From Nitrospinota bacterium (GTDB taxonomy: Bacteria > Nitrospinota_A > UBA7883 > JACRLM01), in assembly GCA_016208975.1 (NCBI GenBank), contig JACQXA010000001.1, positions 251,834 through 315,833 of the forward strand: a stretch of 64,000 nt of DNA, in the 5' to 3' direction. The position numbers and the translations under genes were made by a program. Positions 1 to 64,000 of this stretch are shown here, one piece after another (positions within the stretch are counted from its first letter, which is position 1; each line of letters begins with the position of its first letter). The notes beneath the pieces were generated by a model. It did not search any database and was not told the DNA's origin. It worked only from the letters and a program-made list of their open reading frames with translations.

Positions 1-115
1 GAGGGCCCTCATACATAAGCTCCATGCAGTCTCCGGTTTGCGCCTCCCATTCGTAATAGTGGCGGAGCAGGCGGCGTAGATTTAGAAGGCTGTTTATTTT
101 TTCAGAGCCGGACAT
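1..115 (-). CDS. Unrecognised protein, N-terminal fragment (cut by window edge)
   Basis: An ATG at 115 opens a frame that stays open to the left edge, giving 38 codons beginning MSGSEKINSLLNLRRLLRHY. It overlaps the last 14 bases of the upstream radical SAM gene, the same coupling seen throughout this operon, so it is probably the next cistron. The visible part is basic and helical-looking with no recognisable motif. No function can be given from 38 residues; the overlap is the main support that it is real. Confidence 0.5.
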   Translation of the reverse strand, partial: MSGSEKINSLLNLRRLLRHYYEWEAQTGDCMELMYEGP

Positions 116-1163
116 AGTACATGTATTTCTTGCCGCACAAACCAGTGGCCTCGTTGCATGAGCTGTCGAACTGGCAATCATCGCAAATGCCGCCGCAATG
201 TTTTTTGTACATGGAGCAAAGGATGCGGCACCCGCCACCGCAGATATCCTGTTTCTCGCAACTCATACATCCGGGAAGCCCGTGGAATGACACATCCCGC
301 ACAGAGCTGAAACCCGGCCCATCGCGCCATATCTGGGGCAAACGCCGTTTGCGCAGGTTGCCGCACCTGTTTTCCGGAAAGATCAATGGATTGCATGGCG
401 TCACATCGCCATTGGGGCGGATGAAACAGTATGTGCGGCCCGGGATGCATCCGGCATGGGGATAAAAGAAACCGTCGCTGTTGGACTGGCGCCTGGCCCC
501 ATCGGCCACGCCACGGGTTAGTTCCGCCTCCTCGGCCACAAGATTCCGGAATCCGCTTTCGGTAAGGTACAGATCCGCCCGGTTCTGCCGCCCGGCGCCG
601 GTTGGCACAAACCTCATGTATAAAATCTCCCTGGCCCCGGAGCCCGCCACTTCCATCCGCGTTTTTTGCATGATGGGGGCGTTCCTGGCGGTTAACGTCA
701 TGGAGGCTATTACATATATCCCCGCGTCGGTCAGCTGACGTATCGCCGCCAGCGCCTTGGCGTGGTTGCCATGCCCGCGCATGTAGTTGTGGCTCTCCTC
801 GTCTCCGTCAACGCTCACCTCCACGCATTCCACACCCAGTTCTTTAAGCCGTTGGGCTTTTTCCTGGCGCATGAGGACGCCGTTGGTGGTGAGTGTCACG
901 CCAAGGCCGCTTTTTCTGGCCCCTTCTACGATAGTGAGAAAATCCTTCCGGAAAAATGGCTCGCCCCCGCCGAAATAAATCTCGTGCGCTCCCATGGCCC
1001 CGGCGTCGGATACTATCTCCAGCCACTCCGCCGTACTCATCTCGTCGAACCTTAATGCGTCGTCGTCATACTTGGGAGACGATGCGAAACAATGCCTGCA
1101 CTTGATGTTGCACCGGTAGGTCACCGCCGTCACTAGATTGAAAGGGGCGTTCATCGCGAACAT
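102..1163 (-). CDS. Radical SAM/SPASM domain protein (fifth of the cluster)
   Basis: 353 residues. The radical SAM signature CxxxCxxC lies at C18, C22 and C25 and is followed by a YFGGGEP motif, so it should bind a SAM-coordinating [4Fe-4S] cluster. The C-terminal ~110 residues are very cysteine-rich (GCIPGRTYC, TPC, GCMSC, CGGGCRILC and further cysteines near the end). This fits a SPASM domain with auxiliary clusters, with more cysteines than usual. SPASM proteins typically modify peptides or act in heme pathways (NirJ/AhbD type). It overlaps the nucleotidyltransferase gene by 13 bases. An alternative ATG at 1154 would give an ATGA overlap, but a GGG-rich ribosome site fits 1163 better. The substrate is unknown; the family call is firm. 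Confidence 0.9.
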   Translation of the reverse strand: MFAMNAPFNLVTAVTYRCNIKCRHCFASSPKYDDDALRFDEMSTAEWLEIVSDAGAMGAHEIYFGGGEPFFRKDFLTIVEGARKSGLGVTLTTNGVLMRQEKAQRLKELGVECVEVSVDGDEESHNYMRGHGNHAKALAAIRQLTDAGIYVIASMTLTARNAPIMQKTRMEVAGSGAREILYMRFVPTGAGRQNRADLYLTESGFRNLVAEEAELTRGVADGARRQSNSDGFFYPHAGCIPGRTYCFIRPNGDVTPCNPLIFPENRCGNLRKRRLPQIWRDGPGFSSVRDVSFHGLPGCMSCEKQDICGGGCRILCSMYKKHCGGICDDCQFDSSCNEATGLCGKKYMYYVRL

Positions 1164-1885
1164 GGCATTCGCCCTTTCGCCCAGATATCCTCATAGGCCG
1201 TCAACACATGGGCCAACAGAGTTTCCGGTGAATCGCTCACCGGCTCTTTCAGCCCCATTCTTTTCCTTATGTCCAGCAGATGATGGAACACCCAGGTGTT
1301 CATGGCGGGGAACGCCTCCTCCACCCCGGCGACAGTCTCGGCCCGGGATGAGCGGAGCCTGCCGGTAATCCCTAAAAGAAGCGCCTTGCAGGACTTGAAA
1401 AGCATTTCGTCCAGAAACCGTAACGCCACCGGCGGGTTCATCCTGCCGATCCTTGTGACGGCCCCTCTCAAGTTCCGGAGCCCCACGCCAGCAACCCTCA
1501 TGCTGTCTTCCACCAGAACCGGTTCAGGATGCATGAACGTAACTTGCCCGCCGTATATCAGGTTCGCCACGCTGATCTCTTTTAGAAGGAACGGGTTAAC
1601 AGGACCCAGCGGGTCGTCAATCTCAGTTACAGTCGCCATTGTGATGTCTATCTGGCTGAACGGGTACACTTCACCGGCGGCGTTCTTCAGCTTCGCGCCG
1701 CCCAGCGCCAGTTCCAACCCCGACAGGCCCGGCTCGAACAGCGCGAATATATCCAGATCGCTGTAACCGGGAATAAAATCGCCATACGAAAGGCTTCCGA
1801 ACAGATAAACTGAAACCAGCCCATCCAGGCGTTCATCCAAAAGCTGGCGGAAACGGTCAGTTTCCGCAATAAGGATCCGCCCCAT
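1151..1885 (-). CDS. Pol-beta-type nucleotidyltransferase
   Basis: 244 residues from the ATG at 1885, which has a GGGAGGGGG ribosome site just upstream. A longer frame to 1927 would overlap the previous gene by 71 bases and is less likely. The N-terminal domain has the nucleotidyltransferase signature GSLSYGD followed by SDLDIFAL, giving the two metal-binding aspartates. The C-terminal half is helical and resembles the HEPN-like domain of aminoglycoside or MNT-type transferases. It would move a nucleotide onto an unknown acceptor. It lies between two radical SAM genes and overlaps both. Its place in the operon suggests it activates or tags an intermediate or product; that is inference. Confidence 0.82.
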   Translation of the reverse strand: MGRILIAETDRFRQLLDERLDGLVSVYLFGSLSYGDFIPGYSDLDIFALFEPGLSGLELALGGAKLKNAAGEVYPFSQIDITMATVTEIDDPLGPVNPFLLKEISVANLIYGGQVTFMHPEPVLVEDSMRVAGVGLRNLRGAVTRIGRMNPPVALRFLDEMLFKSCKALLLGITGRLRSSRAETVAGVEEAFPAMNTWVFHHLLDIRKRMGLKEPVSDSPETLLAHVLTAYEDIWAKGRMPCSR

Positions 1886-2867
1886 CAAGCCCCCTCCCTT
1901 CCAACATAGCATGCGCCCTGCATCCACCGCATAACCTCATCCAGCGGCATGATGAACATGGCCCTTGGCTTTCATTTCTGCGCCGGAGCCGCCACAAAAG
2001 TGGTGAATCCATCCAGATACGCCACAGGGATGTTTCAAAAACGTTGCCCAATGTTTCAGGAATCTTTCTACAAGGGTAAACGGAGCCATCCTCCATCACC
2101 GTAACGCCGCCCACCCCCGCAGAACAGCCTTTCATGGCGAAGCCCGCTTTTTGTGGAAATTCTTTTAAACCCCGCGCCCCCGCCAGGGCCACGTAAAACA
2201 ATGGGTCGTTCATCCACACCATAAACCCGTCAACCCGTTTCCTCGCCATCCGCTCCACCACCCTGCCCCATTCAGCGCCGCTCAACCCTGGCATGGCCCC
2301 GGCTCCCATGGCTATGTGCCGATGGAGACCCAGCGGCAGATTTTCTTCCCGCGCCCACCCGGTGAAATTCTCAAGCTCATCGGCGTTTACCGCCGTTACA
2401 GTGGCGGCAATGGAAACTTTTACGCCAGATGACCGCAAGACCGATATTGCGCTCATTGCCCGGGCATAACTGCCCTTGCCCCGGATGGCGTCGTTAACCG
2501 GTTTAAAACCTTCCAAAGATATCTGAACGGACTCCACCCCCAGCCCGCGAAGCCTTGCGGCGATATCTCTATCTATTCCCGCCCCGGATGAAAGCAGGCT
2601 CCACCGGCTATTGGTTGAATTGATAACCTCCGCCAGTTCCCATATCCCCGCGTACGCCAGCGGATCGCCCCCGGTTACGTTGAACGTGAGCTGGCCGAAA
2701 TGGGGTTCAAAATCCACCACCGTCTGGCGGATAAATGATTCCCAGGCGGAAACTGGCGCGTCAGCTCCTTCCCAGCCATCCTGATAGCAATGGGCGCACC
2801 GGGACTGGCATTTGCGAGTCAGGTGCGTCTGTATAAAAAAGCCCATATATCCCCCCGCCCCGTTCAT
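1857..2867 (-). CDS. Radical SAM/SPASM domain protein (fourth of the cluster)
   Basis: 336 residues with CxxxCxxC at C20, C24 and C27 and a TGGDP motif for SAM binding. The C-terminus reads as a SPASM domain: GCSAG, VYPC, then CSSCRWMRLCGGCRAHA and a final DPYC. This arrangement is close to that of the heme-related NirJ/AhbD type and of peptide-modifying SPASM proteins. A second possible start (MGFF, at 2846) has a better GGGGGG ribosome site, so the true protein may be 7 residues shorter. A 45-base gap to the previous gene is the largest in the operon. The fold is certain; the substrate is unknown. Confidence 0.9.
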   Translation of the reverse strand: MNGAGGYMGFFIQTHLTRKCQSRCAHCYQDGWEGADAPVSAWESFIRQTVVDFEPHFGQLTFNVTGGDPLAYAGIWELAEVINSTNSRWSLLSSGAGIDRDIAARLRGLGVESVQISLEGFKPVNDAIRGKGSYARAMSAISVLRSSGVKVSIAATVTAVNADELENFTGWAREENLPLGLHRHIAMGAGAMPGLSGAEWGRVVERMARKRVDGFMVWMNDPLFYVALAGARGLKEFPQKAGFAMKGCSAGVGGVTVMEDGSVYPCRKIPETLGNVFETSLWRIWMDSPLLWRLRRRNESQGPCSSCRWMRLCGGCRAHAMLEGRGLDGADPYCGN

Positions 2868-2912
2868 GTCACTTTTCCAGGCATGTCATTTTAATATTTA
2901 TAGCATAATTTT

Positions 2913-3803
2913 TTACTGATAATAACAATAAAACATGCAACCGGGGCATTGGCCCTCGCCAGCGCCGGATGACGCCGCTTCAAAGCCCCGGGATTGGATC
3001 GCCTTATTCAATCCATCCTCAATCGCGTTGGCTGTGGCGGCGAAGGCCCAGCACGGGCTAACGCCGCCATTTGGGAATAAGGTGAATATACGTCCGCCTG
3101 CTTTGCATTTCCCATGTCGGCGGAATCCCTTCTCTACATAATCAGCGGCGGCCTGGTAATATTCAGCCCCGTTACAGTTCAGCGGATGGTTTAAGCGGGC
3201 AAGATTTTTCAGGGTCGACGCCATTTTGGCGAATTGTCCAGCGTTCCGTTGCCATGTCTTGGCTCCCCCGAATGCGGGAGCCCACGGCTGAACCCCCACG
3301 CTATGAACCCCCAGCGTTTCCGCCAGCTCGAATACTGCGTTTATTTCATCCATGTTTGCTGGCATTAACGTGAAAGAAAGGCTCACCCTTGATGAGGGCT
3401 GGCTTTCACGTATTCGCTTGATTCCCTCTACCGCCCGTTTCCAGGCCCCTTTAACACCCCGGATACGGTCATGTACTCTTTCGTTTCCGTCTATGGATAC
3501 TGATATGTCTTGTATCCCCTCAAGTTCCTCCGCTCTTTTCGCTGTAACAGTGGTTGCGTTTGTACTTAGGCGTATTTCCAGCCCCTCTTCCAGCATGGGC
3601 GCAACCACAGCGCGCAAATCTTTTCGGGCAAATGGCTCTCCGCCGGTGACATAGACCACCTTTACGCCCAGCTCCGCCAATTGCAGGGCCATGCCCTTCA
3701 CGGCGCTTATAGGGAAATCCTCACCATCCGGCCCGCTATGGGCGCACATGGAGCATTTGAGGGTGCATCTGGAAGTGATCATAAAGATCGCTTTTCGCGC
3801 CAT
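2913..3803 (-). CDS. Radical SAM protein with short cysteine-rich C-terminus (third of the cluster)
   Basis: 296 residues, the shortest radical SAM enzyme of the cluster. CxxxCxxC is at C13, C17 and C20, followed by VTGGEPF. The C-terminal region carries a reduced cysteine set (KCKAGG, SPCWAF, CPGCMFYC), more like a Twitch or truncated SPASM domain than a full one. It may therefore bind only one auxiliary cluster. It follows the 477-residue radical SAM gene by 20 bases and is co-oriented with the rest of the operon. Its substrate cannot be told from sequence. Confidence 0.88.
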   Translation of the reverse strand: MARKAIFMITSRCTLKCSMCAHSGPDGEDFPISAVKGMALQLAELGVKVVYVTGGEPFARKDLRAVVAPMLEEGLEIRLSTNATTVTAKRAEELEGIQDISVSIDGNERVHDRIRGVKGAWKRAVEGIKRIRESQPSSRVSLSFTLMPANMDEINAVFELAETLGVHSVGVQPWAPAFGGAKTWQRNAGQFAKMASTLKNLARLNHPLNCNGAEYYQAAADYVEKGFRRHGKCKAGGRIFTLFPNGGVSPCWAFAATANAIEDGLNKAIQSRGFEAASSGAGEGQCPGCMFYCYYQ

Positions 3804-3823
3804 AACGGTATTTTAATAACTAC

Positions 3824-5257
3824 TCATCCACCGGGGCAGGTAGCCACAGCATCGGAAAACTGGCTGTAAGCGCCGCCACCCTTCCGGGCAAGATAAGCCA
3901 CCATAAGCGGAGCGGTTTCCACGGTTGGCTCCATACGCCACTGGCCGCCTTGAGCCATGCGCAGGGCGAATCGGCGGATTTGGCATGGCCACCCTTCAAC
4001 GGGTGGGCCTTTTGTGGCAAGCAGGCCCAGGAAGTGGGCGAATATGTTTTTTTTCAGTTCACACCGGGCAGGGTCTGTAGGGCTGTTATCAATCCGTTGC
4101 GGATAGGTGACCCTGGCGGGGCAATCGCCGGCGCAATGCCATTTGAGCGCGCAGGATGCGCAATGGGGAAGGTTTTCTACAACCCGTTTCCCCAGGGCGT
4201 TCAACAGCGCGCCATGCCACATCAATCCTTCTCCGGTCACGTCCCCCACGCCAAAAACCCCTGCCATTGGATGGGCGCGGGAACATGCCTCCAGGCATCT
4301 GCTCACCAACCCGTCATGGGTCACATACACGTTTCCCGTTACGGCCCCGCAGTAGGCTTCCGTCATGGCCTGCGGCGACACTCCTGGGAAACTCACCGCC
4401 AGCCCCAGTTCCCATGCCGTGTCCAGCGCCTCGCGGAACCGGGCCTGCGCGCGTTCATTATGGTCTATGCCAGCGGGCCCAGCCCGCCCGGCGGACACCA
4501 CGGGGCCAAGATGTATCTCCCGGGTCTTGGCCGCCCCGGCGAAAAACCTTATCGTATCCGGCAGGCGGTCCAGCGTATCCCCCGCCACTGTGGACACGAT
4601 GGCGTAATTTTCAAACCCCGCCTCATCGAACGCCTGGAGGGTTTTCATCACCCTATCGAAAGACCCGGCCCCGGTGGATGTTTTCCGGTGAGCGTTATGT
4701 ATCTGTTCCGGCCCGTCCAGCGCCAGCGATACCAGTTGGAACTTTTCCATTATCTCGTCCCGGATTTTTTGGCTGAACAGACCGTTGGTGGCTATGCCGA
4801 ACCCAACCGAGGCGCCGATCTCCGCCGCCCGGAGTCTGGCGCGTTCCATGACTGATTGGATCAACCCCCATGCCTGGGTGGGTTCGCCGCCTCCATGGAA
4901 ATAAAGCTCTATCCGCTCCGCCCCGCTCTTTTCAGCCGATTGCGCCACATGGTCCACAGCCCAATTGGCCAGCCATTCAGGCATGGCCAGGTCCGCCTCG
5001 CCGCCGTTGGCGTAACAATAAGAGCAACGAAGGTTGCATCTCGTGGTCGGAATCAAGGTGGCCCGTTCAGCCCGAAGTGTTTCCGAACGCTCTGGCGCCG
5101 GGGCCAGCGGGGCTACGCTTCGCGCAAACCAGTTGGCCGCCTCTATCTGAACAGAGATTGGGACGGTTGAAGAAACGGACAATATTCCGCCAGAAATGGG
5201 CTCGTAAAAGACAACGCCCCTTTCCCATTCCATCCGGAACACATTCTTATGGCTCAT
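3824..5257 (-). CDS. Radical SAM/SPASM protein with N-terminal extension (second of the cluster)
   Basis: 477 residues, the longest enzyme here. About 65 residues precede the radical SAM core (C74, C78, C81, then FHGGGEP), a layout seen in peptide-modifying SPASM maturases and anaerobic sulfatase maturase-like enzymes. The FHGGGEP form of the SAM motif also fits that group. SPASM cysteines follow (AYCGAV, SRCLEAC, HCASCALKWHCAGDC, ARC). An ~80-residue tail after the SPASM domain is rich in small residues and ends CPGG. The gene overlaps the kinase gene by 11 bases. Whether the N-terminal extension is a peptide-recognition (RRE-like) domain needs a structure prediction. Confidence 0.88.
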   Translation of the reverse strand: MSHKNVFRMEWERGVVFYEPISGGILSVSSTVPISVQIEAANWFARSVAPLAPAPERSETLRAERATLIPTTRCNLRCSYCYANGGEADLAMPEWLANWAVDHVAQSAEKSGAERIELYFHGGGEPTQAWGLIQSVMERARLRAAEIGASVGFGIATNGLFSQKIRDEIMEKFQLVSLALDGPEQIHNAHRKTSTGAGSFDRVMKTLQAFDEAGFENYAIVSTVAGDTLDRLPDTIRFFAGAAKTREIHLGPVVSAGRAGPAGIDHNERAQARFREALDTAWELGLAVSFPGVSPQAMTEAYCGAVTGNVYVTHDGLVSRCLEACSRAHPMAGVFGVGDVTGEGLMWHGALLNALGKRVVENLPHCASCALKWHCAGDCPARVTYPQRIDNSPTDPARCELKKNIFAHFLGLLATKGPPVEGWPCQIRRFALRMAQGGQWRMEPTVETAPLMVAYLARKGGGAYSQFSDAVATCPGG

Positions 5258-5780
5258 GCGCCGCTACCACTTTCGTGTCTGTGTTAAGAGCCGCTTCCAC
5301 AAGCCGGTAAAGCTCTTCATGAATTGGGCCGTGGTTTGCTATTGCCACATCCGCCGGCCATTGAGCCCATTCGGTTTCGCTGGAATGGATGTCGTCCACC
5401 CCCAAAGAAAACTCCTGCCCGCGTTCCGAAAGCCTGCGGACGCATTCCGCCAGTGGAGCCTCCACCCGCCAGAAAACAAAGCCCCTCGCCCGTAACAGCT
5501 CCATATCCGGTTTGAATCGCGCCGCGTCCACAACCACTGGCCGCCCAGCCGGGACGCGCCGCAACGCCGCGGACATCCAGACCGACTCATCCAGCGCGCG
5601 CATGGCGTCGGTCACCTGGTTCATGACGGTTTTCGACTGGGAGCCGAACAGTATCCCGCACACCTCCCGGCACACGGTTCCTGTGCTGGCGATGGCATAG
5701 CGGTAATGTTCCGCCAGGTACCCGGCCACCGTGGTTTTCCCCGCGCCGGAGCGGCCCGTGAGGGCGATGTTTGGATACAT
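5247..5780 (-). CDS. Small P-loop kinase of the nucleoside/dephospho-CoA kinase type
   Basis: 177 residues beginning with a clear Walker A motif, GRSGAGKT at residues 9-16, after a short beta strand. VVVDAARF near residue 90 fits the strand and acidic residue of a kinase core, and R-rich segments after it (VRRLSERG) resemble a lid. Length and layout match small-molecule kinases (AMP/CMP kinase, dephospho-CoA kinase), but no specific family signature is visible. It begins 9 bases after the Cys-rich peptide gene and overlaps the next radical SAM gene, so it belongs to the operon. It probably phosphorylates a small molecule or peptide in the same pathway; this is inference. Confidence 0.75.
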   Translation of the reverse strand: MYPNIALTGRSGAGKTTVAGYLAEHYRYAIASTGTVCREVCGILFGSQSKTVMNQVTDAMRALDESVWMSAALRRVPAGRPVVVDAARFKPDMELLRARGFVFWRVEAPLAECVRRLSERGQEFSLGVDDIHSSETEWAQWPADVAIANHGPIHEELYRLVEAALNTDTKVVAAHEP

Positions 5781-5789
5781 CGTTGATTA

Positions 5790-5975
5790 TTAATCCGCCT
5801 TTTGCGGCTGGTCCATTTCCGGCCCGGTGGAAGCGCACACCTTGCAATGGCAATGGGTGCAAAGGAAATCGGCCTCCTCGCGGCCCGACATGTCTGTCTT
5901 CAAATATCCGAGAAGCTCTTTTAGCTTGGCCCTGTCATCATCGGTGAGGCCGTTCAGTTTGTTATCGTTTCCCAT
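5790..5975 (-). CDS. 61-residue peptide with C-terminal CxxCxCxxC motif (candidate precursor or metal-binding peptide)
   Basis: 61 residues. The first ~35 are charged and helical-looking, like a leader (GLTDDDRAKLKELLGYLKTD). The last third holds C39, C42, C44 and C47 interleaved with H41 and H43, then a short hydrophilic tail (ASTGPEMDQPQKAD). The ATG at 5975 overlaps the DUF362 gene by 22 bases, and the kinase gene starts 9 bases after its stop, so it is translated within the operon. A leader-like part plus a compact Cys core beside five radical SAM enzymes fits a RiPP precursor. A small zinc or iron-sulfur protein is the main alternative. I do not recognise the family. Confidence 0.7.
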   Translation of the reverse strand: MGNDNKLNGLTDDDRAKLKELLGYLKTDMSGREEADFLCTHCHCKVCASTGPEMDQPQKAD

Positions 5976-6997
5976 ACGATCTCCTTCATTCCGAAGAATT
6001 TTTCACCACTTGCCATCTGGTTGCTCCAAAGTTTCCAAACGCCGCTCTCCAGCGGTTTTTCACGCTCCATAAGCTCCACGCTGGCCCTGTCCGCCATGAA
6101 GGGGTCGGCGGCGATTACAAAACCGGCGTCAGTGTAAACAGGGGCGTGGGTGAACGAGGCGCAATCGCACTGGGGGGTTACATCCACCACACCGTTAATG
6201 AAAACCGAGCGGCGCCCGGCCAGAAACGCGGCGGCGGCCTCGGTAAGCCTGTGCGAAAAGTTTTCCAGCTGGCCGTCGTCCAGGCTGTAAACCCCTTGCC
6301 TGCATGGCCCCATGCAATGGCAACAACCGGTGCAGGCTGTGTCCAGCCGCCGTATTGCTCCATCAACCAATTCCAAAGCCCCATGCCCACACGTTTTCAG
6401 ACATTCGCCGCAGGCGGAGCATTTGGAGGTATCCATCAACGGCTTGGTGGCCCCATGTATGGCGGCTTTACCCGCCGAAGACATGAGCCCCATCCCAACG
6501 TTCTTTATGGCCCCAGCCACTCCCGTGAACCCGTGAAGGGTTATGTGGGAAAGAACAGCCATGTGCCGCACACCCTGTAAAGACCCGGCGCCCATGTAAG
6601 CCGGGCCTCCGTTCACCGGGGGCAGGGCTACGCCAAACTCCCCCCGCATGCCGTCGGAGATTATCAACGGGCACCCAATGGAGTCTGCGGTGAAACCATG
6701 CGCCGAGGCGGTCTCCAGATAACCCACCGCCGTGCTTCGGGAGCCTTTGTACAAAACCACGGTGTCTGTCGCGAAAGGTTTCATACCGGCGTTTCTGGCC
6801 GCATCCGCCACTGCCCGCACATAAAGAGGCCTTAAATATCTTGTGGCGCCCCTTTCCCCGAAATGACACTTGATGGCCAAAAGTTCGCCGGGAGCGCCCC
6901 AAGAACGGAATACCAGCTCCAGCTTTTTCCTGATGATGTCCACGGTGGATACATACGGCTGGGTCGTGGCCGGTATGTGGCTTAAATTTACGGTCAC
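5954..6997 (-). CDS. DUF362 protein with 4Fe-4S ferredoxin motifs
   Basis: 347 residues from a GTG at 6997 that overlaps the preceding stop by four bases. The N-terminal ~195 residues have the DUF362 layout (KCHFGERGATRYLRP, then ITLHGFTGVAGAIKNVGMG). Near residues 200-240 there are two cysteine clusters, CSACGECLKTC and CTGCCHCMGPC, as in a 2[4Fe-4S] ferredoxin, though the second one is modified by an extra Cys. A further CDC follows near residue 280. DUF362 proteins are poorly understood but are often electron carriers next to redox enzymes. Here the likely job is to supply electrons to the radical SAM enzymes of the operon. The domain call is firm; the role is inferred. Confidence 0.88.
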   Translation of the reverse strand: MTVNLSHIPATTQPYVSTVDIIRKKLELVFRSWGAPGELLAIKCHFGERGATRYLRPLYVRAVADAARNAGMKPFATDTVVLYKGSRSTAVGYLETASAHGFTADSIGCPLIISDGMRGEFGVALPPVNGGPAYMGAGSLQGVRHMAVLSHITLHGFTGVAGAIKNVGMGLMSSAGKAAIHGATKPLMDTSKCSACGECLKTCGHGALELVDGAIRRLDTACTGCCHCMGPCRQGVYSLDDGQLENFSHRLTEAAAAFLAGRRSVFINGVVDVTPQCDCASFTHAPVYTDAGFVIAADPFMADRASVELMEREKPLESGVWKLWSNQMASGEKFFGMKEIVWETITN

Positions 6998-8049
6998 GGA
7001 GCTTCCCTTCTTTTATTTAGGACCTGGCACATGGGGTCGCGGCCAAAAAAAGACCCTGTGGCGATGGCGGCGCGGGCGTGGCATCCACCGCAACATTCGG
7101 CCAGATGGGCGCAATCGCCGCAGGCCTCACGGTACGTCTCCGGATCCCTCATCTTTTGCATGAACCCGCTGGCGCGCCATACCTGGGCGAACCTGCCGCC
7201 GGTGACATCTTCCCCCTCCCCGGCGAACTCCGTGAACACCGGGCAATGAAACATGCGCCCCTCTTTGGTGATGTGGCAGAACGACCGGCTGGAGGGGCAA
7301 CCAAGGGTTTTCTCGCCGCTCATGGCGGCTTCGTACAAATTGTCCAGCGCCAACGCTGTTCCGTTATTTGGGGAGATCAACCTTATCTGCTCGCAGGTCT
7401 TTTTGATTATCTCTGGCGAAAGGTCGCCAAAATCCTTCCCGGCGGCGCGGCCTTTGGCCAGCATGGGCTCCACCTTGAACTGGTATGCCCCCAACCCGGA
7501 GCTCAGTTGATAGAGCGCGGCCACCTCCTCCACATTAGAGGAGTCTATGGTCATGTTCACCGTTACCCGGATCCCCCAGGCCACGGCTGAGGCGATATTC
7601 TCCGTCACCTTGTCAAAACATCCGCGGCCCCTTCTTTTATCGTGGGCATCCCTCAAACCGTCCAGGCTAATCTGCGCGCTCCCAAGCCCGGCTTTTTTCA
7701 GCAGGCGCGCCACGTTGGCGGTAAGTAAAACGCCGTTGGTGTCCAGATGGATATTGGCGAATTTTCTACGGTGAGCGGTTTTTATAAAGGTTTCAATATC
7801 CTTTCGGCAAAGAGGCTCACCACCTGTGAAACATATGGCTGTCCGCCCTGGATACAAAACCGAACGTATTATTTCTATGATCGATCCGGTGGAAAGCTCC
7901 GCCCGGCTGTCACGATAGGCGCCAGAGGCTGGAGGGTTGTAGCAATGGGCGCATCGCAGGTTGCAACGGTGGGTAACCTCGATACACACCACGGCAGGCT
8001 CCCGCTTCGCCTCCGCAAACGTTAACACCGAGCCGAGAAAAGGATCCAT
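6994..8049 (-). CDS. Radical SAM/SPASM domain protein (first gene of the cluster)
   Basis: 351 residues if started at the ATG at 8049. An upstream in-frame start at 8118 would lie within the predicted promoter, so the shorter form is preferred. CxxxCxxC falls at about C29, C33 and C36, followed by FTGGEPL. The C-terminus has SPASM cysteines (GCPSSRSFC, FHCPVF, CGDCAHLAECCGGCHARA, DPMC), the arrangement found in NirJ/AhbD-like heme enzymes and peptide maturases. It is first in the operon and shares four bases with the DUF362 start. No heme d1 genes are near, so a heme role is not supported by context. Confidence 0.9.
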   Translation of the reverse strand: MDPFLGSVLTFAEAKREPAVVCIEVTHRCNLRCAHCYNPPASGAYRDSRAELSTGSIIEIIRSVLYPGRTAICFTGGEPLCRKDIETFIKTAHRRKFANIHLDTNGVLLTANVARLLKKAGLGSAQISLDGLRDAHDKRRGRGCFDKVTENIASAVAWGIRVTVNMTIDSSNVEEVAALYQLSSGLGAYQFKVEPMLAKGRAAGKDFGDLSPEIIKKTCEQIRLISPNNGTALALDNLYEAAMSGEKTLGCPSSRSFCHITKEGRMFHCPVFTEFAGEGEDVTGGRFAQVWRASGFMQKMRDPETYREACGDCAHLAECCGGCHARAAIATGSFFGRDPMCQVLNKRREAP

Positions 8050-8103
8050 CCGCCAAAAAGCGCCTCCCGCCAAACATTTGAGCCTCACGCTCCAGCAGGT
8101 ATA

Positions 8104-8132
8104 AATATACAATACCATTTTTATTTATACAA
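8104..8132 (-). promoter_or_regulatory. Predicted sigma70-type promoter of the radical SAM operon
   Basis: Read on the minus strand, TTGTAT and TATATT are separated by 17 bases. They lie about 55 bases upstream of the chosen start of the first radical SAM gene. The -10 matches consensus at 5 of 6 positions and the -35 at 4 of 6. It supports the shorter start at 8049. Prediction only. Confidence 0.5.
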
Positions 8133-8200
8133 CACCTGTTATTTTCCAATGCCCATTCGGACTGACAAGAGGACGTTTTAAGAGGCGTTTTTTATGCTTG

Positions 8201-8229
8201 TTGACCCCGGACGCGCCGCAAATTACAAT
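8201..8229 (+). promoter_or_regulatory. Predicted sigma70-type promoter of the CBS-domain gene
   Basis: TTGACC and TACAAT are separated by exactly 17 bases, with the -10 about 40 bases before the ATG at 8269. Both boxes match consensus at 5 of 6 positions. It diverges from the promoter of the radical SAM operon, so 8133-8200 is a shared upstream region. Confidence 0.65.
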
Positions 8230-8268
8230 TAACGTAGAAATCAAGCTTACATCTTTCCAGAGGGGCTT

Positions 8269-8913
8269 ATGCGCGTCGGCCAGTTAATGACAAGAAAAGT
8301 TATATCCGCCTCGCCGGATCAAACCGTTGAGGACGCGTTGAGCCTTATGCTCAAAAACCGGGTGGCCCATTTGCCGGTGCTTGAACGCGGAAATCTGGTG
8401 GGCATCCTTTCTGACAGGGACCTGCGAACCCTCATCTCCCCTAAGAAACATAAATCCGCCAAAGCGAAGGGGAAAGAGCCGTTCAGCAAAAAAGTGCGCG
8501 ATGTGATGACCAAGTCCGTTATCACGGCGGACGCTGGCATGAACATCCACGACGCGGCCAAGATGATGCTCCGGCTCAAGATAGGTTGTCTGCCGGTGAT
8601 AGATAACAACAAGATGGAAGGCATCATTACCAAAGACGACCTTCTGGACGTTTTTGTGGAGCTTCTGAGGACCCTCCAGCAATCATCCAGTATTTACATC
8701 GAGCTGATGGATGAAATTGACGATTGTTCCACGGTGTTCTCGGTTCTCCAAAAACATAAAGCCCGGGTTTTAAGCTATTCAGCCACCCCGGCCGGTAACG
8801 GCCACCGGCAGATCTGCCATTTCAGGCTGGGAAGATGCCCGGTGAAAAAGATAACCCAGGACCTTGCAAAGAAAGGCGTTAAAGTTCTGGAGGCTTTCGG
8901 CGAGGATCTCTAG
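8269..8913 (+). CDS. Tandem CBS-domain protein with ACT-like C-terminus
   Basis: 214 residues with two CBS repeats: residues ~1-60 (VGQLMTRKVISASPDQTVEDA, GILSDRDLR) and ~75-135 (VRDVMTKSVITADAG, GIITKDDLL). The remaining ~75 residues resemble the regulatory ACT-like end of AcuB-type proteins. Paired CBS repeats bind adenine nucleotides and act as energy sensors. A ribosome site (GAGGGG) precedes the ATG. The AmrS-like gene starts 26 bases downstream, so the two may be cotranscribed. The ligand and target are unknown. Confidence 0.85.
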   Translation: MRVGQLMTRKVISASPDQTVEDALSLMLKNRVAHLPVLERGNLVGILSDRDLRTLISPKKHKSAKAKGKEPFSKKVRDVMTKSVITADAGMNIHDAAKMMLRLKIGCLPVIDNNKMEGIITKDDLLDVFVELLRTLQQSSSIYIELMDEIDDCSTVFSVLQKHKARVLSYSATPAGNGHRQICHFRLGRCPVKKITQDLAKKGVKVLEAFGEDL

Positions 8914-8939
8914 ATAACAAACGTTTGAAGGGGCTCACC

Positions 8940-9950
8940 ATGGAGGAGATGAAACCGCCTCCCGGGGCCCGCCCGGCCCTTTATTGGGAGCCGATGGACA
9001 AAGGGCGCGTGCGATGCCGCCTTTGTCCGTTCAACTGCGTTCTTTCCGAATGCAAAACGGGAATTTGCGCCGGAAAGACCAACGTGGGGGGCATACTTTA
9101 CGCCGTAAATTACGCATTCACCACTTCCATCAACCTCGACCCGATGGAAAAAAAGCCTCTCTATCATTTTTACCCCGGCTCTTCCATCCTCTCCATCGGC
9201 CCTAACGGATGTAACATGGCTTGCGACTTCTGCCAGAACTATTACATATCCCAGCAATCGGCCCCGACTGAGCGGCTTATGCCTGAAGAGGCGGCGGCGC
9301 TGGCGGTCTCTTACGGATCTGTGGGACTGGCGTACACCTATGCCGAACCGCTTATCTGGTACGAGTATGTGCTGGACACCTCAAAGGAGGTTCGCAAGGC
9401 CGGGCTCAAGAATGTGCTGGTGACCAACGGCATGATAAACCCGGAGCCGATGATGGAACTTTTGCCCTACACCGACGCCATGAATATAGACATAAAATCA
9501 ATGGATCCGGCGTTTTACAGAAAGGTCTGCCACGGTATGCTGGAGCCTGTGCTGGAGACGGTGAAACTGACTTTCGCCCGGACCCACGTGGAGATAACCA
9601 ATCTGGTCATCCCCGGGTTCAACGACAGCGATGAGATGTTCCACCAGCTTACCGATTTCCTGGCGGACTTGAGCCCCTACATACCACTGCATTTTTCCAG
9701 GTACCATCCGGATTACAAGCTCCACGCTCCGCCTACGCCGTTGGATACGCTGTTGAGGGCGGCCCGTATCGCCTCCGAAAAGCTGAAGTACGTATATATA
9801 GGGAACGTGCATACGGACACCCATAACCAGACCAAATGCCCGTTCTGCGGGAAGATTGTTATTGAACGGGGCGGGTTCAGCGTTTACAGGGTTTCTTTGA
9901 CGAAGGGTAAATGCAACTTCTGCGGGGGAGACACCGGGGTGATAATGTGA
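8940..9950 (+). CDS. amrS: AmmeMemoRadiSam-system radical SAM enzyme
   Basis: 336 residues from the ATG at 8940, which follows a GAAGGGG ribosome site; a TTG at 8925 is also in frame. The N-terminus has a cysteine cluster (CRLCPFNC, then C and GIC) followed by the radical SAM motif CNMACDFC. This is the layout of the PflA-like AmrS family. Two CxxC pairs at the C-terminus (CPFCGK, CNFCGG) form a zinc ribbon present in some members. AmrS is normally encoded with Memo and AMMECR1 proteins; neither is next to it here. The family call is strong; the reaction is not settled. Confidence 0.88.
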   Translation: MEEMKPPPGARPALYWEPMDKGRVRCRLCPFNCVLSECKTGICAGKTNVGGILYAVNYAFTTSINLDPMEKKPLYHFYPGSSILSIGPNGCNMACDFCQNYYISQQSAPTERLMPEEAAALAVSYGSVGLAYTYAEPLIWYEYVLDTSKEVRKAGLKNVLVTNGMINPEPMMELLPYTDAMNIDIKSMDPAFYRKVCHGMLEPVLETVKLTFARTHVEITNLVIPGFNDSDEMFHQLTDFLADLSPYIPLHFSRYHPDYKLHAPPTPLDTLLRAARIASEKLKYVYIGNVHTDTHNQTKCPFCGKIVIERGGFSVYRVSLTKGKCNFCGGDTGVIM

Positions 9951-9958
9951 CCCGGGCG

Positions 9959-11239
9959 CTACACCGCGTCTTCCTTCATTTCCGCATACACTTGGCGTTC
10001 AGTGGTGTCGCGCGGCTCCTTGTTCATAACACGAGGCAATCTTTTATACGTCAGCGCGATTAAGAGCGCCGCCGTGAGCGACAATAGCAAAACCTGCCCC
10101 GTGAGAGCCGCGTATATCCAGTTCAACCCGCGCCATTTTTCGATGGCCGCCACCTCGTAAACCGCTATGGAGCCCAGCCCGAAGGTAAAGGTGAACTTTA
10201 TGCCGTACCCTGTGGACAGCCAGCGGCGGGGCAGGAATTTTGTCACCAGGCTGTTCTCTATAGGTTGCATCCCCAGCGAGAAGAAAAGGAACAACCCCGT
10301 GACGACATATAAAGGCATGTCGGTCAAAAAGAACATGGCCGCCACGAAAGGCAAAGCCATGGTTTGAACCATGAAATAGGCTTTGCGCAGGTCCATGGCG
10401 TCGGCTATCCTGCCCCCCACATACTGCCCGGCGATGGTGAACATATACAGGGTGGATACCAGCAGGCCCGCCGCGCCGGAACCGGCGTTTGCCCCGGTGG
10501 ACGGGGTGAAGCTGGCGATAATACCCACCAGCTCGCTGGCCCGCATCTCGAAATAAGCGGGCAACGCCGTTAGGTTCGCCCGGTACGTGAAACCGCCAAG
10601 CGTCATGGCGAAACAGAGGATGGCGAAATACAGCCAATATTCTTTTTTATGGGTGTCTTTCCCTTTCACAGCCTCAATTTCATGATGGGGGCGTTCATCA
10701 AATGAAAAGAGGCCTCCCAGGAAAAACCCGGCGATGCCCAGCATACCGGCGATGATATACACCCATCGCCAGTCGAAAAACAGCAGGGTCAGCCCGGCCA
10801 GCAAAGGGGCGGAAGCCTCGCCCAGCGCCCCGAAAATGCCGTTTATGCCGTGGGCTTTCCCCTGCTCCTCTATCTCCTTGGCGATCAATCCCAGCCCCAC
10901 GGGATGATATAGTCCGCAGAATAGCCCTATCACCGCCAGGGCCATGGTGAAATCGGTAACACTGGTGGACATCCCGGCCAATAAAGAGCCTATCCCCACC
11001 CCAAACATGCATATTTTGAGCAAGGCGGATTTGGACCAGAGATCGGCCACATAACCCGCAGGAAGGGCCAGGGCGCCGTACAGGAAATACATCATGAAAC
11101 TCAGCGGGAACACCTCTGCGATAGAGAGCCCCATTTCCCGGGAAAAGGGCATGACGATGGCCGGGAATATGAGGATGTTCATATGTATGAGGTAGTGGGC
11201 CATGCTGGCCAGGGCCACAATCCTTTTTTCCCGCGGCAC
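9959..11239 (-). CDS. Major facilitator superfamily transporter
   Basis: 426 residues with about twelve hydrophobic segments in two halves separated by a charged loop near residue 195 (DERPHHEIEAVKGKDTHKK). It resembles fosmidomycin-resistance-type and sugar-phosphate-type MFS proteins but has no substrate-defining motif. It starts with GTG at 11239 and converges on the AmrS gene, the stops being 8 bases apart. The substrate is unknown. Confidence 0.8.
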   Translation of the reverse strand: MPREKRIVALASMAHYLIHMNILIFPAIVMPFSREMGLSIAEVFPLSFMMYFLYGALALPAGYVADLWSKSALLKICMFGVGIGSLLAGMSTSVTDFTMALAVIGLFCGLYHPVGLGLIAKEIEEQGKAHGINGIFGALGEASAPLLAGLTLLFFDWRWVYIIAGMLGIAGFFLGGLFSFDERPHHEIEAVKGKDTHKKEYWLYFAILCFAMTLGGFTYRANLTALPAYFEMRASELVGIIASFTPSTGANAGSGAAGLLVSTLYMFTIAGQYVGGRIADAMDLRKAYFMVQTMALPFVAAMFFLTDMPLYVVTGLFLFFSLGMQPIENSLVTKFLPRRWLSTGYGIKFTFTFGLGSIAVYEVAAIEKWRGLNWIYAALTGQVLLLSLTAALLIALTYKRLPRVMNKEPRDTTERQVYAEMKEDAV

Positions 11240-11334
11240 TTTCGATATAACTCCAAACAGCTTTTATAGATATGGTAAAGGAACGCGGGGGATTTATCAA
11301 AGCACCCCAGCCGAGGGTAAGCGGACGGGTGCGC

Positions 11335-11885
11335 TACCCGCGTCCCCGTGGTCGCTGACCACGGTTACCGCGCCATGGAAATACCGGGGTCGGGCGACCC
11401 CGGCGAAGCGAAACCGCGGCGACAGCGGGTCAATTATCAAAACAGAGTGGCGGACCTTTTTCATAAATGTTGTCATGCCGGACTTGATCCGGCATCCGGG
11501 CCTTGATTCTTTACCCGCTTCCCCGTGGTCGCTGACCACGGTTACCGCGCCATGGAAATACTGGGGTCGGGCGACCCCGGCGAAGCGAAACCGCGGCGAC
11601 AGCAGGTCAATTATCAAAACAGGAGAGGCGGACCTTTTTCATAAATGTTGTCATGCCGGACTTGATCCGGCATCCGGGCCTTGATTCTTTACCCGCTTCC
11701 CCGTGGTCGAGAGGCGGACCTTTTTCATAAATGTTGTCATGCCGGACTTGATCCGGCATCCGGGCCTTGATTCTTTACCCGCTTCCCCGTGGTCGCTGAC
11801 CACGGTTACCGCGCCATGGAAATACCGGGGTCGGGCGACCCCGGCGAAGCTAAACCGCGGCGACAGCGCGAAGCGAACTATTTAG
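11335..11885. repeat. Imperfect tandem array of ~178-bp palindromic intergenic repeats
   Basis: A unit of about 178 bases recurs. Its CCCCGTGGTCG landmark lies at 11344, 11521, 11699 and 11785. The third copy is shortened to about 86 bases by a clean internal deletion joining GTGGTCG to AGAGGCGG. Each full unit contains three palindromes: GCCGGA-CTTGA-TCCGGC, GTGGTC-GCT-GACCAC and GGGGTC-GGGC-GACCCC. The first landmark GTCATGCCGG lies at 11472, 11650 and 11736. The units are too long and lack spacers for a CRISPR. This is a mobile intergenic repeat that has duplicated in place. Confidence 0.88.
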
Positions 11886-11892
11886 CGCCCCG

Positions 11893-11923
11893 ATCCCGGC
11901 TCGCGCTATCGCTTGGCCGGGAT
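11893..11923. repeat. Hairpin-forming repeat at the end of the array
   Basis: ATCCCGGC at 11893-11900 pairs with GCCGGGAT at 11916-11923 across a 15-base loop. It lies just past the last unit of the tandem array and resembles another common intergenic palindrome. No T-run follows, so terminator function is doubtful. Confidence 0.6.
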
Positions 11924-12085
11924 GACACGGCGCCATGGTATCTATGCATGAACCCCGGTTCCCGGTAATAAACACTCATCAAAAATTATTAATCCGTCCC
12001 TGCCTGTTTGATGTAGTATTTAGTTGACCAAAACGGCAACCGTGCTGGAGCCCCAGGTTAAAAGGCCCGGCGGATTGGGGGGACG

Positions 12086-14188
12086 ATGCTGGAACCTCTT
12101 TTGTATCCTGAATCGGTAGCGGTCATTGGCGCCTCCAAATCGCCAGGCAAGGTTGGCTACGAGATACTCAACAACCTTGTGAAAGGCGGTTTTGCCGGGG
12201 AACTCATCCCCGTAAACCCCACCGCCGACGAAATCATGGGGGTAAAGTGCTTCCCCGACATCACCAAACACGAAGGCCCGGTGGACCTTTCGGTTATCGC
12301 CGTTCCCACGGCGGCGGTGAAAGCGGCGGTTGAGGGCTCCATAAAAGCCGGGGTGAAGGCAATCATCGTCATCACCGCCGGGTTTAAGGAAACCGGCCAT
12401 GACGGAGCCGAGCTTGAAAAAGAGATAGCGGCCATCTGCGCCGCCCGCAACGTGCGCATCATGGGCCCCAACTGCCTGGGGCTGATAAACACCCATCACA
12501 AGTTCAACGCCTCTTTCGCCCGGCGGATGCCCCACACGGGGGGAATCTCGGTTATCTCCCAGTCCGGCGCGTTATGCACCGCCATACTGGACTGGGCGGC
12601 GGAGCGGCACACCGGCCTTGCGAAACTCATCAGTTTCGGCAACAAGGCGGATTTGAACGAGAGCGATTTCCTGCGCGCCCTGGGCCGGGACGAAGACACC
12701 CGCGTGATAATGGGGTATCTGGAAAACATCACCAACGGCGACGAGTTCATAAAAGTGGCCGAAGACGTGGCCAACCGCAAACCGGTGGTCCTGCTGAAAG
12801 TGGGCTCCACCAAGGCGGGAATGAAAGCGGCCTCGTCCCACACTGGCAGTCTGGCCGGGGCGGACATAGCCTATGGCGCCGCCTTCAAACGGGCCGGCGT
12901 TATAAGGGTGGAAACCTTCGAGGCGCTGTTCGATTATTCCACGGCCTTCTCCATGCAACCGTTGCCCAAAGGCGACCGGGTGGCCATAATCACCAACGCC
13001 GGGGGGCCGGGCATCATGGCGGCGGACGCGGTGGAAAAATCCGGCATGAAAGTGACCACCCTTGGGATAGACACTGCCTCGGAACTTTCGTGCAAACTAC
13101 CGGCGGCCGCTTCCATAGGGAACCCCATAGACGTGCTGGGAGACGCGGATCCGGAGCGTTACGCCCTGGCCCTGCGCGCCGCGCAGGAAGACGACACGGT
13201 GGACGCCATCATAGTGATCCTCACCCCCCAGGCAATGACCAAACCGGCGGAGACCGCCAGAGCCCTGGCCGGATGTGTGCGGGGCGAAAAACCAATATTG
13301 GCGGCTTTCATGGGCGGGGCCGATGTCCTGCCGGGGCGGGAGGAGCTTGCGGCGGCCAGCCTGCCGGATTACCCGTCGCCAGAACGGGCCGTGGCGGCGC
13401 TGAAAGCGATGCATGACTATGTGTTATGGCGCAAACGCCCGCCGAGGATAATCGCCAAATTCCCAGTGAACCGGCGGCGGGTGGAGCGGATAATCACCCA
13501 CCACATGCGGGCGAACCGTCTGCAAATCGGCGAGGTGATGGCCAAGGAGATTCTTAAAGCTTACGGGTTTAACGTGCCCGAGGGCCAACTGGCCGCCAAC
13601 GCCGAGGAGGCGCTGGACGTGGCCGACCGCATAGGCTACCCCGTGGCCATGAAGATCGCCTCGCCGGATATCATCCACAAGTCAGATTTCGGCGGTGTGC
13701 GGCTGGGGCTTATCAACGCCGAAGCGGTAACGGACGCTTTCGACCTGATGATGGCGCGGATAAAGCGCCGGTCGCCGGACGTTCAGCTTGAAGGGGTGTA
13801 CGTGGAGAAGATGGCCACCCGGGGCCGGGAGGTTATCGTTGGGATGACGCGGGATCCGCAGTTCGGCCCTATGCTCATGTTCGGCCTGGGCGGCATATTC
13901 GTGGAAGTGATGAAAGACGTCACATTCTATCTGGCCCCCATAACCGCCGAGGACGCCATGCAGATGCTCAAGTCCACCCGCTCATACGCGCTTCTCAAGG
14001 GGGCGCGGGGCCAGCGCCCGGTGGACCTTAACGCCATAGCCCAGGGATTACAGCGCATCAGCCAGCTGGCCACCGATTTCCCGCAGATAGCCGAGCTGGA
14101 CATCAACCCCTTCATAGTCGGCGAGGTGGGCGCGGAACCCACTGTGGCGGACGCCAGGATAACCCTTTCGCTGGATGTAAAACCATGA
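12086..14188 (+). CDS. ADP-forming acetyl-/acyl-CoA synthetase, fused alpha and beta subunits
   Basis: 700 residues. The N-terminal CoA-binding domain (SVAVIGASKSPGKVG) leads into succinyl-CoA-ligase-like domains with the phospho-histidine region SSHTGSLAG near residue 255. A C-terminal ATP-grasp domain follows from about residue 475 (MAKEILKAYGFNVPEG, YPVAMKIASPDIIHKSDFGGV, DINPF). It interconverts acyl-CoA, ADP and phosphate with acid, CoA and ATP, saving energy by substrate-level phosphorylation, typically in fermentation. A GGGGGG ribosome site precedes the ATG. Its last bases (ATGA) overlap the start of the CoA-transferase/GNAT gene, so the two are coupled. Confidence 0.9.
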   Translation: MLEPLLYPESVAVIGASKSPGKVGYEILNNLVKGGFAGELIPVNPTADEIMGVKCFPDITKHEGPVDLSVIAVPTAAVKAAVEGSIKAGVKAIIVITAGFKETGHDGAELEKEIAAICAARNVRIMGPNCLGLINTHHKFNASFARRMPHTGGISVISQSGALCTAILDWAAERHTGLAKLISFGNKADLNESDFLRALGRDEDTRVIMGYLENITNGDEFIKVAEDVANRKPVVLLKVGSTKAGMKAASSHTGSLAGADIAYGAAFKRAGVIRVETFEALFDYSTAFSMQPLPKGDRVAIITNAGGPGIMAADAVEKSGMKVTTLGIDTASELSCKLPAAASIGNPIDVLGDADPERYALALRAAQEDDTVDAIIVILTPQAMTKPAETARALAGCVRGEKPILAAFMGGADVLPGREELAAASLPDYPSPERAVAALKAMHDYVLWRKRPPRIIAKFPVNRRRVERIITHHMRANRLQIGEVMAKEILKAYGFNVPEGQLAANAEEALDVADRIGYPVAMKIASPDIIHKSDFGGVRLGLINAEAVTDAFDLMMARIKRRSPDVQLEGVYVEKMATRGREVIVGMTRDPQFGPMLMFGLGGIFVEVMKDVTFYLAPITAEDAMQMLKSTRSYALLKGARGQRPVDLNAIAQGLQRISQLATDFPQIAELDINPFIVGEVGAEPTVADARITLSLDVKP

Positions 14189-16065
14189 GCGGCGAAGAGA
14201 AGATTTCATTCGACCCTGCCTGGCAGGAAAAATACAGGGACATGATAATGACCCCGGCCCAGGCGGTTTTAAAAGTGCGGCCGGGGCACAGGGTTTTCAT
14301 CGGCTCCGGATGCGCGGAGCCTGAAGAGCTGGTGAGGTCGCTCACCAGGCGAAGCGCGGAGCTGGCGGACATTGAGATAGTGCACCTGGTCACCCATGGC
14401 GTGGCTCCATACGCCACAAGGGAAATGGCGGACCATTTCACGGTGAACAGCTTCTTCATCGGCGACAACGTGCGGGAGATAATCCAGGCGGGATACGGGC
14501 ATTACACACCCATATTCCTTTCAGACATACCGCGCCTTATGAAAAGCGGCCAGCTCCGGGTGGACGTGGCGCTTATCCAGGTAAGCCCCCCGGACGAGAA
14601 GGGTTTTTGCAGTCTTGGCGTTTCGGTGGACATCGTAAAAAGCGCCGCGGAGAACGCGGGGCTTGTTATCGCCCAGGTGAACCCTAAAATGCCCCGCACG
14701 TTGGGCGACAGTTTCATTCATGTGTACGATCTGGACATCCTGGCCCCGGTGGACGAGCCTGTCATAGAGGTTAAACCCCTTGAGGTTACCGATGTGATGC
14801 GCCAGGTGGGCGAAAACCTTTCGAGCCTTATAGAGGACGGATCCACCATAGAGGTGGGGATAGGCCGGATACCGCAAAGCATCCTGCTGTTCCTCAAGGA
14901 TAAAAAAGACCTGGGGATCCACTCCGAGATGTTCACGGACACCCTGCTGGAGCTTATCGGGTCCGGCGCGGTGACAGGGGCGTTAAAAGCGATAGACCGG
15001 GGAAAGATTGTGGCCAGTTTCTGTATCGGTAGCCGGAAACTTTACGATTATGTCCACAATAACCCCATGTTCTATTTCCGGCCCACCGAGTATGTGAACG
15101 ATTCGTCCATCATAGGCCAGCTCCACAAGATGGTGGCCATCAACACCGCCATGGAGGTGGACCTTACGGGACAGGTTTGCGCCGACTCCATAGGGACCAA
15201 GTTTTATTCCGGCATCGGCGGACAGGTGGATTTCAACCGGGGGGCGGCCCGGTCGCCGGGGGGCAAGGTCATAATCGCGCTCCCTTCCACGGCCAAGGGC
15301 GGATCCATATCCCGCATTGTCTCGCGGCTTTCGCCCGGGGCCGGTGTGGTTACCACCCGGGGCGGAGTGCATTACGTGGTTACGGAACACGGCGTGGCGT
15401 ACCTGCACGGCAAGAACATCCACGAACGGGCCATGGCGCTAATATCCGTGGCCCATCCGGACCACCGCGAGCGGCTTCTAAAAGAGGCTATTGAACTGAA
15501 GTACGTTAGGCCGGAGATGTCCGAGGTGGAGGGGAAGATATGGCTTTCGCCGCAGGAGTTGAAAACATCCTGTTTGCTGGACGACGGCACGCAGGTCACG
15601 TTCCGCTCCATCCGCCCCACCGATGAACATGCAACCCGCGACCTTTTCTACGCGCTGTCGCAGGAGACCATCTATTACCGGTACATGACCCATCTTACCC
15701 GCATCTCCCACCGGCAGTTGCAGAATTTCGTGTATATAGACCACCGGCACGACGTGGCGATAGTTGGCACGGTGCCAGACCCGTCGGGAGAGGAGATAAT
15801 CGCCGTAGGCAGATATTACCTGGATCCCAAATCGAACCGGGCGGAGGTGGCTTTTGTGGTGCGGGACCAGTGGCAGAACCGGGGGCTGGGCAAGTTCATG
15901 CTCAAGTATCTTGTGAGCGTGGCGCGGCGGAACGGCATCCGGGGGTTCACCGCCGAGGTGTTGCGGGAGAACAAGTCCATGCAGTCGGTGTTCAACAAAA
16001 GCGGGCTTAAAATAAAGAGCGGGCTTAACGAAGGGGTTTACAGCTTCGAGCTGGATTTCGCCTAG
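14185..16065 (+). CDS. Acetyl-CoA hydrolase/transferase fused to a GNAT acetyltransferase domain
   Basis: 626 residues. Residues ~15-440 are an acetyl-CoA hydrolase/CoA-transferase family protein (VFIGSGCAEPEEL, VGIGRIPQSI, HSEMFTD, GGQVDF, VTEHGVAYLHGKN); the Glu of HSEMFTD is in the right place for the acyl-CoA intermediate. From ~470 a GNAT domain follows, with the acetyl-CoA loop DQWQNRGLGKFM. The fusion may couple CoA transfer to regulatory protein acetylation, or the GNAT part may sense acetyl-CoA; both are inference. It is coupled to the acyl-CoA synthetase gene upstream and converges with pssA, overlapping by 4 bases. Confidence 0.87.
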   Translation: MSGEEKISFDPAWQEKYRDMIMTPAQAVLKVRPGHRVFIGSGCAEPEELVRSLTRRSAELADIEIVHLVTHGVAPYATREMADHFTVNSFFIGDNVREIIQAGYGHYTPIFLSDIPRLMKSGQLRVDVALIQVSPPDEKGFCSLGVSVDIVKSAAENAGLVIAQVNPKMPRTLGDSFIHVYDLDILAPVDEPVIEVKPLEVTDVMRQVGENLSSLIEDGSTIEVGIGRIPQSILLFLKDKKDLGIHSEMFTDTLLELIGSGAVTGALKAIDRGKIVASFCIGSRKLYDYVHNNPMFYFRPTEYVNDSSIIGQLHKMVAINTAMEVDLTGQVCADSIGTKFYSGIGGQVDFNRGAARSPGGKVIIALPSTAKGGSISRIVSRLSPGAGVVTTRGGVHYVVTEHGVAYLHGKNIHERAMALISVAHPDHRERLLKEAIELKYVRPEMSEVEGKIWLSPQELKTSCLLDDGTQVTFRSIRPTDEHATRDLFYALSQETIYYRYMTHLTRISHRQLQNFVYIDHRHDVAIVGTVPDPSGEEIIAVGRYYLDPKSNRAEVAFVVRDQWQNRGLGKFMLKYLVSVARRNGIRGFTAEVLRENKSMQSVFNKSGLKIKSGLNEGVYSFELDFA

Positions 16066-16889
16066 CTCTTCCCCATCCCAAGCAGTGAAAGCAGACTTTC
16101 CGTTATAGGATCGTTTCTTCTGGCCCAATACCACTCTATGGGTCCGTGTATGGCGAAAGCCACCCCCATGGCGAACAGCATGTGGTGCGGGAACTGGGCC
16201 ACCACGAAGGCGAAAAGTAAAACACCCATCAGAAGCTGGAACGGCTTCTTGCGGGCCAGGTCCACCTGTTTGAAATTCCTGTATGGGATATTGCTCACCA
16301 TCAGCAGGGCCAGGATATATGTGGCTATCATCACCAGCACAGCCGGGGCCCGGTCCACATCCAGCGCGCCCCTTGTAAGCAGAACCACGGCGGCCAGAAG
16401 GCCCGCCGCCGCCGGAATGGGCAGGCCCACAAACCTGTCCTTGCGCGTTTCAGAAGTCTGGGTGTTGAACCGCGCCAGCCGCAACGCTCCGCAGATCACG
16501 AACAAAAACGCGGCCATCCAGCCCAGCCTGCCGAACGGTTGTAGCACCCAGTTGTACATCAAAATGCCCGGCGCGGCGCCGAAGGACATAAGGTCCGAAA
16601 GGGAGTCGTACTCCACGCCGAAATTGGTGGTGGCTCCGGTGGCGCGGGCTATGCGCCCGTCCAGCCCGTCGAAGAAAATCGCCAGGATTATCATCCAGGC
16701 GGCTATGTAAAAATCCGCGTTGATGGAGGCGATGATCGCGTAAAACCCGCAGAAGAAAGATGCCGACGTTATCAGGCTGGGGACTATGTAAATCCCCTTC
16801 CTGATATTGCCAAAAGCCGCCAAACGCCCTTCCCCGCCATTATTATTGGCGGGCGGTTCGGACTGCTGACTTTCTGTTTCCGGTTCCAT
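16062..16889 (-). CDS. pssA: CDP-diacylglycerol--serine O-phosphatidyltransferase
   Basis: 275 residues, an integral membrane enzyme making phosphatidylserine from CDP-diacylglycerol and serine. The CDP-alcohol phosphotransferase signature is complete (DGLDGRIAR, then G and the two aspartates in GVEYDSLSD). About seven hydrophobic segments follow a short hydrophilic start. It is 4 bases from psd, which acts on its product, so the pair makes phosphatidylethanolamine. The final ~30 residues are extra hydrophilic sequence. Confidence 0.92.
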   Translation of the reverse strand: MEPETESQQSEPPANNNGGEGRLAAFGNIRKGIYIVPSLITSASFFCGFYAIIASINADFYIAAWMIILAIFFDGLDGRIARATGATTNFGVEYDSLSDLMSFGAAPGILMYNWVLQPFGRLGWMAAFLFVICGALRLARFNTQTSETRKDRFVGLPIPAAAGLLAAVVLLTRGALDVDRAPAVLVMIATYILALLMVSNIPYRNFKQVDLARKKPFQLLMGVLLFAFVVAQFPHHMLFAMGVAFAIHGPIEWYWARRNDPITESLLSLLGMGKS

Positions 16890-16893
16890 GGGT

Positions 16894-17538
16894 TTATTTC
16901 GCCACAGGTGAATATCTGGCCATTACCGTTTCACCGGCGGCCACGTTATCTCCGATTTTACTGACAACTTCCACACCGGCGGGCATTATCAAGTCCACCC
17001 GGGAGCCGAACCGTATAAGGCCGAACCGCTCACCCGCCGCAAGCTCTTGCCCCACGTTCACCCATGTAACTATCCGCCGGGCGATAAGCCCCGCGATCTG
17101 CTTTACGCCAATTACACCGGCGGCGGTCTCCATTGTTATAAGGGTCTGCTCGTTGTCCAGGCTGGCCTTGTGGTCCCACGCGGCCAGGAACTTGCCCTTG
17201 TTATAGAACTTGCGGACAATTTTCCCAGCCAGCGGAACCCGCTGGACATGCACGTTGAACACGGAGAGGAAAATGGAAACGCACACCGAGCCCTTGGGAT
17301 GGTCGGGGCTTTGGTACGCCGTGTCTATCTTCACCACCTTGCCGTCGGCGGGGGCCAGTATAAGCCCCTCGCCGGGAGGCGCCACGCGCTCCGGATCCCT
17401 AAAGAAAAACACCACGAACGCCAGGAGAAGACAAACCACTACGCCCGTCTTCCCCCAACCCAGCATTAACAGGAACAGCGCTAAAAGCGCCAGGGGGATG
17501 ATAAACATCAGCCCTTCGGAGGCTATCGGCAATTTCAT
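16894..17538 (-). CDS. psd: Phosphatidylserine decarboxylase, short form
   Basis: 214 residues. One or two N-terminal membrane segments are followed by the decarboxylase core (DGKVV, FLSVFNVHVQRVP, RFGSRVDLIMP). The proenzyme cleaves itself at the Ser of the GS pair in RFGSRVD to form the pyruvoyl cofactor, giving large and small chains. The length matches the short PSD type common outside enterobacteria. It makes phosphatidylethanolamine from the product of the adjacent pssA. It lies 6 bases after ilvC. Confidence 0.92.
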   Translation of the reverse strand: MKLPIASEGLMFIIPLALLALFLLMLGWGKTGVVVCLLLAFVVFFFRDPERVAPPGEGLILAPADGKVVKIDTAYQSPDHPKGSVCVSIFLSVFNVHVQRVPLAGKIVRKFYNKGKFLAAWDHKASLDNEQTLITMETAAGVIGVKQIAGLIARRIVTWVNVGQELAAGERFGLIRFGSRVDLIMPAGVEVVSKIGDNVAAGETVMARYSPVAK

Positions 17539-17544
17539 CGCCGG

Positions 17545-18549
17545 TCAGTCCTCGATCTTCTTGCCGATCCAGTGCATCATGCCGCGCAGTTTTTCGCCCA
17601 CCTGCTCGATGGGATGCTCCGCGTCTTTCCTCAGCACGGCGTTGTACACCGGGCGGTTGGCCTGGTTTTCCAGAACCCATTCCCGGGCGAACTCGCCATC
17701 CTGTATCTCGCGGAGAATCTCTTCCATTTCCATCCGGGTGTCTTCGTTTATCACGCGCCTGCCACGGGTGATGTCGCCGTATTTGGCGGTGTCGGATATG
17801 GAGTAACGCATGTTGGCTATGCCGCCTTCGTGGATAAGGTCCACGATAAGCTTCAACTCGTGCAGACACTCGAAATACGCCACCTCTGGCTGGTAACCGG
17901 CGTTCACCAGGGTGTCGAACCCGGCGCGGATAAGCTCCGATACGCCGCCGCAAAGAACGGCCTGTTCGCCGAACAGGTCTGTCTCGGTCTCTTCCCTGAA
18001 GGTGGTCTCTATCACGCCGCCGCGGGTGCCGCCCACGCCTCTGGCGTATGCCAGGGCTATGTTCTTGGCGTTGCCGGTGGCGTTCTTTTCAACAGCCATA
18101 AGGCAGGGCACGCCGCCACCCTGGGTGTACACCCGGCGCACCAGGTGGCCAGGCCCTTTGGGGGCCACCATGAAAACGTCCGCGTCCTCCGGAGCCACGA
18201 TCTGGCCGAAATGGATGTTGAACCCGTGGGCGAAGGCCAGGGCCGCCCCTTTTTTCATGTTTGGCCGCACATCATTCTCGAAAATGGCCTTTTGCGAAGT
18301 GTCGGGGGCGAGGAACATTATCACGTCCGCCTCTTTGGCCACTTCCGCCGGGGTCTTAACGGTCAGCCCCTCTTTCTGGGCCGACGCGATGAACCGGCTA
18401 CCAGGCCTTAAGCCGATTATGACTTTCACCCCGGAATCCCGCAGGTTCAAGGCGTGGGCGTGGCCCTGGCTTCCGTAACCTATGATGGCCACGGTCTTGC
18501 CGGCCAGGTGTTTCAGATCCGCGTCTTTGTCATAATAAATGATAGCCAT
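17545..18549 (-). CDS. ilvC: Ketol-acid reductoisomerase, class I
   Basis: 334 residues, the usual class I length. The Rossmann motif [13 protein letters not shown] sits near residue 24, and the metal-binding EXXXD-type region ([14 protein letters not shown]) and later conserved glutamates are present. It converts acetolactate or acetohydroxybutyrate to the dihydroxy acids of valine and isoleucine synthesis, using NAD(P)H and Mg. It follows ilvN by 53 bases in the ilvBNC order. Confidence 0.95.
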
Positions 18550-18602
18550 GTCGTTTAACGATTCTCCCTTCTAGTATTTTGGCGTAACGCCCGAATTGAA
18601 TA

Positions 18603-19094
18603 TCAGCCCAGGGACTTTTTTCCGCGGGCCATGGCCACTTTGCCGCTCCGCGCGATTTCCAGAAGCCCCAGGGGTTTTATCATCTCAAGGAAAGCGTTCA
18701 GTTTGCTCTCCGACCCCGTGATCTCAATGGTATAAGTCTTCGGCGACACGTCCAGCACCTTGCCGCGGAATATCTCCGTCATCCGGAGGATCTCCGCGCG
18801 GTTGTCCGGCTCGGCGTTAACCTTAACCATAAGTATCTCCCGGACAACGTATTCCTCGTCGTCCATGAAGTCGTTCACTTTTATCACGTCTATCAGCTTG
18901 TTGAGCTGTTTTGTTATCTGCTCGATTATGGCGTCGTCCCCCCGGGTGACGATGGTCATGCGGGAGGTGGACGGGTCCAGCGACGGGGCAACGGACAGGG
19001 TTTCAATGTTGAACCCACGGCCCGAGAAAAGGCCCGCCACCCGGGCCAGCACGCCGAACTTGTTCTCTACCAGCACTGATATGGTGTGTCTCAT
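18603..19094 (-). CDS. ilvN: Acetolactate synthase small (regulatory) subunit
   Basis: 163 residues. An N-terminal ACT domain (HTISVLVENKFGVLARVAGLFSGRGFNIE) is followed by the second regulatory domain typical of IlvN/IlvH. It binds valine and controls the catalytic subunit encoded 6 bases upstream. The long form of ~160 residues is the standard bacterial IlvH-like type. Confidence 0.93.
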   Translation of the reverse strand: MRHTISVLVENKFGVLARVAGLFSGRGFNIETLSVAPSLDPSTSRMTIVTRGDDAIIEQITKQLNKLIDVIKVNDFMDDEEYVVREILMVKVNAEPDNRAEILRMTEIFRGKVLDVSPKTYTIEITGSESKLNAFLEMIKPLGLLEIARSGKVAMARGKKSLG

Positions 19095-19100
19095 AGCCCC

Positions 19101-20795
19101 TTACGCCAGCAACATCTTGGTCAGCGGCTCGCCCGCCGGAACCATGGGGTAAACATTCTCCTCCCGGTCCACCACGCAGTCCACAATGGCCGGTCTGCGG
19201 GCGGCTATGGCTTTCTCCAGCGCGGGGCCCACCTCTTCGGGTTTTGTTACCCTGATACCGAATGCGTTGTAGGCCTCGGCCAGCTTCACGAAATCCGGCT
19301 GGGCCTCCATGCAGGTATAGGCGTAACGGCCGCCAAAGAAAAGCTCCTGCCATTGCCGCACCATGCCGAGGAACCCGTTGTTGAGTATTACTATTATCAC
19401 CGGCAGGCGGTACTGGGCCGCCGTGGCCAGTTCCTGGATGTTCATTTGGATGGAGCCGTCCCCTGCGATGTCTATCACCACCTTGTCCGGAAACGCCGCC
19501 TGCGCGCCAAGGGCCGCCGGGAACCCGTAACCCATGGTGCCCAAGCCCCCGGAGGTGAGGAACGTGCGGGGATGGTTCAGCTTTATGTACTGGGCGGCCC
19601 ACATCTGGTTCTGCCCCACTTCGGTGGCGAATATGGCCTCGCCGCCGGTGACGCGGTTAATTTCCTCCAGCACGAACTGGGGTTTTATAACGTTCGTTTT
19701 CTTGACATAGGTAATGGCGTTGCCAGCTTTCCATTCGGCGATCTGCTGGAGCCAATCCTTGTTCTTCGTTTTCCAGTTTATGTCTTTCGCCCGCACGGCG
19801 GCGTTGAGTTTCCGTAACGTGTCGTTAAGGTCGCCCACCACGGGGATGTGGCATTTGACGTTCTTGGATATGGACGACGGGTCTATATCCACATGGGCCA
19901 CCTTGGCTTTGGGCGCAAACTCGTCCAGCTTGCCGGTCACCCTGTCGTCGAACCGGGCGCCGAGGGCCACCACCAGGTCCGCGTGGCTCATGGCCATATT
20001 GGCGCAGTAAGTGCCGTGCATCCCCAGTAAACCCAGGTTCAGTTCATGGTCCGACGGCAAGCTCCCCAAACCCATAAGCGTGATGGCCGAAGGGGAGCTG
20101 GTATGCTCGGCCAGCTTTAACAGCTCACTGGAAGAGTTGGATAATATCATCCCCCCGCCCACATACAGCACTGGCGCGCGGGACTCCGCCAGCGCGTCCG
20201 CCAGTTTGTCTATCTGGCGCATATGCCCTTCAACGTTGGGCTTGTAAGAGCGCAACTCTATTTTCTCGGGCATCTCGAATCTGGCCGTGCCGGTGATAAC
20301 GTCTTTGGGTATGTCCACCACCACCGGGCCGGGTTTCCCCGTGGAGGCTATGTAGAACGCCTCGGCTATGGTGGGGGCCAGGTCCGCCGTGGTGCGCACA
20401 AGGTAACTGTGCTTCACGCACGGGCGGGTGATCCCTATGATGTCCGCCTCTTGGAACGCATCGTTGCCGATCAGGCTTGTGGGCACCTGCCCGGTGAACA
20501 CCACTATGGGTATGGAATCCATGTAAGCGGTGGCGATGCCGGTTACGGCATTGGTGGCGCCGGGGCCGGAAGTCACCAGCGCAACGCCCACCCTGCCGGT
20601 GGCGCGGGCAAACCCGTCGGCCATGTGCACTGCGCCCTGCTCGTGGCGAACCAGGATGTGCCTCAGTTTCGGGTTTTTGAAAAGCTCATCATATATTGGC
20701 AGAACCACCCCTCCGGGATACCCGAAGATGAGATCCACCTTCAATTTCAACAGGGACTTCACGAATATCTCGGCCCCTGTGCGCGCGCTTGTCAT
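19101..20795 (-). CDS. ilvB: Acetolactate synthase large (catalytic) subunit
   Basis: 564 residues with the thiamine diphosphate enzyme layout. The N-terminal domain has GYPGGVVLP and the catalytic glutamate in RHEQGAVHMADG. A central FAD-binding-type domain follows, then the C-terminal cofactor motif GDGSIQMN...NN. It condenses pyruvate with pyruvate or 2-ketobutyrate as the first step of branched-chain amino acid synthesis. The ATG at 20795 has a GGTAG ribosome site. A good promoter ends only ~35 bases upstream, so there is no room for a leader-peptide attenuator. Confidence 0.95.
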   Translation of the reverse strand: MTSARTGAEIFVKSLLKLKVDLIFGYPGGVVLPIYDELFKNPKLRHILVRHEQGAVHMADGFARATGRVGVALVTSGPGATNAVTGIATAYMDSIPIVVFTGQVPTSLIGNDAFQEADIIGITRPCVKHSYLVRTTADLAPTIAEAFYIASTGKPGPVVVDIPKDVITGTARFEMPEKIELRSYKPNVEGHMRQIDKLADALAESRAPVLYVGGGMILSNSSSELLKLAEHTSSPSAITLMGLGSLPSDHELNLGLLGMHGTYCANMAMSHADLVVALGARFDDRVTGKLDEFAPKAKVAHVDIDPSSISKNVKCHIPVVGDLNDTLRKLNAAVRAKDINWKTKNKDWLQQIAEWKAGNAITYVKKTNVIKPQFVLEEINRVTGGEAIFATEVGQNQMWAAQYIKLNHPRTFLTSGGLGTMGYGFPAALGAQAAFPDKVVIDIAGDGSIQMNIQELATAAQYRLPVIIVILNNGFLGMVRQWQELFFGGRYAYTCMEAQPDFVKLAEAYNAFGIRVTKPEEVGPALEKAIAARRPAIVDCVVDREENVYPMVPAGEPLTKMLLA

Positions 20796-20830
20796 TGGCT
20801 ACCTACCGCCTTGTTTTGCATGAATGTTTG

Positions 20831-20859
20831 ATGATATAGTATCTGTCTTTATGAGTCAA
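20831..20859 (-). promoter_or_regulatory. Predicted sigma70-type promoter of the ilvBNC-psd-pssA operon
   Basis: On the minus strand, TTGACT and TATCAT are separated by 17 bases; both boxes match consensus at 5 of 6. The -35 lies about 15 bases from the end of the MITE-like repeat, so that repeat forms the immediate upstream flank. Confidence 0.65.
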
Positions 20860-20874
20860 ACCAAGACGAGATGT

Positions 20875-21025
20875 GGTAGTGTCCCAGTTTGAAAGTACAG
20901 GGGAGATTCTTCACTTACGCTCAGAATGACAATATAACAGCCGTTGATAATATTGTCATCCTGAGCGAAGCGCAAGCGAAGTGAAGGATCTGTCTATTAT
21001 TTGAGATTCTAACTGAGACACCACC
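20875..21025 (+). mobile_element. MITE-like repeat, copy A
   Basis: A ~151-base AT-richer segment with imperfect terminal inverted repeats: GGTAGTGTCCCAG on the left and CTGAGACACCACC on the right. The interior is itself an imperfect inverted repeat, with two facing copies of a GTCATYCTGAGCG-type motif around 20914-20970. A near-identical reverse-complement copy lies at 28042-28191. It codes for no transposase and would be moved in trans. No clear target duplication flanks this copy. Confidence 0.85.
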
Positions 21026-21409
21026 CGAAATGTTTAATAAATATATGCCTTTGGGCAAATTTGACATTCGCTTGAAACGCTCCGCTCCAAATAGCGGTTC
21101 AACAGATTGCGGATTGATAAAAAATGCCAACCTGGACGAAAATGGCGAATAATGCGCTTCGAGTGGGATTCTGAAAATACGGCGCTAATGTAAAGAAACA
21201 CGGGATATCTTTTCTTAAGGCTTCAACGGTTTTCGGTGACCCTTTGGCGATTACGTTCAGCGATCCCGGCCATTCCGCAAAAGAGTGCAGATTCCTGAAT
21301 TTAGGCCTTTCCACTATGGGCAGGTTATTGGTTGTAGCCCATACGGAAAGGTTTGATAAAATACGTTTAATTAGCGCAAGGCGAGCGACGCGGAAAGAAG
21401 GAGAAATAT
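21026..21409. other. Intergenic 384 bases, no gene supported
   Basis: Between MITE-like copy A and the small gene at 21410. A 71-codon frame on the minus strand (21099-21314, GTG start) has no ribosome site or recognisable product and may be decayed coding DNA. The last 60 bases hold AT-rich sequence (GATAAAATACG near 21355) that could be part of a promoter for the next gene, but no good -35 was found. Confidence 0.5.
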
Positions 21410-21658
21410 ATGAAAACAGTTAAGACCGCCGGACTACGCGCCGGGTACAAACGGGAAGATTTGGGCAAAGGGACAAGGGTCAAGTATTTTAAGAAATATC
21501 AAAAAGGAACCAACCTTGTTCTTTTAAGCCCGGATGTGGCGGCTGTTTTTCATGATGACGCCTCCGTCAATGATGCGTTGCGTGATTTGATTAGAGTGGC
21601 CAATCAGTCGGTCAGCCCGGTAACACGACCAGGCCATAACGAAAAATCCGGACGTTAA
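21410..21658 (+). CDS. Small conserved hypothetical protein (antitoxin-like)
   Basis: 82 residues with a strong ribosome site (AAGGAGAAATAT) before the ATG. The pattern RVKYFKKYQKGTNLVLLSPDVAAVF...VNDALRDLI matches a small conserved family I recall as hypothetical proteins, sometimes called antitoxin-like. The last ~20 residues are polar and probably disordered. The dCTP deaminase gene begins 9 bases after its stop, so they are likely cotranscribed. No toxin gene is adjacent. Function unknown. Confidence 0.7.
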   Translation: MKTVKTAGLRAGYKREDLGKGTRVKYFKKYQKGTNLVLLSPDVAAVFHDDASVNDALRDLIRVANQSVSPVTRPGHNEKSGR

Positions 21659-21667
21659 CAAGTAGCG

Positions 21668-22864
21668 ATGTCCAAAACAAGGCCGGGTGGGGTTTTGCCG
21701 TCACAGGAGATAGCTTCTCTTGTGGATGATGGATGTATTTCCAGCGCCGGACTTTTACCTGGTGAACTAAAACAGAACATTCAACCCGCTTCGCTGGATC
21801 TAACCTTGGGGCCCAAAGCGTACAGGCTCCAAGCCAGTTTCCTGCCGCAATGGCCCAACAAGGTTGAAGACCGGCTGGCGGACCTGCTGATGTACGAAAT
21901 AAACCTCACCAAAGGCGCCATTCTGGAGCGGGGGGCGGTTTACCTAATCCCCCTGGGCGAGAAATTGCGTTTGCCCCGGGACATCCGCGGGCGCACAAAC
22001 CCCAAAAGCTCCACCGGCAGGCTGGATGTGTTCACAAGGGTTATTACCGACGGTTGCACCCGGTTTGAGGAGATAGAGCCGGGCTATAACGGCGGGCTAT
22101 ATCTTGAAGTGGTGCCCCGTTCCTTCACCATTAAAGTGAGAAGCGGCCAACGGCTGAACCAGCTTCGCCTGTTCCTGTGCCCATCCGAACGCGATTGCCC
22201 CCATCCATCCAACTTTGCCGACTCTTCCACACTGCACCATTACCTGGGCGGCACGGAGCTTCGCCGGGTATATGAGAAAGAAAAGCTCCTTTGCGACATC
22301 GAGGGGGAGTTTATAGACAATACCGACCGGCATGTTAGCGGCGACGGGTTGTTGATGAGCGTGGACCTAACGGCTCCCGCCGGAAACTACAATCCCGTGG
22401 GCTACAAAGCCAAAAAGAACAGCCGCGTGATAGAGCTGGACATGGTGGGCCATTACGACGCCGATGATTTCTGGGAACCCATCCACCCCCACAAACTTGG
22501 CAGGCTCATCCTGGAGCCGGAGGAGTTTTACATTTTCGCCTCCAAAGAGAGAATACGGGTTCCCCTGAACTGCTCCGCCGAAATGGTGGAGTTCGACGCG
22601 GGCTCCGGCGAGCTTCGCACCCATTACGCCGGTTTTTTCGACCCTGGGTTCGGATATGGCGGCGACGGTAAGGTTATGGGCACCAAGGCGGTGCTGGAGG
22701 TGCGGCCCCACGACGTGCCGTTCATAATTGAAGACGGCCAGATACTTTTCAAGATGAAGTACGAGCGCATGGCCTCCGCCCCCCAAATCTGGTACGGGTC
22801 GGAAATAGGCTCCAACTATCACGACCAAACGTTGAGGCTGGCCAAGCAGTTCCGGAAACCATAG
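21668..22864 (+). CDS. dcd: 2'-deoxycytidine 5'-triphosphate deaminase, long two-domain form
   Basis: 398 residues, about twice the length of the E. coli enzyme and like the long form of alphaproteobacteria and some others. The first domain has IQPASLDLTLG and the catalytic-region motif GRTNPKSSTGRLDVF. The second half is a repeated dUTPase-like fold (LGRLILEPEEFYIFASKERIRVP, FDPGFGYGG). It deaminates dCTP to dUTP for dTTP synthesis, which suits the ThyX route encoded at 31471. It follows the small antitoxin-like gene by 9 bases. Confidence 0.9.
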   Translation: MSKTRPGGVLPSQEIASLVDDGCISSAGLLPGELKQNIQPASLDLTLGPKAYRLQASFLPQWPNKVEDRLADLLMYEINLTKGAILERGAVYLIPLGEKLRLPRDIRGRTNPKSSTGRLDVFTRVITDGCTRFEEIEPGYNGGLYLEVVPRSFTIKVRSGQRLNQLRLFLCPSERDCPHPSNFADSSTLHHYLGGTELRRVYEKEKLLCDIEGEFIDNTDRHVSGDGLLMSVDLTAPAGNYNPVGYKAKKNSRVIELDMVGHYDADDFWEPIHPHKLGRLILEPEEFYIFASKERIRVPLNCSAEMVEFDAGSGELRTHYAGFFDPGFGYGGDGKVMGTKAVLEVRPHDVPFIIEDGQILFKMKYERMASAPQIWYGSEIGSNYHDQTLRLAKQFRKP

Positions 22865-22909
22865 GCCCTGTCCCCGGCAAACCCGCCAACCGTATCCCTC
22901 TGAATTTTC

Positions 22910-22937
22910 TTGTTAAGCGAACCGGTTAATATATAAT
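22910..22937 (+). promoter_or_regulatory. Predicted sigma70-type promoter of the pilus gene block
   Basis: TTGTTA and a perfect TATAAT are separated by 16 bases in the AT-rich gap between the dCTP deaminase gene and the PilT-like gene. The ATG follows 80 bases after the -10. Confidence 0.5.
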
Positions 22938-23018
22938 TATTCTCACCGGACGCGGGCCGTGGAATGGCCGCGCGGATTTGAGTTTGGCAACGTGCCGCGC
23001 GCAGGGGGCGCTTGAAAT

Positions 23019-24209
23019 ATGAGAAGAGCCGAGCTTGACCACGTGCTGGAGACGATGCTCGACAGCCACGACAACGTCTCGGATTTGAACATGACCGTTG
23101 GCAAGGCGTTCCAGGTGGAATCCTCCGGCGTTCTGGTGGACGTGAACATGAATCCACCCGTCTGGAAACTCACTCCCTTCCAGACGGAGCTTATAGCCCT
23201 CAACATAATCGCCAACGACCAGCGCCTGACCCGCCACCTGGTGGATAGCGGCTCGGCGGACTGCTCCTATTTCGTGGGCGACAAGGCCCGGTTCCGCGTA
23301 AACATATTCTCCCAGCGCAACACATACTCGCTGGTGCTGAGGAAACTCCAAACGGTAATCCCCACCATAGAAGACCTGGAACTGCCCGAGGTGTTCCACA
23401 AGGTGGCCGAAGAGAAAAACGGCCTTGTGGTGGTTACAGGCGCCACCGGTTCCGGTAAAACCACGTCGCTTGCGGCCATGCTGGACGTTATCAACCGGAA
23501 CAAATCCGTCCACGTGGTTACGCTGGAAGACCCGGTGGAGTATATGCACCCCCACAAAAAGGCCACATTCAACCAGCGGGAGTTGGGGAAAGATTTCGAC
23601 ACATTCGCCAACGGGTTGCGCGCCGCCCTTCGCCAGGCTCCTAAAGTGGTGCTGGTGGGCGAAATGCGCGACCGGGAAACTGTTGAAATAGGCCTGTCGG
23701 CCTCTGAAACCGGCCACCTGGTGATGAGCACCCTGCATACGGTGGACGCTGGCGCCACCATAAACCGCATCGTGGGCATGTTCGACCTGGAGGAGGAAAA
23801 ACTGATCCGCATACGCCTGGCGGAGTCTGTCCGGTGGGTCATCTGCCAACGCCTGCTACCAAAAGTGGGCGGCGGGCGCGTGGCCGCGTTCGAGGTGATG
23901 GGCTCCAACCTCCGGGTAAAAGAAACCATATTAAATGGCGAACAGGAGGGCAAAACCTTCTACGAGATAATAACCGCGTCGGAGCCTTTCGGGTGGCGCA
24001 CTTTCGACAAGAGCATCACCGAGCTTTACGAGAAAGGACTGATATCCGAAGATACCGCCATGGGTTACGCCTCCCGCAAGGCGATAGTGGGCCGCAACAT
24101 AGACATGATAAAGAGCAAACGCGGCCAGGCCACCACCGACATTGAAGACCTTTCGCTGGACGAAGGTTACGAGCAAACCTCCACCGGGCTGAAGAAAAAG
24201 AAAAGGTAA
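23019..24209 (+). CDS. PilT/PilU-type pilus retraction ATPase
   Basis: 396 residues of the secretion-ATPase (GspE/PilT) family. Walker A is GATGSGKTTS near residue 142; the Asp box is EDPVEYMH, Walker B region VGEMRDRET and His box STLHT. The motifs are complete, so it should hydrolyse ATP to drive type IV pilus retraction. The C-terminal tail ends in a lysine-rich stretch (GLKKKKR). The layout could be PilT or PilU; pilT normally comes in several copies. It heads a block with a zinc-ribbon protein, PilC and a PilS-like kinase. Confidence 0.88.
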   Translation: MRRAELDHVLETMLDSHDNVSDLNMTVGKAFQVESSGVLVDVNMNPPVWKLTPFQTELIALNIIANDQRLTRHLVDSGSADCSYFVGDKARFRVNIFSQRNTYSLVLRKLQTVIPTIEDLELPEVFHKVAEEKNGLVVVTGATGSGKTTSLAAMLDVINRNKSVHVVTLEDPVEYMHPHKKATFNQRELGKDFDTFANGLRAALRQAPKVVLVGEMRDRETVEIGLSASETGHLVMSTLHTVDAGATINRIVGMFDLEEEKLIRIRLAESVRWVICQRLLPKVGGGRVAAFEVMGSNLRVKETILNGEQEGKTFYEIITASEPFGWRTFDKSITELYEKGLISEDTAMGYASRKAIVGRNIDMIKSKRGQATTDIEDLSLDEGYEQTSTGLKKKKR

Positions 24210-24215
24210 GTTGAG

Positions 24216-24938
24216 ATGAGAGTTTCCTGCCCCAGTTGCCAGAAGGTGCTCAACATACAGGACGACAAGCTTCCGCTAGGAAAACAGGTGAAATTCGCCT
24301 GTCCTTTCTGCAAAAACCCGATACACGTCACCCGGGAGGAAGCCTCTGAAGGGGAGACGGAACTGCCCTCCATGGGGATGGTGCCGGACACAACCCCCCA
24401 ATTCAAGCTGGACGAAACGCAAAACGTGCCCATCCCCCCTCCCCCATCGGGCAAGGTGGAGTTGCCGGACCTGGGCGAGGCGCTGGAGAGCGAGCTTGAG
24501 ATCCTCGAAGAAGGCGCCCACAGGGCGCTGGTGGCCGACACGGAAAACCTGGACCGCATATCGCCGGTGCTCAAGAAGATGAACTATCTGATAACCACCG
24601 TTAAAACCGCCGACGAAGCCCTGCGCAAGTTGCAGTTCAACTTCTACGACCTGGTGATAATAAACGAGCGGTTCAACGGGGCGGATCCGGCCAGCAACCC
24701 CATACACAAATTCATCGAGCCGATGACCATGGATATCCGCAGGAAAATGTTCGTGGCCATCATTGGGAAGAATTTCAGGACCCTCGACAGGATGACGGCC
24801 TTCGCCAAAAGCGCGAACATGGTGATGAACGAGACGGATTTCCCCAATTTCGAGCTAATCCTCAAGAAGGCGATTAAAGACGACGAGACTTTCTTCCGTC
24901 TGATAAAGAAGACCCTTGTGGAACTAGGCAAGGATTAA
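24216..24938 (+). CDS. Zinc-ribbon protein with receiver-like domain
   Basis: 240 residues. The N-terminus is a CxxC...CxxC zinc ribbon of the MJ0042 type (SCPSCQ and ACPFCK). A linker rich in proline and acidic residues follows. From about residue 105 there is a CheY-like fold (ALVADTE, then YDLVIINERF) in which the usual phospho-acceptor aspartate position reads N-E. Phosphorylation is therefore unlikely. It sits 6 bases after the PilT-like gene and 50 before pilC. A role in regulating pilus assembly is inferred from position. Confidence 0.7.
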   Translation: MRVSCPSCQKVLNIQDDKLPLGKQVKFACPFCKNPIHVTREEASEGETELPSMGMVPDTTPQFKLDETQNVPIPPPPSGKVELPDLGEALESELEILEEGAHRALVADTENLDRISPVLKKMNYLITTVKTADEALRKLQFNFYDLVIINERFNGADPASNPIHKFIEPMTMDIRRKMFVAIIGKNFRTLDRMTAFAKSANMVMNETDFPNFELILKKAIKDDETFFRLIKKTLVELGKD

Positions 24939-24988
24939 CCGTTGTTGCGGATGATTGGTCAGCCAACGAATAAAAGGGATTAAATATC

Positions 24989-26182
24989 ATGCCCGTTTTT
25001 CAGTACAAGTTCGAGACCAAGATAGGAACCCAGAACGGGGAGATTGAGGCCGAAAACCTTGAGGCGGCGAAAGCCCAGCTGGCCAAGCAAAGGGTCAGGG
25101 TAAAGTCTATCAAGGCCAAGGGTAAGGAATTTGTCCTTTTCGAAAGCGGCCCCACACCCAAAGACATAGTTATATTCACCCGCCAGTTCGCCACCATGAT
25201 AAGCGCCGGTCTGCCCCTGGTGCAATGCCTGTCCATTCTCGGCGGCTCTGTGGACAACAAAGGGTTCCAGCGGGTGATAATGGACATAAAGGCCAAAGTG
25301 GAGACCGGCGAGACATTCGCCGACGCCCTGCGCAAACACCCCAAGGCCTTCGACGAGCTTTACACCAACATGATAGAAGCCGGCGAGGTGGGCGGTATTC
25401 TGGACAAGATCCTCGACAGGCTGGCCAACTACCAGGAAAAAGCCATCGCCCTTAAAGGCAAGGTGAAATCGGCCATGGTTTATCCGGCAATCATAGTGAC
25501 GGTGGCCGTGGCGGTGGTGGTGTTCCTGCTGGTGTTCGTCATACCCATGTTCGGCAAGATGTTTTCCGACTTTGGCCAAGCGCTTCCATGGCCCACCCAG
25601 GTGGTGCTGACCGCGTCGGACACGGTAATCACCTTCTGGTACATCGTGTTCCTGGTGCCAATTGCCATGGTCATGGCGTTCATCTACATCCGCAAGAACG
25701 AGAAGGGCAAGATAATCACGGACAAGATATTCATCAAGCTCCCCGTGCTTGGAGTCCTGATCCAGAAGGTGGCCGTGGCCAAGTTCACCCGCACCATGGG
25801 CACGCTTATTTCCTCGGGCGTGCCTATTATTGAAGGGCTGAACATAACCGCCAAGACCGCCGGCCAGAAGGTTATCGAAATGGCGGTGCTCAATATCATA
25901 GATGACATCAAACAGGGCAAAGGCCTGGCCGATCCGCTCAAGGAGCAAGGGGTGTTCCCGCCCATGGTGGTGCAGATGATAGAAGTGGGTGAGCAGACCG
26001 GCGCGCTGGACGCCATGATGAACAAAATAGCGGACTTCTATGACCAGGAGGTGGACACGGCGGTGGAAGGCCTTACTTCCATGCTGGAACCATTGCTCAT
26101 GGTGTTCCTCGGCATAGTGGTGGGTTTCGTGGTTATCGCCATGTACATGCCCATATTCAAGATGGGCGACATCGTAGGTTAA
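24989..26182 (+). CDS. pilC: Type IV pilus inner-membrane platform protein
   Basis: 397 residues with two T2SSF (GspF) domains, each ending in membrane segments (VYPAIIVTVAVAVVVFLLVFVIP; LLMVFLGIVVGFVVIAMYMPIF). The N-terminus has the family opening PVFQYKFETKIG. The characteristic FTRQFATMISAGLPLVQ and KFTRTMGTLISSGVPI motifs are present. It forms the inner-membrane base of the pilus machine next to the ATPase. An AAGGGA ribosome site precedes the ATG. Confidence 0.93.
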   Translation: MPVFQYKFETKIGTQNGEIEAENLEAAKAQLAKQRVRVKSIKAKGKEFVLFESGPTPKDIVIFTRQFATMISAGLPLVQCLSILGGSVDNKGFQRVIMDIKAKVETGETFADALRKHPKAFDELYTNMIEAGEVGGILDKILDRLANYQEKAIALKGKVKSAMVYPAIIVTVAVAVVVFLLVFVIPMFGKMFSDFGQALPWPTQVVLTASDTVITFWYIVFLVPIAMVMAFIYIRKNEKGKIITDKIFIKLPVLGVLIQKVAVAKFTRTMGTLISSGVPIIEGLNITAKTAGQKVIEMAVLNIIDDIKQGKGLADPLKEQGVFPPMVVQMIEVGEQTGALDAMMNKIADFYDQEVDTAVEGLTSMLEPLLMVFLGIVVGFVVIAMYMPIFKMGDIVG

Positions 26183-26249
26183 TAAATACGGGGCCAGGCT
26201 TGGGCCGCGGGCATTGATGAAATGACCCGGGCCCGGGCCGGTTTTCGGC

Positions 26250-28016
26250 ATGTCTCACAACGCAAGGCCCATGTCCAGCGACACTAAACCGGAAGATAAA
26301 CAGACGGAACAGGCCGGGGTGTCCCCCGTATCCAGCCTGAACATCCTGTTGGCGGGCAGGCTGGCGGTCATCTCCTTCTTCATGGGGCTGGTGGTTTTCT
26401 TCCAGTTCCGCCACGGGGCGCTGGCAAAGTCTTTGCCCGCCCTGCTCCCGGTGGCCTCTGCCTATCTACTTTCCATCATTTACGCCACAGCGGCCCGGTT
26501 CATAAAAAACATTCCCCGTTTCATATATGTCCAGCTCATCATAGACATCATCCTCATCACCGGAACCCTCTATTTCACCGGGGGGGCCGACAGCCCATTC
26601 ACTTTCCTGTACATCTTCGTGATAATAGGCGCCGCCATCCTTATATCCAAACCGGCGACCTATGTAATGGCGTCCACCGCCAGCGCCCTGTACGCCGGGA
26701 TGGTGAATCTGGAGTTTTTCCAGCTTATCCAGCCTTACCATATTTTCCCCCCGGCCTACAAAGAGGTGAACGCCGGATACCTTTTCCTTACGGCCGTGAT
26801 GAACATATCGTTCTTCTACCTTGTTGCGTGGTTGTCCGGCTATCTAACGGGGCTGTACAGAAAAACCGACCTGCAACTTATCAAGAAGAGCCAGGATTTC
26901 ACAGAGCTGGAGGCCTTTAATAAAAACGTCCTCACCTATATGGGCTCAGGCTTCCTGGCGGCGGACCTGGACGGAACCATATTACGCCACAACCCTGCCG
27001 CTGAAAGGATATTGGGGTTGGAGTCCAAAGAAATAGACCGGGCCAATATCTCCAAAGCGTTATGCCTGCCTTCCATAGCCAGGGTTTTCACCGAAGACCC
27101 AGATGAGCTTGGCGAGCTCACCCGCCAGTATGACTGGACCTTCACAAAGAAGGACGGGAACGAGGCCAGCCTGAACATGACCATAAGCAGACTGGCCATA
27201 AACGGGGAGACAAAGGCGCTGATAGCGGTTTTCCAGGACCTCACGAATCTCAAACAAATGGAGCGGCAGGTGGCAAACGCCGAGCGGCTGGCGGCCATCG
27301 GGCGCGTGGCGGCAGGTATCGCCCACGAGATAAGGAACCCCCTGGCGTCCCTTTCCGGCTCCATACAGATGCTATCCGCCGATATGGACCATCTTCTGGA
27401 CCAGAGCGGAAAACGGCTGATAAACATAATCACCCGGGAGGCGGATCGATTGAACCGCATAATCACCCAGTTCCTGGTTTACGCATCGCCCCCCCAGCCA
27501 AAACCGTCGCTGGTGGATTTGAGCCTTGTTCTCAATGAAACCGTGACCCTTTTCAGGGCCGACCCTCGGGGCAAGGACAGGCTGGAGATTGAAACCCACA
27601 TAGAACCCGCCCTTATGGTCAATGTTGATCAGGAGCAGGTGCGGCAGGTGATATGGAACCTGCTGGTAAACGCACTGGAAGCCATGGAGGAAAAAGGCAA
27701 GATAACCCTCACGGCCCTCACCGAGCAATACCAGGGGAAAACCCATCCGGCGCTGGGCGCGTTGTCGCAGGATTGCCCGCTGTGCGTGCGCATTTCGATA
27801 AAAGACAACGGCGTTGGAATATCCCCGGAAAACCTGGAGCGGATTTTCGAGCCGTTTTTCAGCACCAAAATGGGGGGCACGGGTTTCGGCCTGCCCACGG
27901 CCCACAAAATCATCGAAAGCCACAAGGGCAAAATAAAAGTGGCCTCCCACCCCGGGCGCGGCACAACATTCACCATATGGCTCCCCGGCGCCAAGACCGC
28001 CGCCACCGTAGCCTGA
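26250..28016 (+). CDS. PilS-like membrane sensor histidine kinase
   Basis: 588 residues. About six membrane segments (residues ~30-200) are followed by a PAS domain (~225-335), a HisKA domain with the phospho-accepting His at residue 359 in the AHEIRNPLAS box, and an ATPase domain (DNGVGISPENLERIFEPFFSTK, GTGFGLPTAHKI). This matches PilS and related NtrB-type kinases that pair with sigma54 activators. It follows pilC by 67 bases, which supports a pilus role. No response regulator (pilR) lies downstream; instead there is a MITE-like repeat and then aspS. A second in-frame ATG at 26271 could be the start. Confidence 0.85.
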   Translation: MSHNARPMSSDTKPEDKQTEQAGVSPVSSLNILLAGRLAVISFFMGLVVFFQFRHGALAKSLPALLPVASAYLLSIIYATAARFIKNIPRFIYVQLIIDIILITGTLYFTGGADSPFTFLYIFVIIGAAILISKPATYVMASTASALYAGMVNLEFFQLIQPYHIFPPAYKEVNAGYLFLTAVMNISFFYLVAWLSGYLTGLYRKTDLQLIKKSQDFTELEAFNKNVLTYMGSGFLAADLDGTILRHNPAAERILGLESKEIDRANISKALCLPSIARVFTEDPDELGELTRQYDWTFTKKDGNEASLNMTISRLAINGETKALIAVFQDLTNLKQMERQVANAERLAAIGRVAAGIAHEIRNPLASLSGSIQMLSADMDHLLDQSGKRLINIITREADRLNRIITQFLVYASPPQPKPSLVDLSLVLNETVTLFRADPRGKDRLEIETHIEPALMVNVDQEQVRQVIWNLLVNALEAMEEKGKITLTALTEQYQGKTHPALGALSQDCPLCVRISIKDNGVGISPENLERIFEPFFSTKMGGTGFGLPTAHKIIESHKGKIKVASHPGRGTTFTIWLPGAKTAATVA

Positions 28017-28041
28017 TTTACGTGCGATAGCAGATTGAAAA

Positions 28042-28191
28042 GTGGTGTCTCAGTTTGAATCTCAAATAACAGACAGATCCTTCATTTCGCTTGCGCTTCG
28101 CCCAGGATGACAATGTTATCAACGGCTTTTATATTGTCATTCTGAGCGTAAGTGAAGAATCTCCACTGTACTTTCAAACTGAGACACTACC
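28042..28191 (-). mobile_element. MITE-like repeat, copy B (inverted relative to copy A)
   Basis: A 150-base segment that is the reverse complement of copy A at 20875-21025 with few changes. Terminal inverted repeats GTGGTGTCTCAG and CTGAGACACTAC are better matched than in copy A. TGAAAAG occurs at 28036-28042 and again at 28192-28198, a likely 7-base target duplication. It lies between the sensor kinase and aspS, where a pilR gene might be expected. No coding capacity. Confidence 0.87.
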
Positions 28192-28269
28192 TGAAAAGTT
28201 CTTTGATTCAATAATTCAAGCCCCTGTGCTATAAATACAGTTTTGCCTTTGCTTTGGAGCTATCGATTG

Positions 28270-30048
28270 ATGTCTGAATCCACTAGCGTTGGCCGCACCC
28301 ATACCTGCGGCGAGCTGAGAAAAGAAAATATCGGCCAGGATGTGACCCTGGTGGGCTGGGCCCGCAGAAGAAGGGACCACGGCGGACTGGTTTTTATAGA
28401 CCTTTGGGACCGGTACGGCGTCACCCAGGTGGCGGTAAATCCGGAGATTGACCAGACAGCCCACGAGATAGCCCATTCGGCCCGGGCGGAGTTTGTGTTA
28501 AGGATATCCGGCAAAGTGTCCGCAAGGCCCGAAGGCACGGTTAACACCAGGCTTTCCACCGGCGAGATAGAGGTTTACGCCCGGCAGGCCAGCATCCTCA
28601 ACCCCTCTAAAACGCCACCGTTCGTTATAGATGAGGAAGAAACCCCCAGCGAGGCTGTCCGGCTGAAACACCGCTATCTGGACATGCGCAGGGGCCCGCT
28701 ATTAGACAACCTTATCCTTCGTCACAAGGTGTCCACGGCGGTTCGAAAATATCTGGACGCGCTGGATTTCATCGAAGTGGAAACGCCCATGCTCACCCGC
28801 TCCACGCCTGAAGGGGCGCGGGATTTCCTGGTGCCCAGCCGCCTGAACGCCGGGGAGTTCTACGCCCTGCCCCAGTCGCCCCAGCTGTTCAAACAGCTTC
28901 TGATGGTGGCCGGGCTGGACAGGTATTTCCAGATAGTAAAATGCTTCCGCGACGAGGATTTGCGGGCGGACCGCCAGCCGGAGTTCACACAGATAGATAT
29001 GGAGCTGTCTTTCGCCGACGAGGCTATGATCCGCCAAATCTGCGAAGGGATGATAGCCGAGATATTCAGGGTGGCCAAAGGGGTGGAAGTGCCAACCCCG
29101 TTCCGTCTAATGACTTTCGACGTGGCCATGTCCAAATACGGATCCGACAAGCCGGACTTGCGGTTCGGGCTGGAGATGGGCGACGTCTCAACGCTGGCTG
29201 GCGAAAGCGATTTTAAAGTGTTTAAAGACGCTATCTCATCGGGCGGCGTAATAGTGGGCCTTGCCGCCAAAGGTTGCGCCGAGTTCTCCCGCAAAGAGGT
29301 GGACGACCTGACGCAAGAGGCCGTATCCCTTGGCGCCAAGGGGCTGGCCTGGATAAAAGTTACGGCGGAAGGGTATCAATCACCCATCGTGAAATTCTTC
29401 AAGCCGGAAACGCTGGACAAGATACGGGACACGCTTGGCGCCGCCGCTGGCGACCTGATGATATTCGTGGCCGACAAGAAAAAAGTTGCGCTGGACATTC
29501 TTGGCAGGCTCCGCCTTTCGCTGGGCAGGAAGCTCAACCTCATGGACGACAACCGGTTCGAGTTCGTCTGGATCACCGAGTTCCCATTGTTGGATTACGA
29601 CGAGGAGGACAAGCGCTATGTGGCGATGCATCATCCGTTCACCTCTCCTGTGCTCGATGATGTAACACTGTTCGACAGCGACCCGCTTAAAATCCGCGCC
29701 CGGGCTTACGACCTGGCCTTGAACGGCGTGGAAATCGGCGGCGGCTCCATCCGCATCCACAGCCAGCGGATACAAAGCAAAATGTTCACCGCCCTCGGCA
29801 TCGGAGAAGAGGAGGCGCGCGCCAAGTTCGGCTTCCTTCTGGAGGCGCTGGAATATGGCGCTCCGCCCCACGGCGGCATCGCTTTCGGGCTGGACAGGCT
29901 TTGCGCCATCCTTACCGGGTCGGAATCCATCCGCGACGTGATAGCCTTCCCCAAAACGCAGAAAGCGTACTGCCCGCTTACGGAGGCGCCCGCCCAGGTG
30001 GATCCGAAACAGTTGCGTGAGCTCGGGTTGAAAAGGGATTTGCGATGA
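28270..30048 (+). CDS. aspS: Aspartyl-tRNA synthetase
   Basis: 592 residues from the ATG at 28270, the bacterial length including the GAD insertion domain. The N-terminal anticodon-binding domain ([27 protein letters not shown]), class II motif 2 region ([24 protein letters not shown]) and motif 3 ([10 protein letters not shown]) are all present. It charges tRNA-Asp. Its stop overlaps the gltX start by four bases. Whether it also charges tRNA-Asn cannot be told here. Confidence 0.96.
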
Positions 30049-31454
30049 GCGAAGTCCGCACCAGGTTCGCCCCCAGCCCCACGGGATACCTGCACATAGG
30101 CGGGGCGCGCACGGCCATTTTCAACTGGCTTTACGCCCGCAGTCACGGCGGCAAGTTTGTGTTGAGGATCGAAGATACCGACACCGGGCGTTCAACCGAA
30201 GACTCCATTAACCAGATAATAGACGCCATGAAATGGCTCGGGATAGACCACGATGAAGGCCCGTTCCGGCAAATGGAGCGTCAACAGGTATATCTGGACT
30301 ACGCCGAACGGCTCTTGAAAGAAGGCAAAGCGTACCGGTGCGTATGCCCAAAGGAAGAGTTGGACCGCAAACGAGAAGAGCTTTTGAAGGCCGGGCAAAA
30401 ACCCAAATACGACGGAGCCTGCCGGCATAAGAACATTCAGGCGGATTGCGGCCAACCCTATGTTATCCGCATCGCCACCCCACCAGTTGGCGTGACAGTG
30501 GTGGACGACATGCTTCGCGGCACAGTGACTTTCAATAACGAAGAACTGGACGACATGATAATCGTCCGCGCCGACAAGACTCCTACCTATAACTTCTGCG
30601 TGGTTGTGGATGACGCGGAGATGCGCATATCGCACGTCATCCGGGGAGATGACCATCTGGCCAACACTCCGCGCCAGATAATCATATACAAGGCTTTGGG
30701 CTTGCCCATACCCAAGTTCGCCCACGTATCCATGATCCTTGGCAAAGACAAGGCCCGGCTTTCCAAACGGCACGGGGCCATGTCCGTCCTGGAATACCGG
30801 GACAAGGGGATTCTGCCCGGCGCCATGGTGAACTATCTGGTGCGCCTGGGCTGGAGCCATGGCGACCGGGAGGTTTTCACCATAGACGAGCTAAAAAAAC
30901 TTTTCGATCTGGACGCGGTGGGCAAATCCGCCGCCTGTTTCGACGAGGATAAACTTGGCTGGATAAATTCAGAGTACATGAAAACCGAACCCGCCGAATC
31001 GTTGGCCCCGCTGGTGTCAGAACAGCTTTCCGCCAGGGGAATCAACGCCGCCCTTGCAGATATCGTAAAACTTCTGCCCATGTTGAGGCAGAGGTCGCGC
31101 ACGGTGCTGGATTTGGCGTCCGGCATGGCGGGCTTCTTCACCGACGAAGTTGTTTTCGACCAGCAGGCCGCCGGAAAAATCCTCGTTAAACAGGTGGCTC
31201 CGGCCCTCACCGCTCTGGCCGATAAACTCGGGAAAAGCGATTTTTCAAAGGTTGAATCCATAGAGTCGGATTTCAAGGCTCTGCTGGAAGAGCTGGGCAT
31301 AAAGCTCAAAGACCTGGCCCAGCCCACCAGGGTGGCCCTTACCGGGGGCACGGTCAGCCCCGGCCTTTTCGAGGTGATGGCCGCGCTGGGGAAAGATAAA
31401 TGCGTAAGCCGGATACGAAAGGCCGCGCAAATGGCCGAGTCTTCAGCGGTCTAA
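30045..31454 (+). CDS. gltX: Glutamyl-tRNA synthetase
   Basis: 469 residues, class I. The HIGH region reads [20 protein letters not shown], and the KMSKS region is present in the form LSKRHGA. The C-terminal helical anticodon-binding domain is complete. It charges tRNA-Glu, and possibly tRNA-Gln if a GatCAB pathway is used. It is coupled to aspS by a 4-base overlap and lies 16 bases before thyX. Confidence 0.96.
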
Positions 31455-31470
31455 CGGGAGCGACAGAAAA

Positions 31471-32208
31471 ATGGACGGGTTTAACACCAAGAGGCCGGTA
31501 AGCGAAGGCGCGGAAGCCGAGCTGTACAAGGTTTACAAGCTCCTTAACCATGGCGAGGTGGAGCTTGTGGACTATCTGGGTGACGACGCCGCCATAGCCC
31601 GCGCCGCCCGCACAAGCTACCAGAAGAGCGAGGGAAAAACTCCGGAGCATGACCTGCGGCTTATAAAAAGGCTATGGAAAGACCGGCACACATCCCCTTT
31701 CGAAATGGTGTCGTTGACGTTCCGCATACGGCTTCCGATTTTCGTCATGAGGCAACATGTGCGCCACCGTACCGCCTCGCTGAACGAATGGTCGTTCCGT
31801 TATACGGAATGTCCGGAGCTATTCTATGTACCGGCAGTGGACGACGTGCGCGGCCAAAGCACGGACAACAAGCAGATGAGCGCCGGAAATCTCTCACCGG
31901 AGATTTCGGCCAAAGCCCGGCAGTTGGTGGAAAGCGTGAATAACCATGCTTATTCGACGTACAAACAGCTTATCGAGCTGGGCGTTGCGCGGGAACAGGC
32001 GCGGGTTGTGCTTCCGGTCTCGGCCTATACGCAGATAATCTGGAATATAGACATGCGCAACCTTCTGCACTACTTCAGCCTGCGGCTGGCCCCCGACGCG
32101 CAGAAGGAAATCAGGGAATACGCCGAGGTCATGGCGGGCATAGTCAGCCGGGGCTGGCCCATGATTTGGGAGGCGTACAATTCCAACATGCCTGAAGGAA
32201 GACCCTAG
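31471..32208 (+). CDS. thyX: Flavin-dependent thymidylate synthase
   Basis: 245 residues. The ThyX motif RHRTASLNEWSFRY is intact near residue 100, preceded by FVMRQHV, and the C-terminal region has the conserved NLLHYFSLRL. It makes dTMP from dUMP with methylenetetrahydrofolate, FAD and NADPH, and needs no separate dihydrofolate reductase to recycle dihydrofolate. It follows gltX by 16 bases and converges with the minus-strand pair, overlapping by 4 bases. Confidence 0.95.
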   Translation: MDGFNTKRPVSEGAEAELYKVYKLLNHGEVELVDYLGDDAAIARAARTSYQKSEGKTPEHDLRLIKRLWKDRHTSPFEMVSLTFRIRLPIFVMRQHVRHRTASLNEWSFRYTECPELFYVPAVDDVRGQSTDNKQMSAGNLSPEISAKARQLVESVNNHAYSTYKQLIELGVAREQARVVLPVSAYTQIIWNIDMRNLLHYFSLRLAPDAQKEIREYAEVMAGIVSRGWPMIWEAYNSNMPEGRP

Positions 32209-33221
32209 CCCCTCCCCCGCTCCTCCCATAACGCGGCGCAACACGCGGCGGGGTCTAACAACTCCACCGGAACGCCGTTGACCGTATCATGAAACGGCGA
32301 CTGTATCTTTTTCATCAGCGCTTTTTTATAGATTCTTCCCGGCCCCATCAATATAACCGGCGCGCCCGAAAGTTTGCGTTCCCGCATGACCCTGTTTACA
32401 GCCCGGGCGATATTCAAAGCGTTGCGTTCCACCAGTTGAACAGCCAGCGATTTTAGATGGCTGTCGCCAAGCTCACCTGGCTCCGACAACACAAGCCGGG
32501 CCAGCCTTTTGCCCGCTCCTTTTTTTGTTTTCGCGCCACGGTCCGGCGTTGTGATGGTGTAATCCCTGGCCCTTATCTGCCCTAGATAAATATGCGCGTC
32601 CCCAACAACAGCAAAAAACTCCGGGCACAAGTTAAGAATTTTCCGGCCAACCGTTATCTCCGGGAGTACGGCGCGGGCAGGGGTTCGTAGATAGCCGGTG
32701 TAAAGAAGCTCACCATGGGCCAACCTTTCTAAATCGGTTTTTCCCCTCACGGCCGGTTTTCCTCCAAATATGGGCAGGATGTCCGTGGTGGTGGATCCAA
32801 TGTCCACAATCACGCATCGCTGTATCATTCCAGATACAAACTTCGCAGTGGCGGCCCAGTTGGCGGAGGCGGCGGTTGATGGAGCCCGCAATGCAGTGGC
32901 CGGGGAAACTAACATACCGTCAACGTTCAACACCTTTAGCGGCTTACCGCCTATCGCCGATAGGGCCGTCCTGATTATCCAGCGCGCCCCTTCCCAACGG
33001 TTTTTGAACACGTCGGATAATTCCCCGGTCATGGTAAGGGCTACACCGTCCGGTTTCTCCCTTGCCACGGCGTTTTGGAGTATTTCCACCAGGTCATCTT
33101 TTCGTTTAAAAATCTCGTAAGGATAAACCCGGCGAGGGAAAAGATGCGCCTTTGGGCCATCAATTTGAGCCACGGCGGTTTTAACATGCGCCCCGCCCAC
33201 GTCCACACCCAGAATTCTCAT
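32205..33221 (-). CDS. Hydantoinase/oxoprolinase-like ASKHA protein, H4MPT-linked C1 pathway type (MfnF-like)
   Basis: 338 residues from the ATG at 33221, which shares ATGA with the upstream stop. A frame reaching 33428 would run far into the upstream gene. It opens MRILGVDVGGAHVKTAV and has the phosphate motif VIVDIGSTTTDILP, both of the ASKHA/hydantoinase type. The match is to the family annotated as tetrahydromethanopterin-linked C1-transfer protein, whose archaeal member MfnF couples the furan and glutamyl-tyramine halves of methanofuran. The adjacent ATP-grasp gene strengthens this. Assignment to methanofuran synthesis in this organism is inference. Confidence 0.72.
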   Translation of the reverse strand: MRILGVDVGGAHVKTAVAQIDGPKAHLFPRRVYPYEIFKRKDDLVEILQNAVAREKPDGVALTMTGELSDVFKNRWEGARWIIRTALSAIGGKPLKVLNVDGMLVSPATALRAPSTAASANWAATAKFVSGMIQRCVIVDIGSTTTDILPIFGGKPAVRGKTDLERLAHGELLYTGYLRTPARAVLPEITVGRKILNLCPEFFAVVGDAHIYLGQIRARDYTITTPDRGAKTKKGAGKRLARLVLSEPGELGDSHLKSLAVQLVERNALNIARAVNRVMRERKLSGAPVILMGPGRIYKKALMKKIQSPFHDTVNGVPVELLDPAACCAALWEERGRG

Positions 33222-34183
33222 CCCGCAGTCACCTCGCCGGACGTGGTGAACCGGGCGTTTACCCGTTTTTGTATCCGCGGCAACGGCCCACCCAGCGCGG
33301 ATGCCATTATGAAACGCGCCGGTTCCGGCTCCAGATGGCCCGCCAGCGCCGTGAAACTTGTGGTAAGCCTGGGGTTCACTTCTATAACCACGGGGCCTTC
33401 GGGCGTCATTACATAATCGACCCCCCAATATCCTTTAAGCCCGGGAATGACTTGGGATATCGCGCTTACCATCTCAACCACATCCGAGTCCGGCGGACCA
33501 TCTAAAATCTCCCCACCGGCGTAATGAAGCCCGTCATCCAGAAATTGCCGGTTCGCCGAGAGTATCGCAAATTCCTTATCCCCCGATACCACGGAAACGC
33601 TCATGGGCTTACCTTCGATAAACTCCTGCGCCACGTATTTACCGCCCGGTTCCAGATTGATCCGTCGTGGATTCAAAAACAGTTTGATACCATCCGAACC
33701 GGCTCCGTCCGCAGGTTTTATCACCCATTTGCCGTCAAAATGGGCGGATGAATCAAAGGAACCCCCGGCTATACAAGTGACCGGATGTTTGATACCGGAC
33801 TTGGTTAGCGTTTCAGCGAACAGCCTCTTATCCCCAGCCAAGCGTATAGCGGAAGGCGCGCACCCCAGATTAAGTTTTCCCCGTTCAAGGACCACCAAGG
33901 TCAACTCTTCCAGAATTCCCCCGGTTTCGGGGGCGATTATCAATGCCGCTTCACACATATCAAGCGCCGTCTCAAACGCCTGGCGGAAGCCATTTTGCGG
34001 CTCCCCTCCCACCCAAAAACCATCCGGACCGGCGTGGATGGTAAACGGCTGACAACCGGCAGTTTCATTGAAAGATTTCATTGCCGCCGAAAGCATGGCC
34101 CGCCCTTCCATGGCCAGTTTTGCGGACACCACCCCGTCCGAAAGGCCACCGCACGCCAGGTATTCAAAAATGAATATTTTCAA
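33218..34183 (-). CDS. ATP-grasp ligase, tyramine-glutamate ligase (MfnD)-like
   Basis: 321 residues from a TTG at 34183 with a GGGGGA ribosome site. ATP-grasp features are seen: KWVIKPADGAGSDGIKL, the linker VAQEFIEGKPMSVSVV, and the metal-binding end VVIEVNPRLTTSF. Overall it resembles MfnD, which joins tyramine and glutamate in methanofuran synthesis, and the ATP-grasp protein of bacterial H4MPT gene clusters. It overlaps the MfnF-like gene by four bases. A different carboxylate-amine ligase role remains possible. Confidence 0.7.
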   Translation of the reverse strand: MKIFIFEYLACGGLSDGVVSAKLAMEGRAMLSAAMKSFNETAGCQPFTIHAGPDGFWVGGEPQNGFRQAFETALDMCEAALIIAPETGGILEELTLVVLERGKLNLGCAPSAIRLAGDKRLFAETLTKSGIKHPVTCIAGGSFDSSAHFDGKWVIKPADGAGSDGIKLFLNPRRINLEPGGKYVAQEFIEGKPMSVSVVSGDKEFAILSANRQFLDDGLHYAGGEILDGPPDSDVVEMVSAISQVIPGLKGYWGVDYVMTPEGPVVIEVNPRLTTSFTALAGHLEPEPARFIMASALGGPLPRIQKRVNARFTTSGEVTAG

Positions 34184-34293
34184 TACTATCCCCCGCCCCC
34201 ACCTATCAAAATCCGCGTATTGGCCTAGCCGTTAGTTCAGGAAGGAATATGCTATATTATATTGATACATAAACATCAGACGTTCGAGTTTTC

Positions 34294-35934
34294 ATGCGGA
34301 TAGACCCATTACACATTGAAATACCTAAAGAATCCATAGACAAGATTGTGGAGCAATACAAGTGCTCCCCTGAAGACGCTGTGCGCGCCTACCTTTCGGC
34401 CAAACAGGATGCGGACACAGCTTACGAGGATGCGCTCAAAAACATCCTGGGCCCGCAGGAAATTCACGAAACCCCCAAGATTCAACTCCACACCCCCTCG
34501 GAAATAAAAACCCATCTGGACAAGTATGTGGTGGGCCAGGAAGATTACAAAAAACGGCTCTCCATCGCCGCGGCCTATCATTTCGCCCTGGTAAAAGCCC
34601 TCAACGAGGGAATGGGCTCCCAATTGAAGGTAAAACGGTTCAGGAAGAAAAACACCCTTATCTCAGGCCCCTCCGGCTCCGGCAAAACATATTCGGCGGA
34701 AGTGCTTGGCGACCTTTTGGAAGTGCCCACACTCATAATAGACGCCACAGACTACACCGAGGCGGGCTATGTGGGTAAAAACGCCGACGACATGGTGCGG
34801 GAGCTTATAGCGCTTGCCCCAGGCGCCTCCAAGCAGGAAAAAGCGGAATTTGTGGAGAAAAACGGCGGCCTCATTTTTATAGACGAGATAGACAAGAAAG
34901 CCAAAGACGGGAAAGTAATCGGTCATGACATTTCCCGTGAAGGCTTCCAGCGGGCGGTGCTAAAACTTATCGAACGCAAGTTCATCTCCGTGGACGATCC
35001 CAACAGCCCCGCCTCGCAGATACAGGAGTTGATGGACCAGCAGAGGGGCGCCCGGGGCCAGGGTAAAAGAAAAGGCTCCATCTCCACGGAAAACATACTT
35101 TTCATACTTGGCGGTTCGTTCCAGCGGTCCAATGACGATCTGGAGTCCATAGTAAAAAGCCGGTTGGAGCGGGGCTCCGGAAAAGCCAGGGAAGACGGCT
35201 CTTTCACCATACGGGGCTTTTCGGGCCTGTCGGGCAAGGATGAGCAGAAGCATCACAACTTCTATCTGCACGCTGGAGCCGACGATTACATAAGGTTTGG
35301 CCTGATTCCGGAGCTTGTAGGCCGCGCGCCTGTGCGCACTTATGTGAACGCCCTTTCAAAGAACGACCTTGTCCGCATAATGACCGAAACGGAGGATTCG
35401 ATACTGGAGCAATACCGGTTCGAGTTTTCCCTTTTCGGCATCGAGCTTTCGTTTGACGATGAGGCGCTCATGTGGATAGCCGAGAAGGCCGAGAACAGCA
35501 AGACCGGGGCCAGGGCGCTGATCTCCGTGTTTGAAAACGCCCTTACCGATTTCCAGTTCGAGTTACCCGGGCGGAATTTCAAAAAGCTCCGGGTCACCAA
35601 GGATATATGCGAATCCCCAAGGGACGCCATGCTGAAAATGCTGGCCCGGTCCCCTTTTATGGATTTTGTGGAAAAATTCCGGAAGGACCACGGCATCGAG
35701 CTTTTTATAAGCGAGGACATCGAAAAGAAAGTGGAACAATACGCCGCGGCGCAGAACATGTCGGTTTCAGCGGCGCTGGTGAATCTTTTGTCCAACGCTT
35801 CCGCGCTGAACTATATGAACTGGCAGGGCCCGTTCGCGGTCACCGAAGAGGCGTTGGACAATCCGAGGTATTTCGACGAGCTATATGTGAAGTGGCATCA
35901 GGAACTGATGGAAAAACAAAAAACCCCGGCATAA
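34294..35934 (+). CDS. ClpX-like AAA+ ATPase lacking the N-terminal zinc domain
   Basis: 546 residues versus ~420 for ClpX. The AAA+ core is clear: Walker A GPSGSGKT near residue 127, pore loop GYVGK, Walker B LIFIDEIDK, the GLIPELVGR arginine-finger region and sensor 2 TGARAL. The first ~70 residues have no CxxC zinc ring. The region where ClpX carries its IGF ClpP-docking loop reads RGF followed by unrelated sequence. About 125 extra residues extend the C-terminus. It is probably an unfoldase or remodeller that does not use ClpP in the usual way; this is inference. Transcribed alone, divergent from the MfnD-like gene. Confidence 0.83.
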   Translation: MRIDPLHIEIPKESIDKIVEQYKCSPEDAVRAYLSAKQDADTAYEDALKNILGPQEIHETPKIQLHTPSEIKTHLDKYVVGQEDYKKRLSIAAAYHFALVKALNEGMGSQLKVKRFRKKNTLISGPSGSGKTYSAEVLGDLLEVPTLIIDATDYTEAGYVGKNADDMVRELIALAPGASKQEKAEFVEKNGGLIFIDEIDKKAKDGKVIGHDISREGFQRAVLKLIERKFISVDDPNSPASQIQELMDQQRGARGQGKRKGSISTENILFILGGSFQRSNDDLESIVKSRLERGSGKAREDGSFTIRGFSGLSGKDEQKHHNFYLHAGADDYIRFGLIPELVGRAPVRTYVNALSKNDLVRIMTETEDSILEQYRFEFSLFGIELSFDDEALMWIAEKAENSKTGARALISVFENALTDFQFELPGRNFKKLRVTKDICESPRDAMLKMLARSPFMDFVEKFRKDHGIELFISEDIEKKVEQYAAAQNMSVSAALVNLLSNASALNYMNWQGPFAVTEEALDNPRYFDELYVKWHQELMEKQKTPA

Positions 35935-36102
35935 TGCCGCGCGCAAACACTCTGCAAAGTTTAACCGGCATACTTTAATCTAAACGCTGAAGAATCAGGT
36001 TTCCCGGTTCGGCGTGAAGCTGTATTTTTTATGCCCGTTTAAATGCCACTGTTTTGATTGATAATGGTTTTAGACCCCTTTCATTTAGGCGGCTTCTCAT
36101 CA

Positions 36103-38811
36103 ATGAACAAGCAGTTTCAGGGCCTGAATTTTCCTAAACGGATAGGCAGGTTTGCGCTTGCCAGCGCCGTAGCCTGGACTGCGATAATCATTGGCCTGAT
36201 CATGTGGGACGTGAGCACCATCCGATCTTACACTCAGGAGATAGCCCTGGGCGAAGCCACGGCCAGTTTTCAAAAAGACCTCATAATCCGCCAGTGGGCG
36301 TCTATCCACGGCGGGGTGTACGTGCCTGAAACAAATGATACCCCTCCCAATCAGTATCTGGACAACATTCCGGAACGGGACATATCCACCCCTTCCGGCA
36401 AGCGGCTTACGCTTATGAATCCCGCTTACATCACCCGTCAGCTCAACGACATGTACAGGAAGCAGAAAGGGATTTTCGGCCATCTGACAAGCCTGAAAGT
36501 AATAAACCCCAACAACGCGCCGGACGAATGGGAGCGGCAGGCGCTTCTTGCCTTTGAGCAGGGTAAAGAAGAAGTGCACGGATTGTCGGACATTGAGAAA
36601 AAAGCGTACATGCGGCTAATGAAACCTCTGTTCATTACCGAAGCGTGCTTGAAATGCCACGCCCGGCACGGATTCAAGCTGGGGGACATCCGAGGAGGAA
36701 TAAGCGTATCCGTTCCCATGGACACCCATTTCGCCCATCAGCGAAACGACATTATCCGCGCCATCCTGTCCATGAGCGGCCTGTGGTTATTAGGAGTTGC
36801 CGGTATAGGTCTTGGCGCCAAGTGGCTAAAACATCACGCATCTCTCCGGGCGAAGGCGGAGGAAGAGCTGATGCGTCACAAGGATAGCCTGGAAGACCAG
36901 GTTAAAGAACGCACGGCCAACCTGGCGTCGGTTAACGAAGAGCTTGTCCGGGAGGTGAAAGAAAGAATAGCCGCCGAGGAAAAAATTAAAGAGACCTCCC
37001 AGTTCCTGGAAAAGCTGATGGACAGCGCCACCAACGCCATATTCGCGCTGGATATGGAAGGGCGGTTCCGCATGGCCAACAATGCGGCGGCCAGCATTAC
37101 GGGCTACCCGCTAAACGAGATTATCGGTATGGATTACCTTGCGCTGGCAGAGCCTGGCTCCCATCGGGTGCTGATGGATCTTTTCCAAAAGGTTTCCAGC
37201 GAGGGAATACCCGTAAGCCATTTTGAAATAGAGATCATCCGAAAGGACGGCGAACTGAGGTTCTTGACCATAAGCGTGGCCCCCATGCGCCACGACGGAC
37301 AAATTGTGGGCGTAGTGGGAACGGCGGAGGACATTACAGAAATAAAACGGGCCGAAGAAGCCCTCCGCCAGAGTGAGAATAAATACAAAACCCTGGTTGA
37401 CACCGCAGACGACGCCATCGTGCTGATGGACACATCATTCAAACCGATTTATTTCAACAAAGTTTACTGCTCCCAGCTGGGGCTGGCCGCTGATGAATGC
37501 GACAACTTTGATCCCCTGGCATGGACGCATCCAGAAGACCTGCCAAACCTTATCCAGAGCCAAAGGGAGATTTTCAACACTGGCAGGACCATTAACGAAT
37601 ATCGGATACGCCGCAAGAACGGCTCCTGGATTGTCAACAGCGCCAGGTCAACACTTATAACAGGCTCCAATGGCAAGCCCACGGGGATACTGTCCATTAT
37701 CCGGGACGTAACCGACAAGAAGAAGGCGGAGGATGAGCTTCGGGCCGCCAAGGAAAACGCGGAGGAAGCCACCCTCCTGCGGGACAAGTTCATGTCCCTT
37801 GTGTCTCATGACCTTAAAAGCCCTCTGGCCTCACTGGGCGGCATCCTGAACATAGTGCGGAAAGACATAACCGGTTCCACCAATCCAAAAACGCTGGAGC
37901 TTATGGACGCGGCCATAAAATCTTCCGGCAACATGATAGCGCTAATTAACGATCTGCTGAACGTCAGCAGGCTCAAGACCGGCAAGATAACGTTACAGCG
38001 CCGGTTCTTCGACGCCCATTTCCTGGCCCAGGGAGCCATGGAGGAAGTAAGGACAGCCGCCGAGTCAAAAGGGCTTAGGCTGGTTAACCAGGTGCCGCAG
38101 GGAACCAGGATACATGCGGATCTGAACCTGCTCATGGAGGTGATGAGGAACCTGATGGCCAACGCGGTGAAATTCACCAGCGCCGGGGGAACCATCACAG
38201 CCATGGTTCCGGAAAGCGGCGGGAGCGTACTGGCCGTGAAAGACACCGGCGTGGGAATTAAACCCGACATGTTCCAGAAGCTTTTCAGGTACGAGGAAAA
38301 AACCAGCACACTTGGAACCGCCGGAGAGTTGGGCACCGGCCTTGGCCTGCCTTTATGCAACGACATCCTCATGGCCCATGGGGGGAATCTTGAAGTGGAG
38401 TCGCAACCCGGTTTGGGCTCCACCTTCGCCATACATCTTCCCATCGAAAGGCCACGGGTGCTCATTGTTGACGGGGAACCGCTTTCAATTTACATGTTGA
38501 AAGAATATCTTGACGGGCTGGAACTGGAGATACGGGACGCCACCGATGGTTTGGCCGCCATGGAAACCATCGCCCAATGGCCCCCCCATCTTGTGATCGC
38601 CGAACTGAACATAAAAGGCATTAACGGCCTTTCCATGTTGAAGAAGCTGAAAACCAACCCGTCAACCCACGGTATTCATGTAATAGTCATGACATCCCTG
38701 CCGGACCAGGATACCAAGAACGAGATATTCCGCCTGGGGGCGGACGATTTCATCACCAAGCCTCTGCTACTGGACGACCTTATTCCCCGCGTAAGGAAAA
38801 TCACCAGCTGA
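36103..38811 (+). CDS. Heme-sensor hybrid histidine kinase with degenerate receiver
   Basis: 902 residues. A membrane helix, then a DUF3365/Tll0287-like periplasmic domain carrying a c-type heme motif CLKCH (C182, C185, H186) and a second membrane helix, precede a coiled coil. Two PAS domains (~290-410, ~420-540), HisKA with His569 in VSHDLKSPLAS and an ATPase domain (DTGVGIKP, GTGLGLPL) follow. From ~785 there is a receiver domain in which the phospho-acceptor Asp is replaced by Glu834 (VIAELN) and the acidic pair is D790-G791; Lys886 is kept. Redox or gas sensing by the heme is likely. The output partner is unknown. The ATG at 36103 was chosen over 36058. Confidence 0.85.
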   Translation: MNKQFQGLNFPKRIGRFALASAVAWTAIIIGLIMWDVSTIRSYTQEIALGEATASFQKDLIIRQWASIHGGVYVPETNDTPPNQYLDNIPERDISTPSGKRLTLMNPAYITRQLNDMYRKQKGIFGHLTSLKVINPNNAPDEWERQALLAFEQGKEEVHGLSDIEKKAYMRLMKPLFITEACLKCHARHGFKLGDIRGGISVSVPMDTHFAHQRNDIIRAILSMSGLWLLGVAGIGLGAKWLKHHASLRAKAEEELMRHKDSLEDQVKERTANLASVNEELVREVKERIAAEEKIKETSQFLEKLMDSATNAIFALDMEGRFRMANNAAASITGYPLNEIIGMDYLALAEPGSHRVLMDLFQKVSSEGIPVSHFEIEIIRKDGELRFLTISVAPMRHDGQIVGVVGTAEDITEIKRAEEALRQSENKYKTLVDTADDAIVLMDTSFKPIYFNKVYCSQLGLAADECDNFDPLAWTHPEDLPNLIQSQREIFNTGRTINEYRIRRKNGSWIVNSARSTLITGSNGKPTGILSIIRDVTDKKKAEDELRAAKENAEEATLLRDKFMSLVSHDLKSPLASLGGILNIVRKDITGSTNPKTLELMDAAIKSSGNMIALINDLLNVSRLKTGKITLQRRFFDAHFLAQGAMEEVRTAAESKGLRLVNQVPQGTRIHADLNLLMEVMRNLMANAVKFTSAGGTITAMVPESGGSVLAVKDTGVGIKPDMFQKLFRYEEKTSTLGTAGELGTGLGLPLCNDILMAHGGNLEVESQPGLGSTFAIHLPIERPRVLIVDGEPLSIYMLKEYLDGLELEIRDATDGLAAMETIAQWPPHLVIAELNIKGINGLSMLKKLKTNPSTHGIHVIVMTSLPDQDTKNEIFRLGADDFITKPLLLDDLIPRVRKITS

Positions 38812-38884
38812 CGGCAACGCCACACTTACCGGCCACATTATCAAACTGTTCTTCGAAATGCCCGGATGCGCTAAACTTTACTGT

Positions 38885-39862
38885 ATGAACATTGGCGTAG
38901 TGGAAATAAAATCCCCGGCGGTGATGGCGCCGATAGCGGGAATGACGGACCAGCCGTACCGGCGGATCGTTATGGAATATGGCGCAGGACTTGTCACCAC
39001 CGAGCTGTTGAGCGCCAACGCGCTTGTCCGGGATTCAGCCAAAACCTTTTCCATGTTCCCGGCGGACAATGAGCCGCGTCCCGTGGCCGTCCAGTTGTTC
39101 GGGGGGGACCGGGAAGTCATGCGGGACGCCTGCGCCATAGTGGATCAACACGCCAACTGCGACATTATCGACCTTAATTTCGGATGCCCGGTGAAAAAGG
39201 TGACCCGGTGCGGCGCCGGGGCGGCCCTGTTAAAAGACGTGGAGAACGCCGGGAAACTGGTAGAGGCCGTGGTGGGCGCCGTGAAAAAGCCGGTGACGGT
39301 TAAAATCCGCGCCGGTTGGGATTTTTCAAGTGTCAACGCGTTGGACATGGCCATGGCCATAGAGCAGGCCGGCGCCGTGGCCGTGGCTGTTCATGCCCGC
39401 ACCGCCTCGCAAATGTACTCCGGCGAGGCGGACTGGGGGGTTATAGCTAAAGTGGCCGACGCGCTTAAAATACCGGTGATCGGCAATGGTGACATAGACA
39501 CCCCCGAAAAAGCCCTTCAGAGGCTTAGCGCCAGCGGATGCAAATTTATAATGATAGGCAGAGGAGCCTTGGGCGCTCCATGGATATTCCGCCAGATAAA
39601 CCAACTTTCCGCCACCGGACATTACGCCAAACCGGGGCTGGATGAAATATCCTCCACCATCCTGCGGCACCTTAAGGACATGGTGGCGCTTTATGGCGAT
39701 GTGTCAGGAATAAAACGGATGCGGGCCCATTTCGGTTATTACGCCAGGGGGTTCCGTTTGGCAAGCCAGTTCCGGCGGGAGATTAACGCGGAACCCCGGC
39801 TCGAAGGGCTGGAACGGCTGATTAGGGAATATTTTTCGGTTGAAAGTGGCGCCGCCGCCTGA
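38885..39862 (+). CDS. dusB: tRNA-dihydrouridine synthase
   Basis: 325 residues, a flavin TIM-barrel enzyme reducing uridine to dihydrouridine in tRNA. APIAGMTDQPYRR near the start, the catalytic-Cys segment NFGCPVKKV and the FMN-phosphate region IGRGALGAPWIF are present. The start at 38885 fits the family; an upstream ATG at 38858 adds nine poor residues. DusB-type subgrouping is likely but not certain from motifs alone. It stands alone between the hybrid kinase and the phosphohexomutase. Confidence 0.9.
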   Translation: MNIGVVEIKSPAVMAPIAGMTDQPYRRIVMEYGAGLVTTELLSANALVRDSAKTFSMFPADNEPRPVAVQLFGGDREVMRDACAIVDQHANCDIIDLNFGCPVKKVTRCGAGAALLKDVENAGKLVEAVVGAVKKPVTVKIRAGWDFSSVNALDMAMAIEQAGAVAVAVHARTASQMYSGEADWGVIAKVADALKIPVIGNGDIDTPEKALQRLSASGCKFIMIGRGALGAPWIFRQINQLSATGHYAKPGLDEISSTILRHLKDMVALYGDVSGIKRMRAHFGYYARGFRLASQFRREINAEPRLEGLERLIREYFSVESGAAA

Positions 39863-39974
39863 ATCCCGGTTTTTTTTTAACTGGTTCCTGCTCTAATCTC
39901 TATCCCCAAAACCGGCCCCAATCTTTTATAATGGCTAAACGTAAAATAAACGTCACAAACCATCAAGGTGAGCG

Positions 39975-41348
39975 ATGAACAGGCAGATTTTCCGGGAATA
40001 TGACATCCGCGGCGTCATAGACAAAGACCTGACCCCGCAAGTAGTGGAATCCTTGGGCCGGGCCTTCGGTACCACTGTTAAACGGAACGGCGGCAAGCTG
40101 GTGAGCGTCGGGCGGGACGCCCGTCTCTCCTCGCCGGAACTGGAGAAGGCGCTGTGCAAAGGTATAACCTCTACCGGGGTGGACGCCGTTTCCATAGGGC
40201 TTGTGCCCACCCCCCTGCTCTATTACTCGCTTTACCATTTGAAAACCGACGGGGGCGTGATGATCACCGGCTCTCACAACCCGCCTGAATTCAATGGATT
40301 CAAGTTAAACTTGGGCACTGGCTCAATCCATGGCGCCGGGATACAGGCCTTGGCGGACATGATTGAGAAGAACGATTTTGAATCTGGCCAAGGGGTGGTA
40401 ACCCAGGTTGACGTGATCGAAGATTACATCAAAATGGTCAAATCCAAGATCACCCTCAAACGGAAACCGCGAATAGTAATGGACGCGGGGAACGGCTGTG
40501 GCGGCATATTCGCCCCCAGGCTGATGAGGGAGCTGGGTTGCGAGGTAATTGAGCTTTTCTGTGAGGTGGACGGCACTTTCCCCAACCACCATCCGGATCC
40601 CACTGTGCCCGCCAACCTAAAGCATCTTATCGCCCGGGTGAAAGAAACCGGCGCCGAGGCTGGCATAGCCTACGATGGCGACGCCGACCGCATTGGCGTT
40701 GTGGACGAAACCGGCGGGATATTCTTCGGTGACCAGTTGCTGATGATATTCGCCCGCGACATATTGAAAAGAAAACCTGGCGCCACTATTGTATATGACG
40801 TCAAATGCTCCCAGAACCTGGAGGATGACATAAAGAAGCATGGCGGCAGGCCTGTGATAAACGCCACCGGCCATTCCCTCATCAAAGCGCGGCTGGCCAG
40901 GGAAAACGCCGAGCTGGCCGGGGAGATGAGCGCCCACATATTTTTCAAAGACGACTATTACGGCTACGACGACGCCATCTTCGCCACGGCCCGGTTCCTG
41001 CGCATCATGTCTGAGACGGACATGGTGGTGTCGAACTTCCTGGCGGACACACCCAAGGTGTATAACACGCCGGAAATAAGGGTGGATTGCCCCGACGACG
41101 TGAAGTTCGGCCTGATAGCCGACATTACCGCCTATTACAAGAAGACCCACAGCGTGGTGGACATAGATGGCGCCAGGGTGAATTTTGGCGACGGGTGGGG
41201 CCTAATCCGCGCCTCGAACACCCAGCCGGTGCTGGTGCTCCGTTTCGAGGCCCATAGCGAGGCCAGGCTTGAGGAGATCAAGAAAACCATTTTCGACAAA
41301 TTGCTCTCCTATCCGTCCATGGCCGGGACGAAGGTGGCAAGCCATTAG
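39975..41348 (+). CDS. Phosphomannomutase/phosphoglucomutase (AlgC type)
   Basis: 457 residues with the four phosphohexomutase regions: the phosphoserine loop ITGSHNPPEFNGFK, the metal loop DGDADRIGVVDE, the sugar-binding GEMSAHIFFKD and the phosphate-binding loop RASNTQPVLVLRFE. It interconverts mannose-6-phosphate or glucose-6-phosphate with the 1-phosphates for cell-surface sugars. A GGTGAG ribosome site precedes the ATG. It lies 39 bases before mrdA, so it may be cotranscribed with the wall genes. Confidence 0.92.
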   Translation: MNRQIFREYDIRGVIDKDLTPQVVESLGRAFGTTVKRNGGKLVSVGRDARLSSPELEKALCKGITSTGVDAVSIGLVPTPLLYYSLYHLKTDGGVMITGSHNPPEFNGFKLNLGTGSIHGAGIQALADMIEKNDFESGQGVVTQVDVIEDYIKMVKSKITLKRKPRIVMDAGNGCGGIFAPRLMRELGCEVIELFCEVDGTFPNHHPDPTVPANLKHLIARVKETGAEAGIAYDGDADRIGVVDETGGIFFGDQLLMIFARDILKRKPGATIVYDVKCSQNLEDDIKKHGGRPVINATGHSLIKARLARENAELAGEMSAHIFFKDDYYGYDDAIFATARFLRIMSETDMVVSNFLADTPKVYNTPEIRVDCPDDVKFGLIADITAYYKKTHSVVDIDGARVNFGDGWGLIRASNTQPVLVLRFEAHSEARLEEIKKTIFDKLLSYPSMAGTKVASH

Positions 41349-41387
41349 CCTCTTGCCAGCGTTGAACGGCCCGGATAAGCCCGATAA

Positions 41388-43253
41388 ATGTTAAAACCGC
41401 GACCAGAGTCGGAATTCTTTTTTAAAAGACTCCGCCGGAAAGTTTTCGCGTTTGCCATCCTGGTAACGCTGGGTTGCGCCCTGATAACCATGCGCCTGTG
41501 GCATCTGCAGGTTATGCAGTACACGGAACTGGCCAACAAGGCCGAGAACAACCGTGTGCGCGAGATAACGCTGGACGGGTTGCGGGGCAAAATCCTGGAC
41601 CGTAACGGCATAACGCTGGTGGACAACCGCCCGTCGTTCCATCTGTCTTTCATCCCGGAAGACATGGCCAGGCCCGAAGATTCCATGCGTTTCATCAATG
41701 AACGGCTGGAGCTGGACATGCAGGCGGCCATGGACGAAATGGGTTCCGCCAAACCGTTCCAGGAGATAACCCTGAAACGGGACTTGAACCGGGAAAGCGT
41801 GGCTTTCATAGAGGAACACAAATTAGACCTGCCGGGAGTCATCCTGTCCATCAAGCCGATGCGCAATTACATTTTTGGCGATTTCGGCTCGCACATGCTC
41901 GGCTACCTTGGGGCCATTACCGAAGGCCAGCTTAAGAAACCGGAGTTCACCGGATTCTCCCGCAACGATTTTATCGGCCAGTCGGGAATAGAAAAGACCT
42001 ATGAAACCGTCCTGCGGGGCGTGAAGGGACTTAAGCGTATTGAAGTGGACGCCGCAGGCAGGGAAATTGAGCATCTGGGGGACTTACCACCAAAAAGCGG
42101 CGAGGACCTTTACCTTACCCTGGATTACGACGCCCAGCAGGCCGCCGAGCAGGCGTTTGAGGGGAAAATGGGAGGCGCCGTGGCGCTGGATCCCAACACC
42201 GGCGACATCCTGGCCTACATATCCAAACCGGCGTTCAACCCCAACCAGTTCGCCTATGGGGTAAACCCTGCGGAATGGAAGAAACTGGTGGAAGACGAAT
42301 ACCACCCGCTCCAGAACCGGCCCATACAAGGGCAATATCCCCCCGGCTCCACTTACAAAGTGATGATGGCGGCGGCGGCCCTGCAAGAGGGCGTGGTAAC
42401 GCCGCAAACGCAAATCCATTGCCCCGGTTATTACACCCTTGGCAACCGCACTTACCGTTGCTGGAAAAAAGAGGGCCACGGGCCCATGAACGTGCATTCA
42501 GCCCTGGTGCAGTCGTGCGACGTGTTTTTCTACACCGTGGGTTTCAAGATGGGCATCAACAAGATAGCCGCTTATTCCCACGCTTTCGGGCTGGGCGAGA
42601 AAAGCGGCGTGGAGCTTTTCGGCGAAAAGTCGGGCCTTATCCCCACCACCCAGTGGAAAGAGAAGGCCCGCAGGGAAAAATGGATCTTGGGTGAAACCAT
42701 CTCCTGCTCCATCGGCCAGGGCTATGTTCTGGCCACGCCCATGCAGATGGCGCGCATGATTTCCGCCGTGGCCAACCGTGGCAAACTTGTAACGCCAAGG
42801 CTGGTGAAAAGCTACAGCCAGGAGGGAGAGACCGCCGAATCCCAGTCCAAAATCCTCCCCGTGTCCCCGGAGAACATGGAAATAGTGCGCAACGCCCTCC
42901 GGGGGGTAGTCTATGAGCCTCACGGAACGGCCTGGGCCATTAAAAACGGCCCGTTCGAGTATGCGGGTAAAACCGGCACCGCCCAGGTGATAAAAATGAA
43001 ACAGGGGAATTTCCTTAAGAATGAGGAACTGGAGTTTAAATTCCGTGACCACGCCTGGTTCGTGGCCTTCGCCCCGTTTAACGACCCGAAGATAGCCGTG
43101 GCTGTGATCGCCGAACACGCCGGGCACGGCGGTGACGCGGCCGCCCCCATCGTCAGACAGATAATAGACGCGTACCTGGGCAAAATCCAGACGGCCACCG
43201 CTAAAGAAGGTGGACAGCCCGCGCCAAAAGAGAAAGAGGAGCCCCAGGGATGA
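41388..43253 (+). CDS. mrdA: Penicillin-binding protein 2 (elongation transpeptidase)
   Basis: 621 residues. One N-terminal membrane segment, a dimerisation domain (REITLDGLRGKILDRNG), then the transpeptidase domain with active-site Ser in PPGSTYK, the SxN-type QSCD region and KTG in AGKTGTAQV. It cross-links peptidoglycan during rod elongation, working with RodA encoded immediately downstream (4-base overlap). The last ~25 residues are a charged tail rich in E, K and P. mreBCD are not adjacent in this window. Confidence 0.95.
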   Translation: MLKPRPESEFFFKRLRRKVFAFAILVTLGCALITMRLWHLQVMQYTELANKAENNRVREITLDGLRGKILDRNGITLVDNRPSFHLSFIPEDMARPEDSMRFINERLELDMQAAMDEMGSAKPFQEITLKRDLNRESVAFIEEHKLDLPGVILSIKPMRNYIFGDFGSHMLGYLGAITEGQLKKPEFTGFSRNDFIGQSGIEKTYETVLRGVKGLKRIEVDAAGREIEHLGDLPPKSGEDLYLTLDYDAQQAAEQAFEGKMGGAVALDPNTGDILAYISKPAFNPNQFAYGVNPAEWKKLVEDEYHPLQNRPIQGQYPPGSTYKVMMAAAALQEGVVTPQTQIHCPGYYTLGNRTYRCWKKEGHGPMNVHSALVQSCDVFFYTVGFKMGINKIAAYSHAFGLGEKSGVELFGEKSGLIPTTQWKEKARREKWILGETISCSIGQGYVLATPMQMARMISAVANRGKLVTPRLVKSYSQEGETAESQSKILPVSPENMEIVRNALRGVVYEPHGTAWAIKNGPFEYAGKTGTAQVIKMKQGNFLKNEELEFKFRDHAWFVAFAPFNDPKIAVAVIAEHAGHGGDAAAPIVRQIIDAYLGKIQTATAKEGGQPAPKEKEEPQG

Positions 43254-44365
43254 CCGGTGAATACCTGGAAAAACGGTTAGTCAAAAAATTCGACTTTCCG
43301 ATTATGGCCCTCACCATGCTCATCGCCAGCATCGGGGCGCTGGCCATTTACAGCGCCAACCTGCAGAGCGAGTCCCCCATGCTCCAGGGCATGTACATCC
43401 GCCAGGTGGCCTGGGCCGTTTTCGGCTTGATGGTCATGTTCGTAGTGATGTTTCTGGACTACCGGACCATTGAACGGATGGCGTGGCCCATTTACTGGTT
43501 CGGCATAGGGTCGCTTGCGCTGGTGGAAGTTGCGGGGAAGATAGTAGGTGGCGCCCAGCGGTGGCTTTCTATCGGCGGGCTGAACATCCAGCCGTCGGAA
43601 TTTATGAAGATCGCCGTGATAATCGCCGTCACCAGAATCCTCGACGACATGGAAAAAGAGGGTGACCTCACTTTAAAGGAATTGATAAAACCGGCGTTTT
43701 TCGCGGTCATTCCATTCCTGCTGGTGGCCAAACAGCCGGATTTGGGCACCGCCACCATATATCTGATAATCACCGCGGGCATCCTGTTCTTCCACGGCAT
43801 CAACAAGGGGACGCTGATCAAAATGGGGACGGTGGGCGCGGCGCTAATCCCGCTGTCCTGGTACGTGCTCAAGCCGTACCAGAAGAACAGGATTTTGACC
43901 CTGCTGAATCCCGAGGCCGACCCCATGGGCCAGGGTTACCATATCATCCAGTCCAAAATAGCCGTGGGTTCCGGCGGGTTATGGGGCAAGGGCATTTTCG
44001 CCGGCACCCAGAGCAAGCTCAACTTCCTGCCGGAAAAACATACGGACTTTATTTTCTCGGTTATCTCCGAGGAAGTGGGTTTCATAGGCTCGTTCATCAT
44101 ACTGGCGCTCTTCTTTTTCCTCATAATGCGGATTATAGAGGTGGCGCTCCACTCCCGGGACAAATGCGGCGCCCTGCTGGTAAGCGGCGTGGCCACCATG
44201 GTGGGATTCCATTTCCTGTACAATATAGGCATGACGCTGGGGATGTTCCCCATTGTGGGGGTGCCCCTGCCTTTCATTTCTTACGGTGGGTCGGCCATGA
44301 TAACCAACGCCATTGGCGTGGGGTTGGCCCTGAACGTTTCATATAGAAGATTCAGCGTTGACTGA
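43250..44365 (+). CDS. rodA: Rod-shape peptidoglycan glycosyltransferase (SEDS family)
   Basis: 371 residues with about ten membrane segments and the SEDS family motifs GGAQRWLSIGG, QPDLGTA and the C-terminal VPLPFISYGGSA. It polymerises lipid II into glycan strands together with PBP2, whose gene overlaps it by four bases. The next gene starts within its last 8 bases. Confidence 0.95.
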   Translation: MTGEYLEKRLVKKFDFPIMALTMLIASIGALAIYSANLQSESPMLQGMYIRQVAWAVFGLMVMFVVMFLDYRTIERMAWPIYWFGIGSLALVEVAGKIVGGAQRWLSIGGLNIQPSEFMKIAVIIAVTRILDDMEKEGDLTLKELIKPAFFAVIPFLLVAKQPDLGTATIYLIITAGILFFHGINKGTLIKMGTVGAALIPLSWYVLKPYQKNRILTLLNPEADPMGQGYHIIQSKIAVGSGGLWGKGIFAGTQSKLNFLPEKHTDFIFSVISEEVGFIGSFIILALFFFLIMRIIEVALHSRDKCGALLVSGVATMVGFHFLYNIGMTLGMFPIVGVPLPFISYGGSAMITNAIGVGLALNVSYRRFSVD

Positions 44366-46898
44366 GGATGTAAACACCAGGTTCGAGCGGATCCTCTCCT
44401 CCATCCGGAAACCAACGGCCTACCTGGGCACGGAGAAAAACAGCGTCCGGAAGGACCACAAAGCGGTCTCCGCATCCATGGCGCTGGCGTTCCCGGATAT
44501 TTACGACATAGGCATGTCCCATCTGGGGCTAAAGATCCTCTACCATGTGATTAACCGGGAACCGGACCTGCTGGCGGAACGGGTTTTCGCGCCGGAGGAG
44601 GACTTCGCGGAGCTTATCCAAAAGGATGGCATCACCCTTCCTTCGCTGGAGACCAAAACGCCCCTGTCCAGTTTCGATATTGTGGGTTTCACCATCCCTT
44701 ACGAACTGTCATACACCACGATTTTGTGGATGCTGGACCTGGCGGGCATCCCAATATGGGCCAAGGACAGGGATGATTCCATGCCGCTCATCATCGGAGG
44801 CGGCGCGGGTGTGTATAATCCGGAGCCCATCGCGGATTTCTTTGACCTTTTCTTCCTGGGTGACGGGGAAAACGGCGCCGTGGAAATAATGCGCGCCGTC
44901 TCCGCCATGAAACACGCGCCGAAAAAAGAAAAACTGCTGGCGTTGTCAAAAATCCCCGGGGTGTATGTCCCCTCTTTCTTCGATGTCTCTTATAACGGCG
45001 ACGGAACCGTCCGGGAAATAAAACCCCTCATACCGGGATACGAAAAGGCTGTCCGGGTGTTTTTACCCACCCTGGCGGAGTCCCCCTACCCCTTCGACCT
45101 GGTGGCTCCTTTCGGCCAGCCGGTGCACGACAGGCTTAACGTGGAAATAGACCGGGGTTGCGCCCAGGGTTGCCGCTTTTGCCAAGCTGGAACAACCTAC
45201 CGCCCGGCCCGGGAGAGAACGCCCGAACAGGTAATGGAAATCGTGGAAACGGCCCTGGCCCAAACCGGGTACGACGAAGTGTCCATGACATCACTCAGCG
45301 CCGGGGACTATTCCAAAATCGGCGAACTGTTGACGGCGCTCATGGACAAATACGCCCATGAGCGGGTGTCAGTCTCCATGCCATCGCTCCGGGCGGCCAC
45401 GGTAACAGAAGACATCGTAAAACAGGTGGGAAGGGTGCGCCACTCCACCTTCACCATCGCCGCCGAGGCGGCCAGCCAGCGTCTGCGGAACGTCATCAAT
45501 AAAAAAGTGAGCGATGAAGACATTTTCCACGTGGCAGGTTTGCTGTTGGAAAACGATTTTCAGTCGCTGAAACTCTATTTCATGATCGGGCTCCCCACGG
45601 AAACCTGGGAAGATGTGGAGGCCATATACACCTTGGCTGACAGGCTGGCCAATTTCTCGGTGAACCGGAGAAGGTTTAAAAACATAAACGTCAGCGTGTC
45701 CAATTTTGTGCCTAAAGCCCACACGGCTTTCCAATGGCAAGGGCAGGAGCCGCAGGAACTATTAAAGGAAAAGAAGGAGCGGCTTTTCGCCCTCATGAAG
45801 CGGAACCGGCGGCTGACCTTCAAATGGCACGACTCCCGGATGAGCCACATGGAAGCCGTGTTCAGCCGGGGCGATAGAACTCTCGCAAGGGCCGTTGAAG
45901 AAGCTTATAAAATGGGCGCCAGGCTGGATCCGTGGACCGAAAGGTTCGACTTCAACCGATGGATGAAGGCGTTCGAGAAAGTTAACCTGGATTCTCGCCA
46001 TTTCGCCAACCGAAGTTACGATATTACAGATATGCTTCCATGGAATCATATAGATACGGGACTGTCCTTAAAGTATTTCACGAAGGAGCTGGAGTGCGCG
46101 CAGAACGGTATTATTACCGCCGATTGCAAGGTGGACAAGTGCCTGGCGTGCGGATTGGACCCTCGAAAGTGCTTTAAACCTTACGAGTGGCAACCGTATG
46201 TAACACCTGAAGTAAATAAGGCGCCGGAAGCTCCAATAGAGAGTTACCGTTACCGGCTGGTATTTCAGAAAACCGGCTATGGCCGGTTCTTCGGCCACCT
46301 GGAGTTGCAGAAGATAATTTACCGTTCCATCCGTGTGGCGCGGTTGCCCATAGCCTTCTCGCTGGGTTTCTCACCCCATCCCAAAATAGCCTTCGGCCCC
46401 GCCCTGCCCCAGGGGGTGGAAAGTCTGGAGGAGTTTCTGGAGGTGGAACTCTGGGAAGGCAAGAACTGCGATGAACTTGTGGAATCGCTAAACGGCGCCA
46501 TGCCGGGGGGGATACGTTTCGTCCGGTGCGAATTCTTGCCGGTCACCCCCGCAGGCAAAGTAAGCGTGAATTCCCAAATTTCCGGTTTTACATACAGGGC
46601 CGCCACCCCCCTTCCCCCGGAAGTTATCAAAACCGCGCTGGAGAGATTCAATAACGCTACTACCGCCATAGTCTCCCGCGTCAAGGAAAACTCCGTGAAA
46701 GAGCTGGACGTGAAAAACTTCACCAGCCGGGTGGAGTTGGGGGAACAGCCCGGCGACATCCTGTTCGAATCCCGGTTCAACCAGCAAGGGGGAACGGTGA
46801 AACCCTACGAAATCCTCCAGTGGCTATTCCCGGCGGAGGATGTGAGAAGCTGGCGGGTGATTAAAACCGGCGCGATCATTCAGCCGGACCGCCGGTAG
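44358..46898 (+). CDS. Radical SAM protein fused to a DUF2344 domain
   Basis: 846 residues from a TTG that overlaps rodA by 8 bases. The N-terminal part is a B12-binding-like region (ALAFPDIYDIGMSHLG), then a radical SAM core with CAQGCRFCQAG near residue 270. From about residue 630 it continues into the separate radical SAM-linked domain DUF2344 (VFQKTGYGRFFGHLELQK, GFSPHPKIAFGPALPQG). The two parts are fused or adjacent in many bacteria, often beside rng, which is not here. Function is unproven; an RNA modification role has been suspected. Its 3' end overlaps rlmN on the other strand by 23 bases. Confidence 0.88.
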   Translation: MTEDVNTRFERILSSIRKPTAYLGTEKNSVRKDHKAVSASMALAFPDIYDIGMSHLGLKILYHVINREPDLLAERVFAPEEDFAELIQKDGITLPSLETKTPLSSFDIVGFTIPYELSYTTILWMLDLAGIPIWAKDRDDSMPLIIGGGAGVYNPEPIADFFDLFFLGDGENGAVEIMRAVSAMKHAPKKEKLLALSKIPGVYVPSFFDVSYNGDGTVREIKPLIPGYEKAVRVFLPTLAESPYPFDLVAPFGQPVHDRLNVEIDRGCAQGCRFCQAGTTYRPARERTPEQVMEIVETALAQTGYDEVSMTSLSAGDYSKIGELLTALMDKYAHERVSVSMPSLRAATVTEDIVKQVGRVRHSTFTIAAEAASQRLRNVINKKVSDEDIFHVAGLLLENDFQSLKLYFMIGLPTETWEDVEAIYTLADRLANFSVNRRRFKNINVSVSNFVPKAHTAFQWQGQEPQELLKEKKERLFALMKRNRRLTFKWHDSRMSHMEAVFSRGDRTLARAVEEAYKMGARLDPWTERFDFNRWMKAFEKVNLDSRHFANRSYDITDMLPWNHIDTGLSLKYFTKELECAQNGIITADCKVDKCLACGLDPRKCFKPYEWQPYVTPEVNKAPEAPIESYRYRLVFQKTGYGRFFGHLELQKIIYRSIRVARLPIAFSLGFSPHPKIAFGPALPQGVESLEEFLEVELWEGKNCDELVESLNGAMPGGIRFVRCEFLPVTPAGKVSVNSQISGFTYRAATPLPPEVIKTALERFNNATTAIVSRVKENSVKELDVKNFTSRVELGEQPGDILFESRFNQQGGTVKPYEILQWLFPAEDVRSWRVIKTGAIIQPDRR

Positions 46899-47940
46899 GG
46901 CCGGTCATTTCAAGAGACTCCCTCAGCTGGCCGCAGGCCGCCAAAATGTCTTGCCCCCTGCTCTGGCGGATGAACACTGTTAGATGGCTATCAATCAATG
47001 TGTGATAGAACCGCTCGATGCGTTCATCCGAAGGGCGTTGATAGCCCAACTCCGGGCACGGGTTGAACGGGATGAGGTTAATTTTCGAAGGTATCCTGCG
47101 GGCTATGGCCACAAGCTTTTTGGCGTCCTCGTCGGAATCGTTGAACCCGCCCAGCATGACGTACTCGAAAGTAATCCGCCTTCCCCTTGGCAGAGGCCAT
47201 TTGGACAAGGCTTTCATAAGCTCGTTGATGGGATATTTTTTGTTGATGGGCATTATCTTTTCCCGCTTTTCGTCCGTGGGCGCGTTGAGCGACACGGCCA
47301 GCTTTATCTTCGGGAAATCTTCCGCCAGTTTTAAAATCCCCGGAACCACCCCGGCGGTGGACAAGGTGATTTTCCGCGCCCCCACCAGCGCCAGTTCCTC
47401 GTCTGTGATTATCCTGATGGCCTTTAGCACGTTGCCATAATTGTCCAGCGGCTCCCCCATGCCCATTAACACAATGTTGGTCACTCGCCCGCCGGGAACC
47501 CTTAACCTGGCCTGGATCAGCTGATCCACAATCTCCGCCGTGGAGAGATTGCGCTGAAATCCTCCGTGCCCGGTGAGGCAGAACCCGCATTTCAGCTTGC
47601 ATCCCACTTGGGACGATACGCAAAGCGTTGCCCTGTCTTCGTCCGGTATCCAGACCGTCTCCACCGAATGGCCGTCTTTGAGCCCGAAAAGGAATTTCAT
47701 GGTTCCGTCCGACGACCTGGTTTCGGCAAGTACCTTAAGGGCGGTAACGGTGGATGTCTGCTCCAGGGTTGCCCTGAATGATTTTGATATGTCCGTCATT
47801 TGTGAAAAATCTGCCACGCCCCGGGTGAACACCCACTGCCTTAGCTGTTTAACGCGATACGGCTTTTCTCCCAGCGAGGTTATCCATTGGGCGATATCCC
47901 CGGCGTCCGCGCCCTTGAAATCGAATTTGCCTGAGCCCAT
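46876..47940 (-). CDS. rlmN: 23S rRNA (adenine2503-C2)/tRNA methyltransferase, radical SAM
   Basis: 354 residues. The radical SAM motif is CKLKCGFC, preceded by CVSSQVG, and the second catalytic cysteine lies in ILAACGQL near the C-terminus. The GMGEPLDNY and YVMLGGFNDSD segments match RlmN. It methylates A2503 of 23S rRNA and A37 of some tRNAs by a ping-pong mechanism. It is the only gene on this strand between 34183 and the right edge and converges on the fused radical SAM gene. Confidence 0.94.
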   Translation of the reverse strand: MGSGKFDFKGADAGDIAQWITSLGEKPYRVKQLRQWVFTRGVADFSQMTDISKSFRATLEQTSTVTALKVLAETRSSDGTMKFLFGLKDGHSVETVWIPDEDRATLCVSSQVGCKLKCGFCLTGHGGFQRNLSTAEIVDQLIQARLRVPGGRVTNIVLMGMGEPLDNYGNVLKAIRIITDEELALVGARKITLSTAGVVPGILKLAEDFPKIKLAVSLNAPTDEKREKIMPINKKYPINELMKALSKWPLPRGRRITFEYVMLGGFNDSDEDAKKLVAIARRIPSKINLIPFNPCPELGYQRPSDERIERFYHTLIDSHLTVFIRQSRGQDILAACGQLRESLEMTGPTGGPAE

Positions 47941-48067
47941 CGTAAAAACACTCCAGATTGGAACAAGTACAACAGCTGTTGCGTTAAGTTAGAAATCGGC
48001 TAAATTTTTTCTATGCCGCTTTACACATGATATATAATTGCTTTCAATATAGGCAATCCAAACCAAG

Positions 48068-48418
48068 ATGAAAGCTGGTAACATTCCTTTTTGGGGCAGG
48101 GGGATTTTTTTTCTTTTAGCGTCCCTTTTCGTCTCCATTTCGTCTTTATCATGCGCCACCACCCCTTTAGAGAAAGCTTTGGCGGGCAATTTGCCACGGG
48201 AGGATGCGGAAAAGGCGGTAACGGAGTATTGCCAGAGTTGCCATACCCATCGTGATTTCGAGCCTCGCCTTCATCTTGAAAGCATAGGCGCCTCTTATAA
48301 ATCGGAGCCATATCAGTCCACGAAAGATTGCGGCGTCTGCCATAAGCTAAGCCGCGACTTTTTCGGGGGCGACAGAAGGTCAACGGTTTTCCCTGAAGGG
48401 CGGCTTGTCAATGAGTAA
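48068..48418 (+). CDS. Small diheme c-type cytochrome lipoprotein
   Basis: 116 residues. A lipoprotein signal peptide ends in SLSC with the lipidated Cys at residue 29. Two heme c motifs follow: CQSCH (C55, C58, H59) and CGVCH (C88, C91, H92). No other family features are seen. It should be an anchored periplasmic electron carrier or sensor. Its last 8 bases overlap the start of the diguanylate cyclase gene, so the two products may work together, with heme state feeding signalling; that is inference. Confidence 0.8.
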   Translation: MKAGNIPFWGRGIFFLLASLFVSISSLSCATTPLEKALAGNLPREDAEKAVTEYCQSCHTHRDFEPRLHLESIGASYKSEPYQSTKDCGVCHKLSRDFFGGDRRSTVFPEGRLVNE

Positions 48419-49820
48419 CGACGACAATCATTATATCCGGGTGGGAATAATCGGCGCTGGTGACGGGGCCGAGTCGTTGCTGGAAATCCTGGCCGATTAT
48501 CCTGAGGTGAAGGTGGTTGGCTTGGCTTGCCGCGCCACCGGAAGGCCCTCCATAAAAAAAGCGCAGGAACGGGGCATCCGCGTATATGAGGATTTCAAGG
48601 AGCTGGCGGAATCTTCAGAACCCCACCTGCTTATAGACGCCACCGGAAACGATGAAGTCAAAAACTACCTGGTCTCGCATAAAAAATCACCGGCGGAGGT
48701 CCTTTACGGTCACAGCGCCTGGTTCCTCTGGAAAATGGTGGAAGAGCACAAGAAACGCCACGAGGAAATGATGCGTAGCCTGGCCGAGCAGGAGGTGTTG
48801 TATTCGGCCGGGGTGATGCTGGCCTCCGCGGCCAATACCGAACAAACCCTTACGCTCCTGATGGAGGCGGCCTTGGGGCTTACGGGCATGTCCGCCGGAA
48901 GCCTGGCCCTTTACGAGGAAGAGCGGGGTATGATGCAGATAAAAGTCTCCATGGGTTTCGAGGGGCGTAAAACGCCGGTGAACCACGAATGGAAAGTGCG
49001 GCCCGGCGGGCTTACAGGGCACATTCTCTCCAACGACAAACCGACTGTTATAGAAAACCTTCTTGATGAACATTCTTTCGACACCACCCCGCTTACAAAC
49101 CTTGGCGTGCGCTCGCTGATAGCCACTCCCCTGAAGGTTGAAGGGAAGATAGTTGGCATCCTTTTTGTGGACGATTTTTCGCCCCGTAAGTTTTCGGAAC
49201 GGGAGATAAACACGTTAAACCTGCTATCCGTGCAGGCCGCCGCCGCCATAGACAAGGCCCTGCTTCTGGAAAAGGCGGAGCTTTTGGCTGTAACGGACGA
49301 GTTGACCAAGCTTTACAACCACCGCTATTTCCAGCGGGCGCTGGAGCGGGAGCTTAAACGGGCCCACCGCTATGGCAACAGCCTGAGCCTTTGCATGGTG
49401 GATGTGGACTATTTCAAGCATTACAACGACACGTTCGGCCACCTGAAGGGAAACACTGTGCTTAAGACCGTGGCCGAGATCCTCATACACGCCGCCAGGG
49501 AGACCGATATCGTGGCCCGCTACGGCGGCGAGGAGTTCGCCGTTATTCTCTCCCAGGCCAGCCACGAGCAGGCGGCGCTGGTGGCCGAAAGGATAAGGAT
49601 GGAGGTGCAAAACAACCCATTCCCCGGCGAGGAAAAACAGCCCGGCGGAAACCTTACAATCAGCCTGGGTCTGGCCACTTACCCGGACGATTCCACCGAG
49701 CCGTACAATCTCATAGAATGCGCCGACAAGGCTTTGTACCACTCCAAGGCCGCTGGCAGGAACATGGTTACCCCCTATCGCGCCATCAAGGGAAGCAACC
49801 TGCGCAAAGGCAAAAAATAA
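48411..49820 (+). CDS. Diguanylate cyclase with Rossmann-like and GAF domains
   Basis: 469 residues from the ATG at 48411; a TTG at 48405 is a poorer choice. Residues ~8-110 look like an NAD-binding dehydrogenase-type Rossmann domain (VGIIGAGDGAESLLEIL, LLIDATGN). A short helical linker and a GAF domain (~140-295) follow. The GGDEF domain (~310-460) has an intact active site, RYGGEEF. The inhibitory I-site RETD lies five residues before it, so the product c-di-GMP should feed back. It overlaps the diheme lipoprotein gene. The Rossmann-GAF-GGDEF order is unusual. Confidence 0.88.
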   Translation: MSNDDNHYIRVGIIGAGDGAESLLEILADYPEVKVVGLACRATGRPSIKKAQERGIRVYEDFKELAESSEPHLLIDATGNDEVKNYLVSHKKSPAEVLYGHSAWFLWKMVEEHKKRHEEMMRSLAEQEVLYSAGVMLASAANTEQTLTLLMEAALGLTGMSAGSLALYEEERGMMQIKVSMGFEGRKTPVNHEWKVRPGGLTGHILSNDKPTVIENLLDEHSFDTTPLTNLGVRSLIATPLKVEGKIVGILFVDDFSPRKFSEREINTLNLLSVQAAAAIDKALLLEKAELLAVTDELTKLYNHRYFQRALERELKRAHRYGNSLSLCMVDVDYFKHYNDTFGHLKGNTVLKTVAEILIHAARETDIVARYGGEEFAVILSQASHEQAALVAERIRMEVQNNPFPGEEKQPGGNLTISLGLATYPDDSTEPYNLIECADKALYHSKAAGRNMVTPYRAIKGSNLRKGKK

Positions 49821-49914
49821 GCGGTCAACCAGCCCTTTCTAAGTTATAATTTCCCGTTGTTTTTAATTGTTTCTTAACAATCCGTTTCGTCTTATTCTGC
49901 TATTTTGGCAACAT

Positions 49915-50040
49915 ATGGAAATTACGAAGGATGTGCTGTCCGGTCCGGCGGCTGTAACCGCTATCGGAAGCCTGGCGGCCAGTATCCGGCTTACCCTTTC
50001 ATCCCTGGCGGCGGCTTGGGATCCCACTAAAATAAATTAA
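49915..50040 (+). CDS. Possible 41-residue small protein upstream of pst
   Basis: A short frame begins MEITKDVLSG and ends WDPTKIN, in a gap of 245 bases before the phosphate transporter genes. It has an amphipathic, alanine- and leucine-rich middle. No ribosome site is seen before the ATG. Its composition is GC-rich like real genes while the sequence before it is AT-rich, which is the main argument for coding. It could be the remains of a longer gene. Confidence 0.3.
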   Translation: MEITKDVLSGPAAVTAIGSLAASIRLTLSSLAAAWDPTKIN

Positions 50041-50065
50041 CCTTCAGTCTGTGATCGGAAACGGC

Positions 50066-52306
50066 ATGAGCAACGGCCAAAAAAACGAGGGCGGGCTGTC
50101 CAGGGAAGGCGGCGTCCTTTCCAGACGGCTAAAGTTCGACCGCTGGGCCAGCCACGCCGTCACCCTTGGCGGAGTTACGATAATCGCCTCGATCATGGCC
50201 ATTTTGCTGGTTATCGTGGCGGAGGTTTACCCGTTATTCAAAAAGCTTTCGGTTGACCCGGAGGCGTCGGTGGATTTCGGCTTTCAAAACGTGGAAAAAC
50301 CACTGGCCATAAGCTCCGATGAATACCAGGAAGTTGGAGCGGTGGTTTTCCCTTCAGGGGCGCGGTTCCATTTCCTGCAGGACGCAAGGCCCTCGAAGTC
50401 CATTGAACTGCCGGACTTGAGTGGCGCCACCATTACCGGCGTAACCTCTTACGGCAAAACCGGGTATGCGCTGGGGCTTTCAGACGGACGCATCTTGCCG
50501 CTGGAGCTGGAGTTTAGCGCCACCTATGGCGACGATGGGAAACGCCATGTGGAGCCTGGCGTGGCCCCTGGAGAGTTTTTGCGAATCGGCAAAAACCCCA
50601 TCCGGATCCTTACCCACACGATCACCGAAGATGGCGCCATTACCGCGGCTGTAACAGGCCCAAAGGAAATTTCACTGGTCACGGCTCAAGAATCCAAAAG
50701 CCTGATTGGTGACTCCGTACCGGAGAAGATGGAGCAGTCCCTAACGTTGCCAGTTGAGGGGGAAATAACCGCCCTGCTGGCCGACGACCGGGGAGAAGAC
50801 ATTTTCGCCGGCACATCGGCTGGCAACGTAATACGGCTGAACAGAAACAATGACGGCCAGATGGTGGTGGCCGAATCCACCGCCGCCTCGTCCCGCTCCG
50901 GCGCGGGCATAAGCGCGCTTGGATTCTTGCTGGGCGACCGCACACTGATAGTGGGCGACACCGCCGGGGGGGTAAGCTCCTGGCAGGTGGTTAAAAGCCA
51001 GGATGGTGAAAAACGGCTGGCCAGGATTTACGAGTTCCAGCGGCATAATACAGCCGTTAAAGCCTTCTCCAAGTCCGCTCGAAACAAGAGTTTCATCACC
51101 GCCGGCGAATCCGGCGACGTGGCCCTGCATTACGGCACCACCGGTGTTACTTTCCTGACGCTCAAAACTGGCGAGTATTCAGCCATATCACTTACTCCCA
51201 AGGGGGACGGGATCTTGGCGGGAAGCGTAAAGGGCATAAACCGGTGGCATGTGGACAATCCCCATCCCGAAGTCACATTCAAAAGCCTTTTCACTCCATT
51301 GTGGTACGAAGGTTACGACAAGCCGGATTATGTCTGGCAATCCACCGGCGGCACCGACGATTTCGAGGGTAAATTCTCCCTTACGCCCCTTATCTACGGA
51401 ACACTCAAGGGGACGTTTTACGCCATGGTGTTCGCCGCGCCGCTGGCTCTGCTGGCGGCCCTTTACACCTCCCAGTTCATGCGCCCGTCCATGCGTGGCA
51501 TTGTGAAACCCACGGTGGAGATTATGGCGGCGCTCCCGTCGGTGGTGCTGGGTTTTATCGCCGGCCTTTGGCTGGCGCCGGTCATGGAGAAAGTGGCCCC
51601 CGGCATTTTCATGATGCCGGTGGTGGTTCCGGCTTTTGTGCTGGCCACCTTCCTGGCATGGCGGAAATTGGCTCCTGAAAAAGCCAGGCACAAGCTTGCC
51701 AGCGGGATGGAGATATGGTTGTTGATCCCGGCGGTATTCGTGGCGGGGTTCGTCGCCATATGGCTTGGAATGGGGTTTGAATCCGTGGCGCTGGCTGGCG
51801 ATTACCGGCAATGGCTGGTGTCGGCCATGGGAATCACCTTCGACCAGCGCAACTCGCTTGTGGTGGGTTTCGCCATGGGTTTTGCGGTAATTCCTATAAT
51901 CTTCACCATCGCGGAGGATTCGTTGTCCAACGTGCCCCGGCATCTTACGGCAGGCTCGCTGGCGCTGGGCGCCACGCCCTGGCAGACGGCCCTGCGGGTG
52001 GTGCTTCCAGCGGCCAGTCCGGGCATTTTCTCGGCGATGATGATAGGTTTCGGAAGAGCCGTGGGCGAAACGATGATAGTGCTAATGGCCACTGGCAACA
52101 CCCCAGTGATGGACATGAGCCTGTTCAACGGGTTCCGCGCCCTTTCGGCGAACATCGCCGTGGAGCTTCCCGAGGCCCCTGAACAGGGAACGCTTTACCG
52201 CACCCTGTTCCTGGCGGCGCTGTTGCTGTTCATAATGACCTTCCTGGTGAACACCGCCGCCGAGCTTATACGGCTGAAACTCAGAAAGAAGTATAGCGAG
52301 ATATGA
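50066..52306 (+). CDS. pstC: Phosphate ABC transporter permease, long form
   Basis: 746 residues, more than twice the E. coli PstC. One membrane segment (~25-52) is followed by a ~370-residue extracytoplasmic insert, whose repeated GGVSSW/DGRILP-like segments suggest a beta-propeller. The permease domain then begins at ~450 with the EAA-type loop GSLALGATPWQTALRVVLPAASPG. This long form is known from Pseudomonas and Shewanella-like Pst systems. An ATG at 50066 was chosen over a GTG at 50051. It shares ATGA with pstA. No pstS lies upstream. Confidence 0.9.
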   Translation: MSNGQKNEGGLSREGGVLSRRLKFDRWASHAVTLGGVTIIASIMAILLVIVAEVYPLFKKLSVDPEASVDFGFQNVEKPLAISSDEYQEVGAVVFPSGARFHFLQDARPSKSIELPDLSGATITGVTSYGKTGYALGLSDGRILPLELEFSATYGDDGKRHVEPGVAPGEFLRIGKNPIRILTHTITEDGAITAAVTGPKEISLVTAQESKSLIGDSVPEKMEQSLTLPVEGEITALLADDRGEDIFAGTSAGNVIRLNRNNDGQMVVAESTAASSRSGAGISALGFLLGDRTLIVGDTAGGVSSWQVVKSQDGEKRLARIYEFQRHNTAVKAFSKSARNKSFITAGESGDVALHYGTTGVTFLTLKTGEYSAISLTPKGDGILAGSVKGINRWHVDNPHPEVTFKSLFTPLWYEGYDKPDYVWQSTGGTDDFEGKFSLTPLIYGTLKGTFYAMVFAAPLALLAALYTSQFMRPSMRGIVKPTVEIMAALPSVVLGFIAGLWLAPVMEKVAPGIFMMPVVVPAFVLATFLAWRKLAPEKARHKLASGMEIWLLIPAVFVAGFVAIWLGMGFESVALAGDYRQWLVSAMGITFDQRNSLVVGFAMGFAVIPIIFTIAEDSLSNVPRHLTAGSLALGATPWQTALRVVLPAASPGIFSAMMIGFGRAVGETMIVLMATGNTPVMDMSLFNGFRALSANIAVELPEAPEQGTLYRTLFLAALLLFIMTFLVNTAAELIRLKLRKKYSEI

Positions 52307-53907
52307 GCAATAACACTTTAAAAGGCGGCGACCCTTTTATCTGGATAACCGGCTCGGCGCTGGCGTTTTCGCTATTGATGGTTGTGGGGCTTATCCTGCT
52401 TATCGTGATAAACGGCATGGGCTTTTTCTGGCCCAAAAAGATAGAGCGGTTCTCGCTATCCGACGGGCGGGCCGTAATGGGCCAGGTGTGGGAGCGGGAG
52501 AACATTCCCGGACACGAGGGCGAATTCAGGATAAAGGTGAAACAGGGAAACCGGGATTTATACGGCTCCGATTTCCTCTGGATCAACGAGAGCGACATTA
52601 CCAAGCGGGAGACCCCGGAAAACGCCGCGCTGGTGGAGCGGCTGGAATGGGGCGACCTTATAGGTGAGATAAAAGAAGTCCTCGATGGCGACAGGAAGCT
52701 CGCCTTGGGCGGCCCAGAGGGGCTAAAACTGCTGTCCGGCGAGGTGGACAAGGCCGCCACGCTTTCCAGCCGCATATATTCCCTGGAGCGCAAAGACGTG
52801 GGCGCCTTAAACCTTTCGCAGGAAAGGATAAGGCTGAAGCTCCGCGGGCTGGAATTGAATGGGGTCAAGGAAGGTCCGGAGGTTGGCGATTTAATGGCGG
52901 AAATAGACGCCATCCAACAAAGCTACTCCAAGCTGATGGATGAGGTGGCGGCGCTGAGGGCTAAGCAGACAACCCATGTGATTTTTGTCGCCGCCGACGG
53001 GCAGGAAAAAGATATGCCCATCTCCCAGATAGTACGGGTGACGGCCCCCAACAGCCTGGGATTTTTCGGCAAGATCGGCTATTACGTCTCAAAATTCCGG
53101 GATTTCATATTCGACAATCCCAGGGAATCCAACACCGAAGGTGGCGTGTTCCCCGCCATATTCGGCACTGTGATGCTTGTGATGATAATGAGCGTCATGG
53201 TTACACCGCTTGGGGTGCTGGCGGCATTTTACCTGCGCGAATACGCCAGGCAGGGCACTTTCGTGAGCATCGTGCGCATAGCGGTGAACAACCTGGCCGG
53301 AGTTCCATCCATAGTGTTCGGCGTGTTCGGCGTGGGTTTTTTCATATATTTCCTGGGCGGCTCCATAGATAAAATGTTTTTCTCCGAAGCCCTGCCCACC
53401 CCAACCTTCGGCACGGGGGGTATTTTGTGGGCTTCCATGACGCTGGCCCTGCTTACCATGCCGGTGGTGATAGTGGCCACCGAAGAGGGGCTGGCCTCCA
53501 TCCCCAAAGGGATAAGGGAGGCGTCTTTGGCGCTGGGCGCCACCAAGTTTGAGACAACCTGGAGGGTCGTGCTTCCGGCGGTGGCCCCTTCCATAATGAC
53601 GGGCCTTATCCTGGCCATGGCCCGGGCGGCGGGTGAAGTGGCGCCTCTTATGATAACAGGCGTGGTGAAGCTGGCCCCATCCCTGCCCATAGACGGGGTG
53701 TGGCCCTTCGCCCATCTGGAGCGCAAGTTCATGCACCTTGGGTTCCACATTTACGACGTGGGTTTCCAGTCGCCCAACGTGGACGCGGCAAGGCCCATGG
53801 TGTACACTACCACCCTGTTATTGCTGGTTATCGTATTGTTGCTAAACCTTGGGGCCATAACGGCGCGCAACAGGCTCAGGAAGAAATTTTCCACCTCCGC
53901 GGTATAG
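52303..53907 (+). CDS. pstA: Phosphate ABC transporter permease, long form
   Basis: 534 residues versus ~300 in E. coli. After one N-terminal membrane segment comes a ~230-residue soluble insert including a coiled coil (~130-220). The permease domain follows with the loop ASLALGATKFETTWRVVLPAVAPS and the ARAAGEVAPLMITG segment. It pairs with the long PstC to form the phosphate channel. It is coupled to pstC by a 4-base overlap and sits 21 bases before pstB. Confidence 0.92.
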   Translation: MSNNTLKGGDPFIWITGSALAFSLLMVVGLILLIVINGMGFFWPKKIERFSLSDGRAVMGQVWERENIPGHEGEFRIKVKQGNRDLYGSDFLWINESDITKRETPENAALVERLEWGDLIGEIKEVLDGDRKLALGGPEGLKLLSGEVDKAATLSSRIYSLERKDVGALNLSQERIRLKLRGLELNGVKEGPEVGDLMAEIDAIQQSYSKLMDEVAALRAKQTTHVIFVAADGQEKDMPISQIVRVTAPNSLGFFGKIGYYVSKFRDFIFDNPRESNTEGGVFPAIFGTVMLVMIMSVMVTPLGVLAAFYLREYARQGTFVSIVRIAVNNLAGVPSIVFGVFGVGFFIYFLGGSIDKMFFSEALPTPTFGTGGILWASMTLALLTMPVVIVATEEGLASIPKGIREASLALGATKFETTWRVVLPAVAPSIMTGLILAMARAAGEVAPLMITGVVKLAPSLPIDGVWPFAHLERKFMHLGFHIYDVGFQSPNVDAARPMVYTTTLLLLVIVLLLNLGAITARNRLRKKFSTSAV

Positions 53908-53928
53908 AAATCAATAACACCAATACAA

Positions 53929-54759
53929 ATGCAAGCGGAAATTACCACCATGGAACAAAGCCAGAACCCGTATTCTTTCACAGACGCCAGCGCTGTGGCT
54001 GAAAGCGAGCCGGTGATGGAGGTCCGCAACCTCCAGCTAAGTTACGGCGCCAAAGTGGCGCTGAAAAATATCAACATGTCGTTCCTCAAAAACCGGGTCA
54101 CGGCGCTTATCGGCCCATCCGGTTGCGGCAAATCCACCCTCCTGCGTTGTCTCAACCGGATGAATGACCTGGTGGACAACGTGAAGACCGACGGCGAGGT
54201 TTTGCTGAACGGGCGGAACATTTACGACCCGTCCGTGAAGGTGTCGGAGTTAAGGAAGCACGTGGGGATGGTGTTCCAGAAGTCCAACCCCTTCCCCAAG
54301 TCCATTTATGAGAACATAGCTTATGGGCCGCGCATACACGGAACAAAGAACAAGGTGGACCTGGACGGCATAGTGGAGCGGAGCCTGAAGTCGGCGGCGT
54401 TGTGGGAAGAAGTAAGCGACAGGCTTCACGAAAGCGCCCTCAGCATGTCCGGCGGGCAACAGCAGAGGCTTTGCATAGCCAGGGCCCTGGCGGTGGAGCC
54501 GGAGATATTGCTGATGGACGAGCCCTGCTCGGCGCTGGATCCCATCGCCACCTCGAAGATAGAAGACCTTATGGGCGACCTAAAGGAAAGGTACACCATA
54601 ATAATCGTGACGCACAACATGCAACAGGCCGCCCGGGTGTCGGAGTTCACAGGTTTCATGTTGTTGGGCGACCTGGTTGAAGTGGGTGTGACGGGAGATA
54701 TCTTCACCAACCCCCTGGACAAGCGGACGCAGGATTACATTACGGGCCGGTTCGGTTAA
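53929..54759 (+). CDS. pstB: Phosphate ABC transporter ATP-binding protein
   Basis: 276 residues. Walker [10 protein letters not shown], the ABC signature MSGGQQQR and Walker [13 protein letters not shown] are intact, with PstB-type sequence ([20 protein letters not shown]). It powers the PstCA channel. The first ~30 residues are extra and poorly conserved. An ATG at 53950 is an alternative start; neither has a strong ribosome site. It is followed by phoU after 25 bases. Confidence 0.95.
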
Positions 54760-54784
54760 CCACCCGCGCGAAAGGACATAACAG

Positions 54785-55459
54785 ATGCCGAAACACTTGA
54801 TGAAAGAGATAGAGCGCGTGAAGGACATGCTCCGCGTGCTCAGCGTGAAGGTGGAAGAGAGCGTCCACAAGGCCGTCAACTCCATCGAGCGGCGCGACGC
54901 GGAGATGGGCAAGAGGATCATAGAGCACGACATAGACATAGACCACATGGAGGTGGACGTGGAGGAGGAGTGCCTGAAGATCCTGGCGCTCCACCAGCCC
55001 GTGGCCAACGACCTGCGCTTCATCGTGGCCGTGCTCAAGATAAACAACGAGCTGGAGCGGATAGCCGACCTCTCAGTGAACATCGCCGAGCGGGCCATAT
55101 TCCTCTCCACCAAAGCGAAGCTGGACGTGCCTTTCGATTTCCCCTCCATGGCGGACAAAGCCCAGGCCATGCTGGAGAAAAGCCTCGAGGCCCTGTTCAA
55201 CCTGGACTCGCACATGGCCCGGGAAGTGATAATCATGGATGACGAGGTGGACGCCATCAACCGGCAGATGTACGACAAGGTTAAAGACGGCATCCGCAAA
55301 CATCCGGAAGGGCTGGACCAGCTCATCCATTTCCTGTCCGTATCGCGCCACCTGGAAAGGATAGCCGACCACGCCAGCAACATCGCCGAGGATGTAATTT
55401 ACATGATAGACGGTGAAATAGTGCGCCACCGTGCGGAGGATTTCCAGAAGAACCCGTAA
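54785..55459 (+). CDS. phoU: Phosphate signalling/transport regulator
   Basis: 224 residues with the two three-helix PhoU repeats; the conserved ExxD motifs are visible (ERIADLSVNIAE and ERIADHASNIAED). It links the Pst transporter to the PhoR/PhoB system and keeps uptake in check. It ends the pst operon. phoB and phoR are not in the window. Confidence 0.94.
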   Translation: MPKHLMKEIERVKDMLRVLSVKVEESVHKAVNSIERRDAEMGKRIIEHDIDIDHMEVDVEEECLKILALHQPVANDLRFIVAVLKINNELERIADLSVNIAERAIFLSTKAKLDVPFDFPSMADKAQAMLEKSLEALFNLDSHMAREVIIMDDEVDAINRQMYDKVKDGIRKHPEGLDQLIHFLSVSRHLERIADHASNIAEDVIYMIDGEIVRHRAEDFQKNP

Positions 55460-55508
55460 AACGGCTCTACGGGTGGCCGTATTGCAAAGCGAAATAAACA
55501 GAAAAACC

Positions 55509-55537
55509 TTGACACCCCCAGGCCCTCCTGCTAAATT
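55509..55537 (+). promoter_or_regulatory. Predicted strong sigma70 promoter of the ATP synthase F0 operon
   Basis: A perfect TTGACA and TAAATT are separated by 17 bases. The -10 matches consensus at 5 of 6 positions and lies 58 bases before the ATG of atpZ. It is the best promoter match in the window. Confidence 0.75.
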
Positions 55538-55594
55538 TTTACGTTCTCGAAGATTGGGCTAAACCCTTTGGAACAAGCGGATTTGAAGGTTTAA

Positions 55595-55828
55595 ATGCCG
55601 GAAGATAACGACGGCAAGTCGAAATTCGAGGCGTATAAAAAATTTTATCTGCTTGGCACGGTGGGGATGCAACTTGCGGTCTCCATCCTGATCGGGCTTG
55701 GCATTGGGTTAGCTTTGGACCGGTGGCTTGGAACCAAGCCATGGTTCATGCTTTTGTTCCTGATCTTCGGCGTGGCCGCCGGTTTCCTTAACGTTTACCG
55801 CACGGCCATGAAAGAAGGCTCAGACTGA
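55595..55828 (+). CDS. atpZ: AtpZ-type F0 accessory protein
   Basis: 77 residues with two membrane helices (about 19-40 and 46-66) around a short loop containing LDRWLGTKPW. This matches the AtpZ/AtpI-like family encoded first in many atp operons. It helps assembly of the F0 rotor or Mg transport. A charged N-terminus precedes the first helix. It is followed at 11 bases by atpI. Confidence 0.85.
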   Translation: MPEDNDGKSKFEAYKKFYLLGTVGMQLAVSILIGLGIGLALDRWLGTKPWFMLLFLIFGVAAGFLNVYRTAMKEGSD

Positions 55829-55839
55829 TAAATAGACAA

Positions 55840-56232
55840 ATGGAAAAAGACGCGGAGCGGTTCCGTAACCTTAGCGTGGCGGTTTACGCCGCAATGCTGG
55901 CGGTGGCGGCGCTCTTGTGGAATTTCGCGGTCATCTTCTCGCTGGCTTTCGGCGGGATGGTGGCCCTTTTGAACCTGGCGTATCTGTGGAAGCTTATCGG
56001 CGCGGCGCTCAAAGGCGGCGGTCCCGCCGATGCGGCCCGGGTGAAAGCGGTTATTTCCTTCTATTTAAGATTTTTCGCCCTTGGCGGGGTGATTTTGGCG
56101 CTTAATGAGATTGGATGGATAAACTTCCCCGCGCTGATAGCGGGGCTGTCCTCCACCGTTGGCGGCGCCATGGCGCTGGCATTGTTAAACGTGATGAAGG
56201 CTTTAAAGGGAAATTATGAAAGAGCCTATTAA
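55840..56232 (+). CDS. atpI: ATP synthase subunit I
   Basis: 130 residues with four membrane helices, in the place of ATP synthase I between atpZ and atpB. It is an assembly factor for the c-ring in related systems. Sequence conservation in this family is low; the call rests on the membrane pattern, size and position. It overlaps the start of atpB by 17 bases. Confidence 0.8.
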   Translation: MEKDAERFRNLSVAVYAAMLAVAALLWNFAVIFSLAFGGMVALLNLAYLWKLIGAALKGGGPADAARVKAVISFYLRFFALGGVILALNEIGWINFPALIAGLSSTVGGAMALALLNVMKALKGNYERAY

Positions 56233-56878
56233 TTACATAGTGATCCCCGGGTTTGAACACTACCCGCACATCACTTACACTTGGGTCATCATGCTCGGGT
56301 TCGTGTTGATGGCCATTTTCGTCCGCGGCGCGGTCAAGATGGCCCCCTCCGGGTTCCAGAACGTGATGGAGACCATCGTTTACGAGTTGAGCCAGTTTGT
56401 GGAGTCCATCCTCGGCCATGAAGGGGTGAAATACTTCCCCCTTATCGGCGCGCTGGCTTTCTTCATATTCTGCTCCAACTTCATAGGGCTGTTCCCCGGG
56501 TGCGTGTCGCCCACGGCCAACATAAACACCAACATCGCCATGGCGCTCACGGTGTTCCTGCTTTATCAATATGTGGGTTTCTCCCATCATGGCATAGGCT
56601 ACGTGAAACATTTCATGGGCCCGGTGTGGTGGATGGTTCCGCTGATGGTCCCCATAGAGTTGATCTCCCATCTGGCCCGGCCGGTAACCCTGGCCGTGCG
56701 GCTTTTCGGGAACATCCGCGGGGAGGAGCTTGTGATACTGGTGCTGGGCTTCCTTATACCCCTGTTTTTGCCCATGCCCATGATAGCCTTCGCGGTTTTC
56801 ACCAGCGTCCTGCAAACCCTGGTGTTCATACTGCTTTCGATGGTTTATATAGCAGGAGCGCTAGAGGAGGCGCACTGA
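56216..56878 (+). CDS. atpB: ATP synthase F0 subunit a
   Basis: 220 residues with five to six membrane helices. The essential arginine lies in LARPVTLAVRLFGN, the stator residue facing the c-ring. It forms the ion half-channels. The F1 genes and subunit b are not here; the F0 and F1 genes must be in separate operons, as in several deltaproteobacteria and relatives. It overlaps atpI and is followed by atpE. Confidence 0.94.
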   Translation: MKEPINYIVIPGFEHYPHITYTWVIMLGFVLMAIFVRGAVKMAPSGFQNVMETIVYELSQFVESILGHEGVKYFPLIGALAFFIFCSNFIGLFPGCVSPTANINTNIAMALTVFLLYQYVGFSHHGIGYVKHFMGPVWWMVPLMVPIELISHLARPVTLAVRLFGNIRGEELVILVLGFLIPLFLPMPMIAFAVFTSVLQTLVFILLSMVYIAGALEEAH

Positions 56879-56931
56879 TAACGCGGTTTTCAACGGTTAC
56901 CACGTTTTTTCGAATTAGGAGGATACTTAAA

Positions 56932-57312
56932 GTGAAGAAGATGTTAAAGTTCGCCGGCCTTCTGGCTTTCGCGGCGACGATGCTTTTCGCCCCGGTGGCG
57001 ATGGCCCAGCATGAGCCTGCCCCCGCGGCGGCCGGTGAAGCTGGCGCAGAGGTGTCGAAAGAAGGCAGATACGCCGGATTTTTCAGCTACATCGCCTTGG
57101 GCGCGGTGGTGGGCCTTGGCCTTGCGGCCGGCGGCGGCGGCATAGGCATGGGCAACGCCGTTTCCGGCGCTGTGAACGCCATGGCCAGGAACCCCGGTTT
57201 CTATGGCAGGATTTTCACCAACATGCTTATCGGCCTTGCGCTGATCGAGTCGCTGGTTATTTACACACTGGTTATCGTTCTTCTGCTCCTGTACGCGAAT
57301 CCGTTCATCTAG
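56932..57312 (+). CDS. atpE: ATP synthase F0 subunit c, with N-terminal extension
   Basis: 126 residues, much longer than the usual ~80. A GTG at 56932 lies 9 bases after a perfect AGGAGG; the ATG at 56941 is too far from it. The first ~25 residues look like a cleavable signal peptide (ending MAQ), followed by an Ala/Pro/Glu stretch. The two c-subunit helices come next, with the ion-binding Glu in IESLVIY. Ser and Tyr after the Glu match sodium-binding c-subunits, but the helix-1 glutamine is Met, so proton coupling is more likely. Confidence 0.92.
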   Translation: MKKMLKFAGLLAFAATMLFAPVAMAQHEPAPAAAGEAGAEVSKEGRYAGFFSYIALGAVVGLGLAAGGGGIGMGNAVSGAVNAMARNPGFYGRIFTNMLIGLALIESLVIYTLVIVLLLLYANPFI

Positions 57313-57347
57313 GATCCGGCGTTTAGAAGTTTTCGTTCAGTCTTGTC

Positions 57348-57377
57348 CGGCCCGTCCGGTTTTTCCCGGGCGGGCCG
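57348..57377 (+). terminator. Terminator-like hairpin after atpE
   Basis: CGGCCCGTCCGG at 57348-57359 pairs with CCGGGCGGGCCG at 57366-57377 with one mismatch across a 6-base T-rich loop. The T-tract after it is weak, so termination may be partial. Confidence 0.55.
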
Positions 57378-57476
57378 TTCCCTTGATGCGCTCACGGCGC
57401 GGTTGAGGTAAAATTATCTAAAAAAGCGTTTTGGGCCCGCTTTTTAGGCCCGAGCAAGAACCTGGGAGAATTTAAA

Positions 57477-57995
57477 ATGAGCCAACCGGCGGCAACCACC
57501 GTTATCCCCGATGAGGAGGAAGACCTGTCGTACGTCGATGAGGTCCTGGCCAAATACAAAAACGCCCGGGGCGCCATAATCCCCGTCCTGCAGAAAGTGC
57601 AGGTGCATTATGGCTATCTGCCCCGCAAGGCGATGCTCATGATCTGCGACGCTACGCGGATGACGCTGGCGCAACTGGCAGGCGTGGCCACCTTTTACGC
57701 CCAGTTCCGGCTTACTCCCCGGGGCAAATACATGCTCAAGATATGCTGTGGCACGGCCTGCCACGTGAAAGGCTCCCTGAAACTTGTGGAGAAGGCGCTG
57801 GAAAAGCTGGACATCACCCCAGGCGAAACCACGGTGGACAAGCTTTTCACCGTGGAAAAGGTTGCGTGCATCGGGGCATGCTCGCTGGCCCCGGTGATAA
57901 CCGTCAACAACGAGGCGGTGGGTTACCTGGACGCGGACATGTTCACCGGCATTATGAACGACCTTAAGGACGGTAAAAGAACGGCTCCGGCCTAA
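57477..57995 (+). CDS. NuoE/HoxE-like thioredoxin-fold [2Fe-2S] protein
   Basis: 172 residues. A helical N-terminus leads to a thioredoxin-like [2Fe-2S] domain with the four cluster cysteines in CCGTAC and CIGAC, and the family motifs HYGYLP and GVATFYAQFRL. NuoE is the 24-kDa subunit of complex I or of NAD-linked hydrogenases and formate dehydrogenases. It usually precedes nuoF, but here it stands alone between atpE and ffh. It must work with a NuoF encoded elsewhere. Family call firm; complex unknown. Confidence 0.9.
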   Translation: MSQPAATTVIPDEEEDLSYVDEVLAKYKNARGAIIPVLQKVQVHYGYLPRKAMLMICDATRMTLAQLAGVATFYAQFRLTPRGKYMLKICCGTACHVKGSLKLVEKALEKLDITPGETTVDKLFTVEKVACIGACSLAPVITVNNEAVGYLDADMFTGIMNDLKDGKRTAPA

Positions 57996-58066
57996 AACCA
58001 GAGAATTGTTTTAGTTGTGGATTATACAAGCTTGTTTCTGATATAGTTAACAGCTTGGCATTTTAG

Positions 58067-58102
58067 CCTTTCGGGCGGTTTTAAAACCACCGGAAGGTTT
58101 TT
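58067..58102 (+). terminator. Rho-independent terminator after the NuoE-like gene
   Basis: A long near-perfect hairpin, 58067-58097, with outer arms CCTTTCGG/CCGGAAGG and the inner palindrome GGTTTTAAAACC, is followed at once by TTTTT. It ends 27 bases before the ffh ATG, so it separates the two transcription units. Confidence 0.75.
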
Positions 58103-58128
58103 CATTTTCACAGGATTTTTGGTTACTG

Positions 58129-59463
58129 ATGCTTGAAGGATTGACCGAGCGGCTTGACGGGGTCGTAAAGCGGCTTCGCGGGCTTAATAAGCTCACGGAA
58201 GAGAACGTGGCCGAGGCCATGCGCGAGGTTCGCATGGCTCTGCTGGAGGCGGACGTGAACATCTCCGTGGTCAAGGAATTCATCGCCGGCGTGCGCAAAG
58301 AGGCGCTGGGGGCGCAGACCATGCCGGGCCTTACGCCTGGCCAGCATCTCGTGAAAATAGTCCACGACAAGATTGTGGAGCTTTTGGGCGGCCAACAGGC
58401 CCCGCTGGCTTTTGCGGAACGGGGGATCACCAAAATCCTCGTCACCGGCCTGCAAGGCTCCGGTAAAACCACCACCACCGCCAAGCTGGCGCGGCATATC
58501 GCAAAAATGGGTTACCGGCCCATGGTGGCCTCGGCGGACATTTACCGCCCCGCCGCCATCGAGCAGTTGAAAATCCTGGCCCGCGAGCTTGAGATACCCT
58601 ATTTCGACTCCAACCCATCCATGGCGCCTGTGGACATCGTCAAGCGCTCCATGGAATTCGCCGCCAAAGAAAACGCCAACGTTTTGCTGATAGACACCGC
58701 GGGCCGTCTGCATATAGACGACGACATGATGGCGGAGCTGGAAGCTGTGAAAAACCTGGTGAGCCCCACCGAGATACTCTTCGTGGCCGACTCCATGACA
58801 GGTCAGGACGCGGTTACCGTGGCCAAGGCGTTCAACGAGCGTATCGGCATGTCCGGCGTGGTGCTTACCAAGCTGGACGGCGACACCCGGGGCGGCGCGG
58901 CCCTTTCGATAAAAAAAGTTACCGGCGCGCCCATAAAGTTTGTGGGCGTCGGCGAGAAAACGGACCAGTTCGAGCCGTTCCATCCCGAGAGGCTTGCGGG
59001 CCGCATCCTGGGCATGGGCGACGTGATGAGCCTTATAGAAAGGGTCCAGGAGAACATAGACCAGAAACAGGCGGAACAGCAGGCGGCCAAGATGCTTTCG
59101 GCCTCGTTCACGCTTACCGACTTCCTTGATCAGATCAGGATGGTCAAGAAAATGGGGCCATTGGAGCAGTTGCTCAAGATGCTACCAGGCGTTGGCGGAG
59201 CCATGAAGGATATGAACCTGGATCCCAGGGAGCTTACGAAGGTGGAAGCCATCATCTGCTCTATGACCAGGAAGGAACGGGAGACTCCCCACATAATCAA
59301 CATGTCGCGCAAGCTTCGCATAGCTCTGGGCTCCGGCATGGAAGTGACGGACGTAAACCGCCTTTTGAAAAATTTCGACAAATCGAAGAAAATGATGAAA
59401 ACCTTAAGCCGGTTCAAGGGGAAGAAGTCCATGGCTAACCCTTTCGCCGGGCTTGGCATGTGA
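58129..59463 (+). CDS. ffh: Signal recognition particle protein
   Basis: 444 residues. N domain, then the G domain with GLQGSGKTTTTAKLA, DTAGRL and TKLDGDTRGG, and a methionine-rich M domain from ~300 that binds 4.5S RNA and signal sequences (SRFKGKKS, GLGM end). It delivers nascent membrane proteins to FtsY. It heads the classic ffh-rpsP-khpA-rimM-trmD-rplS order. Confidence 0.96.
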   Translation: MLEGLTERLDGVVKRLRGLNKLTEENVAEAMREVRMALLEADVNISVVKEFIAGVRKEALGAQTMPGLTPGQHLVKIVHDKIVELLGGQQAPLAFAERGITKILVTGLQGSGKTTTTAKLARHIAKMGYRPMVASADIYRPAAIEQLKILARELEIPYFDSNPSMAPVDIVKRSMEFAAKENANVLLIDTAGRLHIDDDMMAELEAVKNLVSPTEILFVADSMTGQDAVTVAKAFNERIGMSGVVLTKLDGDTRGGAALSIKKVTGAPIKFVGVGEKTDQFEPFHPERLAGRILGMGDVMSLIERVQENIDQKQAEQQAAKMLSASFTLTDFLDQIRMVKKMGPLEQLLKMLPGVGGAMKDMNLDPRELTKVEAIICSMTRKERETPHIINMSRKLRIALGSGMEVTDVNRLLKNFDKSKKMMKTLSRFKGKKSMANPFAGLGM

Positions 59464-59494
59464 TAATCACCTTACAGGAGGATAGGAGAACTAA

Positions 59495-59737
59495 ATGGCT
59501 GTTGTCTTGAGACTTCGGCGCATGGGCGCCAAGAAAAGGCCGGTTTACCGGATAGTCGCCACCGATTCGCGTTGCCCCAGGGACGGAAAGTATCTGGAGA
59601 CCGTGGGTTTGTTCGATCCGGCCAAGGCCGAAAACCAGGTTACGCTGGACAAAGACCGCGTAAATTACTGGCTGAAAGTTGGCGCGGAAGTGTCTGACAC
59701 CGTGGGCGACATCCTGAAAAAGGAAGGCGTTCGCTAG
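59495..59737 (+). CDS. rpsP: 30S ribosomal protein S16
   Basis: 80 residues, full-length S16 with the family opening [27 protein letters not shown] and the end [12 protein letters not shown] perfect AGGAGG precedes the ATG by a suitable distance. It sits between ffh and khpA in the conserved order. Confidence 0.96.
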
Positions 59738-59834
59738 TATTTTTGATAAAGCCGTAAAAGGCTTTCACCAGAATTAAGGCTGGCTATAAAGACACCGGGC
59801 TACGCCCCGACAGGCGGCCCGGAATGAGGCGTGG

Positions 59835-60068
59835 ATGATTAAAACACTTATCGAACACATGGCCCAGGCGCTGGTGGACCATCCCGAACAGGTTTCGGTG
59901 GTGGAGACGGACGAAGAGGACATCACCTCGGTGGAATTGCGGGTGGCGCCGGATGACCTTGGAAAGGTTATCGGGCGGCGGGGAAGAACCGCGGCCGCCA
60001 TGAGGGCCATCCTCTCCGCTTCGGCGGCCAAGCACAACAGAAAGGCCGTGCTGGAAATCGTAGAATAA
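59835..60068 (+). CDS. khpA: KH-domain RNA-binding protein
   Basis: 77 residues, a single KH domain with the GxxG loop in IGRRGRTA. It is the small KhpA type found between rpsP and rimM in many bacteria and binds RNA, likely in translation or cell-division control. It lies 97 bases after rpsP and 4 before rimM. Confidence 0.93.
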   Translation: MIKTLIEHMAQALVDHPEQVSVVETDEEDITSVELRVAPDDLGKVIGRRGRTAAAMRAILSASAAKHNRKAVLEIVE

Positions 60069-60072
60069 CCCT

Positions 60073-60651
60073 TTGGCTCATATCAAAGACCCCAAGGGCA
60101 AAACGGAGGGGGGCGCTGTTGGACCTTCCCCCGCCAAGGGCATTATGGTGGCCGTGGGAAGGTTTATCAAACCCCACGGCGTCCAGGGGGAACTAAAACT
60201 CATCCCGTTTTTCGAAGAGGTGATCCGCGGCCTCGTGGGTGAACCAATAGAGGCTTCCACCGAAGACGGATCCTCCCCTCCCCTGCGTTTCACCATCAAA
60301 TCCATCCGTGGCGCGGGCGTTTCGCTTATCGTAAAACTTTCCGGGCTGGACTCGCCAGAGTCAGCCGGGGCCTTAAAAAACACTCTCATGCGCGTTGAGC
60401 GGAGCAGGATGCCGGACCTGGATGATGGCTATTATTATTTCGAGGAAATCATAGGGCTCCCGGTTTTCGATGTGGCCGGGAACAGCATCGGCAAACTGGT
60501 ATCTTTTTTCCCCGCCGGAGAAAGGGACGTTTGGGTAATAAAACCGCCCAAAGGAGAAGATATATTATTGCCCTGCATACCGGAAACCATCGTGAGCGTG
60601 GATGTGAAAAACGGGAAGATAATCGTGAAACCCATGGAAACGGTGGAGTAA
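60073..60651 (+). CDS. rimM: Ribosome maturation factor
   Basis: 192 residues from a TTG at 60073. An internal ATG at 60145 would begin at the conserved opening VAVGRFIKPHGVQGELK and may be the real start, since the first 24 residues are unlike the family. The RimM N domain and the PRC-barrel C domain (IIGLPVFDVAGNSIGKL, LLPCIPETIVSVD) are both present. It aids 30S maturation near S19. It lies 9 bases before trmD. Confidence 0.92.
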   Translation: MAHIKDPKGKTEGGAVGPSPAKGIMVAVGRFIKPHGVQGELKLIPFFEEVIRGLVGEPIEASTEDGSSPPLRFTIKSIRGAGVSLIVKLSGLDSPESAGALKNTLMRVERSRMPDLDDGYYYFEEIIGLPVFDVAGNSIGKLVSFFPAGERDVWVIKPPKGEDILLPCIPETIVSVDVKNGKIIVKPMETVE

Positions 60652-60660
60652 AACCGCCTC

Positions 60661-61398
60661 ATGCGTTTTGATGTGGTGACCATATTCCCCGAAATGTTCG
60701 CCGGGCCGCTGGAACATTCCATCATCGGCCGGGCGCGGGAAAGAGGCCTGCTTTCCGTTCACGTGCACGACCTTCGCCAATGGGCCCGGGACAAGCATCA
60801 CGTCACCGACGATTATCCATACGGCGGCGGAGCGGGAATGGTGATGAAGGTAGAACCTTTCGCTGGAGCGGTCACGCAACTTAAAAAGGATAATCCCGGG
60901 GCCAGGGTGGCGCTTATGTCCCCTTCCGGCGCATTACTTTCGCAATCCATGGCGCGGGAGCTTTCCACCCTTCCCGGCCTCATACTGCTCTGTGGCCGGT
61001 ACGAAGGGGTGGACCATCGCGTGGTGGAGCTTTTTTGCGACATGGAAATATCCATAGGCGACTATGTGCTAACCGGGGGCGAAATCCCGGCCATGGTGAC
61101 GCTGGACTGCGTGGCAAGGCTTGTGCCTGGGGTGGTGAAAGAGGCGGATTCGGTGCTGTACGAATCCCACTCGGCGGGGCTTCTGGAGCATCCCCATTAC
61201 ACCCGGCCGCCACAGTTTATGGAATCGTCCGCGCCGGAGGTTTTGCTATCCGGCGACCATAAAAAAATAGAGATGTGGCGGAGGGAGCAGTCCATAATAA
61301 AAACCGCCAGGACGCGGCCGGAGCTTTTAGGGAAAGCAGGATTGTCTGAAGATGAATGGAAACTGGCCAGGCGGATTATGGAGCAGGAACAGCCATGA
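60661..61398 (+). CDS. trmD: tRNA (guanine37-N1)-methyltransferase
   Basis: 245 residues, a SPOUT knot enzyme. The opening MRFDVVTIFPEMF, the motif DYPYGGGAGMV and the SAM-binding knot CGRYEGVDHRV...ISIGDYVLTGGE are all intact. It methylates G37 of tRNAs, preventing frameshifts. It shares ATGA with the next gene. Confidence 0.96.
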   Translation: MRFDVVTIFPEMFAGPLEHSIIGRARERGLLSVHVHDLRQWARDKHHVTDDYPYGGGAGMVMKVEPFAGAVTQLKKDNPGARVALMSPSGALLSQSMARELSTLPGLILLCGRYEGVDHRVVELFCDMEISIGDYVLTGGEIPAMVTLDCVARLVPGVVKEADSVLYESHSAGLLEHPHYTRPPQFMESSAPEVLLSGDHKKIEMWRREQSIIKTARTRPELLGKAGLSEDEWKLARRIMEQEQP

Positions 61399-61985
61399 GC
61401 GACACGGACAAACCGGACAAAGCTTTGGCCGAAAATCTGGCTGTGGCGCTGGTGCATTACCCGGTGCTGAACAAGCCGGGGGATGAAGTGGTAAGTTCCG
61501 TCACCACGCTGGACGTGCACGATTTCGCCCGGGTGTGCAGGACTTACGGAGTTTCAAACCTTTACATCATCACACCGGTCAAGGCCCAGCAGAGGCTGGT
61601 GGAGCGGCTGTCGCGCCATTGGATCGAGGGATTTGGCGCGGGGTACAACCCCCACCGCAAAGAAGCCCTGGAATGTTTAAAAGTGGTTGACACCATTGAT
61701 GATATGATTGATAATTTTAAGCTTTCCGGTGACGGGGTGGAGTTAATCACCACGGCCGCCCGGAAGGCGGCCGGCACTGTGGGCTATCAAGAGGCCCGGC
61801 AGAGAATGGCCAAGATGGAACGGGCGGCGCTTTTGTTCGGCACCGGGCATGGCTTGGCCCCCTCGGTGATGGAACGGTCGGCCCTAAGGCTTTCGCCGGT
61901 GGAGGGCGCGGATGAGTTCAACCACCTGCCGGTCCGATGCGCGGCGGCGATTATTTTAGACCGTCTGCTTGGGCGATGGCGGTAA
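61395..61985 (+). CDS. SPOUT-type RNA methyltransferase (Methyltrn_RNA_4 family)
   Basis: 196 residues from the ATG at 61395 overlapping the trmD stop. It is of the small SPOUT family often found between trmD and rplS (VALVHYPVLNKPG, TTLDVHDFARVCRTYGV, LLFGTGHGLAPSVM). The RNA target is not known. The position and the 4-base overlap agree with the family's usual context. Confidence 0.88.
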   Translation: MSDTDKPDKALAENLAVALVHYPVLNKPGDEVVSSVTTLDVHDFARVCRTYGVSNLYIITPVKAQQRLVERLSRHWIEGFGAGYNPHRKEALECLKVVDTIDDMIDNFKLSGDGVELITTAARKAAGTVGYQEARQRMAKMERAALLFGTGHGLAPSVMERSALRLSPVEGADEFNHLPVRCAAAIILDRLLGRWR

Positions 61986-62006
61986 TTTAGGATAAAGGAT
62001 TTAGAG

Positions 62007-62348
62007 ATGACGGCTATTGAGTTTGTAGAGAAGCATTACCTGAAAGAGAGCACTACCGAATTCCGCATAGGGGACACGGTTCGTGTGCATATAAAAGTTG
62101 TGGAAGGCGAGAAAGAGCGCATCCAGATATTCGAAGGCGTGGTGATAGCAAAAAAGAACCACGGCCTCAAAGAGACCTTTACGGTGCGCAAAGTATCTTC
62201 AGGCGTTGGCGTGGAGCGCATATTCCCGGTACACTCCCCCCGGGTGGAGAAGCTGGAGGTTGTGCGGTCTGGCAAGGTGCGCAGGGCGAAACTGTATTAC
62301 CTGCGCGAGCTGAAAGGCAAAGCCGCCAGGCTGGCCGAGCGGTTCTAG
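62007..62348 (+). CDS. rplS: 50S ribosomal protein L19
   Basis: 113 residues, full-length L19 ([32 protein letters not shown] and [26 protein letters not shown]). It sits at the 30S-50S interface. It closes the ffh-to-rplS operon; a hairpin follows within ten bases of its stop. Confidence 0.96.
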
Positions 62349-62356
62349 GCATATCT

Positions 62357-62377
62357 GCCCCGGTATATTGCCGGGGC
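62357..62377 (+). terminator. Terminator-like hairpin after rplS
   Basis: GCCCCGG at 62357-62363 pairs perfectly with CCGGGGC at 62371-62377 over a 7-base AT-rich loop. AT-rich sequence follows but no T-run, so it may terminate weakly. Confidence 0.55.
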
Positions 62378-62433
62378 TAATTAATACCACGCGGGCCTAA
62401 AAACCACAGTCCGCTTTTCCCCTCGTATAGAAT

Positions 62434-64000
62434 ATGAACGAAGGGCCGCTGAACGAAAAGGATTCTGGGCCCAGCCAACAGCCGGAAAACGCCCCTGCCT
62501 CCGGCTGGATATCCCTTAAAAAATGCCACTCTTTCATAAAACACCCGGCTTGCGCCGTTTCGGCGCTCATTGTGTATATCGCCGTCATGTTGGGCGCGTT
62601 TCTATATGTGGCCCCGCTTTTCATCAACATCGAAAAGTTCCGCCCCTTCTTCCAGAACCTTATCTCCGAAAAGCTGAAAGCCGAAACCCGGTTTGACCGG
62701 CTGGACATGACCATTACCGGCTGGGGGCCTGCGGTGGAGTTGTCCAACGTGGTGATGGAGGTGGACGGAAAACCCGTGGTGTCCATCAAGAACCTCAAGG
62801 CCAGGATGAGCGTTATAAGCGCCTTGAGCGGCCATATAACCTTTGACGAGTTCACGGCGGAGGAGCCGGTGGCCAGGATATGGCGAAAGAATGATGGAAC
62901 GTTCAACATTCCGTTGCTAAACGTCAAACCCGATGAGAAGGTCGAGATATCTGACATCATCAAAACGGCCATGTCCACATTCAAATCCGCCTCCATCACC
63001 GGGGGGAACATCAGGTGGAAGGATTCCCTTGCCGCCACCCTCCCCGTCCGGGCCAATGTTTACAGCATAAACGCAAGTTTCTCCCGGGGCGGCGTTGCCA
63101 AACCCGGCTGGATAAACTTTTCAGCGCTGATGAGAAACCGGGGAGCCTCGCCGGCCAGGTTGTTGCTGGCGGGCAGGGTTTCCAACGACCCTCTGAAAGG
63201 TTTGATAGAGGATTTGGAGGGGAACGATGGCCCGGGTTTTATAGGGGCTGTCTCCCTTTCCAACCTGGATATGGAGCGGTTCTGGCCATACCTGCGCCCG
63301 TTCGCCCCTTTCGACAATTTCACCGGCGCCCTCTCCTGGAGCGGCTCGCTGGCCACCGATTTTGAAAGGGGGCTGGTGTCCAAAGGCAGGATAGGGCTTT
63401 CCTCCATCGAGGCCGGGTTCAAAGGCGTTCCCGATTTCGTAGCCCGCCCCCAAAGGGCCACGTTAGCCTACGACGTGGCCGGATGGAACAACAACCTCCA
63501 TATTAAAAAGGCCCGGGCGGATTTGGACGGCTTGATGGCCGAACTGACCGGGAAGATAGAAGGCCTTTCCCTGGAAGATCCTTCCATCATTTTCTCGCTG
63601 AACACCGGGGCCATAAACCTGGAAAACGTGAAAAAATACGTTCCGGGCACGGCCCTTACCCCTCAGCAGGTTTCTTTCCTTAAACAAAGCGTCAAAAAGG
63701 GAAAACTGTACCTGAACGATTTCACCTATTCCGGCAGTGTGGAACAGCTTCGGTCATCGGCGGAACAATACTCTTTAAAACTCTTCTCCGGCCGGTTGAG
63801 GGTGGAAGGTCTTTCGGCGCAGATTCCCGAGATGGCCCTGCCATTCGACGATATGAATGGAATTTTCGAGCTTGAGGGGGACAAGTTGCGGCTTGTGAAC
63901 CTGGCTGGAAGGTATGGTAACAGCTCGGTGGAAGAGATCTCCGGAGAGCTTACAGGGCTTGAAGGGTGGCCCAGCTTCAACGTTGCGGTAAAGGCCGATG
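62434..64000 (+). CDS. AsmA-like envelope protein, N-terminal part (cut by window edge)
   Basis: The ATG at 62434 opens a frame of 522 codons that is still open at the right edge. The first ~40 residues are hydrophilic and cytoplasmic, then one membrane helix (ALIVYIAVMLGAFLYVAPLF). A large periplasmic part follows with the AsmA-type opening (LISEKLKAETRFDRLDMTITGWGPAVELSNVVMEVDG split over the domain). This is the AsmA/TamB-like layout of proteins moving phospholipid or aiding the outer membrane. No ribosome site is obvious. It supports a diderm envelope. Confidence 0.75.
   Translation, partial: MNEGPLNEKDSGPSQQPENAPASGWISLKKCHSFIKHPACAVSALIVYIAVMLGAFLYVAPLFINIEKFRPFFQNLISEKLKAETRFDRLDMTITGWGPAVELSNVVMEVDGKPVVSIKNLKARMSVISALSGHITFDEFTAEEPVARIWRKNDGTFNIPLLNVKPDEKVEISDIIKTAMSTFKSASITGGNIRWKDSLAATLPVRANVYSINASFSRGGVAKPGWINFSALMRNRGASPARLLLAGRVSNDPLKGLIEDLEGNDGPGFIGAVSLSNLDMERFWPYLRPFAPFDNFTGALSWSGSLATDFERGLVSKGRIGLSSIEAGFKGVPDFVARPQRATLAYDVAGWNNNLHIKKARADLDGLMAELTGKIEGLSLEDPSIIFSLNTGAINLENVKKYVPGTALTPQQVSFLKQSVKKGKLYLNDFTYSGSVEQLRSSAEQYSLKLFSGRLRVEGLSAQIPEMALPFDDMNGIFELEGDKLRLVNLAGRYGNSSVEEISGELTGLEGWPSFNVAVKAD

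Follow-up and report, generated by a model that had tools for sequence, protein, structure and literature searches.

Among the systems described to date, those closest to the locus analysed here are the SCIFF/ranthipeptide systems represented by CteB and PapB, in which an enzyme with a radical SAM (rSAM) core and a seven-Cys SPASM domain goes together with a short Cys-rich peptide. CteB is the thioether maturase of SCIFF and holds two SPASM clusters, one of them with an open coordination site (PMC8326336). A second related case is mycofactocin (MftA-F), which comprises a small peptide, the rSAM enzyme MftC and the glycosyltransferase MftF, the latter described as glycosylating a RiPP redox cofactor (PMC7491314). 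Further points of comparison are offered by the AmmeMemoRadiSam proteins and by the pathways of heme and heme d1 (AhbC, AhbD, NirJ) and of PQQ. In the limited open-access literature consulted, we found no described biosynthetic cluster with so many rSAM enzymes around one short peptide as the operon presented below.

The window, that is, the whole stretch of 64,000 nucleotides analysed (C1:251834-315833), belongs to a genome of 2.97 Mb in four contigs from the Nitrospinota, a phylum that has been little sampled. Its left end contains the following features:

1..25, minus strand: 5' end of a class I methyltransferase gene, probable start at 25, which runs on to C1:251124
102..1163, minus strand: rSAM_E, 353 aa, radical SAM with full SPASM
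1151..1885, minus strand: Pol-beta-type nucleotidyltransferase, 244 aa (ORF from 1927, preferred start 1885)
1857..2867, minus strand: rSAM_D, 336 aa, radical SAM with SPASM
2913..3803, minus strand: rSAM_C, 296 aa, radical SAM with a shortened (twitch-like) auxiliary Cys set
3824..5257, minus strand: rSAM_B, 477 aa, radical SAM with full SPASM, CteB/PapB-like
5247..5780, minus strand: P-loop kinase, 177 aa, NMP-kinase-like, AAA_18
5790..5975, minus strand: Cys peptide, 61 aa, starting within the end of the DUF362 gene
5954..6997, minus strand: DUF362 (PF04015) protein, 347 aa, GTG start
6994..8118, minus strand: rSAM_A, 374 aa, radical SAM with full SPASM, the first gene of the operon
8119..8268, no strand: intergenic region of 150 bp between the divergent rSAM_A and CBS-domain genes

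The original prediction had described nine complete genes and a cut one, packed on a single strand with overlaps or gaps under 50 bases, and all of them are indeed present: the nine complete genes occupy positions 102-8118 of the minus strand and overlap their neighbours or stand at most 45 bp from them, with junction spacings from -71 to +45 bp. For the nucleotidyltransferase, the start is probably 1885 rather than 1927, the former being preceded by a GGAGGG ribosome-binding site and giving a 29 bp overlap with rSAM_D. An extension of the contig to the left, suggested in the same prediction, revealed that the operon continues past the window edge. After the methyltransferase (nearest NCBIfam model the DVU_1556 family, below cut-off) there are six further genes from C1:251127 down to 244848, which encode, in this order, an AMMECR1-like protein, a GT2 glycosyltransferase, a polysaccharide-deacetylase-like protein, a 475-aa protein with no family match and, by eye, a membrane-bound look, a sixth rSAM/SPASM protein of 509 aa (rSAM_F, with an N-terminus of about 165 aa that is PqqD-like by eye only) and a PHP protein, followed by a gap of ~100 bp. 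The whole string amounts to 16 same-strand genes in ~15 kb with overlaps at most junctions, and rSAM_E stands up to 76 bp apart from the methyltransferase gene. A single weak promoter-like site, a consensus match at 9 of 12 positions, lies on the minus strand at 8168-8141, and the genes from rSAM_A to PHP would form one transcript. Horizontal transfer was also considered, with no clear signal in composition (GC of 57%, compared with 56%).

The five different rSAM proteins that had been announced, at least four of them with SPASM-type Cys, were recovered by Pfam, which finds the Radical_SAM domain in all of rSAM_A-E. The complete seven-Cys SPASM pattern is present in rSAM_A, B and E, rSAM_D has a variant that differs in spacing by one residue, and rSAM_C keeps a shortened, twitch-like set. 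As a separate observation, rSAM_E has extra Cys in the C-terminal tail past its SPASM (CGGICDDCQFDSSCNEATGLC), in a number sufficient for a further Fe-S cluster. Pairwise identity among the six rSAM proteins is 22-33%, which rules out a recent duplication or tandem expansion. With 59 rSAM genes in total, the genome has its densest group precisely here (six in 13.2 kb on a single strand), a density matched in none of 20,000 random placements under a uniform null that ignores the clustering of genes in operons and is thus lenient; two other groups of four rSAM genes occur in the same genome.

None of the encoded proteins reaches a curated NCBIfam cut-off, in agreement with the initial impression that this is not a named cluster. 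The nearest models, all below cut-off, are AhbD and NirJ2 for rSAM_A (far below), the ACGX-system and SbtM peptide maturases for rSAM_D, MftC and StsB for rSAM_E, and a set including PapB, HxsB and SCIFF for rSAM_B. The resemblance to mycofactocin consists of a small peptide, an MftC-like rSAM_E (139.5 bits, cut-off 265) and a GT2 whose nearest model is MftF (114.1 of 280 bits), which may be taken as a weak echo of that system; the differences are that no match to MftB, MftD or MftE appears among the annotated genes and that the operon peptide has no sequence-family match. Against the heme and heme d1 equivalogs the operon rSAM proteins stay at or below 147 of 500 bits, and their top value for PqqE is 116 of 381 bits. 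The AMMECR1-domain protein recalls AmmeMemoRadiSam, but it scores 66.1 bits for protein A (cut-off 99), no Memo gene was seen in the operon and its six rSAM proteins are of the SPASM/twitch type. A gene for an AmmeMemoRadiSam rSAM enzyme does exist at 8925-9950 on the plus strand, divergent from the operon (318.6 bits, cut-off 220). Altogether, every component that can be assigned falls in a known superfamily, and what is unusual is the combination.

Among the rSAM proteins, rSAM_B shares with the ranthipeptide maturases both a CteB-like predicted fold and a complete seven-Cys SPASM. Its AlphaFold model (mean pLDDT 80, pTM 0.81) retrieved CteB from the PDB with Foldseek as the best match (5WHY/5WGG, E 4e-20 to 5e-19), the next protein being anSME at 2e-13, and its three core and seven SPASM Cys are invariant in 37 aligned sequences. 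PapB is its best NCBIfam match, yet with 114.9 of 340 bits, and the SCIFF maturase model gives 84.8 of 425 bits. The operon also departs from the SCIFF/ranthipeptide systems in its peptide, with four Cys in 61 aa where the SCIFF precursor has six in forty-five residues, as well as in its five further rSAM proteins and its nucleotide and glycan enzymes.

When 84,980 species genomes were scanned with six patterns from rSAM_B, 46 relatives with identities of 36% or less emerged; the scan needs an exact 8-residue match, so that true orthologues can be missed, and for 36 of 36 aligned relatives this match lay mainly in the KWHCAGDC motif or close to it. Within 1.5 kb of the rSAM gene, 22 of 42 relatives showed a small ORF in which CxC occurs three or more times, a few of these cases being doubtful (e.g., L014, an antisense ORF); the other 465 kb of these loci contained two ORFs of that kind. 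Nearly all of those near the enzyme gene lie immediately 3' of it, usually overlapping it or right past its stop. In this line, PapB/CteB-like enzymes and CxC-repeat peptides (CSCxxV..., often ending in APVH or VPVH) were observed as directly consecutive genes in Bacteroidota, Verrucomicrobiota, Planctomycetota, Clostridiales, Coriobacteriia and others (L003, L004, L005, L007, L008, L010-L013, L017, L018, L023, L025-L027, L029, L033, L034 and L037). Six of these peptides had no peptide-family match in NCBIfam and four of the enzymes reached no cut-off there, and one phrase searched in the open-access literature returned no paper describing such loci. Their presence in many phyla offers a ready experimental model for rSAM_B-like enzymes. 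These loci, for which no NCBIfam model was matched, have in common with the operon a CxC peptide gene in the neighbourhood of an rSAM_B-type enzyme, but they differ in that the peptide is directly 3', carries several CxC repeats and has another leader, and in that other window genes are missing nearby: one distant DUF362 gene, more than 6 kb off on a Brocadiaceae contig, was the only partner gene found.

The 61-residue Cys peptide proposed in the original prediction can be accepted as a gene because a canonical AAGGAG Shine-Dalgarno stands 5 nt ahead of its ATG, the clearest of the starts checked. Its C-terminal half contains a CxxCxCxxC motif, CTHCHCKVC (...FLCTHCHCKVCASTG...), and it matches no family in NCBIfam or Pfam and no solved structure. 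In 23 other genomes of the phylum no homologue rose above threshold, the best match being a single one of 21 residues at E 0.07. The peptides beside the rSAM_B relatives share a Cys-dense C-terminal half with it, but since it has a single CxC and a different leader, the likeness is an analogy of kind and not homology. We regard it as probably a ribosomal precursor with a leader of about 38 residues and CTHCHCKVCASTGPEMDQPQKAD as the core.

On balance we lean, with some reserve, towards an orphan RiPP-type operon in which the Cys peptide is the probable precursor and rSAM_B the probable crosslinking enzyme. This reading is supported by the packing of 16 same-strand genes and the ribosome-binding site of the peptide, by the CteB-like fold of rSAM_B and the CxC peptides adjoining its relatives, and by the peptide maturases among the nearest models of rSAM_B, D and E. 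Several features count against it: the kinase gene stands between the Cys peptide and rSAM_B; the peptides of the relatives carry CxC repeats and that of the window one CxC; the N-terminal domain of rSAM_B is short in the AlphaFold model (three strands and one helix, beta-beta-beta-alpha); its branch in the tree is long (2.37), with no supported sister and identities of 32% or less in the tree alignment; no operon protein has a Pfam match to an RRE/PqqD domain; and no recognised peptidase or exporter occurs among the genes of the string. The original prediction had left the choice between a modified peptide and a new cofactor; peptide maturation gains from the fold of rSAM_B and from the Cys-rich peptides beside its relatives, and the original interpretation is supported in part.

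Among the partners of the rSAM enzymes, Pfam identified DUF362, an AAA_18-type P-loop and NTP_transf_2, so that the P-loop kinase and the Pol-beta-type transferase originally reported were both found; the kinase matches PHROG 139, a deoxynucleoside monophosphate kinase of phage type (8e-20), and the single-sequence structure model of the nucleotidyltransferase (pLDDT 43) was too poor to be used. The DUF362 protein, which has a two-cluster ferredoxin-like insert (residues 187-234), had been put forward as a candidate electron carrier. This term may be too narrow, since DUF362 and the lactate racemase LarA are members of one Pfam clan (PMC11770544). From such partners one can also build a pathway to a small-molecule cofactor in which no peptide serves as substrate: the rSAM enzymes, kinase, nucleotidyltransferase, methyltransferase and DUF362 protein would make a cofactor of nucleotide- or tetrapyrrole-like type, with the 61-aa protein as a small metal or Fe-S carrier. 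The NMP-kinase-like and Pol-beta genes are in keeping with a product that contains a nucleotide, LarA is a nickel-pincer-nucleotide enzyme, and CxxCxCxxC could bind metal. Moreover, rSAM_A, C and F have their best scores with the heme-pathway models AhbC, AhbD and NirJ2, and their likeness to heme-type enzymes appears equal to that to peptide-type ones, a point also against the RiPP reading; those scores, however, are generic (~95-147 bits against cut-offs of 500-650), and rSAM_B is clearly CteB-like with relatives beside Cys peptides, which makes this pathway an unlikely explanation.

Returning to the RiPP-type operon, rSAM_B would probably form a thioether, or a radical crosslink of another kind, at the core Cys, as CteB and PapB do, and further radical modifications might come from some or all of the remaining enzymes of the rSAM/SPASM or twitch type, with the DUF362/ferredoxin protein as electron supply or partner enzyme. 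The methyltransferase, the MftF-like glycosyltransferase, the NMP-kinase-like protein and the nucleotidyltransferase could then tailor the product, which might be a redox cofactor derived from the peptide and carrying a sugar or a nucleotide, or else a product that handles metal. The peptide as substrate, the type of crosslink, the division of labour among six rSAM enzymes and the product itself are all inferred. A bolder version, which we judge improbable, would be a new class of ribosomal cofactor, with the six rSAM enzymes acting sequentially on one Cys peptide, the excised core being methylated, glycosylated and nucleotidylated, and the LarA-clan DUF362/ferredoxin protein serving them as a partner for redox or metal. 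Should the peptide prove to be the substrate, few of the peptides proposed so far would be as heavily modified by radical chemistry, and the operon would give a concrete biochemical context to DUF362 and AMMECR1, widespread families for which we found no established bacterial function in the limited open-access literature.

How fixed this gene set is was sought in other genomes. In the 23 other genomes of the phylum, where the same family is represented by one other genome (86% complete), rSAM_B, the Cys peptide, DUF362 and rSAM_F had no homologue above thresholds. No orthologous operon appeared in the scan of species genomes with rSAM_B, within its need for an exact 8-residue match, nor in 395 genomes of the Desulfosarcina phylum (rSAM_B and DUF362 queries), 346 of the phylum of L031 (Nitrospirae, DUF362 query) or 392 of that of L045 (Brocadiaceae, rSAM_B query). 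What these three samples yielded were distant relatives of one gene at a time: those of rSAM_B in the Desulfosarcina and Brocadiaceae phyla have identities of 34% or less, and those of DUF362 in the Desulfosarcina and Nitrospirae phyla of 44% or less. Plasmids (rSAM_B identity of 32% or less among the records listed) and viral contigs gave no orthologous operon either, and no second copy was seen in 12 rSAM-containing stretches inspected in the own genome. DUF362 was discarded as a marker of the operon: the DUF362/ferredoxin family is common in the Desulfosarcina phylum (above threshold in 100 of 395 genomes), and none of 20 neighbourhoods of its relatives (L101-L120, mostly ~20 kb) contained the operon rSAM genes. 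As the searches yielded no second copy, co-occurrence of these genes could not be demonstrated, and the set is an orphan within the genomes searched.

Such isolation leaves room for two or more unrelated pathways in one transcription unit, the right half with the Cys peptide and rSAM_A-D and the left half with rSAM_E and F, the methyltransferase, AMMECR1 and the glycan genes, since no second genome links the halves and up to 76 bp separate rSAM_E from the methyltransferase; but rSAM_B, DUF362, the Cys peptide and rSAM_F were not found alone in relatives of the phylum and most junctions overlap, so we consider it quite improbable. Most improbable of all seems a cell-envelope glycoconjugate or lipid pathway, with rSAM enzymes acting on a lipid or sugar and the GT2, deacetylase-like, probable membrane (475 aa) and PHP proteins of the left half building and exporting it. 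It has in its favour these left-half genes and a weak match of rSAM_A and rSAM_E to the tetraether synthase 7TOL, but PqqE and SkfB are matched more strongly, and the Cys peptide, DUF362 and the peptide-maturase fold of rSAM_B are left unexplained.

Elsewhere in the same genome, a same-strand group with four rSAM domains was observed at C4:46000-60000 (L059 4622-11722), accompanied by aminotransferase-, cupin- and HIT-like genes named by eye, which is possibly a further uncharacterised pathway.

Follow-up and report, generated by a model that had tools for sequence, protein, structure and literature searches.

An orphan cysteine/histidine peptide gene inside a radical SAM operon of a Nitrospinota bacterium as a candidate substrate of SPASM-type enzymes

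The closest described systems to the locus analyzed here are the ranthipeptide pairs CteA/CteB (SCIFF) and PapA/PapB. For PapB, a SPASM ranthipeptide maturase, the accessible part of one study reports that the substrate thiol is bound by an auxiliary cluster and that an electron is passed on between turnovers via redox partners, a step that is required (PMC10470005). A canonical RRE is made of three helices and three strands, and a shorter domain of one helix and three strands on a CteB-like enzyme has been called RRE-like (PMC10352776). One review recounts that, at the time ranthipeptides were discovered, nearly 5000 radical SAM proteins located next to Cys-rich precursors had been retrieved (PMC11002830). 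Another kind of Cys-rich target, the Cys-tailed TIGR04222 proteins, has already been proposed as a substrate of MNIO enzymes; in the accessible part of that paper, radical SAM is mentioned only in the reference list, two times (PMC12452194).

Here, we describe an operon with six radical SAM enzymes and a single small Cys/His-rich peptide. The window, a stretch of 64,000 nucleotides from a Nitrospinota contig, carries nine genes of a 16-gene run that lies entirely on the minus strand; seven further genes lie to the left of it, in the adjoining locus L026. Within the window, the order is rSAM374, DUF362 protein, peptide, P-loop kinase, rSAM477, rSAM296, rSAM336, nucleotidyltransferase, and rSAM353. 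It continues in L026 with a methyltransferase, an AMMECR1 protein, a glycosyltransferase, a polysaccharide-deacetylase-like protein, a membrane protein, rSAM509, and a PHP-like protein, the last named by eye. An earlier, sequence-only reading had placed the peptide inside a radical SAM operon, and its position in this same-strand run with six radical enzymes bears that out (Table 1). All six are above the Pfam cut-off for Radical_SAM. For the SPASM domain, rSAM353, rSAM336, and rSAM509 are over the cut-off, rSAM296 and rSAM477 are under it, and rSAM374 has no Pfam SPASM match at an E value of 0.1.

Table 1. Features of the operon and of the peptide. Positions are those of the window unless the adjoining locus L026 or residue numbers are given.
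Feature	Position	Strand	Evidence or remark
rSAM374, AhbD/NirJ2-like radical SAM, first gene of the operon	6994..8118	-	PF04055 1.2e-26
DUF362 protein with ferredoxin-like Cys motifs	5954..6997	-	PF04015 1.4e-25
61-aa peptide gene	5790..5975	-	ORF with ribosome site and gene-typical coding score; matches no family
Peptide, charged leader-like N-terminus	residues 1-36		
Peptide, Cys/His core FLCTHCHCKVC	residues 37-47		
Peptide, tail	residues 48-61		
Small P-loop kinase (AAA_18)	5247..5780	-	PF13238 4.9e-9
rSAM477, radical SAM/SPASM maturase-like	3824..5257	-	CteB is the nearest solved fold; recognition-like N-terminal domain is short
rSAM296, radical SAM	2913..3803	-	PF04055 8.4e-20; SPASM 14.9 bits, below cut-off
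rSAM336, radical SAM/SPASM, ACGX/SbtM-related	1857..2867	-	SPASM 34.6 bits
Nucleotidyltransferase (NTP_transf_2)	1151..1927	-	PF01909 1.5e-6
rSAM353, radical SAM/SPASM, mycofactocin-maturase-like	102..1163	-	Operon goes on to the left of the window (L026)
rSAM509	L026:9640-11169		160-residue N-terminal extension, PqqD-like by eye

The peptide ORF is read on the minus strand from 5975 to 5790 (translation MGNDNKLNGLTDDDRAKLKELLGYLKTDMSGREEADFLCTHCHCKVCASTGPEMDQPQKAD); the sequence-only reading had located it correctly and left the strand unstated. Direct reading of the translation places cysteines at positions 39, 42, 44, and 47 and histidines at 41 and 43, exactly the core residues that had been claimed. 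The peptide had also been described as ending in CxxCxCxxC. The motif is present, and the peptide alone has it among the 470 window ORFs of at least 40 aa, but the word "ending" is loose, since 14 more residues (ASTGPEMDQPQKAD) follow C47. The proposed translational coupling to the DUF362 gene is made plausible by a 22-nt overlap between the 3′ end of that gene and the start of the peptide ORF, but the peptide also has a ribosome site of its own (GAAGGAGATCGT-ATG), the best, by eye, of nine starts compared. The kinase starts 9 nt past the peptide stop, as reported earlier.

Is such a short reading frame a real gene? With codon usage trained on 43 long ORFs of the window, the ORF scored 0.34 bits per codon, compared with 0.38 (SD, 0.18) for in-frame chunks, and just 0.65% of out-of-frame chunks scored above it (the peptide exceeds >99.3% of them). 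Its GC3 of 0.68 is likewise gene typical (0.70). Without the peptide gene, the operon would contain a gap of 173 nt (5781 to 5953), whereas its other junctions are overlaps or gaps of at most 45 nt. Because the junctions are this tight with the starts used, a second small gene would not fit, and no small gene other than the peptide was seen in the 16-gene run. The 61-aa ORF is a genuine gene. That it arose as a chance frame, an idea in line with the failure to find any homologue, is extremely unlikely in view of the good ribosome site, the gene-typical coding score and GC3, and the gap that it fills.

Relatives of the peptide were sought in several ways. A protein search of 97 genomes, its own included, returned 24 other places with E values from 0.003 to 0.8, and nothing convincing came from the 96 other genomes, of which 23 belong to the same phylum. 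Seven of these places (L005, L006, L009, L013, L017, L019, and L020) were unrelated by eye when their ORFs were read and hold small zinc-finger-like ORFs, other genes, or stop-containing frames; the remaining places were judged on score and frame length alone. The pattern CxHCHCxxC occurred at 9 places in 9 of 289 genomes, compared with 3 for a reversed control. Among the eight matches besides the peptide, seven were chance-looking frames and one was an unrelated 145-aa protein that looks like a GFA-type enzyme. The peptide had no match in Pfam (E value of 10), NCBIfam (E value of 0.1), or the PDB sequences (E value of 10), no relatives among the viral contigs searched, and nothing but chance matches (E value of 5 or worse) in the plasmids searched. 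By these comparisons, the peptide is claimed by none of the families searched. The sequence-only reading had named two observations that would weigh against a substrate, homologues without radical SAM neighbors and an ordinary zinc-binding protein; no homologue was found in the 96 other genomes, and no zinc family was matched in Pfam, NCBIfam, or the PDB. Young orphan genes are common, and a small peptide without a detectable homologue could also have a regulatory or structural role in the operon that has nothing to do with radical chemistry. A Cys/His core in such a neighborhood would then be a coincidence, and we consider this explanation improbable.

We then turn to the enzymes that could act on the peptide. 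The best NCBIfam match of rSAM477 was PapB (NF047865; 114.9 bits, under the cut-off of 340), followed by HxsB and by the SCIFF maturase (TIGR03974; 84.8 bits, under the cut-off of 425), HxsB being under its cut-off as well; the Pfam SPASM score of 15.2 bits is also under the cut-off (21.5). A model of rSAM477 built from its alignment (pLDDT of 81) had as its best fold match CteB (5wgg; Z score of 34.5, RMSD of 3.2 over 390 residues, 20% identity), with anaerobic sulfatase maturases, ChlB, and TigE next, and 5wgg was also the best PDB sequence match of the alignment profile (3.5e-54). No relative was detected at 1e-20 in 23 other genomes of the phylum. A pattern-based scan of a genome collection of 84,980 species yielded relatives at 46 loci, with 26 to 36% identity in the best segment. 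In an alignment of 42 sequences (that of the window and 41 others, with L069 to L073, 5 of the 46 loci, left out of the alignment and the tree), rSAM477 keeps ten of ten invariant cysteines.

A small CxC-rich ORF adjoins the enzyme in 22 of these 46 loci (L028, L029, L030, L032, L033, L035 to L038, L042, L043, L048, L050 to L052, L054, L058, L059, L062, L068, L070, and L071). A neighbor was counted when it had 30 to 200 aa on the same strand with at least two CxC and at least four cysteines and either started no more than 500 nt after the enzyme or ended no more than 500 nt before it, with 40 nt of overlap allowed. Under the same rule, neighbors were found at 1 of 35 loci of rSAM353 and rSAM509 relatives (31 distinct places, as four pairs overlap) and at 0 of 29 DUF362 loci, and the background of such ORFs was 0.03 per kb and strand. 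Because the rule was set after inspection of the loci, these controls weigh more than the raw count. Two loci with short downstream sequence (L066, 18 nt; L061, 472 nt) were counted as misses, and peptide-like neighbors recognized by eye at L063 and L069 were kept out of the 22. The neighbor peptides have lengths of 56 to 181 aa and two or more CxC each, and without exception (22 of 22) they lie downstream, starting between −22 and +193 nt from the end of the enzyme. Many of them have a KPDD/PNDR-like start, and they come from several phyla; the enzymes beside them are of the SPASM type, mostly with HGGGEPT and KWHCAGDC motifs. Seven of the peptides were scanned, with no NCBIfam match. In the tree, sequences from peptide-linked loci group together (6 changes versus 14 in shuffles). 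rSAM477 itself sits outside the peptide-linked clade, attached to an unresolved fork by a branch of 2.76, and the tree, which carries a long-branch warning, does not fix its position. The window peptide is encoded upstream of rSAM477, from which the kinase gene separates it, and has one CxC; against a profile of eight neighbor peptides it scored 4.3 bits, which is no detectable similarity. The relatives of rSAM477 also suggest that CxC-repeat peptides form a widespread set, which may overlap with one already published in earlier surveys, since the review reports nearly 5000 radical SAM proteins beside Cys-rich precursors (PMC11002830).

How might rSAM477 recognize a leader? Between the alignment column of residue 8 and its first cluster cysteine, rSAM477 has 66 residues; among the 36 relatives measured, the median is 85.5 and the shortest value is 72. 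In the model, the N-terminal domain is predicted to be beta-beta-beta-alpha followed by a loop, ∼20 residues short of its relatives. Such a short domain may still bind a leader, because a comparable short, RRE-like one has been published (PMC10352776, in the part available). No PqqD family match was obtained among the operon proteins scanned. The N-terminal extension of rSAM509 had no PqqD match in Pfam or NCBIfam either, and a single-sequence model of that enzyme (pLDDT of 38) is too poor to judge its N terminus.

The second enzyme whose relatives are informative is rSAM336. Its best family is the ACGX enzyme TIGR04340 (140.5 bits, under the cut-off of 400), followed by SbtM. Relatives at 1e-35 were present in 5 of 240 other genomes, and at four of the five loci (L128, L129, L130, and L132) the enzyme adjoins a CxxC-rich tail or peptide; these four represent two independent lineages only. 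Genomes G007, G008, and G011 belong to one genus, in the same order as the organism of the window. In each, a TIGR04222 protein with a Cys tail such as GCSGCSGCGGGCGGGCGGCG lies directly upstream of the rSAM336-like enzyme. The copy in G008 scored 93.6 bits against a cut-off of 43, and the other copies are named by similarity. These TIGR04222-like membrane proteins with Cys/Gly tails are at L128:7174-9930, L130:1-2468, and L129:900-3024. A nucleotidyltransferase follows the rSAM336-like enzyme in G008 and G011 (L128 and L130), with a weak match only in G007 (L129). In the other lineage, G024 (L132:3036-4481), a SPASM enzyme, a PqqD protein (PF05402, 3e-9), and a 46-aa peptide that ends in CRQCSGCHGCR are arranged in tandem. 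That peptide has no NCBIfam precursor match, and the tandem genes are plausibly a RiPP cassette. Genome G135 has two tandem rSAM336-like enzymes, and no Cys-rich peptide was seen there. TIGR04222 is absent from the window's own genome. A literature search found nothing that combined three of the terms radical SAM, SPASM, TIGR04340, and ACGX.

Because relatives of both rSAM477 and rSAM336 adjoin Cys-rich targets, the peptide is probably a substrate of these enzymes. We put the probability at roughly 50% that it is an orphan precursor or scaffold that rSAM477 and/or rSAM336 modify at its Cys core. The claim of the sequence-only reading that it is a SPASM-enzyme substrate therefore gains from the neighbors of these relatives, with controls of 1 of 35 and 0 of 29, and from the CteB-like model. 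It loses from the short recognition domain of rSAM477, the odd position of the gene, the 14-residue tail, and the fact that no exporter or peptidase was recognized. In the mechanism that we propose, the charged N-terminal half, presumably helical, would serve as the leader, and the core CTHCHCKVC would be modified by at least one SPASM enzyme of the operon, most likely rSAM477 and/or rSAM336. A radical attack would take place at a residue near a cysteine, whose sulfur would be held by an auxiliary iron-sulfur cluster, and the outcome would be thioether or other Cys crosslinks, the type of bond being presumed. Electrons would be supplied by the DUF362 protein, a possible donor by inference. Roles for the other four radical enzymes are likewise inferred. 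A literature search found nothing on DUF362 with radical SAM and nothing that joined radical SAM, Cys-rich, precursor peptide, and DUF362.

The main rival is that the peptide is a small metal-binding protein that holds zinc, copper, or iron-sulfur at its four cysteines and two histidines and acts, unmodified, as a carrier, redox partner, or regulator. The core is dense in metal ligands, with all six within nine residues, a tail of 14 residues after it is unusual for a C-terminal RiPP core, and the neighboring DUF362 protein and radical enzymes are iron-sulfur proteins. Yet the peptide matches no Pfam, NCBIfam, or PDB family, and its gene position suits a precursor equally well. Four cysteines in nine residues would also leave little space for a classical zinc ribbon. 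On balance, we view the metal-binding protein as a somewhat unlikely explanation.

What kind of product would a modified peptide yield? No exporter or peptidase was recognized by Pfam or NCBIfam in 15 of the 16 operon proteins (all but the PHP-like one), which favors an intracellular product; the 475-aa membrane protein of the operon has no family match. The presence of six radical enzymes, a kinase, a nucleotidyltransferase, a methyltransferase, an AMMECR1 protein, and a glycosyltransferase, with no recognized exporter, makes a peptide-derived cofactor or metal ligand more likely than a secreted bacteriocin. These same tailoring genes, and the same failure to recognize an exporter or peptidase, are also consistent with a peptide scaffold or carrier. 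In that case, the radical enzymes, kinase, nucleotidyltransferase, and methyltransferase would assemble a small molecule on the peptide or join one to it, and the cysteines would be points of attachment instead of crosslink donors. In support of such a carrier, the glycosyltransferase is MftF-like (114.1 bits versus a cut-off of 280) and rSAM353 is mycofactocin-maturase-like (139.5 bits versus a cut-off of 265), but both resemblances are far below cut-off, and no hallmark such as a peptide aminoacyl-tRNA ligase was recognized in the proteins scanned. We regard the carrier as doubtful. Returning to the peptide as a modified precursor, a fuller version of that reading is a new kind of multiply modified peptide, in which one 61-residue precursor is worked serially by several of the six radical SAM enzymes together with the kinase, nucleotidyltransferase, methyltransferase, and glycosyltransferase to give an intracellular cofactor or metal ligand, the CteB-like enzyme having a cut-down recognition domain. 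This scheme is speculative, and we think it unlikely as a whole.

The operon as a set is seen in this genome alone among the genomes and genes sampled by sequence search. The rest of the operon was found at 0 of the 46 loci of rSAM477 relatives, where matches were limited to generic radical SAM similarity and one DUF362 gene ∼6.5 kb away (L070). No operon partners were present at 29 DUF362 loci and six kinase or nucleotidyltransferase loci, save for a methyltransferase-like match at L086 and L089. Taken singly, the genes differ in how often relatives were found: DUF362 in 74 of 288 other genomes (29 to 40% identity), the kinase in 5 of 288 (at 1e-6), the nucleotidyltransferase in 1 of 288 (direct relative at 1e-6), rSAM353 in 16 and rSAM509 in 47 of 116 (at 1e-25, both with 26 to 35% identity), and rSAM296 in none of 240 (at 1e-30). 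For rSAM374, the TIGR04545 score was 147.3 bits, under the cut-off of 500.

Three further observations concern the surroundings. The AMMECR1-domain protein is encoded within the radical SAM operon itself (L026:14535-15269), and a literature search found nothing on AMMECR1 with radical SAM and RiPP. At 8925-9950 of the window, and divergent from the operon, lies a separate radical SAM gene that may encode an AmmeMemoRadiSam-type enzyme. Downstream of an MFS-like transporter gene, the ORF list alone shows a series of nearly identical repeat units (translated reading MPDLIRHPGLDS) at positions 11202-11885 of the window.

If the peptide is a substrate, the operon would offer a small experimental system where a single short Cys/His core may be shared by several radical enzymes. 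It would then bear on how radical enzymes with a cut-down recognition domain choose their substrates and on how many products of Cys-rich peptides remain uncharacterized.

Compared with the ranthipeptide systems, the operon is alike in containing a short Cys-containing peptide, and rSAM477 is alike in its CteB fold and in having PapB as its best NCBIfam match. Unlike the ranthipeptide maturases, rSAM477 is far under the curated cut-offs and its recognition domain is shortened. The repeats of PapA are Cys-X3-Asp, as given in the available part of PMC9413430, whereas the window peptide has no such repeats, and the window operon has five further radical enzymes. With respect to the HGGGEPT/KWHCAGDC SPASM set, rSAM477 is a distant member that keeps all invariant cysteines; most peptides of that set exceed the one described here in length, and they differ from it further in having CxC repeats and, in all 22 cases, in starting close to where the enzyme gene ends. 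The ACGX/SbtM SPASM enzymes (TIGR04340 and TIGR04082) offer the other parallel, in that rSAM336 relatives adjoin CxxC-rich targets. rSAM336 departs from the ACGX/SbtM/TIGR04222 systems both in its score, 140.5 bits versus 400, and in belonging to a genome without TIGR04222.
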